A stretch of 37,572 bases of DNA from an uncultured bacterium (GTDB lineage: Bacteria; Verrucomicrobiota; Lentisphaeria; Victivallales; UBA1829): positions 1-37,572 of the forward strand of contig CASFTV010000036.1 in assembly GCA_949297765.1 (NCBI GenBank), written 5' to 3'. The first letter of the stretch is position 1. Every line of letters starts with the position of its first letter. Below the pieces are notes generated by a model. It searched no databases. It had not been told where the DNA came from and was given only the letters and a program-made list of their open reading frames with translations. The position numbers and the translations under genes were made by a program. Below, one piece after another: positions 1 through 37,572 of this stretch.

Positions 1-3000
1 GGATGCGCCGAGATTCAGCGTCCTGGTTCCGGCAACCGTTCCGTTTTCTTCGCCGTTTCCGTGGATTCCGCCGGCCACCGTTCCGCCGGTGAGGGTCACC
101 ACCGCGTCACCGGTAACTTCCGCATTGTAGCCGCCCGCGTAGACATCGCCGCCGACCGTGCCGCCGGAAATCGTAATGGAAACATTTCCATTCGTAACCG
201 AAGTCGTTTTGACCTGATCGGTATTGGTGACGGCAGCGCCGCCGCCGTAAACACTTCCGGCAATCGCGGTATTACCGGAAACAACCACCGTCACATCGCC
301 GTACTGGGTGGCGCTCGGGGCGCTAAGTTTGGAGACATCCGCAGAGAAGTCAACCTGCTCGTAGCAGGCAAAACTTCCGCCGAATACATCGGTGGAAATC
401 ACGCTGTCGCCGGTCAATTCCATGTAGGTATTGCCATAGATTTCAGCGGTACGGCCATATGCGTCGACTCCATCGACGATCTTCTGGTATTCGTCAGCGT
501 AGTCGACGTAACTTCCGCCCGCGACCACAGAGCCATCACTGACCTTGGTCGAACCGCCGATCACCAGCTTGATTCCATATTCGCCTTCTGCGGCCTGATA
601 GGTGCCGTCTCCGGCATCAACGCCGATAACGGTGGTTCCGAACCAGTTGGTGTTGTTACCGCCGACAATGACGTCGGTGACAGTACCGCCGGTAATCTCC
701 ACATCGGTCTTTCCGACGATCTGGAAGGCGGCCTTCTCCTGCACTTCCGTTCCGGAAACAATACCGCCGCCATAGATTTCGCTGATGTTGGTCTCATCAC
801 CGGAAATGCGGAGCTTGGTCTCACCGACTTTCACGCGGGACATTGAGGCATACGCCTGACCGGCGCCGTAAACCCGGGCGCCCTTGTTGCTGCCGTCGAT
901 GATATTCCCGTCAGAATCATAGGTGTAACCGCTCATATTTTCAATGGTTACATCCGTGGATTCGGTAACCACCGATCCACCGGACTGGGCGCGACCCGCA
1001 CCAAAAACGCGACCGGTCCAGATGTTGCTGCCTTCCGAGTAGCCGTTGATTTCGAGGTTGGTCACTTTGACCACGGACTTGCCGCTGACAGCAGTTGCAT
1101 CCGTTCCGGTCGCACTGGAACCGGCAACGACATCGCCGTAGATCTTGGAATCGGTCACCGTGACGTTCGTGCTTGCGGTTGTGGAACTCTTTCCCGCTTT
1201 CGCCATGCCGCCGCCGACGATCTGAATTTTATCAGACTGTGTTCCGGGAACCGGCTGGAGACGGGTGAAATTAGAGACGTCCACCACGGTGTTCCCGGCA
1301 TCGCCGTTGAGACTGCCTCCAAAAATTCCTTTCACAACCTCTGTGCCGTCCACAACCACCTTGGTATCGCCGTCGACGTTGCTGTTATCGCCACCGCCGA
1401 AGACGTTACCGCTCACGGTTGCGGTATCAGTCAGGCTGACATTGGTACCGCCGGTCACCGTTCCGCCGCGATTTCCGCCGCCGTAGACGTTACCGTCCAC
1501 CTGTGCGCTGCCGGAGATTTTGACCGTGGTACTGGCAACGGCGGTTTTGTCGCTGCCGCCAATCACCTTTCCTGTGACCTTGGCATCCCCGGTGATGGTA
1601 ACGGATGCGGTGCCTCTGGTCTTTGCAGAAGTGGGGTTCGCATAACCGTAGCTGCCGCCGTAAACAGCGCTGTACGCCTCGGAGATCAGCGTGATTTCTC
1701 CACCGGAAATGGTGACGCTGCTGTTGCCTTTGACCAGACCGCCCCAGGCGCCGCCGCCGACAAGAGCATCGGCTTCAATGGTTCCGCTGTAGATGTTGAG
1801 GGTGCTGTCTCCGTTGACGGTGCCTCCTCCCGCACCCAGCAGGAACCAGGTGTTCAGATAAAGAGCGTCATTTGCGGCGCCGGCTTTCCCGATGTTCACC
1901 GTGGTGTTGCCGTAGACGGTCGCCGTAGTTCCCGCATACCCTGCACCGGAGAAATTCGGATCGCCCGTCTGGCTGCCCGCGGTAAAGGTGGAGGAAAGGT
2001 AGTTGGTCGTGATGTTGCCGTAGACCTTCGCATCGCAGCCGCTTTCCAGCGCATAGTAGACCTGCCAGCCGGCATTGGTATTGTTGATATCGACCAGATT
2101 GACGACGATGGCATCCTCATCAATCACGGAGTCCTTGGTGAAGTCAGCGGGTTTCGCCGAGGTGTTGACCTCTGTAACATTCTTGCCGACCACGGTAATC
2201 GCCTCAATATCGCCGGTAACGTTGAGGCGGATCGGGTTGTCATAACTCGTAACGCCATTGGGCAGCGCAAGCGCATTGCTCACGGTGTCGAACGCGTTGA
2301 GGCCGTAGTAAGCCTTCGTGCCGTCAACGAATGTCACCTCGTCATACGGATTGCGGCCCTTCCATTCGCTGTTGACGTAACGCTCTTCGGAGCCGTCCAG
2401 ATTGGTCAGATAGAGGTCGTTGTTGAACGTGCTGATGGTGTAGTTGTATGTATTATTGTTCAGGGTGATCGTGTCATAGCTGATTCCCGTCGCCGCACCG
2501 GTGTAGTCGATCAGCTTGTAGACTCCGGATTCAGCAGCTCCGGTCATATCAACCGTGATTGAGCCGATCTCGTCAACGTCATTGAATTCCAGAGAGGAAG
2601 AATAATCCATGGAAATCGAACCGTAGTTCGTCACGGATCCAGTCAGAGCTACCGAGGAGTTCTTCTCAATTTCCACGGTGGTTCCGGCATCCACCTTCAG
2701 GTTCACAGCAGAAAGCTGGGAAGAATTGCTCACCGTAATCGAAGAACCTTTGTTGATTGTCTGGTTGGATCCGAGATAGATATTTCCACCGATCATGAGT
2801 TCAGACTGATTGTCGAGCAGAACGGTTGCAGCATCCGCCATGGTGAGATCCTGACCGACATTCAGCCTGGAATTGTTCATGTTCAGCGCCGCATCAATTC
2901 CGGAAGCCCGGCTGCCGGTGGCAGTGTTGATGCCCAGATAAGTGTTGATGTTGACAAATGTATTGTTCAAGGTCCAGGACGCTTCCGCCGGCGAATCCTC

Positions 3001-6000
3001 GGGAACATCTCCCGTAATGGTCCGCGGAGAATCTCCTTCGATATTCTCGTGGTTCAGCTGAACTTGGGCCTGAGCCATATCTTTGCCGGTACCATTGACG
3101 ATAAAATGACTTCCGCGAGTCTGAATATCGGACTTCTCCACGGTCAGAGAACCGGTCTCAGTGATGGTCATCGTGCTGCCGTGGCCGAAAATATGCGCCT
3201 GACCGCTCGTCATTGTCACGTTTCCGTTCAGAGTAATGTCGGCAGCAAAATTACCGGCGTACTCCGGATAGGTGTCGGCATTATCGTAATAATAACCGAA
3301 CCAGATCGCGGAATCGGTAAGAATATTGATATCCTTGCCGAGTGTAATGGAAACTTTCTTCCCGCCGTTGCCGCGTGACTGATCCATACTGGTCAACAGT
3401 AATTCATGACCTGAAAGCCGGATGGTCCGAACTTCTCCCGCCACATTGGAATCAATCGTCACATCATCCTGGAATTTGAACCACATATCCGAGATCGGCG
3501 GATTTCCATTCTCCAGAGAGACATCGCTCTGCAACTCAATCTTCGATACGCCGCCCGCAGCAATCGTGGAATAGACCTTGTCCATATTGTCGAACGCGTT
3601 GAAGCCATAGTAGAAGCCATCCGCGACCTGTTCGCCGATGTCTCTGTCGCTCCACTTCGCATTGACCATCAGCGTTGTCATGTCGACATCCGCCGCGAAG
3701 AGATCGTTGTTGACAACCGTGAAGTTCTCATCCCAGTTCTCTTCGCCGATCAATGTCTTGTACTGGTCAGGCGAGTAAGAAGCGTCGCCGGTGTAATCCA
3801 ACAGTTTGTAGAGTCCGCCGGAGAAGCCTTCCATATCAATCGTGAGCGAGCCGCCGTCATCGGTGATCGTCTCGAACGCCACGGTCGAGGTGTAATCCAT
3901 GCTGACGGCACCGCCGAGCGTGATCTCACGCTCAACGCGGAACAGCGCATCGCTGGAAAGCGTCACTCCGCCAGTAGCCGTAATCACGGCATCGATCGCA
4001 GAGAATGTTGCCGCATCGACATCGACCGCACCCTTGAGGTGGGTGTAGCTGAAGGAAGCGGTTCCCTGATCGGAAACGTTGATCGCACCGTCGGCGCGCA
4101 GATAGAGACTGCCGTCGTAACCGGAACCCGCAAACAAGCTGCCGGTGCCGGAAACATTGACCTGGAACGCTCCATCGCTCTTGTCTTCACTGCTCGATCC
4201 GACATAAGCCGCGCCGCCGACCTTGAGGGTCGCGCCGCCGGAGATTTCCAGCGAATCGCTTTCGGTGTCGGTCTTGTATCCGAGTCGGAAATCCTTGCTC
4301 CAGCCGGTTGAAACGAACGCCCCGTCGGAGAGCGTATTCTCTCCGGTCATGACGATTTCGCTGCCGATGGTGTTGCTGGTGTAGCCGGCGGTGTCGTTGA
4401 TGCTGGTTTCCGCTCCGAATGCCACGCTGTTGAGATTCAGCAGACCGGTTCCAGCCGCCATGAATTCCGCATCCACATTGACCGCGCCCACAACATTGAC
4501 CACGCCGTTGTTGGTGACGCTCTGCGCGCTGAAGCTGCCGTTTGTGATATTGAGACTGCTCTTGCTGTTGAGCCCGACATCCGCCGTGGAGGCATCCAGT
4601 TCGCCGCCAGTCACGTTGACCACGCCGACCGCCTCGGCGTCGCCGACACTGCCGATCTGCAGAGTTTTGGCGACCTCCATTCTGCCGCCATCTTCCACAT
4701 TGACCGTAGCATCCTTGGAAACGGAGGCATCCGCACGATGACCAACCTTCAGACCGGAACCGAAGATCGCTTTGCCGTTCTTCAGGATATTGAGAACAGT
4801 CTCGCCTTCGTGTTCGCCGTAATCACCGCCGAGAGAGGCCGCTTCGGCACCGACAAGAGCGGCGGATTCAAACGTCGAAACGGCTCCGGAATCATCGTCG
4901 CCGACAGTGATTTCTCCACCCATACCGAAATAGCTGTTGGTCAACGTCACACTGCCGCCGTTCACAATCGACAGCTTGCCGCCTTCGCTCTGGTACAGCT
5001 GATTTACCGTGATTTCGCCGCCGTCAACCATGACGACGGAGGTCGCATAGAACTGAACCGAAAATCCGGCGGTCAGCGAGCCGCCGTTCGTCACATTGAG
5101 GACACCGGAGGCGCCGCCCCAGTCATCGCCGACATAAAGCCCGAAATCGTCGCCGTTGCTCGCCGTAACTTTGCCGCCGTTGATGTTCAGGACGCCGCTG
5201 CCTTTCGTCGTATAGTTGCCGACCAGGCCGCTGACATAAAGCGCACCGCCGGAGACGTTCAGTTCACCGCCCGCGTTCACATTCACTTCGGCGTCCTTCG
5301 TCTCGCGATGGCCGATTACCAGTCCGGCCTGCGCATTCACCACGCCGCCGTCATTGACATTGATCTGGGTCTTGAAGCCGGTTTCCTCATTGCTGATTCC
5401 GCCGAACGCGGAGGCTCCGGCGGAAGCCGGTTTCCCCGGCACCGAGCCGGTCAGATTCAGCGTGGCACCCGTCACATTGGTCACGCCGCCGGTCGCAAGA
5501 TAGCCGATGTTGACCGTTGCACCGTCGGAAATTGCCAGCGTCGCGCTCTCATCCATCGTCAGATTGGCATAGACGGTGAACGTGGTCCCGGCACCTGTGA
5601 TGACAACATCGCTCTCCGGAGCGAACCGGCCGCAGTTGCCGCCGCCGGTCACCTCGACCGCCGCACCGCCGGAAATCTCCAGACTCGTGGAAACCGCATC
5701 CGGATTTTCCAGACCGACAGTGAATTTCGTATTGGAGACCGAGCCTCCGGTAATCCTGTTGCCTTCTCCGGTATAGACGACCGTACCGCTGCCGGTCAGC
5801 GTATTGTTGAACTCGGTTCCGCCCTTGAAGTTCACCGTGCCGTCGTTGGTCAGCGTGGCGAAGGTCGCGGTGGCGGAGGAAATGTCGATGGTGCCGGTGT
5901 TCACGAAATTGTCATTGGCAAGCTCGCTCACATCGAAGGCGGCATTGTCCGCGATGACGATCTTGCCTTCATTCTGTGCATACGTGTAGCCGCCGGTTAC

Positions 6001-7998
6001 CGTTCTGCCGTCGGCGCTGTAAAGCCTGAAGAGACTGTCTTCGCCGGTGACGGTCAGCGTAACGCCTTCGGCGTTGGCAAAGGCAAGCGTATCCGCCTCG
6101 AACTTGCCGCCGTTGGAGATCGTTGCAAACATGCCGTCGGCGTACTGAGCATCCACACTTATGTGCTGATTCGCAGCGCTTGCCTCTCCGAAGGTCACCG
6201 CGCTGGCGCCGGAAACGGTCATGGTTCCATTGTTAGTGACCGTCATGCTGTCGCCGGTCGTGTATCCCAGCAGTTTCGGCGTCGCCCAGACGGACATCTT
6301 CATCGTTCCGCCGTCCACCACCAGCGAACCGCGGTTGTGAACCTCGCCAACGACATCGAGATTTCCGGTTACCACCAGTTCCGAATAGGGACGGATGTAG
6401 ATCGCACCGGAATTAGCAATTCCATTCGCATCATATTTCTCAACCGAAACATCCCCGGCGACCCGAACCTTCGCATAATAAACGCGCTCATTCTGGTCTC
6501 CTGTTACAACTCCTTGTTTCGATAAGCCGAAGCCAACATCCAGAAGACCGTCATCCAGTTTGCCTTTGATGTACAAGTCCACATTCGAGGCTTCGGCGAT
6601 CGTGAGAGTGCGGTTTTCCCCTTTTAATCCTTCCAGCATCAGCTGGGCGCTCTCCACGTTGCCGGAAAGGACATTATCCCCGGCGACAGCATTGATTTTT
6701 TCTGTTGTCGTGAGCGTTGTATTGTTCCAGGTGGCGATGCCGAATCCATCCATCTCCACGGTTGTTGTCGAGATATCCGCCAGAAGAGTGATGGTTTCAC
6801 CGGACTGAACCTCAGCCAGTGCGTCATCAAAACTCGTGAAGAATCTGTCACCAATCGAGGCGACATATCCGGCATCGTCATACACTTTGACGGTACCGTC
6901 GCTGTTCGGATAAAATGCCAGTCCGTCAGCGAGGGGCAATTTACTGTTCAAATCAACGTTGTTTTTATCCGTTCCGACAACCGTGAGGGTTGCATCGGTG
7001 ATCTTGCCGTCACTGTCGCGTTCCACATCGCCAACAATTGCGGCGGAACTCGGGCTTCCTGTATGATCGTTATCGCCAAGCATCGGCGGATTTTCCACGA
7101 TCTGGTCTTCCAGCGTAAAGTTTTCGCTGGTCGTGACATCGACCTTGTTATTCAGCAGAAGAGCTGGACCGTTCGCTGTATTTCCCAGATTGGCACCGGC
7201 AATCAGCCCGACGTTGCCGATATCGTTGGTCGCCGTAATCGACGATTGTTCGATGGTACAGCCTTCAATGGTATTCTGATAGTGCGCTATTCCGCAGATA
7301 CCGCCGATCCGGTCCGTTCCGGAAATGTCGATATTGGAGACCGTGGAATTGGCAATAACATTGCTTCCTTCGCCACGGTATCCCCAGATGCCGCCGACGT
7401 ATGATCCATCATTCAACGCCTTGATATAACTGCCGTCATTGCCCTCGACGGTACAGCCGCTGACGGTGGAGACATACCCGTTGCCGCCGATACCGCCGAT
7501 ATACCACCAGCCTTCAATTTCAATATCACCGGTGACGTGACAGTTGCTGATCTCCTTTCCGGTGAATCCGTATCCCACAATGGCACCGACATACAGGGAA
7601 CCTGTGATGTCAACGTTGTTGATCGTCAAATTTGTAATCGTTGCCGGAGAATTGGTGTAACCGAAAAAACCAACGTAGCAATTTGCCGCAATATTGCTCG
7701 TTCCCTTGGTAATCTTCAAATTGCTGATGGTCATCCCGTTGCCGTCGAAGGTCCCCTGGAAGGGGGCATCACTATTTCCGATCGGCGTCCATTCCTCGTT
7801 CTGAAGATCAATATCTGCAGTCAGCTTCACAGTCTGGCCTTTGAAAGAGAACTCCTGCTTGTTCTCCTTGAGCTGATTGACCGCGTCGCGAAACAGTTTA
7901 AGCTGTTCGAGCGACCCGATCTCATATTCTCCGGCACTGTTCTTTACCAGCGATGTGACGCCATCCGAATAGATTTCGTTTTCAAATGTGACTGCCAT
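1..7998 (-). CDS. Giant GLUG/beta-solenoid surface adhesin-like protein, C-terminus beyond window
   Basis: The minus strand reads open from ATG at 7998 to base 1, 2666 codons with no stop, so the protein is larger still. I checked the reading frame line by line through about the first 3.1 kb and by translation for the rest. Start context: AAAGG about 10 bases upstream. Residues 1-60 are a non-repetitive head. About 60-230 resemble GLUG repeats (FDGNGMTISNL, YVGAIVGYG, RIGGICG). The middle is made of Gly/Asn/Thr/Val-rich strands typical of autotransporter-like beta-solenoids. The last 650 visible residues repeat a motif of the form G-x-V-x-G-G (GNVYGGGN, GNVFGGGD, GSVYGGGA) every 30-45 residues. 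A roughly 130-residue module occurs twice. No signal peptide is visible although the composition is that of an exported adhesin. Role in surface attachment is inference; the export route and C-terminal anchor lie outside the window. Confidence 0.85.
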   Translation of the reverse strand, partial: MAVTFENEIYSDGVTSLVKNSAGEYEIGSLEQLKLFRDAVNQLKENKQEFSFKGQTVKLTADIDLQNEEWTPIGNSDAPFQGTFDGNGMTISNLKITKGTSNIAANCYVGFFGYTNSPATITNLTINNVDITGSLYVGAIVGYGFTGKEISNCHVTGDIEIEGWWYIGGIGGNGYVSTVSGCTVEGNDGSYIKALNDGSYVGGIWGYRGEGSNVIANSTVSNIDISGTDRIGGICGIAHYQNTIEGCTIEQSSITATNDIGNVGLIAGANLGNTANGPALLLNNKVDVTTSENFTLEDQIVENPPMLGDNDHTGSPSSAAIVGDVERDSDGKITDATLTVVGTDKNNVDLNSKLPLADGLAFYPNSDGTVKVYDDAGYVASIGDRFFTSFDDALAEVQSGETITLLADISTTTVEMDGFGIATWNNTTLTTTEKINAVAGDNVLSGNVESAQLMLEGLKGENRTLTIAEASNVDLYIKGKLDDGLLDVGFGLSKQGVVTGDQNERVYYAKVRVAGDVSVEKYDANGIANSGAIYIRPYSELVVTGNLDVVGEVHNRGSLVVDGGTMKMSVWATPKLLGYTTGDSMTVTNNGTMTVSGASAVTFGEASAANQHISVDAQYADGMFATISNGGKFEADTLAFANAEGVTLTVTGEDSLFRLYSADGRTVTGGYTYAQNEGKIVIADNAAFDVSELANDNFVNTGTIDISSATATFATLTNDGTVNFKGGTEFNNTLTGSGTVVYTGEGNRITGGSVSNTKFTVGLENPDAVSTSLEISGGAAVEVTGGGNCGRFAPESDVVITGAGTTFTVYANLTMDESATLAISDGATVNIGYLATGGVTNVTGATLNLTGSVPGKPASAGASAFGGISNEETGFKTQINVNDGGVVNAQAGLVIGHRETKDAEVNVNAGGELNVSGGALYVSGLVGNYTTKGSGVLNINGGKVTASNGDDFGLYVGDDWGGASGVLNVTNGGSLTAGFSVQFYATSVVMVDGGEITVNQLYQSEGGKLSIVNGGSVTLTNSYFGMGGEITVGDDDSGAVSTFESAALVGAEAASLGGDYGEHEGETVLNILKNGKAIFGSGLKVGHRADASVSKDATVNVEDGGRMEVAKTLQIGSVGDAEAVGVVNVTGGELDASTADVGLNSKSSLNITNGSFSAQSVTNNGVVNVVGAVNVDAEFMAAGTGLLNLNSVAFGAETSINDTAGYTSNTIGSEIVMTGENTLSDGAFVSTGWSKDFRLGYKTDTESDSLEISGGATLKVGGAAYVGSSSEDKSDGAFQVNVSGTGSLFAGSGYDGSLYLRADGAINVSDQGTASFSYTHLKGAVDVDAATFSAIDAVITATGGVTLSSDALFRVEREITLGGAVSMDYTSTVAFETITDDGGSLTIDMEGFSGGLYKLLDYTGDASYSPDQYKTLIGEENWDENFTVVNNDLFAADVDMTTLMVNAKWSDRDIGEQVADGFYYGFNAFDNMDKVYSTIAAGGVSKIELQSDVSLENGNPPISDMWFKFQDDVTIDSNVAGEVRTIRLSGHELLLTSMDQSRGNGGKKVSITLGKDINILTDSAIWFGYYYDNADTYPEYAGNFAADITLNGNVTMTSGQAHIFGHGSTMTITETGSLTVEKSDIQTRGSHFIVNGTGKDMAQAQVQLNHENIEGDSPRTITGDVPEDSPAEASWTLNNTFVNINTYLGINTATGSRASGIDAALNMNNSRLNVGQDLTMADAATVLLDNQSELMIGGNIYLGSNQTINKGSSITVSNSSQLSAVNLKVDAGTTVEIEKNSSVALTGSVTNYGSISMDYSSSLEFNDVDEIGSITVDMTGAAESGVYKLIDYTGAATGISYDTITLNNNTYNYTISTFNNDLYLTNLDGSEERYVNSEWKGRNPYDEVTFVDGTKAYYGLNAFDTVSNALALPNGVTSYDNPIRLNVTGDIEAITVVGKNVTEVNTSAKPADFTKDSVIDEDAIVVNLVDINNTNAGWQVYYALESGCDAKVYGNITTNYLSSTFTAGSQTGDPNFSGAGYAGTTATVYGNTTVNIGKAGAANDALYLNTWFLLGAGGGTVNGDSTLNIYSGTIEADALVGGGAWGGLVKGNSSVTISGGEITLISEAYSAVYGGSYGYANPTSAKTRGTASVTITGDAKVTGKVIGGSDKTAVASTTVKISGSAQVDGNVYGGGNRGGTVTGGTNVSLTDTATVSGNVFGGGDNSNVDGDTKVVVDGTEVVKGIFGGSLNGDAGNTVVDVSNFTRLQPVPGTQSDKIQIVGGGMAKAGKSSTTASTNVTVTDSKIYGDVVAGSSATGTDATAVSGKSVVKVTNLEINGYSEGSNIWTGRVFGAGRAQSGGSVVTESTDVTIENMSGYTYDSDGNIIDGSNKGARVYGAGQAYASMSRVKVGETKLRISGDETNISEIYGGGIVSGTEVQEKAAFQIVGKTDVEITGGTVTDVIVGGNNTNWFGTTVIGVDAGDGTYQAAEGEYGIKLVIGGSTKVSDGSVVAGGSYVDYADEYQKIVDGVDAYGRTAEIYGNTYMELTGDSVISTDVFGGSFACYEQVDFSADVSKLSAPSATQYGDVTVVVSGNTAIAGSVYGGGAAVTNTDQVKTTSVTNGNVSITISGGTVGGDVYAGGYNAEVTGDAVVTLTGGTVAGGIHGNGEENGTVAGTRTLNLGAS
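2210..2613 (-). repeat. Adhesin internal module, copy 2
   Basis: About residues 1796-1930 of the giant protein. It carries MDYSSS, GSITVDM, VYKLIDYTG, TFNNDLYLTNL, EWKGR and YYGLNAFD, matching copy 1 in order. It separates the strand-rich central part from the GGG-motif solenoid, so it may act as a spacer or cap domain (inference). Confidence 0.7.
3520..3900 (-). repeat. Adhesin internal module, copy 1
   Basis: About residues 1367-1493 of the giant protein. Shared landmarks with copy 2 are MDYTST, GSLTIDM, LYKLLDYTG, VVNNDLFAADV, a KW-SDR turn and YYGFNAFD, in the same order and spacing. The similarity is at protein level, which suggests an old internal duplication. Confidence 0.7.
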
Positions 7999-8048
7999 AC
8001 CCTCTGCCTTTCTTTTTTACTTTCTATTGTAATTGTATTGTTTCCCAT

Positions 8049-8102
8049 AAAAAACAAGAAGACGGCGGAACTTCGAGCAAAACAGCTCCGCAGTCTTCTT
8101 GT
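8049..8102 (-). terminator. Rho-independent terminator
   Basis: Arms 8054-8072 and 8084-8102 pair over 19 positions with two mismatches, and six T residues follow on the minus strand. The hairpin begins a few bases after the TGA of the small gene at 8106, so it ends that transcript. Since it lies about 50 bp before the giant gene, it could also attenuate readthrough into it. Confidence 0.8.
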
Positions 8103-8105
8103 CTT

Positions 8106-8538
8106 TCATAAGCAGTTGAATTTACGGCACTTGCCGTATATGCAATCCGTTTCACAGCCGCAGTCTCCTTTCCTTCCGGAAAAGGCCTTGACGGCTGGTT
8201 CGGAATATTCGGCGGCAATGCCGCAACACGGTTCTGATTCTTCGGATTGTCCTCCCGCCGATCAGCGCAAAAACGGTAATGCAGGGCTTCGCCAGCGCCG
8301 TCACATTTTCAATAAAACGAAGGGAGGAAATGGATTCTGCCACGGAACAGAAAAACTGAGGAGCCATCGGAGATGCTCCGATCCGGATAAGGGGTTCGTC
8401 TCCGGCGTTTCCTCCGGCCGGCGAAAAACTCCAGCGGGAAGAATCACTCAGATCCGCTCCGCAGACCGCGATCCACACTCCCAAGTCATCCCCGGAAACA
8501 GATTTAAGTTGCAACTGTTCCATTTTTTGGTGTTCCAC
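8106..8538 (-). pseudogene. Small Cys-rich unknown protein, frameshifted
   Basis: Not recognised. The first frame starts at GTG 8538 or ATG 8523 (MEQLQLKSVSGDDLG) and has GC-rich, coding-like codons to about 8260. The +1 frame then gives a convincing tail with eight cysteines, containing EPCCGIAAEYSEP, CGCETDCIYGKC and FNCL, and stops at 8106-8108 just before the terminator. Span is 433 nt, one more than a multiple of three, so one extra base in the G-run around 8251-8259 explains the break. Corrected, the protein would be about 138-143 residues. The uncorrected frame instead runs into an Arg-rich tail. The tail could be a metal-binding site (inference). A sequencing indel is possible, as is a genuine mutation. 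Confidence 0.55.
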
Positions 8539-8555
8539 TCGTACAAAAAGTACGA
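8539..8555. promoter_or_regulatory. Palindrome TCGTAC-N5-GTACGA, possible operator
   Basis: Perfect 6-bp arms around AAAAA directly abut the 5' end of the small minus-strand gene. The location in the leader between that gene and the AraC-type regulator fits an operator; which protein binds is unknown. Confidence 0.35.
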
Positions 8556-8764
8556 AAAACCTTTATATCATATATGAATTTATTTCAGGGAGTACTATAA
8601 TCGTCTCTCCCTTTTATTGCAATCGGATTTCATCTTTTTTTTTATTTTTTTTGCGAATTCCATTTCAGACGACATTTTTCCAGCATATCTTCCGGGAAGC
8701 AGGATTTTTTTCCGAATTCCTGCCGAATGTCACGAAATCGGCAGCAGAAATCCAGTTTTCAGTA
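8556..8764. other. Intergenic region between divergent genes
   Basis: AT-rich and T-tract-rich, with no gene seen. It contains TATA-like stretches near 8560-8578 that could form the minus-strand promoter of the small Cys-rich gene, but no confident -35 was found. A GCAGGA/TCCTGC inverted pair lies near 8699-8725. Confidence 0.4.
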
Positions 8765-8793
8765 TTGTCAGATCTTTCCTTCTGTGGTATAAT
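8765..8793 (+). promoter_or_regulatory. Sigma70-type promoter of the AraC/GH106 operon
   Basis: TTGTCA (8765-8770), 17-bp spacer, TATAAT (8788-8793). The predicted start of transcription is about 15-20 bases before the GGAGG (8804-8808) that serves the regulator ATG at 8818. No other good promoter is seen before the prepilin gene, so it probably drives 8818-13741. Confidence 0.8.
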
Positions 8794-8817
8794 GAAACAA
8801 AACGGAGGAACAAGAGG

Positions 8818-9924
8818 ATGCTGAAAGGACATAAAACCGTCATGCTGGCTCTGGGATGGCGAGTCGAAACGCTGGTGCGGGGAATCGCCGATTACGCCAG
8901 GGAGCACCGATGGCACCTCGTGTTCCAGAACGGAGGAGATTTCGAACGCGATCTCAGAAACTGGCGCGGAGACGGTCTGATCTGTGCACTCCCGGAAGAG
9001 ATACTCTCCTGCCGATCCTGGGAAAACACGGCGGTCGTCTCCCTGATCACCCTGCGGAACTTCCCGTTTTCCTACCGCATGATCCGGGAAGACGATTATG
9101 CCGTCGGCCGGATCGCCGCGGAATATTTTCTGAAACGCGGATACCGGAATTACGCGGCCTACTCCGTCTCCCGCCGCTGCGACGGCTTCCGGGAAACGCT
9201 CGAAAAGCACGGCTGCTCCTGCATCACCTCCGGAACCATGTTCAACCGCGATCAGGAAGAACTTTCCCGCTGGCTGAAATCCCTGCCGACCCCCTGCGCG
9301 CTGTTCTGCGAAAACGACTGGGATGCCGCCGATGCGGTCAATGCGGCGATCTGGAACGGTCTCCGGATTCCCTCATCGCTGGCCATTCTCGGAGGAGGCA
9401 ACAACGCACTGGTATGCAATGCTCCGGCAATCCCGATTTCCAGCGTGGATTTCCGTTACTACGAACTCGGACAGCGGGTTGCTGAGGAAATGGACCGTAT
9501 TCTGGACGGAGAAAAAATCAATCCGGAGCCGCTCTACTTTCCCCCCTCCCCGCTGGTGGTGGAACGCAGAAGCACGGATTTCTTCGCGGTCTCCAATCCG
9601 AAACTCGGGCAAATTCTTGAATTGCTGCGCAGAAACGCCGAACGAAAGATTTCTCTTCATGAGGTGGCAAAGCGCTTTGCTCTTTCGGATTCAGCGCTCT
9701 ACAAGCTGTGTGTGCGGAATCTGGGAATTTCGCCGAAAGAGTTTCTTCTGGAACAGCGTCTTTCCCGGGTCCGGGAGCTGCTGCTGTCCACCCGCCAGAC
9801 CATGGAGGAGATCGCGGAAAACTGCGGATTCCCGACTCCGGGAGCCATGTTCTCCGCCTTCCGGAAGACCTTTCACATGTCTCCCGGCGAATGGCGCAGA
9901 AAAAATCAACCGGAACTTCCATAA
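8818..9924 (+). CDS. XylR-type transcriptional regulator (LacI-like sensor plus AraC HTH)
   Basis: 368 residues, probably a cytoplasmic sugar-responsive activator. Residues about 5-255 form a LacI/periplasmic-binding-like sensor (DDYAVGRIAAEYFLKRGYRN is typical). About 261-368 is an AraC/XylS domain with two helix-turn-helix units: SLHEVAKRFALSDSALYKL near 280 and EEIAENCGFPTPGAMFSAF near 330. The family mostly activates sugar genes on ligand binding. The start at ATG 8818 is chosen because GGAGG sits 9 bases before it and the promoter lies just upstream; an in-frame upstream start at 8617 would run through the promoter. The GH106 gene follows after 23 bases, so its substrate is the likely inducer (inference). 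Confidence 0.88.
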   Translation: MLKGHKTVMLALGWRVETLVRGIADYAREHRWHLVFQNGGDFERDLRNWRGDGLICALPEEILSCRSWENTAVVSLITLRNFPFSYRMIREDDYAVGRIAAEYFLKRGYRNYAAYSVSRRCDGFRETLEKHGCSCITSGTMFNRDQEELSRWLKSLPTPCALFCENDWDAADAVNAAIWNGLRIPSSLAILGGGNNALVCNAPAIPISSVDFRYYELGQRVAEEMDRILDGEKINPEPLYFPPSPLVVERRSTDFFAVSNPKLGQILELLRRNAERKISLHEVAKRFALSDSALYKLCVRNLGISPKEFLLEQRLSRVRELLLSTRQTMEEIAENCGFPTPGAMFSAFRKTFHMSPGEWRRKNQPELP

Positions 9925-9947
9925 AAACAGAGAGGTTTTTTCCGATC

Positions 9948-12900
9948 ATGATCCAGCAGATTCTGAACCATTTGAACCATCCTCCGATGGAATTCCGCGG
10001 CGTGCCGTTCTGGTCGTGGAACGGAAAACTGGAGGAGACGGAACTGCGGAGACAGATCCGCGTCATGAAGGAGATGGGGTTCGGCGGATTCTTTATGCAT
10101 TCCCGTCTCGGACTGGCGACGGAATATCTGGGCGAAGAGTGGTTCCGCCTGGTCAACGCCTGCATTGACGAAGCGGAAAAGCTCGGCATGTCCGCATGGC
10201 TCTACGACGAGGACCGCTACTCCTCCGGTTCCGCGGGCGGAGAGGTCGGCCGGGAAAAACAGTTCCGTTACCGGACTCTGCAATGCGAAGTTCTGAAAAC
10301 GCCGGTGTTCCGGGAGGAGGACATCGCATGGTTCGCCGGAATCGTCGATGGACACAACCTCTTCTCTCAAAGGAGGTTGCATCATGGAGAGACCCTGCGG
10401 GACGGGGAGATGTTCCTCCGTTTCTTCCTGGAATATGCACCCCTCCGCGACTGGGACAACAACAGTTACGCGCCCGACCTGATGAATCCGGACGCGATGC
10501 GGAAATTTCTCTGTCTGACCCACGAACGCTATGCGGAGCACTGTGGGGCAAAGTTCGGAAAGAGCGTTCCCGGAATCTTTTCCGACGAGCCCCACTGTTC
10601 CAACTGGACCGAAGGAATGGAGGAAAAATTCTTCCGGCGGTACGGAGAAGATCTGACGGAGCGTTTGCCGGAACTGTTTTTTCTGGTTGACGGGAAAGAG
10701 TGTTCCGATCTCCGGTGGAAGTTGAACAATCTGCGGACGGAACTGCTCTGCGGGGCGTTTGCCGGACAGATTTCGCAATGGTGTCATGCGCACGGACTTG
10801 CGTTCACAGGACATGTTTTCGGAGAGGATTCCGTTCTGTCCCAGACGGAGAAGGTCGGATCGGCAATGCGGTTTGTGGAATGGATGGATCTTCCGGGCGT
10901 GGATCTGCTCGGGGAACGGTGGATGAGTTTTGACGCGATTCTCCAGACCGCCTCCGTTGCACATCAGAAGGGAAGTGGAAAAACGATCTGCGAAACGTTC
11001 GCCGGATGCGGATGGGATTTCCCGCTGGCCTCGCAGAAGGCGGTGGCGGACTGGCAGGCGGCGCTCGGCATCACGATCTTCTGCCAGCATCTTGCGTTCT
11101 ACACGATGGAGGGATGGGCAAAACGGGATTATCCGCCGAGTTTTCTGGATCAGTCGCCGTGGCACTCCGTCAGCCGTCCGATGCAGGACTATTTCGCTCG
11201 ACTGGGCGCTCTGCTGGCGGAGGGAGAGCCGGTACGGCGGATTCTGGTTGTGCATCCGCTGGAGTCCACCTGGTTCTGGAAGCCGCTGAACTGTTATTCG
11301 CCGGACGAGGAGAGAGCGGAAATTTGCCGTCTGCCGCGTTTGCGCAATGCCCTGCTCTCGGCGAAGCTCGCATTCGATTACGGCGATGAGGAGATGATCG
11401 CGCGCCTCGCATCCGTGGAGGGGAAAAGGGTCCGTCTCGGGAAGGCGTTCTATTCTCTGATGATCCTGCCGGAGATGCGGACCATCCGTTCCTCGACACT
11501 TCGTCTGGCGGAAGAGTTTGCAAAGTCCGGCGGGACAGTGCTGTTTCTCGGTCCGGTTCCGGAATATGTCGATGCGATCCGTTCGGACCGGGCGGAAAAA
11601 GGATATGCGGCGTTCCGGAAAACAAATCTGCAAACCGTTGCAGTGGAAGCAGATGAAGTACGAAGCATCGCTGTCCGAACCGTGGATGGAAAGTCCGCGG
11701 AATCCATTCTCTGTTCTGAGGTGCGCGGAGAGGAGCATGCGCAACTGTTTCTCTGCAACATCGGAATGGAGCTGCCGGATCATGTGGAGATGTCGGCGCC
11801 GCTGGCGATTGACCGGACTCTTGTCCCGGGAATTCTTGAAATGGAATGGGAGATTCCGGAAACGTGGCAGATCGCGGAAATTGATCTTTTCCGCGGAACG
11901 GTCTGTCCGCTGGAATCGGAATGGAGAGCTGGACGCCGCGTCTGGCGTTCGGAATTCGGCAAGCTGCAGACTCGCATGTTCCTTGCTTCCAAGGAGTTTT
12001 GCAAGATGAGTCCCCGTCCTCCGGAGATCCCCCGGATTGGACGGCGGATTCCGTTGAACGCTTCTCCATGGAAAATCCGTCCGGATGAACCGAATGTTCT
12101 CGTTCTTGATTTCCCGGAGATTTCGATCAACGGGTCCGCGTTCCGGGAGGAATATGTTCTGGATGCGGACTCGCGGATTCGGGATGCGATCGGAGTTCCG
12201 CGCCGTTCCAGCACAATGGTCCAGCCGTGGATGCAGGAAAAAACCATAGACAGCGCAAAAACAGCGGAAGTCGTTCTGCGTTATCCATTTGAATGTTTCT
12301 TTATTCCGTCCTCCCTGCATCTTGCCGTGGAACATCCGGAATATTACAGGATCGCTCTGAACGGAAAACAGATTTCCTCCCTCTCCGATGCCGGATCATG
12401 GTGCGACGCATCGCTCCGGAAACTTCCGCTTCCGCCGGAGGTTCTCCGCGAAAAAAACATTCTGGAACTGCGCTGCACCTATCACGGAAGAATGTGCGGA
12501 CTGGAAGCGCTCTTTCTTCTCGGCGATTTCGGAGTGACGAACAATGTCCTGACCGCTCCGGTCCGAAAACTGCATCCCGGCGACTGGTGCGCGCAGGGGT
12601 TCCCGAATTATTCCGGGAATATGATCTATGAACTGGAATTCGACTGGAACGAAAAATCGGACAACCCGGTATTTCTGGAAATTCCATGCTGGCGCGGAAC
12701 CGCGCTAGGCGTTGCGGTGAACGGCGCAGAACGCCGCCCGATTCTCCATCCCCCGGACCGGATTGAAATTCAGGACTTCCTGAGACCGGGAATCAACCGG
12801 ATTGAACTGACGGTCTTCGGGCATCGGCGCAACTCGCATGGACCGTTTTACACCATGCCGACTCACTGCAACATGGCAAGTCCGCCGCTGTTTGCTCTGC

Positions 12901-12971
12901 TCTCGTTCCACCGGAGGCTTCTGGTCCCATGCGGACTGCTGGAATCTCCGGTGCTGTATCAAAACCAATAA
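9948..12971 (+). CDS. GH106-like glycoside hydrolase (alpha-L-rhamnosidase type)
   Basis: 1007 residues without signal peptide, so probably cytoplasmic. The N-terminus has the family signature: PFWSWNG near 20, GFGGFFMHSRLGLATEYLG around 45-64, and an LYDEDR-x-SSGSAGG segment near 85-95. FSDEP (D213-E214) and the ICETFAG/GW segment near 349 lie where acidic residues of the TIM-barrel catalytic site are expected. The C-terminal part, about 720-1000, is beta-rich and ends in a galactose-binding-like jelly roll (NPVFLEIP, INRIELTVFG). GH106 members known to me cleave alpha-L-rhamnosides; substrate here is inferred. It follows the AraC-type regulator by 23 bases and precedes a prepilin gene by 14, all one operon. 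GAGAGG lies 12 bases before the chosen ATG. Confidence 0.8.
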   Translation: MIQQILNHLNHPPMEFRGVPFWSWNGKLEETELRRQIRVMKEMGFGGFFMHSRLGLATEYLGEEWFRLVNACIDEAEKLGMSAWLYDEDRYSSGSAGGEVGREKQFRYRTLQCEVLKTPVFREEDIAWFAGIVDGHNLFSQRRLHHGETLRDGEMFLRFFLEYAPLRDWDNNSYAPDLMNPDAMRKFLCLTHERYAEHCGAKFGKSVPGIFSDEPHCSNWTEGMEEKFFRRYGEDLTERLPELFFLVDGKECSDLRWKLNNLRTELLCGAFAGQISQWCHAHGLAFTGHVFGEDSVLSQTEKVGSAMRFVEWMDLPGVDLLGERWMSFDAILQTASVAHQKGSGKTICETFAGCGWDFPLASQKAVADWQAALGITIFCQHLAFYTMEGWAKRDYPPSFLDQSPWHSVSRPMQDYFARLGALLAEGEPVRRILVVHPLESTWFWKPLNCYSPDEERAEICRLPRLRNALLSAKLAFDYGDEEMIARLASVEGKRVRLGKAFYSLMILPEMRTIRSSTLRLAEEFAKSGGTVLFLGPVPEYVDAIRSDRAEKGYAAFRKTNLQTVAVEADEVRSIAVRTVDGKSAESILCSEVRGEEHAQLFLCNIGMELPDHVEMSAPLAIDRTLVPGILEMEWEIPETWQIAEIDLFRGTVCPLESEWRAGRRVWRSEFGKLQTRMFLASKEFCKMSPRPPEIPRIGRRIPLNASPWKIRPDEPNVLVLDFPEISINGSAFREEYVLDADSRIRDAIGVPRRSSTMVQPWMQEKTIDSAKTAEVVLRYPFECFFIPSSLHLAVEHPEYYRIALNGKQISSLSDAGSWCDASLRKLPLPPEVLREKNILELRCTYHGRMCGLEALFLLGDFGVTNNVLTAPVRKLHPGDWCAQGFPNYSGNMIYELEFDWNEKSDNPVFLEIPCWRGTALGVAVNGAERRPILHPPDRIEIQDFLRPGINRIELTVFGHRRNSHGPFYTMPTHCNMASPPLFALLSFHRRLLVPCGLLESPVLYQNQ

Positions 12972-12985
12972 TCGGAGGAAAAGTG

Positions 12986-13741
12986 ATGAAACGAAGAGGA
13001 ATTCCATTTACGCTGATAGAGCTCCTTGTTGTAATTTCCATCCTTGCGATTCTTGCCGGTCTGCTTCTCCCGGCTTTGAACGGCGCAAGGGAAAAGGGAA
13101 AGACGATCTCGTGCTCCTCTCTGCTGAAAACCATTGCAACCGGAGCGATTCTCTATGCGGACTCTTGTGACGGATGGATCATGCAGTCCACAATGGAGAA
13201 TGAAGATGGTTTTTCCGGAACCCGCCGCCGCTGGTGTACCAATCTTCAGTTTCTGCAAAGTGCTGGAATTCAGTACAATACACTCCAGGGGTCCGTGCCG
13301 GCGGATAATTATCGGCATATGTGGAAACGTCAGTTTCTCTGTCCAAGCGCCGACCTGACCTGCATCGCCGCGGGAAGTCTCTACGGGACAGCAGAGCGAA
13401 GCTGGGGAATGCAGCGTCTCTGGCGCGATCTCCCGACCCAGCCAAGCAAGCAGACTTCTGTCCGGATCACTTCCGTTTCAAGACCTTCTGCAAAAGTTTT
13501 CTTCAATGAAATTACCGATGGAGGAGAATCGGTGAACGGGTCTCGCACTTTGCTGGCAAAGTATCTGGAATGGAAGGTGGAAAATTCTGTCGGCGGAACT
13601 CTTGCCTATCGTCACAACGGGGTTTTCAGCAATGTTGCGTTTTATGACGGTCATGTTCAGACCGGAAAAGAGGGGACTCTGATGGATCCGAATCCGTATA
13701 ACAACAACTTGGTCAATCGGATCTGGTATCTGGATTTATAA
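12986..13741 (+). CDS. Prepilin-like protein with H-x10-DG motif (first of three)
   Basis: 251 residues. After a short basic leader (MKRRGIP) comes the type IV pilin/type II secretion N-terminus [18 protein letters not shown], with Glu at +5 of the expected mature protein. The rest is a globular domain with several Cys and a C-terminal RHNG...FYDGHVQ segment in which His and Asp-Gly are ten residues apart, one more than the usual H-x9-DG. The residue before the cleavage Phe is Pro, not the usual Gly. A perfect GGAGG (12974-12978) precedes the ATG. It is the last gene of the AraC/GH106 operon. No other secretion genes are nearby, so it must use an apparatus encoded elsewhere. Function (minor pseudopilin, surface binding) is inference. 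Confidence 0.85.
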   Translation: MKRRGIPFTLIELLVVISILAILAGLLLPALNGAREKGKTISCSSLLKTIATGAILYADSCDGWIMQSTMENEDGFSGTRRRWCTNLQFLQSAGIQYNTLQGSVPADNYRHMWKRQFLCPSADLTCIAAGSLYGTAERSWGMQRLWRDLPTQPSKQTSVRITSVSRPSAKVFFNEITDGGESVNGSRTLLAKYLEWKVENSVGGTLAYRHNGVFSNVAFYDGHVQTGKEGTLMDPNPYNNNLVNRIWYLDL

Positions 13742-13791
13742 GTGCAGAGAATGGGATGATTGGGGGATTAATTGATTGATTGATTTTAATT

Positions 13792-13879
13792 TCGTGCTCC
13801 GCACGACCAGCGTCTCGCCGCTGGACCGCGACAAGGGCACCCTGCCCTTGACCCGGGAAAATGCAACAGCATTTTCCCG
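13792..13879. repeat. Cluster of four perfect back-to-back hairpins
   Basis: Four perfect inverted repeats in 88 bp: TCGTGC/GCACGA (13792-13806, loop TCC), CCAGCG/CGCTGG (13807-13824, loop 6), CAAGGGCA/TGCCCTTG (13832-13850, loop CCC) and CGGGAAAATGC/GCATTTTCCCG (13854-13879, loop AACA). Preceded by a TGAT tetranucleotide run at 13771-13784. It lies between the prepilin gene and the GH2-like gene. There is no T-run, so it is not a classic terminator. It resembles repetitive intergenic palindrome elements or a structured RNA leader. Confidence 0.75.
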
Positions 13880-13921
13880 TCCGGATTGTTGAAAATGGCC
13901 AAAAAGAAAGGAGATTGGGGA

Positions 13922-16900
13922 GTGGATAGGAAGAAAGTGGGGTGGCTGCTGCTTTGTGTGGCCGGGGTTCTGTCGTTCGCGGCGGAGAAGAAGCTGGAGA
14001 AGTTTGAGCCGGATCTTACAACGTCGGATATTTATCTCCCGCATCTGAAGCGTATTCCGCTCGGCGGGTGGTGGAAGCTGAAGCGTCTTGACACCGGAAG
14101 GAAGAATGATCCGGAGGATGAAGGTTTCAGGCGGAAGGTTTTCAAGCCGGAGTATTCCGATGTCTCCTGGGAACGGGATCTGGTTCCGAACAATCTGAAT
14201 ACGCCTTTTCTCAAGGAGAAACTGACGCACAGGGATCGTTCCCATGGCGGAGTGGTCTGGTATCGGAAGAGCTTTTCTTTGCCGGAGTACGGGAAAAAGG
14301 AACGGGTTGTGCTGTATCTGGAGGATGTGGTCGGAGCGTTTCGGGTGTATCTGAACGGGAAGGTTGTTCTGGAGGCTCCGGAGCGTCATCCGCTGAAGTA
14401 TGGAGCGTATCGCGGACCCGGGCTTCCGTTCGAAGTCGATGTGACAGAGCAGGCGAAAACCGGAGATAATGTGTTGGCGATTCGTCTGTTTCACAGCGGC
14501 AATCCGGTCTATCCGTGGGGCGGCGCGGTGCATGGGATCATGGGAAGGGTGTATCTGGACGTCAAGCCTGCCGCGTGGACCGACCGGATTCTTGTCACCA
14601 CGCTGCCCGATCTCAGGACCCTTGAAGTGGACTGTCTGCTTTCCGGATCGCGGAATCCGGCGGACTTGCGAGTCTGGAAAGGCGAAATTTTTGAATGGAA
14701 ATCAGGGAAAGCATGTGCGGAAATTGCGTTCGGGTCTCCGTATGACCGGGAGGGGATGCGCTTCGTTTCCGGAAAAACGACTCTGCATTCGCCGCGTCTC
14801 TGGTTCACGGAAGATCCGTTTCTTTACGGAGTGCGGATTCGGAACGCGGAAGGGGAAACGGTGGGAGTTCAGAGGTTCGGAGTGCGGACATTCGGCGTGA
14901 AAAATGGAAATTTCGTGTTGAATGGAGTTCCGGTGTTTCTCCGCGGACGCTGTTTCAATCAGACGCTTCTGAATCCCTCCAGACACGGATATGTCTACGC
15001 CCTTGCGATGAACGTCAACGGCTATGGACGAAAGTTCTTTGAAACGTTCCGGAATCTCAATCACAACTACCTGAGGCTGAACTCCTTTGCGCTGGGAAGA
15101 ACCATGTACGAGCATCTGGATGAACTGGGGATTCTTGTCAGCGACGAACTGTATTACAAGTCCATCCGTCTGGAACACTCCCGGAGAATCGACGAGATTG
15201 CGAAGCACTCCTACCGGAATGTCTGCGATGCGAAGGGCAATCTGCTTCCTGAATTCCGGACCTATCTGCGGGATCGGCTGTTTCTGACCTGGTCGCATCC
15301 GTCGCTCTGTCTGCACAGTTTCGGCAATGAGATCCGTGATTTCGGCTATGTCTCCAGCATGATGAACAACATCTATGATTTCTTCCGGAAATGGGAAAAG
15401 CAGAATCTGCCGCGGACCCCCTCCTCCGGACGCGTCTATCAGGAAGCCACCAATCTGGCCCGGATCCGCGGAGAGAAGTTCGATTATATCGACACTCATG
15501 CCTATGCGGGAACCGGGAATGAGTATCCCCTTCCCTATGTCGGCGTGATGTACCGTCACTTCATCCGGACCGCGGAAAATCTCTTCGGCAAAGACCGCTT
15601 TCCGATTGTCAACGGCGAGTGTGTCTACGATGGAAACCGTTACTGGAAAAGCTGGTACGACGGAATCTGGAACCGTTATGACGACCCGGAGCCGGACTGG
15701 AATAAATATCTGGCCTGTGTCAATGAGATGAAACAGAAAGATCCCGAACCCGCCAATCTCTCCCTCTACTGGATCCGCAACTGGGGTGCGAAGAACTACA
15801 AGTTCCGCCGTTCGGAGGGATTTGGTCTTTATACCGAGCGTGTTCTGGAATACGCCCGCGCGCTCTGGCCGAAACTGGACGGGTATGCCGCGCTTGCGGA
15901 TCCTTACATCACTCTGCCGGAAACGCTCGGCGATTTCTCGGACATCCGGATTGAATACCGGAAGGCGGCGGAAGGACTCCGGAAGATCTGTGCGCCGATG
16001 GTCGGCGGTCTCGAAACAGTTGCGCCGAACCAGTTCTCCGGGACGGATCTGCGCACAAACGCATGGGTGGTCAACAACCATGAATCGCCCCGGTCGAAGG
16101 TCCGGATGGAACTCCTGCTTGTCCGGGACGGGAAAACGGTTCGCCGGAAGGAGCTTTCCTTTGGAGAGATGAAGATCGGCGAAAAGAAAACGCTTCCTCT
16201 TTCGATGGATCTTCCTGCGGAGGAAGGATCCTTCCGTCTGACCTGGCGGGTTCTCTCCAGCGCGGGGGTGGAGAACGAACGCTCCGCGGAATTGAAACTG
16301 CGGAACGGGAAACATCTCTTTGCTCCGATCGAAACAAAGAAGAAAATTGCGCTGTTCGATGCATCCGGCGTATTCGGGAGTCTGAAACCCTACAGCACGC
16401 AGAAGATTCTGAAACAGCTCGGAATCCGCGCGGAGACGATCGAAGACTTCCGCGATCTTTCCCGGTACGATCTTCTGATTCTCGGGAACAACTCCGTCTC
16501 CGCAAGCGCCGTGCAGACGCAGGGGGACGCGATCCGGAAGTATGTGGAGGACGGCGGACGGCTCCTTGTGTTCGATCAGGAGTTCAGCGGACGGATGCCG
16601 TTCCTTTCCGAGCTCGAATATGCGATTGCGGGACCGGGACAGTTTTCGGAAGTGCTCCGCTTCCGTCACCCCGCCGTGAAGGGGATGGATCAGCACGACT
16701 TCTTTCTCTGGAACTCGAAGGATCAGTGTCTTTACCGCACTTATATTCTTCCGGTCTCCCGGGCGGCGGTCGCCGCGGGGGGAAACACGGCGGGATGGGG
16801 AGTCAGTCAGTTTGGAATGGTTCTGGCGCATTTGAAGCTCGGAAAGGGGGATGTGCTGTTTTCGCAGGCGGAAGTGACGGAGAATTTCCGGAAGGATCCG

Positions 16901-17605
16901 GCTGCGGCGCGTCTCTGCCGGAATCTGCTGGAGACAATGCTGGAGGATGCGACACGGAAAAATGCGTCGGAATTTCAAGGATTTCCACCGCTCCGGGTCC
17001 GGAAAATCGCGGATTCCGATGCCCGTCCGGTCTCTCTTGCGGAAAGCGCGAACATGGGATTTGCCGATCCGGTCGCAGGAGATGGAAAAGGAGGATGGAG
17101 CGATCAGGGGCCGGAGAACGATCTGCATCCGTTCCCGGTCGGAAGCCAGCGCTTTGCGGGGACGCTCTTCCGGATCGTCGATCCCGCGGGAAACAGCGGA
17201 CGTTCCTGTGTGGTGGTCGCAAAAAATCCGGATCTGAAATTCAAAGAGAAGAGTCGGCCGATCCGGCTCGGCTTCAAGGCGTCGCGTCTGATGTTTCTGC
17301 ACACGGCGGCGTGGGACGACAAAAATCCGGTCGGAGCCTATCGTGTTGAATACGAATCCGGAAACGTTCTTGAGATTCCTCTGGCGTTCGGGGAAAATAT
17401 CGGAGGATGGTGGAATCCCTCCTCGCAGAAGCTCGCGTCGGCCGACTGCGGATGGACCGTTCACGACGGGAAACGTCTGATCGGTGCATTTCTCTTCGAC
17501 TGGAAAAATCCGCATCCGCAGGATCCGATCCGTTCTGTGACGCTGTGCTCCTACGGGAAAACGGTCATCGGACTGCTCGGACTGACGGCCGAACAGATTC
17601 GATGA
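13922..17605 (+). CDS. Secreted GH2-like glycosidase with amidotransferase-like domain
   Basis: 1227 residues. GTG 13922 is chosen as start: AAAGGAG (13907-13913) is 8 bases upstream and the result is a clean signal peptide (MDRKK, hydrophobic core VGWLLLCVAGVLSF, cleavage near residue 20). An ATG at 13895 would place the ribosome site inside the gene and spoil the signal. Residues about 110-200 form the GH2 sugar-binding jelly roll, 200-310 the sandwich domain and 310-640 the TIM barrel. N469-E470 in HSFGNEI is the expected acid/base and E566 in VNGECVYDG the expected nucleophile. About 807-890 resembles the class I amidotransferase/ThuA-like trimerisation fold (IALFDASG, YDLLILGNN, YVEDGGRLLVFDQ). 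Likely an exported beta-glycosidase; substrate unknown. The next gene, a secreted unknown, follows after 105 bases. Confidence 0.82.
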   Translation: MDRKKVGWLLLCVAGVLSFAAEKKLEKFEPDLTTSDIYLPHLKRIPLGGWWKLKRLDTGRKNDPEDEGFRRKVFKPEYSDVSWERDLVPNNLNTPFLKEKLTHRDRSHGGVVWYRKSFSLPEYGKKERVVLYLEDVVGAFRVYLNGKVVLEAPERHPLKYGAYRGPGLPFEVDVTEQAKTGDNVLAIRLFHSGNPVYPWGGAVHGIMGRVYLDVKPAAWTDRILVTTLPDLRTLEVDCLLSGSRNPADLRVWKGEIFEWKSGKACAEIAFGSPYDREGMRFVSGKTTLHSPRLWFTEDPFLYGVRIRNAEGETVGVQRFGVRTFGVKNGNFVLNGVPVFLRGRCFNQTLLNPSRHGYVYALAMNVNGYGRKFFETFRNLNHNYLRLNSFALGRTMYEHLDELGILVSDELYYKSIRLEHSRRIDEIAKHSYRNVCDAKGNLLPEFRTYLRDRLFLTWSHPSLCLHSFGNEIRDFGYVSSMMNNIYDFFRKWEKQNLPRTPSSGRVYQEATNLARIRGEKFDYIDTHAYAGTGNEYPLPYVGVMYRHFIRTAENLFGKDRFPIVNGECVYDGNRYWKSWYDGIWNRYDDPEPDWNKYLACVNEMKQKDPEPANLSLYWIRNWGAKNYKFRRSEGFGLYTERVLEYARALWPKLDGYAALADPYITLPETLGDFSDIRIEYRKAAEGLRKICAPMVGGLETVAPNQFSGTDLRTNAWVVNNHESPRSKVRMELLLVRDGKTVRRKELSFGEMKIGEKKTLPLSMDLPAEEGSFRLTWRVLSSAGVENERSAELKLRNGKHLFAPIETKKKIALFDASGVFGSLKPYSTQKILKQLGIRAETIEDFRDLSRYDLLILGNNSVSASAVQTQGDAIRKYVEDGGRLLVFDQEFSGRMPFLSELEYAIAGPGQFSEVLRFRHPAVKGMDQHDFFLWNSKDQCLYRTYILPVSRAAVAAGGNTAGWGVSQFGMVLAHLKLGKGDVLFSQAEVTENFRKDPAAARLCRNLLETMLEDATRKNASEFQGFPPLRVRKIADSDARPVSLAESANMGFADPVAGDGKGGWSDQGPENDLHPFPVGSQRFAGTLFRIVDPAGNSGRSCVVVAKNPDLKFKEKSRPIRLGFKASRLMFLHTAAWDDKNPVGAYRVEYESGNVLEIPLAFGENIGGWWNPSSQKLASADCGWTVHDGKRLIGAFLFDWKNPHPQDPIRSVTLCSYGKTVIGLLGLTAEQIR

Positions 17606-17710
17606 ATCGGAAACGGAGAAAAAGGAACACGTCTGCATTCAGATTTCGTCCGGCGCCGCTTCTCTGACGGAACGGGCCGGATCCATTCAAAAAAGAAGGA
17701 GGTTTCAAGG

Positions 17711-18460
17711 ATGAAACAACTGATCGCTCTGATGACCGCCGCCGTTCTGGCACTTCCCCTGACCGGAACGGACTACACCAGCAAAGGATTCTGTGCAATG
17801 ATTTCCCGCAGCGGAATATTGAAGCGGGTCACATACGCGGGGAAAGAGATTCTCCGCGATTCACAGATTCACGGAAATTATCTTCTTCCGCCGGGAGAAG
17901 CGAAGTATGACACCCGTCTCTTCCAGGCGCTCGACGGGAAAGGCGTTGCCGACATTCTCCGGGAAGGAGACCGGATGACCGTGACCACCGACTCCATTTT
18001 AGGCAATGCGAAAATTGCTCAGGCGGCCCGGTATCAGACAACGGTGACTCTCACGCCGGACGAACTTGTGTTCCGCACGAAGATCACGCTTCTGACCGCT
18101 CTTCGGGGACACACATCACTGTTCAGCCGTCAGTTCAACATTCCGGCCGCACTGGTCGCGGGGCGCGGGGTCCGCTGGCTGGAGGAAAACGGGAAGGAGG
18201 AACTCCGCACCGTTCCGCAGGAATATCAGAAAAACTTCCGGATCCGGGGACGGGAGGCGATCTTTTCCCTGCCCGGATATCTTCTGACGATCACCGCATC
18301 GGAGAACTGCACGATCGGCTTCTGGGATTCGCGTCAGTGGAACGCCCCTCTGCTTTCGTTCTCCATCGCCGCCAAAGAACGGTGGAGCGCGGAACCGGTG
18401 CTCTTTCCGGAGGGCAGGAACTGGGAGTGGGAGTTCCGGATCCGCATGACAAAAGACTGA
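17711..18460 (+). CDS. Secreted protein of unknown function
   Basis: 249 residues, not recognised. A signal peptide (MKQLIALMTAAVLALPLTG) ends near residue 19; there is no lipobox. The rest looks like an all-beta protein with alternating strands (TVTLTPDELVFRTKITLL, LLTITASENCTIGFWD), as in many carbohydrate-associated sandwich domains. AGGAGG lies 7-8 bases before the ATG. It follows the GH2-like gene on the same strand and is probably its partner, possibly a sugar-binding or aldose-epimerase-like fold without a visible catalytic motif. Confidence 0.7.
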   Translation: MKQLIALMTAAVLALPLTGTDYTSKGFCAMISRSGILKRVTYAGKEILRDSQIHGNYLLPPGEAKYDTRLFQALDGKGVADILREGDRMTVTTDSILGNAKIAQAARYQTTVTLTPDELVFRTKITLLTALRGHTSLFSRQFNIPAALVAGRGVRWLEENGKEELRTVPQEYQKNFRIRGREAIFSLPGYLLTITASENCTIGFWDSRQWNAPLLSFSIAAKERWSAEPVLFPEGRNWEWEFRIRMTKD

Positions 18461-18721
18461 CCAGTCCCCCCGCCCCGCGTTCCGCCCACCCGTTTCCGTG
18501 ACAAGCGGAGAAACGCGGCGGAAGCGAAGAGCCGCAGCGAAGACTCGTTTCTCTTTTTGAATTCCGAAGCGAAGACTGCGGAGAAGGATCGCTCAGGGAA
18601 GACGGACTCCGTCCGGCCGCGGCGCCGAGATCCCGTTCCGTCTGTTTCCCGGTCGGATTCCGCTGATGGGAATCGAGTCCATGCACCGGCGAATACGGGT
18701 TCCGCTTCCGCGGCGTTCGGA
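18461..18721. other. Convergent intergenic region
   Basis: GC-rich spacer between the stop codons of the secreted unknown and the esterase. It contains a stem at 18491-18515 (CGTTTCCG/CGGAGAAACG with one bulge) and short direct repeats of GCGAAGA near 18525-18575. No clear T-tailed terminator and no gene were seen. Confidence 0.4.
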
Positions 18722-19855
18722 TCATTGGGATACAGAGAGAGCCTCCTTCAAAACAGGCAGAACCCGGCGGTACATCATGTAGAATCCGAGATCATTCGGG
18801 TGACAGTGATCGACGGTGCACATGTTCTGGCCCGGTTCTCCGAACAGTTCGGCGCCGTCGATGAACCAGACCTTCCGATCGCCGGCGCGCCGGGCGTTCT
18901 CATAGGTTTTCCGGATGATGTCGCGTCGTTCGGGAGAAATCCAGGAGCATTTGGAAAGGAGAATGATCGGGAGATCGGGTTTTGCCGCGCGGACCGCTTT
19001 GAAAAAAGGTTCGTGGGTTTTCTCCAGATGAGCGGCGGAGGGAGCGTTGTAGTCATAATCCATCACAAAGGCGGCAAGATCCAGGGAGCCGATTGCTTTG
19101 GCGAGAGCGATTTCCCCTTTAGCGCTTCCGGAGAATCCCAGATTGATCTGGGGCGCATCGACGGCGCGGCAGAGCATGGTGGTATAGTTGTTCGCCGGAC
19201 GCGACACGCATCCGCCCTGTGTGATGGACGATCCGTAAAAGAGGATCGGTCTGCGGATTTTCTGCGGATCGGGCGGAAGGATCCTGCTGCCGGGTTTCAC
19301 ACCGATTTCAAGGTTTTTCACGCCGCTGTACAGAGGAAGATACAGGGTATAGGAGTGCATTTTGCCATCCCGCTGGAAGCTGAAGCGCTGTTCCAGGGTC
19401 TTGTTCCGGTTCTGCGGAGTCGGGCGGATTGTGGTCAGATAGAGTTCGCCGCCGTCTTTGCCGGTTGAATACAGGTCAAAGCCCGCGCTGCCGGAACGCG
19501 GCATGTGATCCATATCGCTGAAGGAGCGGTAGTCGGCCCGGATGGTCAGATACGGGGAATCGGTCTTGAAGCGGACCGTTCCGCCGGACGTATGCCATGC
19601 GAGAGAGAGAACGCCTTTGTTGACCTCTTTTTCCGTCAGAGCTGCCGGGAGACGGCAGAGCGGACCGTTTTCCGTCCGCCACGGGAAACCGGTCACTTCA
19701 AACGGCTGTTTCAATGCATCGAAATAATGCACGGCGAGAGAGCCGACCTTCGCCACCCGGAAATTGGCGTCGATCTGCGAAATCTCCAGAGCGACCAGCG
19801 GTTCTGGGGTCAGAGCGAGAAGCGCCGCACAGATGGGAACGATGACGATTTTCAT
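18722..19855 (-). CDS. Secreted SGNH/GDSL-type esterase with GxDLY N-domain
   Basis: 377 residues with a signal peptide ending near residue 22. The N-terminal beta domain carries GFDLY (125-129), the GxDLY signature known to precede this lipase/esterase type. The SGNH catalytic part follows: GSSITQGG with S210 as nucleophile (block I), the LGFSGSAKGE loop near 239-248 (block II), YDYN at 267-270 (block III) and D349-H352 in TVDHCHPND (block V). Family members deacylate sugars, commonly removing acetyl groups from plant polysaccharides; that role here is inferred. AGGAGG stands 8 bases before the ATG. It is transcribed away from the LacI operon, with a shared 280-bp region holding two palindromes, so co-regulation is plausible. 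Confidence 0.88.
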   Translation of the reverse strand: MKIVIVPICAALLALTPEPLVALEISQIDANFRVAKVGSLAVHYFDALKQPFEVTGFPWRTENGPLCRLPAALTEKEVNKGVLSLAWHTSGGTVRFKTDSPYLTIRADYRSFSDMDHMPRSGSAGFDLYSTGKDGGELYLTTIRPTPQNRNKTLEQRFSFQRDGKMHSYTLYLPLYSGVKNLEIGVKPGSRILPPDPQKIRRPILFYGSSITQGGCVSRPANNYTTMLCRAVDAPQINLGFSGSAKGEIALAKAIGSLDLAAFVMDYDYNAPSAAHLEKTHEPFFKAVRAAKPDLPIILLSKCSWISPERRDIIRKTYENARRAGDRKVWFIDGAELFGEPGQNMCTVDHCHPNDLGFYMMYRRVLPVLKEALSVSQ

Positions 19856-19886
19856 TCAAAAAACCTCCTTTGCATGCGTTTCTGTA

Positions 19887-19914
19887 ACTATATTGTTGTT
19901 TTCGGAAATTGCAA
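19887..19914 (-). promoter_or_regulatory. Probable promoter of the SGNH esterase gene
   Basis: Minus strand TTGCAA (19914-19909), 16-bp spacer, TATAGT (19892-19887), about 32 bp before the start codon. The -35 overlaps the left arm of the palindrome at 19910-19941. Confidence 0.55.
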
Positions 19915-19941
19915 ACCGGGGCAGTGATCCGCCGGTTTGCA
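19910..19941. promoter_or_regulatory. Palindrome TGCAAACCGG-N12-CCGGTTTGCA, candidate operator
   Basis: Perfect 10-bp arms, 12-bp spacer, in the divergent region and overlapping the esterase -35. TGCAAACC-like half-sites are common in LacI-family operators, though usually closer together. The neighbouring LacI regulator is the first candidate ligand (inference). Confidence 0.5.
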
Positions 19942-20029
19942 GCGACTCTTTTTCAGATGGAATTCCTGAAATCCCGTGTGTCGGGCACGTTGCACTTCCG
20001 CGAATCCGGCAGATCCCGGATCGTTCGGG

Positions 20030-20053
20030 AAAATGTTAAAAGTGTAACATTTT
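20030..20053. promoter_or_regulatory. AT-rich palindrome upstream of the LacI promoter
   Basis: AAAATGTTA and TAACATTTT, perfect 9-bp arms around AAAGTG, 28 bp before the -35 of the LacI operon. It could bind a regulator. A terminator in the plus direction is unlikely because no plus-strand gene ends here. Confidence 0.45.
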
Positions 20054-20080
20054 TTCCGCTTTCGTTTTCCTGTTTTTCTA

Positions 20081-20109
20081 TTGACTTTTCGGGGAAAATA
20101 TTCTATAAT
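20081..20109 (+). promoter_or_regulatory. Sigma70-type promoter of the LacI-led operon
   Basis: TTGACT (20081-20086), 17-bp spacer, TATAAT (20104-20109). Leader to the ATG at 20136 is about 20 bases with only a weak ribosome site, so regulator translation may be low. Confidence 0.82.
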
Positions 20110-20135
20110 GAAAACGGGAAAACGACGGTGAAACA

Positions 20136-21137
20136 ATGCAGCGGATCAATTTCAGGAAAATCGCGGAAGAGCTGAAACTCAGCCACATGACCCTGTATCG
20201 CGTGATCAACAATGCGTCCGGGGTGAAGGAGTCGACCCGCACCCGCGTGATCGAAGCGCTGAACCGTCACGGATGCTACATGGCGGAACAGAAGAAAAAG
20301 CGGACGATCGTCTTCGATTTCGATGAATCCGACCACTCCAACTACATGCGGGATCTCCTACTCTCCCTGATCGCCCGCGTCTCCATCCACGATTTTGTGT
20401 GCGTCACAACCAGTCACCGGACCGACCGGCGAAGATTTCTTCAGGAAGCGGAAAAGGCGGAAGTGGTGGTCTTCGGCCCGATGTATGAAAAGAGTCTTCT
20501 CCCGCTGCTGAAGGATCTCAACCCGGACCTTCTGGTCATCAATCTTCTGGACGACACGGTCGGCGACATTGCAATCGCGTCCGACGATTTCCAGAGCGGA
20601 AAGGCCGCTTCCGAATATCTCATTCAGAACGGACACACGGAACATGTCGCCGTCACGGCCTGTCTCTCCGGGGAACGGGTCAAGCACTCCTTTGTGAACC
20701 GGGCCAAAGGATTTCTGACCGAGCAGCGCTTCTCCGCTCCGAAATGCCGGATTGATCTGCTGGACTATCCGCTGATCACAAAAGATGACAACCGGAAATT
20801 TCTGGACCGGACCTTCCGCCGATGGAAAAAACTTCCTTCCGCCATCTTCTGCACCGGAAGCTATATGGCGGATCAGATCTTCCGCTGCTGTGCGGAAAAA
20901 GGAATCCGGATCCCGGAAGACTTGAGTCTGCTCGGATACGACAAACCGCTTTCTCCGAAAAAGACACCCCTTTACGACCGGATCTATTTTGAACCGGAAC
21001 AGATCGTCAACTGGGCGGAGTTCTTCCTGCTGAACCGGCCGGTCCTGAAAACGCAGGGGCCGATTCACGTTCTGCTGGAAACCAAACTGGAAATTCATGG
21101 AACGGTAAAAAATATCAGAAAGGAAACCATGCAATGA
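20136..21137 (+). CDS. LacI-family transcriptional regulator
   Basis: 333 residues. An N-terminal HTH ([20 protein letters not shown], residues 4-23) and hinge helix ([15 protein letters not shown]) are typical. The core about 58-320 is a periplasmic-binding-type sugar sensor with [19 protein letters not shown] and [14 protein letters not shown]. Likely a cytoplasmic repressor of the downstream operon relieved by a sugar from the target glycan (family knowledge plus inference). The stop overlaps the prepilin start by four bases (ATGA, 21134-21137), so the two are probably translationally coupled, the same arrangement as the GntR-type regulator and prepilin at 35461-35464. Confidence 0.9.
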
Positions 21138-21871
21138 AACGAAGATTCACCTTAATCGAACTCCTTGTCGTAATTGCGATCATTGCCATCCTTGCGGGGA
21201 TGCTGCTTCCGGCGTTGAAAAGCGCACGGGAAAAGGCGCGGCAGATCACCTGTGTCTCCAATATGAAACAGGTCAACATTCTGTTCATCAACTATCTGGA
21301 CGCCAACGACATGTGGTCTCCGGAAAACGATGGAAGCTGTTACTATATCACCCAGGCGGCCTATGGAGATTTGAAATACCGGAAAAACGAGTCGGAAAAT
21401 CCGGATGCGAAAAAATACAGAAAACCCACCGGCTTCCTGTTCTGTCCGAATGCAGAGACCTTTCCCGATTCTTTGCATGTTTCCAACTATGTGGCAACTC
21501 AAGGGAAAGACGACAACGTTCTGCCTCATGGCGGAGTCTGGTACAACAAAAGTCCATCGGGAAACATTGGACGGAAAATGAACGACATCCGTCCGAACAG
21601 CGCCATTTTCATGGAAAAGCGACTGTATCAGTTGTGGAGCGGAACCGCCGGACCGGAACGCGGAAGTGTCCTGACCTATTATACCAACCGATCGACAAGC
21701 GGGTATCAGCCCGGCATGTCAGTGGATTCCAGCGCCAGCTGGAGCACCTACGGAAAATATCCCGGATGGGCAAATCATTACGGCATGTCCGCCGCATTCC
21801 TCTTCTTTGACGGACACGCGGAGCTGATCCGCTTCGGCACCGAATTCAACGATGACTGGACTAAAAAATAA
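21134..21871 (+). CDS. Prepilin-like protein with H-x10-DG motif (second of three)
   Basis: 245 residues. Leader MKRR is directly followed by [18 protein letters not shown] and MLLPAL, with Glu at +5. Position -1 is Arg instead of Gly. The central domain is Tyr/Asn-rich and the C-terminus has ANHYGMS...FFDGHAE, with ten residues between His and Asp-Gly. AAAGGAAA stands about 9 bases before the ATG, inside the end of the LacI gene. Beyond the first 45 residues it shares little with the other two prepilin-like proteins in the window, suggesting a shared anchor and a variable head. It lies between the regulator and the secreted jelly-roll protein. Probably a minor pseudopilin or surface anchor working with secretion machinery elsewhere (inference). 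Confidence 0.87.
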
Positions 21872-21894
21872 TTTCAGAAAAGGAAAAACAAAAA

Positions 21895-22851
21895 ATGAAC
21901 TGCATGAAACTTCAGAAAATTCTTTTTCTCGCTGCAGCGGGAACTCTTTTCGGCGCGACCGGTGCGGAAACGGTCTTCTCTTCCGACTTTGCCGCACAGA
22001 AGTGGAACCGCGCTCCTGCATGGACCATCGAAGGAGAGACGGCAAAAGCAACTCAGATACCGGGGAAATGGCCCGCGCTCTCCTATCCGATCTCTCTGGA
22101 AGGCAACAACTTCTACCGCTGCTCTTTCCAGTACAGGACCTCCGGATCAACCGATTCCTCGGACAAACTTCTTCTCCATGTTCATAAAAAATACCATTTT
22201 TCCTATCCGCCCGTGACAGAATGGACGACCTCGTATGCCTATTTTCATGCCGCCGATTCGGGGAAAGGAGATCTGACCTTCCAGCTGGAAGGGAAATCGC
22301 CGTTCCAGCTCCAGCTCCGGAAGATCCAGGTGGAAAAACTCTCCGCGGACGACCGGAAACGGATCCGCGTGGATTTCGCGTCGGACAGCGGACCCATGCC
22401 CGCCTTCTTCCGGAAACACTTCTGGAAAAATGCCGAAGGAGCTCTGCAAGTTGTTCCGGCGGAAGATCATATCGAAGGCGGAAAGGCCATGCGGATCACA
22501 GCGCGGGCAAAGACGGGAAAAACTCAGCCTTCCGTTTATTCCCTGCATCTTCCGCTGGAGCCGGAGAAGCGCTACCGCCTCTCCCTCTGGGCCAAAGCCG
22601 ACACGCAGACTCCGTTTTCCTTCTACATCGACGGCTATGTCGGCGGACAGAAAAAGCACTGGTACAAAGGCACTCAGACGAAGCTGACTCCCCGCTGGGA
22701 AAAACAGAGCATCGAGTTTTCCGGACCCTCTCTGACGGAACATCCGCAGATGGCCAAACAGACCGCCTATCTGGTCTTCACCTTCCCCGCAGAAGAAAAG
22801 GAAAAGACGATCCGGATTCATTCCGTTGAGCTGGAACAACTTGGGGAATAA
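21895..22851 (+). CDS. Secreted two-domain jelly-roll (CBM-like) protein
   Basis: 318 residues with a signal peptide ending near residue 24. Two beta-sandwich domains follow: about 25-150 (FYRCSFQYRTSG, LTFQLEGKSP) and 160-315 (YSLHLPLEPEKRYRLSLWAK, FYIDGYVGG, IRIHSVELEQL). The second reads like a CBM4_9-type carbohydrate-binding domain. No catalytic motif seen. It sits 23 bases after the prepilin gene and 6 before the clan GH-A enzyme. A paralogue occupies the same position in the minus-strand cassette, 33736-34634. Likely binds the polysaccharide outside the cell (inference). A start at 21904 is also possible. Confidence 0.75.
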   Translation: MNCMKLQKILFLAAAGTLFGATGAETVFSSDFAAQKWNRAPAWTIEGETAKATQIPGKWPALSYPISLEGNNFYRCSFQYRTSGSTDSSDKLLLHVHKKYHFSYPPVTEWTTSYAYFHAADSGKGDLTFQLEGKSPFQLQLRKIQVEKLSADDRKRIRVDFASDSGPMPAFFRKHFWKNAEGALQVVPAEDHIEGGKAMRITARAKTGKTQPSVYSLHLPLEPEKRYRLSLWAKADTQTPFSFYIDGYVGGQKKHWYKGTQTKLTPRWEKQSIEFSGPSLTEHPQMAKQTAYLVFTFPAEEKEKTIRIHSVELEQLGE

Positions 22852-22857
22852 AGTACA

Positions 22858-25824
22858 ATGAAACAAATCCTCTTCTTTCTTCCTCTCCTTGCCGCTCTTC
22901 CTCTTGCCGCGGGGAATCTGCTTCTCAACTCCAATTTTGAACTGGGAAACGCCGGATACCAGGTCTGCGGATTCATCCCCATGCAGACAGGGGAACGGAC
23001 ATTCAGCCGTCCGGAACTGGACCCGAACGAAAAAATTCACGGAGCATTCAGTCTGAAATGTCCCAGTCCGCGCGGAGAGTGGATACAGATGATCTCGCAC
23101 GAAGTCGAGCTGAAAGACGGACAGGAGTATACGGTTTCCGCATGGATGAAAAGCGACCGTCCCCTCTCCCTGAAAATGGAACTTTTCGCCGTGGCCCATC
23201 GGCCGCCGAAAATCGTAAACCGCTGGTATTCCCGGTCAAAGAGTGTGAACCTTACGCCGGAATGGAAACGTTTTCATTTCACGATCCGCGCGGAAAAACC
23301 GTTTCTGCATCCGTTCCTGAAACTCAGCTGGAACGGCGGAACGGTCTGGTTCGACGCTTTGCAGATCAGCGCGGGAAAACTGCAGGAGTACACCCCCGCG
23401 TCGAATGTCGAATTCGCCGTTCTCGGACCGGAGCGGATTGCAAAGCCCGGCAAACAGAATCTCACTCTCCGGGGCGTCAACTATTCGGACAAAGAGCTGT
23501 CAGGCGCGCTCAATCTGAAGCTGGATGATCTCTATTTCGGGAACACCCTCGCCACACATGCACAGAAGATGACTCTACCCGCCGGGAAGTCCGTGGAACT
23601 CCCCCTTCCCTTCACCGCTCCGAACGGAGTCTTCCGCGCGGGCGGAACGGCGCAATGCGGCGGGAATCCCGTTCCGCTTCTGCCCTTCGATTTCGGCGCC
23701 GCCCCGGAACTTCCCCGCACCCGGATCAATCCCGATGCGACCTTCACAATCGGATACAGCAGTGCCGCGGGAACGTTTTCCTCTCCGTCCGGGAGTCCCG
23801 CATTCCGGGCGCTCGGCGGAGGTGTGGACGATCATTACGCCGCACTGCGCCGCCAGGGAATCCGGATCAACCGCCTGCATGACGACAATGCGTTCAGCTG
23901 GGAGACAATCGAACCGGAACCGGGAAAGTACGACTGGCGCGTACTGGACAACATCATTGATTCCGGTTTGAAATATGGAATCGAAACCATGCCCGTTCTC
24001 GGCGGGAAAGGGATGCTCGACAGACCCGGCAAAACTCCGCGGGACAACTGGCATATCCGCAAAAACAGCCGGAGCTCCGGAAGCTGGATGGGAGGACGCC
24101 ATCAGGGATGGCTCCCGCCGGAAAAGGCGTGGTCCGATTTTGTGGAAAATCTTGTGCGGCACTGCCGGGGACGCGTCCGCTATTATGAGATCGTCAACGA
24201 GCCGAATCTCTACATGACGCCGGAAAACTACACCCGCTATCTGAAGCTCGCATACGAAGCGGCGAAAAAGGCCGATCCGGAGTGCCGCATCGTCGGAATC
24301 TGCAGTACCGGCGATCTCGGCGGGCAGCTCGGAGAGTTCATCGAAGCCTGCGGAAAACTCGGTGCATTCCAGTATCTCGACATTCTCTCGTTCCACCCGT
24401 ACAGCGCTCAGCTCGACAGTTTTCCGACTCCGGCGGAACAGCAGATCCGCGAAATCCGCACGATTGTCGACCGCTACCGGAAGAATCTTCCCCTCTGGAA
24501 CACCGAACTCTACTACATCCACTCCCGGCTGCCCGATCAGAAAATTTCCGGCATAGACGACTGGATCGCCTCCGGAAAATTTCCCGCCCGCAACAGCGCA
24601 AAGCGGTATCTGATCGACCTCGGCGCCGGAGTGAAGAGTTCCATTTCCCTGAACGGCAATCAATATCTTCACAACGACCTGCGTCCGCATTTCGGCTACT
24701 CGAATCACTGGGCGGTGGCGGAGATGATCCCGAATGCGCACTTCATCGCCGGGAACGCATTCGCCCGCTTCCTTGAAGGGGCGAAACCGGTGAAGCAGCT
24801 CAAACTGCTGAACGGCATCAACGGATTCCTCTACCGGACGCGCGACGGAAAGGAGACCTCCGCAATCTGGGCGGTCAACGACGGCGAAACATTCGAGGCC
24901 GACTTCTCCTCCGCCGGCATCCGGGTCTTCGACCTTTTCGGCAATGAACGTCCGGCAAAAAGCGGTCCGCTCAAACTCACCGCCGATCCCTGCTATCTGA
25001 CGGGAAACGATCTTTCGCGCCGTCTGGAAAAAGTCGTGTTCCAGCCGGAACGGACGTATACGGTGACGGGGGTGCGGAGAAGCGCGGAAAACGGGAAAGA
25101 GGCGGTCGCCGTCGAACTGCGGAACAACACCGCTTCGCCGCTCTCTCTCTCCGTCCGGCTCCGGGGAGCGGGAAAACTGCGCGATGTCCGGATCGACGGC
25201 CAGATGCGCAAAACCCTCTTCTTCCCCATGGAGACTGCGGAACAGGAAGTTTCCGTTCTGGTTTCGGACGGAAAAGTCGTTGAAAATCAAAAACTTCCGC
25301 TTTCAAAGACCCGTTATCTGCACAACGGGGAGAGCGTTTCGCTGAACGGATGCCGTTTCCGCGTCACCTCCGACGCCAGAGCGCTGACCATTGCCATCGA
25401 CGTCTCCGACCGCAAACGCGGAAACCGTCCGCCGAACACGCCGTGGGAAGGCGACTGCATCGAACTCTTTTTCGACTCCCGTCCCTCGGAACTCCTCGAA
25501 CGGAATCCGTATACGGATCATGTGTTCCGTCTGTTTCTCGCGCCGAAATCGGCGAACGGTCTTCCGGAAGAGTTCTCCGGCAGCCGGAATCTGGATCTCC
25601 GCAAGCTCACGCACCGGATCAAGGATTCCGGAACGGATTATTCCATGACCGTCACAGTCCCCTGGGAGAGCCTGCGCCTCTCCGCTCCCGCGCCGATCGG
25701 CTTCGACATCATCCGGAACGATTCCAACGGCAGCCGCCGCGAATCCGCCGTTCCCTGGGCAGGAAACCAGTACAACTGGCGCGACCGCTTCAACTTCGGA
25801 ATCTATATTCCGTCAATTCCATAA
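22858..25824 (+). CDS. Secreted clan GH-A glycosidase (GH39-like) with flanking binding domains
   Basis: 988 residues. Signal peptide to about residue 19; N-terminal CBM4_9-like jelly roll about 20-175 (LLNSNFELGNAGY); TIM barrel about 290-640. The barrel shows the clan GH-A pair: E448 in EIVNEPNLY as acid/base and E550 in LWNTELYY as nucleophile, 102 residues apart. C-terminal about 831-985 resembles CBM9 (WEGDCIELFFDSRP). The closest family by motif order is GH39, but GH5/GH42-like relatives cannot be excluded, so the substrate is unknown. The paralogue at 30689-33739 has the same domains and the same 102-residue spacing. It acts outside the cytoplasm, with products presumably passed to GH130 and GH3 encoded next. 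Confidence 0.8.
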   Translation: MKQILFFLPLLAALPLAAGNLLLNSNFELGNAGYQVCGFIPMQTGERTFSRPELDPNEKIHGAFSLKCPSPRGEWIQMISHEVELKDGQEYTVSAWMKSDRPLSLKMELFAVAHRPPKIVNRWYSRSKSVNLTPEWKRFHFTIRAEKPFLHPFLKLSWNGGTVWFDALQISAGKLQEYTPASNVEFAVLGPERIAKPGKQNLTLRGVNYSDKELSGALNLKLDDLYFGNTLATHAQKMTLPAGKSVELPLPFTAPNGVFRAGGTAQCGGNPVPLLPFDFGAAPELPRTRINPDATFTIGYSSAAGTFSSPSGSPAFRALGGGVDDHYAALRRQGIRINRLHDDNAFSWETIEPEPGKYDWRVLDNIIDSGLKYGIETMPVLGGKGMLDRPGKTPRDNWHIRKNSRSSGSWMGGRHQGWLPPEKAWSDFVENLVRHCRGRVRYYEIVNEPNLYMTPENYTRYLKLAYEAAKKADPECRIVGICSTGDLGGQLGEFIEACGKLGAFQYLDILSFHPYSAQLDSFPTPAEQQIREIRTIVDRYRKNLPLWNTELYYIHSRLPDQKISGIDDWIASGKFPARNSAKRYLIDLGAGVKSSISLNGNQYLHNDLRPHFGYSNHWAVAEMIPNAHFIAGNAFARFLEGAKPVKQLKLLNGINGFLYRTRDGKETSAIWAVNDGETFEADFSSAGIRVFDLFGNERPAKSGPLKLTADPCYLTGNDLSRRLEKVVFQPERTYTVTGVRRSAENGKEAVAVELRNNTASPLSLSVRLRGAGKLRDVRIDGQMRKTLFFPMETAEQEVSVLVSDGKVVENQKLPLSKTRYLHNGESVSLNGCRFRVTSDARALTIAIDVSDRKRGNRPPNTPWEGDCIELFFDSRPSELLERNPYTDHVFRLFLAPKSANGLPEEFSGSRNLDLRKLTHRIKDSGTDYSMTVTVPWESLRLSAPAPIGFDIIRNDSNGSRRESAVPWAGNQYNWRDRFNFGIYIPSIP

Positions 25825-25841
25825 GAGAAAGGAAGATTTTC

Positions 25842-26753
25842 ATGAAAAGCATCATCAAGCGCTGGAGCGGGAATCCCGTTCTGCGTCCGGAGGATATGCC
25901 GGGCGACTGTTTTGCCGTCTACAACGGAGGCGCCGTCCGCCGCAACGGAGAGTATATCCTGCTGGTCCGCACGGAGGACACCTCCCGGTTCCAGCGGGTC
26001 TGGTGCGCCCGGAGCCGCGACGGCTACCACTTCACCCCCGATCCGGAACCGGTCCGCTTCCTCGCGGACGACATGGACGAGTACCGGACCTACACCGCCG
26101 ACTCCTTCTACGATCCGCGCATCAACATCGTGGAGGGAAAGTATTACATCACCTATGCCGCGTACACCTTCCGCTACGGCTGCCGGATCGGTCTGGGCGT
26201 CACGGAGGATTTCCGGACCATCCGCCACGTCTCCTTCCCTCTTCATGTTCAGAACCGGAACGCGGTCCTGTTCCCGGAAAAGATCAACGGCCTGTACTGG
26301 ATGCTCCATCGCCCGGAGAGCGGAACAACCGGAAACATCTGGATCTCCTGCTCGCCGGACCTGCGGTTCTGGGGAGACTGCCGGATCATCGCATCCCGCG
26401 GAACCGGAAGATGGGACAGCCTGAAAATCGGAGCCGGAACTCCGCCGATCAAAACGGATCGCGGATGGCTCGTCTTTCTGCACGCCGTCGACACGAACTG
26501 CGCTGGACACTACTACACCGCGGGCGCAATGCTTCTGGATCTGCTCGATCCCTCAAAAGTGATCGGCCGCTCAAAGATGCTGATGTGTCCGGAAGCGCCA
26601 TACGAAACCAGCGGCTTTGTGCCGAATGTCGTCTTCCCCTGCGGCGCCGTGCCCGAAGACGACGGACGAATCCGGATATACTATGGCGCCGCCGACAATT
26701 TTGAATGTCTCGCGGAAACCACTCTCGGCGAAGTCCTGGATTCCTTCTCCTGA
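25842..26753 (+). CDS. GH130 family beta-mannoside phosphorylase or mannosidase
   Basis: 303 residues, the usual size of this five-bladed propeller family, without signal peptide. The ordered family motifs are present: NPVLRPED at 11-18, NGGAVRRNGEYILLVRTED, YDPRINIVEG with the expected catalytic D91, NRNAVLFPEKINGLYWMLHR, WDSLKIGAGTPPIKT, and PNVVFPCGAV then YYGAAD near the end. GH130 enzymes mostly phosphorolyse beta-mannosides to mannose 1-phosphate, others hydrolyse them; sequence alone does not decide. GAAAGG precedes the ATG and only 17 bases separate it from the clan GH-A gene. It suggests that mannose-containing fragments are processed in the cytoplasm. Confidence 0.9.
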   Translation: MKSIIKRWSGNPVLRPEDMPGDCFAVYNGGAVRRNGEYILLVRTEDTSRFQRVWCARSRDGYHFTPDPEPVRFLADDMDEYRTYTADSFYDPRINIVEGKYYITYAAYTFRYGCRIGLGVTEDFRTIRHVSFPLHVQNRNAVLFPEKINGLYWMLHRPESGTTGNIWISCSPDLRFWGDCRIIASRGTGRWDSLKIGAGTPPIKTDRGWLVFLHAVDTNCAGHYYTAGAMLLDLLDPSKVIGRSKMLMCPEAPYETSGFVPNVVFPCGAVPEDDGRIRIYYGAADNFECLAETTLGEVLDSFS

Positions 26754-26959
26754 GAAAAAAATCCGGACGGGAAACCTTCGGGGGAATACAGAGGAATTCT
26801 GTGCTTCGATTGACGTTCTCCTGTCCGGAAGTCTTCTTTGTCCCGTCCGGCAGCTGATTTTTCAAAGACTTCTGCCGGAACACTCTTGCAAAAAGAAAGA
26901 GCGCCTTTTATATTTCCCGCAGAGGAAAAATACCGAATGAAAAAATAAGGAATAGGAAA
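26754..26959. other. Structured spacer between GH130 and GH3 genes
   Basis: A 206-bp gap, the largest within the operon. Inverted pairs CCGGACGGGA/TCCCGTCCGG (26763-26772, 26841-26850) and GAAGTCTT/AAGACTTC (near 26828 and 26867) could fold the mRNA. No small gene with support was seen. Confidence 0.45.
26886..26914 (+). promoter_or_regulatory. Possible internal promoter for GH3
   Basis: TTGCAA (26886-26891), 17-bp spacer, TATATT (26909-26914), 45 bp before the GH3 ATG. Could give the GH3 gene expression of its own. Confidence 0.5.
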
Positions 26960-29257
26960 ATGTCGGAACTGTATCTGGATCCCTCCGTTTCTCCTCAGCG
27001 CCGGAGCGAGGATCTTCTGCGGAAAATGAGCGTGGAGGAAAAAATCGGACAGCTCTGCAAAGGAAGAGGTTTCGAGTATTATTCCCGGAGCGGGAACACA
27101 ATTGTCCTGAACCAGGATTTTGTCGAGTGGATGCGCCGCCGTCTCTTCGGGACCATCTACGGTGTTCTGCGGGCGGACTGGTGGACGCGCCGCGGATTTG
27201 AAAACGGGATTCCCGCCGGAATGGCGCGGGAGGCCCGCAACCATTTTCAGAAACTGGCGCTGGAAAATTCCCGCTGGAAAATTCCGTTTCTGTTTGTCGA
27301 AGAGGCTCCGCACGGGATCATGGCCCTGGACACGACCGTGTTTCCCGCCTCTCTCGGAATGGGCGCGACGTTTGATTTTCCCCTACTGGAGGAGATCGGA
27401 AGCGTCATGGGCCGGGAAAGCGCCGCGGCGGGAATCCACTCGCTCTACGCACCCATTCTTGATCTGGCGGTCGATCCCCGCTGGAGCCGGGTGGAGGAGT
27501 GCTTTTCAGAAAATCCGTTTCTGGTCTCCGAACTCGCCGGAGCCATGGTGAAGGGAATGCGTTCGTTCAACGTGGAACCGACTCTGAAACATTTCGTCGG
27601 CGGGGGACGCAGCGAAGGCGGACACAATCAGGAATCCGTTCAGGAAGGATTTCTGCTCCTCAACAATCAGGATCTGCGTCCGTTCCGCACCTGCATCAGA
27701 GAGAATCCCGCCTTTGTGATGTGCACCTATCACGATGTGGACGGAGAGCCCTGCACAGGAAGTTCCCTGCTTCTGAACCGGATGCTGCGCGGGAAGCTCC
27801 ATTTCAAAGGATTCGTCGCCGCCGACGCCGGGGCCATCGAAATGCTGCACTACCGCCGTCTGGCGAAGGACAAACCGCATGCGGCCGCGCGCGCCCTGCT
27901 GGCAGGATGCGACGGGGATTCCGGTCACAGCACCCTCGAAGAATGCGGGAAATATCTGATGGAAGCCTGGGAGAGCGGCCTGATGCGGGAATCGGATCTG
28001 GACCGTGCCGCGGGACGTCTGCTGGAAATCAAGTTCGCACTCGGCCTCTTTGAGCACCCGTACACCGACGGGAAACCGGAAACGGTTTTCGCCTCCGCCC
28101 CGCACCGGGAAGTTGCGCTGCGGACAGGGCGCGAATCCCTGGTTCTGCTGAAAAACGACGGAATTCTCCCGCTATCCCGCTCGATCCGATCCCTTGCGGT
28201 CATCGGCCCCAATGCGGATCAGGGAATGAATATGCTGGGAGACTACACGGCGCCTCAGCGCAAGGAAAATCTCTGTACGGTTCTGGAGGGAATCCGGCAT
28301 CTTGCGGAAGAATACGGAATTCAGGTTTTCCACGCACCCGGATGCGGAATCCGGAAAATGGACCGGAGCGGATTTTCCGAAGCGCTGAACATCGCCGGAA
28401 AAGCGGACCTGATCGTATGGGTCCCCGGAGGATGCAGCACCCGGTTCGGCAACGTGCAGACGGATCCGGTCACCGGCGCAGCCCTGACTCCGTCCGTCAC
28501 CGAATCCGACACCAGCGAAAAAGAGTCCGGAGAAGGGACCGACCGCGCAACGCTCGACTTCAGCGGAGTGCAGATGGAACTCTTCCGGCTTCTGACGGGA
28601 ACCGGGAAAAAGATCATCACCGTTCCGATCATGGGTCGTCCGCTTCTTCTGGGGGAAATGCTTGAACAATCCGCGGCGCTCCTCTGCGGATGGTATCCGG
28701 GAATGCTGGGCGGACAGGCGATTGCGGAAGCATTGTTCGGCTGTTTCTCTCCTGCGGGAAGACTTCCGATCTCCCTGCCCCGCAGCGTCGGCCAGCTTCC
28801 GGTCCACGGCAACGCGGTCAACCGGACCAGACGCAACTATCTGGATTCTCCGGGATCGGCGCTTCTGCCCTTCGGATTCGGGCTGAGCTACACGACTTTT
28901 GAATACCGGAATCTGAATGTGGACGGACGCACCGTTTCCATTCTCTGCCGGAACACCGGCGGCATGGCGTCGGATGAAGTGGTCCTGTTTTATCTTCAGG
29001 CGGAAGAAAGCTCCGTGATCCGCCCGGAACGGGAGCTGTTCGCATTCCGCCGGATCCACCTGGCACCCGGCGAAGAACAGCAGATCAAGGCCGAACTGAC
29101 CGATGAACTGCTGGGTCTGTACGACCGGAACGGAGACTTCCGCCTGGAACCGGGAAGATTCCGGATCTTCGCCGGCGGAAATCCGGACGAGCTGCCGAGT
29201 GTGACGTTCGAACTGACGGAACAGGAGACAAGCGGGCGGGACGCTATCCTTCCGTAA
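26960..29257 (+). CDS. GH3 family beta-glycosidase, cytoplasmic
   Basis: 765 residues, no signal peptide. N-terminal TIM barrel about 10-375: LRKMSVEEKIGQL, TLKHFVGGGRSEGG as the Lys-His substrate loop, and GFVAADAGAI with D289 as expected nucleophile (the usual form is SDW, here ADA). Alpha/beta sandwich about 390-600 (GRESLVLLKNDGILPLS), then a fibronectin III-like end (LLPFGFGLSYTTFEYRN). GH3 enzymes remove terminal beta-linked glucose, xylose or related sugars; specificity is not decided. Its stop overlaps the stop of the convergent GH28-like gene by 14 bp. It is last in the LacI operon. Confidence 0.92.
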   Translation: MSELYLDPSVSPQRRSEDLLRKMSVEEKIGQLCKGRGFEYYSRSGNTIVLNQDFVEWMRRRLFGTIYGVLRADWWTRRGFENGIPAGMAREARNHFQKLALENSRWKIPFLFVEEAPHGIMALDTTVFPASLGMGATFDFPLLEEIGSVMGRESAAAGIHSLYAPILDLAVDPRWSRVEECFSENPFLVSELAGAMVKGMRSFNVEPTLKHFVGGGRSEGGHNQESVQEGFLLLNNQDLRPFRTCIRENPAFVMCTYHDVDGEPCTGSSLLLNRMLRGKLHFKGFVAADAGAIEMLHYRRLAKDKPHAAARALLAGCDGDSGHSTLEECGKYLMEAWESGLMRESDLDRAAGRLLEIKFALGLFEHPYTDGKPETVFASAPHREVALRTGRESLVLLKNDGILPLSRSIRSLAVIGPNADQGMNMLGDYTAPQRKENLCTVLEGIRHLAEEYGIQVFHAPGCGIRKMDRSGFSEALNIAGKADLIVWVPGGCSTRFGNVQTDPVTGAALTPSVTESDTSEKESGEGTDRATLDFSGVQMELFRLLTGTGKKIITVPIMGRPLLLGEMLEQSAALLCGWYPGMLGGQAIAEALFGCFSPAGRLPISLPRSVGQLPVHGNAVNRTRRNYLDSPGSALLPFGFGLSYTTFEYRNLNVDGRTVSILCRNTGGMASDEVVLFYLQAEESSVIRPERELFAFRRIHLAPGEEQQIKAELTDELLGLYDRNGDFRLEPGRFRIFAGGNPDELPSVTFELTEQETSGRDAILP

Positions 29258-30569
29258 TCGAAAGACGCTCCACGTCCAGAAAAAGTTTCTCCGGACGGAG
29301 ATCCGGCTTCTCCGTTTCAAGACGGACCTTCTTCAGGCGCAGTCCGTCCACATGGCGCGCATACAGGCCGGATGCGGGAAGAACGCCGAAGAAGAACTGT
29401 TCGGGATAACGGGCGGGATCTTCGGCGACCATCCGTTCCGCATCCTCCGCGCTTCCGCCGCCGGGGAAACGGATCCGGATGTTCTCCAGTGTCACATTCT
29501 CCACTGGAGCGGTCGGAACGCCGGTAATCAGAATACCGGAACGGTCGGAAGCGGCGCCGGTGCAGTCGGCGTCGATGTCGTGGAGAAAGAGATTGCGGAG
29601 TTTTCCGTTTGCGCGGTCCAGTCCGCTCTTCTGATCGGGAACGGTGTAGTAGACCATCTCATTCTGGCGGGAAAAATCCATGTTGCGCGTTCCGAGACGG
29701 ATGAAGATCGGGCCTTCCACGTCCTCCATGACGACATGGCCGATCTCCACATCTTCCAGCACGCCGCCGTCGACGCAGAGCAGCTTGACCGCCCCCATCC
29801 GGCAATGGTGAAAGCGGCAGTCGGAAAGACGGATCTTCCGGAATCCGCCGAACGAGGCTGTGCCGAGCTTGAATGCGGCGGTCTCGCTGCTGACCGTGCA
29901 GCGGAGGATCTCAAAATCCGAACAGGGAGTCGCCCGGGAGCTTTTGAGGCAGATGGCGTCGTCGCCGGTCCGCAGAGTGCAGTCTTCAATCCGGACGTCG
30001 CGGCAGCTGTCCAGATCGAATCCGTCGGTGTTTCCGTTGCGGCAGGAGTCGATTCGCGTATGGCGGATCCGGATCGTTGCGCAATCGACAAGATGACAGC
30101 ACCACGAAGCGGCATCCTGCAGAAGAATGTTTTCGAATTCGATTCCGGAACACTCAACCAGCCGGATCAGCATCGGACGGCGGGCTTTTCCACCTCCCTC
30201 CGAAAGAGAGTGCGGAAAATTGGAGCGGTCTCCCTGACCGTTGATGACTCCGCCTCCGCAGAAACGCAGATTCCGTTTCCCCTTCGCATAGATCAGACAG
30301 GGATCGAACGGCGGAAATTCGATACAGCCGTCAATATCATCCGCATACGCGCGCAGATCAAGGGATCCGCGGAGTTCCGCTCCATCGCGGACTTCAAGAG
30401 TCGTATTATCTCCGATTTTCAGTGTTCCGGTCAGGAAAACGCCGTCGGCAAAACGGACGGTACCGCCGCCGGCGGCCGCACAGGCGTCCAGCGCGTTCTG
30501 AATGGCCGCGGTATCGCTGCGGACACCGTCGCCCGCAGCCCCGAACGAACGGGGATCATATACATTCAT
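29244..30569 (-). CDS. GH28-like polygalacturonase-fold protein, atypical active site
   Basis: 441 residues, no signal peptide. N-terminus DPRSFGAAGDGVRSDTAAIQ is the usual start of a right-handed beta-helix pectinase. NTDGFD (N180, T181, D182) and GDDAI (D203, D204) keep the Asp residues that GH28 uses for catalysis. The expected G-H-G segment is replaced by SSETAAFKLG (227-236), and the R-I-K motif by GAVKLL (259-264), so the canonical His and Lys context is missing. It may belong to a distinct GH28-like branch acting on pectic oligosaccharides in the cytoplasm (inference). Last gene of the minus-strand cassette, 119 bases after the clan GH-A enzyme, stop overlapping GH3. GGGAG/GAGG precedes the ATG. 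Confidence 0.83.
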   Translation of the reverse strand: MNVYDPRSFGAAGDGVRSDTAAIQNALDACAAAGGGTVRFADGVFLTGTLKIGDNTTLEVRDGAELRGSLDLRAYADDIDGCIEFPPFDPCLIYAKGKRNLRFCGGGVINGQGDRSNFPHSLSEGGGKARRPMLIRLVECSGIEFENILLQDAASWCCHLVDCATIRIRHTRIDSCRNGNTDGFDLDSCRDVRIEDCTLRTGDDAICLKSSRATPCSDFEILRCTVSSETAAFKLGTASFGGFRKIRLSDCRFHHCRMGAVKLLCVDGGVLEDVEIGHVVMEDVEGPIFIRLGTRNMDFSRQNEMVYYTVPDQKSGLDRANGKLRNLFLHDIDADCTGAASDRSGILITGVPTAPVENVTLENIRIRFPGGGSAEDAERMVAEDPARYPEQFFFGVLPASGLYARHVDGLRLKKVRLETEKPDLRPEKLFLDVERLSITEG

Positions 30570-30688
30570 TCCTCTTCTCCCTGATTTGTTTCATTTCTCC
30601 GTCCTGCCGATGTTCTGCACAGGAACGGTATATACAATAATACGGATCCGGCGGAAATCCAGCAGAGACCCTCTTCCGGAAGCGGAAT

Positions 30689-33600
30689 TCATTTTCCGTT
30701 CCGGGCGGGGAACAGAAGGGCGAAACCGGAACGGTCCGCATGATTTTTCCCGTCTCCGCTCCAGACGAGCTGGGTCTTCCGCGTATCCGGGGAATCCGAA
30801 TCGTCGACGGCGAGATCGAAGCCGACGCATTCCGCGTTCCGGGGCAGCGGCAGACGGATCGTCATGTCATATCCGTTCCTGCGCTGCGTAACGGCGACCT
30901 GAATGCCGGGGATCTCCTTTCCGTCAATGAGCGAAACATGCGGCGTTCTGTACGGATTGATGAAAATCTGCCGGGTTCCGGGCGCGTAACGGTCCGGATA
31001 CTTTTCATCGCAGCGGAAGGGTTCCGGATCCCAGAACAGCTCCACACAGTCGGCGAGGAACGGAAGTTTTTTTCCTTTTCCCGCGACATCGTCCGTCACA
31101 CGGACCCGGACCGAAAGCTCATCCCCCTTCCGGAGAAGGGAAAACTCCGCTGAAAGATCCGATGCCGACGCCGGCGCCTTCCCCTCCGCAATGCGGGCAA
31201 TCGGATACGGTCCGCTCAACACTCCCTCCTCCAGAACGATCCGGGGAGTGATCCGGACCGTCCGTTTCACGGAGATCAGCCGGTCGTCCGAAGCGACCAG
31301 AAGGGTCACCGGAATCTCCTTCACGGATTCAGACTGGAGAGTCAGCGGAACGAAGATCGAAACGGGAGACTCCTTCCGGAGAAGCGAAAACTCCGCCCGG
31401 CCGCCCCGATTGCGGAACTCCCGGGCATTCACCCGGACAAATCCGCTGACTGGTTTGGAATTCCGGTTCCCGAGTTCAAACTGAAGTCCGGTTTTTCCGT
31501 CTCTGACACTCCAGCGCAGCGGTCCGACCCGGAACGGGTTTTCCACGCTTACCGCCCCGGATCGAAGAATTTCCGCCGCCCGTTCCGCCGGAACGCCGCT
31601 CCATTCCAGATAGACCGGAACGCGCGTCAGGGCAAGGACCTTCCCCGCGGCCATCGGATTGCCGTACAGATCGTACATCCGGAAAGATGCGCCGGAGGGG
31701 AGATTCAGCCGCAGCTGGATCGGATCTCCCGCCGACCAGATTGCGGAAAAAGTTTTTCCGCGGTTCGCAAACACATAACCGAGATATTCGCCCCGCTGTT
31801 CCACGGTCGCCAGCGGTTCAGCTCCGGCGAGGAAACAGGCGAGCGCATTCATTTCGGCGAACAGCTTCGACGGCACACACCGGCTGTCCCAGCTCTGGAT
31901 GACGCGATTCGGATTGAGCGGATCATCCAGGGTCTGGTCGGAGTGGAGCGGAGTCGAGGCGAAACACCCCTCTCCCATGTCGATCAGAATCCGGCGGCTG
32001 ACCGCTCCGACAGGCAGGTCGTGCTCCAGCATGTAGTGACTCCGGGCGACCGGCTGGAGATAGAAGCATTCATCGTTCCAGAGCGGTACCTTTCCTCCGG
32101 CGTCGCGGACGATCTGACGGAACTGGCGGATGCGGTTCTGCGCGGGAACGGGACTGTCGTCCTGCCGGGAACCGTAGGGATGGAACGAGAGAAGATCCAT
32201 CGACGAGGCCTCCGGAGAAGAGACCAGTTCCCGGAGGAACTCCGCCGCGCGGGCGCCGAGATCCTCCGTTGCACTCCCCGCGACCACCCGGATGCGGGGA
32301 TTCGCCTTTTTGATGGCGTCATACGCCGCTTTCATGTATTTCGCATAGGTTTTTCCCGAAAAGGAGCAATTCGGTTCATTCATCAGATCGACAAAGCGCA
32401 CGCGGTCACCGACGGCGGCGGCAAACGCAGCGGCATAGGCACTCCAGTCCTCATAGCGGGGCAGTTTGACCATCCGGGTGGTGTCGGTACGGTCCGAGGT
32501 CGGATACTGGCGTCCGGCGAGATCGCGTTCCCAGGTCCACTGCGGGATGTTGCGGTTCGGTTTTCCCGGCATCCAGGTCCAGCCGTCGCTGATCGTGACC
32601 TCCAGATCGAATCCGTTCCTCCGGGCGATCTCCACAGCGGAGAGAATCCGGGAGAAGTCGAATTTTCCGGGTGCGGGATTGCAGAGCGCCCAGTTGATCT
32701 CCCCGGGATTCCAGATCCGCATGAGATTCCCCAGATACGAAAGATATTTCCCGCGCTCTTCGCCCGTTCCGGTGCTGTCGACAATCTCATTGGAGGTATA
32801 GCGGCCGAGAATCGCGGTATTCACTCCGAGCTTGAATCCGGAACCGCCCGCGGTGTTTTTCCAGACCGGGGCATGGCAGTGGACGGTCATTCCCCGCGCG
32901 CCGGGCGGAAGTTCGCGTCCGCCCATGACGGGACGCACCTGAAAACAGCCGTAGGGGAACGGCGCAAAACGGAACTCCGTCTCGCTGGCGATCCCCCGTT
33001 TCAGCGGAACGCGGAGACTCTTTTTTACAGGAGCATCCGTTTTCCCGACCGCGCAGAACAGCAGATCGAATTCCGCATTCCGGTCCGCCGAATAGGAGAC
33101 CGCCCGCAGTTTTCCGGAGAGCGACGCGGCATCCGTCACGATCTCCGGGAGAAGAACGGCGGCTTCCGGATCGGAAGCAGGCGTCCAGGGCGTGACAGAA
33201 GCTCCTTCCGCCAGCTGGAGGTTGTCCATGAAAACCGTTCCCGCCCCCTGCACGGAGAGATAGAAATTGTAATACCGGTGCGGCGCAGGCGGAGTTGTGA
33301 CCGTACAGGAATACTCCTTCCATTCCCGGCCCGGCGAGAATGTGCGGGAGAGATCTTTCCAGATCAGTTTCTCCTTTTCCTGCTGACGCGAGGAAAGTTT
33401 CCAGACCAGCTTCAGATCCGCATTGCACTTTGCCCAGAAGGAGAAGGTATAACGCGTCGCCGGCTTGAGTTCGATTTCCGAGGAACAGAGCGTAAGACGC
33501 TGGTCGGGAAGCGACACCAGACGGAGCGCGCCCTGTCCGGATTTGACCTCCTTCCGTTCCGGGAAAGCGCCGCCCGACGGATCAAACCCTCCGCGGAAAT

Positions 33601-33739
33601 TCTCCAGAGGACGACTCCGCAGAACGGAGAATCCGGCACTTCCGAGTTCAAATCCGGAGTTGAAAATCAGATTCTCCGCCGCAGGAGCAACTGAAAGCGA
33701 CGGCAGAAGCATCAGGGAAAAAAGGAATTTCATGTTCAT
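30689..33739 (-). CDS. Secreted clan GH-A glycosidase, paralogue of 22858-25824
   Basis: 1016 residues. Signal peptide ends near residue 21, followed by a CBM4_9-like domain (LIFNSGFELGSAGF, about 22-190), a TIM barrel about 310-660 and a CBM9-like end about 850-1012 (FLADCVELFWDPEP). E455 in FVDLMNEPN is the likely acid/base and E557 in LWNDECFY the likely nucleophile, 102 residues apart as in the paralogue. The start ATG 33739 overlaps the stop of the frameshifted jelly-roll gene (ATGA); ATG 33733 is an alternative. Substrate likely differs from the paralogue because the barrel loops are divergent (inference). The GH28-like neighbour suggests a pectic or rhamnogalacturonan-like target. Confidence 0.8.
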   Translation of the reverse strand: MNMKFLFSLMLLPSLSVAPAAENLIFNSGFELGSAGFSVLRSRPLENFRGGFDPSGGAFPERKEVKSGQGALRLVSLPDQRLTLCSSEIELKPATRYTFSFWAKCNADLKLVWKLSSRQQEKEKLIWKDLSRTFSPGREWKEYSCTVTTPPAPHRYYNFYLSVQGAGTVFMDNLQLAEGASVTPWTPASDPEAAVLLPEIVTDAASLSGKLRAVSYSADRNAEFDLLFCAVGKTDAPVKKSLRVPLKRGIASETEFRFAPFPYGCFQVRPVMGGRELPPGARGMTVHCHAPVWKNTAGGSGFKLGVNTAILGRYTSNEIVDSTGTGEERGKYLSYLGNLMRIWNPGEINWALCNPAPGKFDFSRILSAVEIARRNGFDLEVTISDGWTWMPGKPNRNIPQWTWERDLAGRQYPTSDRTDTTRMVKLPRYEDWSAYAAAFAAAVGDRVRFVDLMNEPNCSFSGKTYAKYMKAAYDAIKKANPRIRVVAGSATEDLGARAAEFLRELVSSPEASSMDLLSFHPYGSRQDDSPVPAQNRIRQFRQIVRDAGGKVPLWNDECFYLQPVARSHYMLEHDLPVGAVSRRILIDMGEGCFASTPLHSDQTLDDPLNPNRVIQSWDSRCVPSKLFAEMNALACFLAGAEPLATVEQRGEYLGYVFANRGKTFSAIWSAGDPIQLRLNLPSGASFRMYDLYGNPMAAGKVLALTRVPVYLEWSGVPAERAAEILRSGAVSVENPFRVGPLRWSVRDGKTGLQFELGNRNSKPVSGFVRVNAREFRNRGGRAEFSLLRKESPVSIFVPLTLQSESVKEIPVTLLVASDDRLISVKRTVRITPRIVLEEGVLSGPYPIARIAEGKAPASASDLSAEFSLLRKGDELSVRVRVTDDVAGKGKKLPFLADCVELFWDPEPFRCDEKYPDRYAPGTRQIFINPYRTPHVSLIDGKEIPGIQVAVTQRRNGYDMTIRLPLPRNAECVGFDLAVDDSDSPDTRKTQLVWSGDGKNHADRSGFALLFPARNGK

Positions 33740-34634
33740 TCTTTCACCATTTTCAGAGAGACTCCCGCAACAGAGACCGTCGCAGCCGGAGAGTTGAATT
33801 TCATATCAAGCCGCAGCATTCCGGACCGCAGCATCGGCGATGCGGCGGTATCCGTCGGCACCTTCCACTCCGCCGTGACCTTCTTCCAGCTTTTCGAGAC
33901 GGAAACATTCACATCCCGGTAGCAGTGCTTTCCCTCCAGCGGTCCCATGTAGGTATCCATCCGGATCTTCGCACCCAGCACATCCGATCCCTTCACCCAG
34001 AGTTCCAGTCGGTAGGTTTTCCCCGGGACGACCGGAAGATAAGCGGACCGGAGAGAGTATATTTCCGGAAGAGTGAACGAAATGCTCTTTCCCGTCGGCG
34101 AAGAATCATCTGCGGCCTCAACCGCGTTCCTCCAGCCGCTTTTAAGCGGATGGAAAAACTCCGTTGCAGGGGAGGAAAACAGCTCCTGTTCGAGATCCGA
34201 GGAGGAGAGTTTTTCCAGTTTCAACTCTCCGCAGGTCAGGGTCTGCGCCGTCTTCATTCCGGATCTGAGGCTGAAGGTATACGTTCCCGGACAGGTGTCG
34301 GTGTAAAGATGGAACTGCTGGATGTCCGGCGCCGGAGCAAACGTCGTATAGCGGGAAAGATGCACCTTTTCCGGACCGTTCACTTCAAGCACCAGAGGAC
34401 TTTTGAAGAGGTCATGCGCCAGGAAAAACGATAGTAGCTTTTCGCTTCAAGTTCCGCCTTTGCAAGGACTTGCGACCATTCCGCCACGCCGTCCTTCACC
34501 GTTCTCGTGAATTGTTTCCCGCTTTCATCCGCCTTCCATGAACCGTTGCGGCTCAGCTGAAGCGGGATCGCGTCGGCGGCGGAAAGAGTTCCCGCCGCAG
34601 TCAGAAGAAGCATTGTCATCCATCTCTGTTTCAT
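33736..34634 (-). pseudogene. Secreted jelly-roll protein broken by a frameshift, paralogue of 21895-22851
   Basis: The first frame (ATG 34634) gives a signal peptide MKQRWMTMLLLTAAGTLSAA and SYYRFSWRMTSSK, then ends early near 34380. The next frame continues with SPLVLEVNGPEKVHLSRY to TGA at 33736, ending KMVKE. The joint is at the A-run (T-run 34401-34404 on the plus strand). The 899-nt span is one base short of a multiple of three: one added A restores 299 residues that align by position with the intact paralogue (FYRCSFQYRTSG near LLLHVHKKYHF). Either a mutation or a sequencing indel. AGGAA lies before the ATG. If real, the cassette lacks its binding protein, and the overlapping clan GH-A start would depend on re-initiation. 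Confidence 0.75.
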
Positions 34635-34681
34635 TGTAAAAGTTCCTGTTTGATTGATTTGCAATCCGGAATGCCGGTTTG

Positions 34682-35464
34682 TTATTTCAAAATCCATTCT
34701 GACGTGAACAGCGGAGCGCCGGAATAGCGCCGGTTTGCGGTGTGCCCATCCACGAAGAGCCAGTTCGACGACATGGCGTGGGCCCATGCTGGAGCATAAA
34801 TATCCCCCCCTGGAACTCCAAGGCGGGATCCATCACCCGAGCTCCGGAAAGCGTTGATCGTCGTATTGATGCGTTTTCCGGAGTCTTCCATGGTTCCGGA
34901 GTAGCCGCACTCGCCCAGAATGGCGGAACCGGAACGGATCGTGTGCAGATACCGCCATTCACCCCGTTCGACCGTCCCGGAAGAGCTGTTGTTCCAGATC
35001 CATCCGCCGCTGCGCTCGTTCGGGGGATCGGAAGAATTCCAGTAGTCGCAGCGGCCGGTTGCGGTATACGGAGTCCAGAACAGCTCGCCCGGAGTTGTAC
35101 CGGGAGTCCAGGTCAGGCTGTCGGTCGGAGTCCGCTGGGCGGGACAGAAAAAGATTCCGACCGGCGATCTCCAGTACCGGCTTCCGTCGGAGTGTTCCAC
35201 TTCCGCCTTCGGGGTGTTCAGATAGCGTTCGAGATATCCGGTAAACGCCTTGTTGTTCCGCGCCTTCGGAAGAATGCCCGTGTTGTCGTTGGCATACATC
35301 ACCAGTCCGACCCCGATCTGCTTCATATTGCTCAGACACGACGATCGAAATGCCGCAGCTCTTGCCTTCCCCAGCGAAGGAAGAAGAAGACCGGAAAGAA
35401 TTGCAATAATTGCAATAACAACAAGAAGTTCGATCAAAGTAAAACATAACTCTGCTTTCCTCAT
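34682..35464 (-). CDS. Prepilin-like protein with H-x9-DG motif (third of three)
   Basis: 260 residues. Leader MRKAELC is followed by [18 protein letters not shown] with Glu at +5; position -1 is Cys rather than Gly. [19 protein letters not shown] is typical of the Planctomycetes/Lentisphaerota prepilin-like group. C-terminal [17 protein letters not shown] gives the canonical H-x9-DG spacing. The ATG overlaps the regulator stop (ATGA 35464-35461), so regulator and prepilin are probably coupled. The jelly-roll gene follows after 47 bases. Only the N-terminal anchor and the H-DG end resemble the other two prepilin-like proteins. Confidence 0.88.
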
Positions 35465-36528
35465 TTTCCGTCCTTTCTGTTTCTTAATGTTTGATTCGGC
35501 AAAATCAGCGGTTCGACCTTCCGTTGGAATACCCCGTCAAGATCTCCGCGGAGAATCCGTTGATCCAGCCAGGCAATCACCTCTTCATGCAGAAGAGGGG
35601 CTTCATCGATGCAGGCCACTGTTTTCCTGTTGAAAAAATAGGAGGCCGAAGGTTTATAGGAAAGATAGGAAAGCCCTTCCGGGACCTCAAGCCCTTTTTC
35701 TTTCAGACAGCGGCTTATATACGGCGCAAGAATATTTTCCGAATAAAGAACCGTCGGCCGGAACGAGTCCAGCACGGCGTCCAGCTCCCCAATGGAACGG
35801 TACTGCATGACGGCATCCGGATTATATTTCCGAAGCTCGGCACACAATGCTCCGGAGGTTGTTTCGGGATTCTCCGGGGAATCCTTTTCCGGGAAGGCAT
35901 CCGTATAGTTGTGAATATAGCAGATCCGTTCGTGTCCATACTCCAGAAAGAGCGCGCCAAGCCGTCTTCCCCGCTCGGCGCGGGACGTTGCAAGCAGATC
36001 GAATGATTCCCCGATGCCGGTCAGATTTTCCCGATCTCCGACCAGCAGAAGAGGCACCCCCTTCTCCCGAAGCGCAAACAGATAAGGACGCTCCTCCGGT
36101 CCCGGGGAATCCCAGATGACTGCCGCCAGATGATTGGCTGCCATTTCCAGCAGTCGAAGCGGATCGTTGGAATCCGGAAGAAGAATCATTTCCGGAATCA
36201 TTCCGGATTCCAGAACAGCCGTCCGGACCGCCGGAGACGCCGTCTGGTAGACATTCCGGCCTCCCGCATGAAGAATGCCAATCAGCGGAAAATGGATCAC
36301 GGACTGTTTGGCTATCGACGAATTGACAAAGGTACCAACCCCACGCCTTGTCACAAGAAATCGGGATTCCACCAGTCCGCGGATCGCCTCCCGTACTGTC
36401 ATCCGGCTCAGACCGAACATCCGGCAGAGTTCATTTTCTGAAGGGATCTTCTGCATCTCCCCCGTTCCATGCTCCGCAAGATTGTAAAGATAGGCCCTCA
36501 CACGCATATAAGCTGGAATTTCTGACAT
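35461..36528 (-). CDS. GntR-type regulator with LacI-like sugar sensor (AraR-like layout)
   Basis: 355 residues. Residues 1-70 form a GntR winged helix: [20 protein letters not shown], then [21 protein letters not shown]. About 75-345 is a periplasmic-binding-type sensor ([37 protein letters not shown]). Such GntR/LacI hybrids (for example AraR) repress sugar operons until the sugar binds. It heads the minus-strand cassette and has its own promoter with two identical 15-bp sites, one on the -10 and one after the transcription start, a clear autoregulation layout. Its sensor fold parallels that of the LacI regulator of the mirror cassette, while the DNA-binding domain is of a different family. 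Confidence 0.88.
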
Positions 36529-36541
36529 CTTCTCTCCCGAC

Positions 36542-36556
36542 TATACAACATATACA
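36542..36556 (-). promoter_or_regulatory. GntR-type operator copy 1
   Basis: TATACAACATATACA on the plus strand, identical to copy 2 exactly 30 bp away, about three helical turns. It lies downstream of the promoter, close to the GntR-type start codon at 36528. Confidence 0.7.
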
Positions 36557-36569
36557 GGTTTCTTTTTTA

Positions 36570-36598
36570 ATTATACAACATATACAAGTTCTTGTCAA
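36570..36598 (-). promoter_or_regulatory. Sigma70-type promoter of the GntR-led operon
   Basis: Minus strand TTGACA (36598-36593), 17-bp spacer, TATAAT (36575-36570): near-consensus. It should drive GntR, prepilin, jelly-roll, clan GH-A and GH28-like genes. Confidence 0.88.
36572..36586 (-). promoter_or_regulatory. GntR-type operator copy 2
   Basis: Second identical TATACAACATATACA, overlapping the -10 and spacer of the promoter. Binding here would block RNA polymerase. Confidence 0.7.
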
Positions 36599-36737
36599 GA
36601 GTTCTTTTCATAAAATCTGCATTTTCTTTTTGAGAGAGCGGGAGGCTTCTTCATCTGGTGGGCGGAGAAGAGAGCTGTTCTTCTCAAATACGATTCTCGG
36701 CTCGGCAGAAATCCGCTCCGGAAGAGAAAATACGATT
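36599..36737. other. Spacer upstream of the GntR promoter
   Basis: 139 bp between the GntR-type promoter and the 3' end of the decayed regulator. No gene, repeat or terminator seen. Confidence 0.4.
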
Positions 36738-37420
36738 TCAGATGTTTTCAGATCTCCGGAACTGGGAGCGGATGAATCTTTCTGTTCCTGGCCGTTTCCG
36801 GTATTCCGTCGGAGAACAGGCGCGGCTTCGACGGATGAACCGCATAAACAAGGAACGATCCCGAAATCCGCACTGTCCCGCGATCCGCTCCACAGACAAA
36901 TCAGTTCCGGTCAGCAGCGAGAGCGCTTCGGAAAGTCACATGTTCAGAAATATGGTGCCTCGGCAAAATCGGTGTATGCTTCCGGAAGAGACGTATCAGG
37001 TCCCCGACGAAATGAGGAAATATTCACACAATGTCTCCAGCCCAAAATCCGCTTTGCCCAGTTTTCGGTTCCTCAGAGTCAGGCTCTGAGGAACAATTTT
37101 TTTCGTCTGCCTCAGCCAGTCCTCTTCCGGAGGCACCGCGTAAAGGATCTCCATGATCAGAGAGCTCTTCCGCCGGATGCACACAGGTGTATCATCGGTC
37201 ATGATGGGATCCAACTCCCTGAACAGAGTTTCCGGGTACGATCCCGCAGTCAGCAGACGCGGCTACCGGAATCCCAAAAGAAACGCCTCTGCAAGCTGTC
37301 CGTCAAAACAGAACAGTGAATCCGACAGTTTTTCGAAATACACCGAATCTGCCGCTCCTCGTGAAAAGTGTATAAAAAACAGTATTCGGACCAACCAGGA
37401 CGGAGCGGTCGGAAATCAGC
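36738..37420 (-). pseudogene. Decayed XylR/AraC-type regulator, 5' end lost
   Basis: Three minus-strand frames together read as the last two thirds of a regulator like the one at 8818. Frame 1: YFEKLSDSLFCFDGQLAEAF, TAG at 37263-37265, then TAGSYPETLFRELDPIMTDD and KIVPQSLTLRNRK to TGA 36996. Frame 2 from 36993: LFRKHTPILPRHHISEH, like the end of an AraC first HTH. Frame 3 from 36935: LSVERIAGQCGFRDRSLF and SPTEYRKR, the AraC second HTH, to TGA 36738. At least two frameshifts and one stop; no intact protein is possible. Right of about 37420 the regulator sequence ceases and AT-rich sequence begins, so its N-terminal half is gone. Confidence 0.7.
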
Positions 37421-37572
37421 TATAAACATTCCAACCCATCGGGATGGAACAAAGTAAACATTAGGAACTTTCTCTACGGTGTTACCTCTTAAATCAACGA
37501 ATGCATACCACAGATTCGGGGAGAATTTACCAGCAGCAGAAACTCCTACATCCCAATTAAAACCAGTTTCAC
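37250..37572 (-). CDS. Fragment of an AT-rich foreign-looking gene, start beyond window
   Basis: Open on the minus strand from the right edge (frame starting at 37570) to TGA 37250-37252. The visible part begins ETGFNWDVGVSAAGKFSPNL and contains LWYAFVDLRGN and VYFVPSRWVGMF. The pattern of a Phe-Val-Asp-Leu strand followed by Tyr-Phe-Val-Pro-Ser resembles C-terminal parts of some restriction-nuclease-like proteins, a weak resemblance only. Codons are AT-rich (GGT, AAT, GTA, TTA, AGA), unlike the GC-rich neighbours, suggesting transfer. Beyond about 37420 the frame runs into decayed regulator DNA, so the natural C-terminus is probably lost. Confidence 0.4.
   Translation of the reverse strand, partial: ETGFNWDVGVSAAGKFSPNLWYAFVDLRGNTVEKVPNVYFVPSRWVGMFIADFRPLRPGWSEYCFLYTFHEERQIRCISKNCRIHCSVLTDSLQRRFFWDSGSRVC

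Follow-up and report, generated by a model that had tools for sequence, protein, structure and literature searches.

What are four perfect hairpins doing in a row between a pilin-like gene and a GH2-like gene of an uncultured member of the Victivallales? They could belong to a leader that serves the downstream gene, or they could be one copy of something spread through the genome. The whole stretch of DNA analysed, which we call the window, is 37,572 nucleotides long. The first-pass annotation described stems of 6, 6, 8 and 11 bp packed into 88 bp. Direct reading of positions 13792-13879 bears this out, and all four stems are free of mismatches. On the forward strand, H1 (13792-13806) is TCGTGC-TCC-GCACGA, with a 6-bp stem and the loop TCC. 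It is followed by H2 (13807-13824; CCAGCG-TCTCGC-CGCTGG), which has the 6-bp stem CCAGCG/CGCTGG. Next on this strand are H3 (13832-13850; CAAGGGCA-CCC-TGCCCTTG, 8-bp stem) and H4 (13854-13879; CGGGAAAATGC-AACA-GCATTTTCCCG, 11-bp stem). The predicted fold of 13760-13900 gives exactly these four stems. Its energy is -54.7 kcal/mol, against -39.9 +/- 3.4 (z -4.3), and none of 200 dinucleotide shuffles was as stable.

Upstream, in the same direction, lies the pilin-like gene (12929-13741, forward strand), with a weak prepilin-type N-methylation motif that scores below the Pfam cut-off. The element begins 48 bp past its stop, at 13741, and a simple-repeat tract, (GATT)n, adjoins H1 on that side (13766-13789, forward strand). 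Downstream, the element ends 42 bp before the GH2-like gene (13922-17605, forward strand), a neighbour outside the element with a probable GTG start at 13922 and GGAG at 13910. Neither an intrinsic terminator nor a sigma-70 promoter was matched at the element, and the window copy has no U-tract 3' of H4.

In the 4.23-Mb assembly to which the window belongs, a BLAST-type search returned 40 matches, at 83-100% identity. Nearly all copies in this genome share the boundaries TTTCGTGC and TTTTTCCG. The boundary common to the 40 aligned copies places the complete four-hairpin unit at 13790-13879 (forward strand; core TTTCGTGC...TTTTCCCG). Its left edge is about 2 bases beyond H1, and in all copies the boundary runs TTTCGTGC...CCCG. 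We built a covariance model on an alignment of 39 copies, and the window copy matches it at C36:13788-13881 with 105.6 bits. By this model the window's genome (G000) has 48 copies. Each of three congeners has 28-37, and in a sister genus three species have 82, 105 and 140. Across the Victivallales the repeat is patchy: at E<=1e-5 it is matched in 24 of 120 genomes, with a very uneven spread. We scanned 84,980 species, each represented by one genome, for the exact pattern. Apart from one Stella record, the scan returned only metagenome-assembled genomes (MAGs) of Victivallales, Victivallaceae and Lentisphaeria, and unnamed metagenome bins. No Rfam family reached its gathering score for the element. 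Weak Rfam scores for proV and PhotoRC-I (E 0.04-0.6) were at chance level and were set aside. No such repeat was found in the literature for Lentisphaerae, Victivallis or Victivallales. The many copies in the genome and its relatives favour a repeat element. We conclude, with a probability of about three in four, that the four hairpins together form one copy of a non-coding dispersed repeat, specific to the Victivallales and REP/BIME-like in its working and placement.

Across families, H1 and H2 are the best-conserved part of the repeat, and H1 is close to invariant among G000 copies. Copies in the window's genome are single and isolated, whereas those in the sister genus (g3) form alternating arrays. 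There, a second subtype, B, has H2 CCAGCTTGCGCAGCTGG, H3 GCAGGACTG...AGTCCTGC and H4 AAAATTGC...GCAATTTT. Subtype B alternates with the window type (A) in the opposite orientation, at a spacing of about 100 bp (A+ B- A+ B-). Examples are L128:3900-7100 and L129:3950-4870 in genome G013, and L110-L126 in G025 and G005. The length of the array differs between two close species (L125 versus L129). An extra upstream hairpin, H0 (AGCGGTCTGAACCGCT), is part of the unit in this genus. No subtype B was found in the G000 or G002 stretches examined.

Where the copies sit was assessed with gene calls from a simple home-made codon-usage finder. On these calls, 40 of 41 copies in G000 lie outside coding sequences. 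For 92 cases in six genomes, the upstream gene, in the orientation of the element, was co-directional in 66 and not so in 26 (p 4e-5, in a test where paired copies are non-independent), and 47 of the 92 copies lie between convergent genes. The distance from stop codon to element in G000 is typically 30-130 bp, into which the window copy, at 48 bp, fits. The element probably acts as a 3'-UTR or DNA-hairpin element, and the closeness of the window copy to the start of the GH2-like gene is incidental. Note also that the largest gene family near G000 copies (at L013, L019, L024, L027 and others) is a paralogous, putative prepilin-type group, with 22 members in the stretches examined.

Some copy sites are common to different species (L025/L101, L012/L103 and L123/L127), and one gene has a copy after it in G000, G001 and G002 (L037, L181 and L107). 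The copy at L023 has a clean empty site in G002, where both flanking genes are kept at about 80% identity and the element is absent. The empty site is also without a tandem tract of about 65 bp, (TTGCAAGATGG)n, that is found on the H1 side of L023. This is the one clean empty site. Script-flagged 'EMPTY' loci were left out where they were partial copies or array-length differences (L097 versus L093, L129 versus L125), and L029 versus L112 was also unused.

We also considered the elements as rearrangement breakpoints. The junctions at three copies (L009, L017 and L032) are broken in each of the three congeners, which mostly agree with one another. This reading was dropped because the excess over intergenic control junctions was not significant (11 of 13 versus 11 of 17 broken, p 0.41). 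Within this genus (G000 versus G001-G003), gene order across transcription units is poorly kept, and close gene pairs do much better: 22 of 27 are kept, versus 6 of 17 for pairs with longer spacers. Separately, blocks of 22 kb and 15 kb have outward-pointing copies, partly near-identical, on either side in inverted order (G002:C84 3798-26352, L090/L091; G002:C15 3150-18068, L092; G001:C136, L093). The second of these arrangements is common to two species.

How the stems vary among copies bears on what maintains them. Over the 39 aligned copies, standard pairs make up 99.0% of the stem cells. Both-side changes occur at nine pairs, in 28 cells, and none of 500 shuffles reached the pairing or double-change value. 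Sliding the stem partners destroys the signal. Single-side changes that keep the pair (G-U) total about 6, and so are fewer than the double changes. An A-U/G-C double change is present at H3 in 11 of 39 copies, and six of the ten modelled pairs of H4 have a double compensatory change. Whole stems can also differ. At L023, H4 is entirely swapped for another stem. In another Victivallaceae MAG (L162, L173), H1 and H2 are kept, and H3 and H4 are other perfect stems, CCAGGG/CCCTGG and GAAAATCC/GGATTTTC. Note that the covariation is among paralogous copies, with nearly no G-U intermediates; hence, it is not specific evidence of an RNA switch.

Published work invokes template switching during replication to explain instantaneous compensatory changes (PMC8794818). 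The present stems resemble the outcome of such quasipalindrome correction: they are perfect, with double changes, few intermediates and the exchange of a whole H4 in L023. The published work deals with RNA genes generally, and with a mutational process, whereas the window-type repeat is an element family. For REPs, Di Nocera et al. cite GT pairs within the stems in support of an RNA role (PMC3733652); in the stems of the window-type repeat, GT pairing is scarce. We infer that the stems are corrected at the DNA level, and selection for DNA hairpins would yield the same pattern.

These data also bear on a reading in which the repeat is a functional RNA only, a stabiliser or terminator of transcript 3' ends, spread by recombination or gene conversion and not as a selfish mobile repeat. 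Such a role agrees with the sense bias in 3'-UTRs, with the strong conservation of pairing, and with those orthologous copies that are kept between species. However, compensation at the RNA level should leave more G-U pairs than the very few seen. Furthermore, the intrinsic terminator pattern is lacking, and sites are largely lineage-specific, with one of them empty in a relative. On balance, we regard a purely RNA-level role as unlikely.

The least expected feature is a polar tandem tract at the H1 end, combined with perfect, G-U-poor stems. Simple-repeat tracts adjoin H1 in many G000 copies and are not found on the H4 side. Sequence complexity in G000 is reduced over the 50 bp preceding H1 (0.70 for 4-mers, versus 0.83 in other 3' regions, p 7e-7), and this segment is C-poor and G-rich; the 50 bp after H4 are normal. 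Tandem scores of at least 10 were obtained for 13 of 39 upstream flanks and 3 of 39 downstream flanks. The upstream side is likewise low in complexity in G002 (p 2e-5), where the tract often repeats, in tandem, a unit formed by the element's own first 15 bases and a spacer, (ATTTCGTGCTTCGCATAAAAG)n. Arrays of this kind, with spacers of 5-6 bases, were seen directly before H1, and were absent on the other side, at L092 (3241-, 17977+), L093 (101-, 15238+), L094:7220- and L109:4643+. The sister genus is without H1-side tandem tracts and has the conserved hairpin H0 instead. In many G002 copies (L090, L091, L095, L099, L102 and L104-L107), a terminator-like hairpin common to them, AGAACCGCTTTTCAAAGCGGTTTTC, comes before the element together with a CTCGCATTTTT stretch, and the whole may be a larger composite unit.

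Slippage, when synthesis stalls at H1, may produce the simple-repeat tract beside it. A polymerase that stalled inside H1, and slipped back, would yield tracts of both the G000 and the G002 type. Taken further, template switching at hairpins during replication or repair could spread the repeat without a dedicated transposase, keeping the stems perfect and leaving a tandem or simple-repeat scar on the H1 side only. We think spread by this route alone rather doubtful.

Might a conventional transposase move the repeat instead? As a short, dispersed, non-coding unit with an empty site, it could be a MITE, the non-autonomous relative of a classical DDE insertion sequence, moved by that transposase. 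However, no terminal inverted repeats surround the unit in G000, where each arm pairs locally. Target-site duplications were sought at L023 and over all copies, and none was detected; flanking direct repeats equalled pairing-shuffled controls. Clustering of neighbouring genes gave no recognisable transposase-like family that recurs beside copies. A MITE is therefore improbable.

REPs are single palindromes of 20-40 bp with a GTAG (or CGTC) tetranucleotide at one end. BIMEs are mosaics in which REP units alternate in opposite orientation. Repeats of the REP/BIME kind, tagged with GTAG or CGTC, occur in E. coli, Pseudomonas, Stenotrophomonas and some PVC bacteria. REPINs are small and non-autonomous, and single-stranded hairpins are their presumed route of movement. 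Where REPs or REPINs are mobilised by RAYT, the genome has a RAYT gene, typically flanked by the repeats. A strict REP family, with RAYT (the TnpA-REP tyrosine transposase) as its mobiliser, would account for the REP-like placement and BIME-like alternation, and Y1_Tnp genes are common in the order Victivallales. However, the PF01797 profile, which covers RAYT and IS200 transposases, has no match in the copy-rich G001, G002 and G025 (drafts from a set that is 89-98% complete, so absence is not absolute). The only match in the window's own genome reads by eye as an ordinary IS200 TnpA, and its contig is without an element match. This lone IS200-type gene encodes 157 aa and is at L042:191-664 (G000:C38), away from every element copy. 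There is no association with element copy number for RAYT/IS200 genes, or for reverse transcriptase (RVT_1 is absent from the copy-rich draft genomes G013 and G025). Near the element ends, GTAG was found in 1 of 39 copies, and CGTC in 2 of 39 at the 5' end and 3 of 39 at the 3' end. By its size and missing tag, the repeat falls outside the REPs in the strict sense. A strict REP family moved by RAYT is also very unlikely. The first-pass annotation had suggested a mobile, repetitive intergenic palindrome, processed by a transposase elsewhere. The first part is supported, by about 48 dispersed copies here, many further ones in relatives, and one orthologous site that is empty. The second is not shown: genes of the Y1/RAYT type and for reverse transcriptase do not track copies.

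REPs lie 3' of genes, and between ORFs that are unidirectional or convergent (PMC3733652). The present repeat is like REP/BIME sequences in this placement, and in forming lineage-specific families of high-copy intergenic palindromes. As with BIMEs, pairs in opposite orientation occur in some genomes carrying it. Unlike a REP, every full copy has four hairpins per unit (five with H0 in genus g3) over about 90 bp or more. The stems of the window type are perfect, with almost no G-T pairs, and no RAYT tracks the copies. In the window's genome the unit also differs from a REPIN, being no pair of inverted REPs around a spacer and having no associated RAYT. The present repeat is like the CGTC REPs that lack a dedicated transposase (PMC3733652) in being palindromic and abundant, and in that no mobilising enzyme was identified for it. 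It differs from them in having no CGTC at its ends, in its multi-hairpin unit, and in its phylum.

Lastly, the other proposal of the first-pass annotation, a leader RNA controlling the secreted enzyme, here a structured, riboswitch-like 5' leader of the GH2-like gene, could draw on the 42-bp distance to the start, the strong fold and the covarying stems, but it is already largely refuted and extremely unlikely: the approximately 48 copies have unrelated genes as neighbours and mostly follow a gene of the same direction, with no conserved position upstream of homologous genes, GH2-like ones included; copies between convergent genes, which are frequent, lead none; and Rfam has no family at gathering score.

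Returning to the dispersed repeat, we propose that the element would spread in trans, as a small and non-autonomous unit, via a single-stranded or hairpin intermediate. Its perfect stems may be kept mainly by DNA template-switch correction between arms, by DNA-hairpin selection, or by both. By analogy with REPs, the chain of hairpins, when transcribed as the 3' end of the mRNA upstream, would protect that mRNA from 3' exonucleases or attenuate read-through. With this repeat, the REP-like elements gain a family that is multi-hairpin, untagged and RAYT-less, and none was found described in this phylum. One-sided tandem tracts and G-U-poor double changes make it a natural test of template switching versus RNA selection in the maintenance of DNA hairpins. 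With dozens of near-alike copies per genome, and orthologous, empty and duplicated sites among congeners, the question is directly testable.
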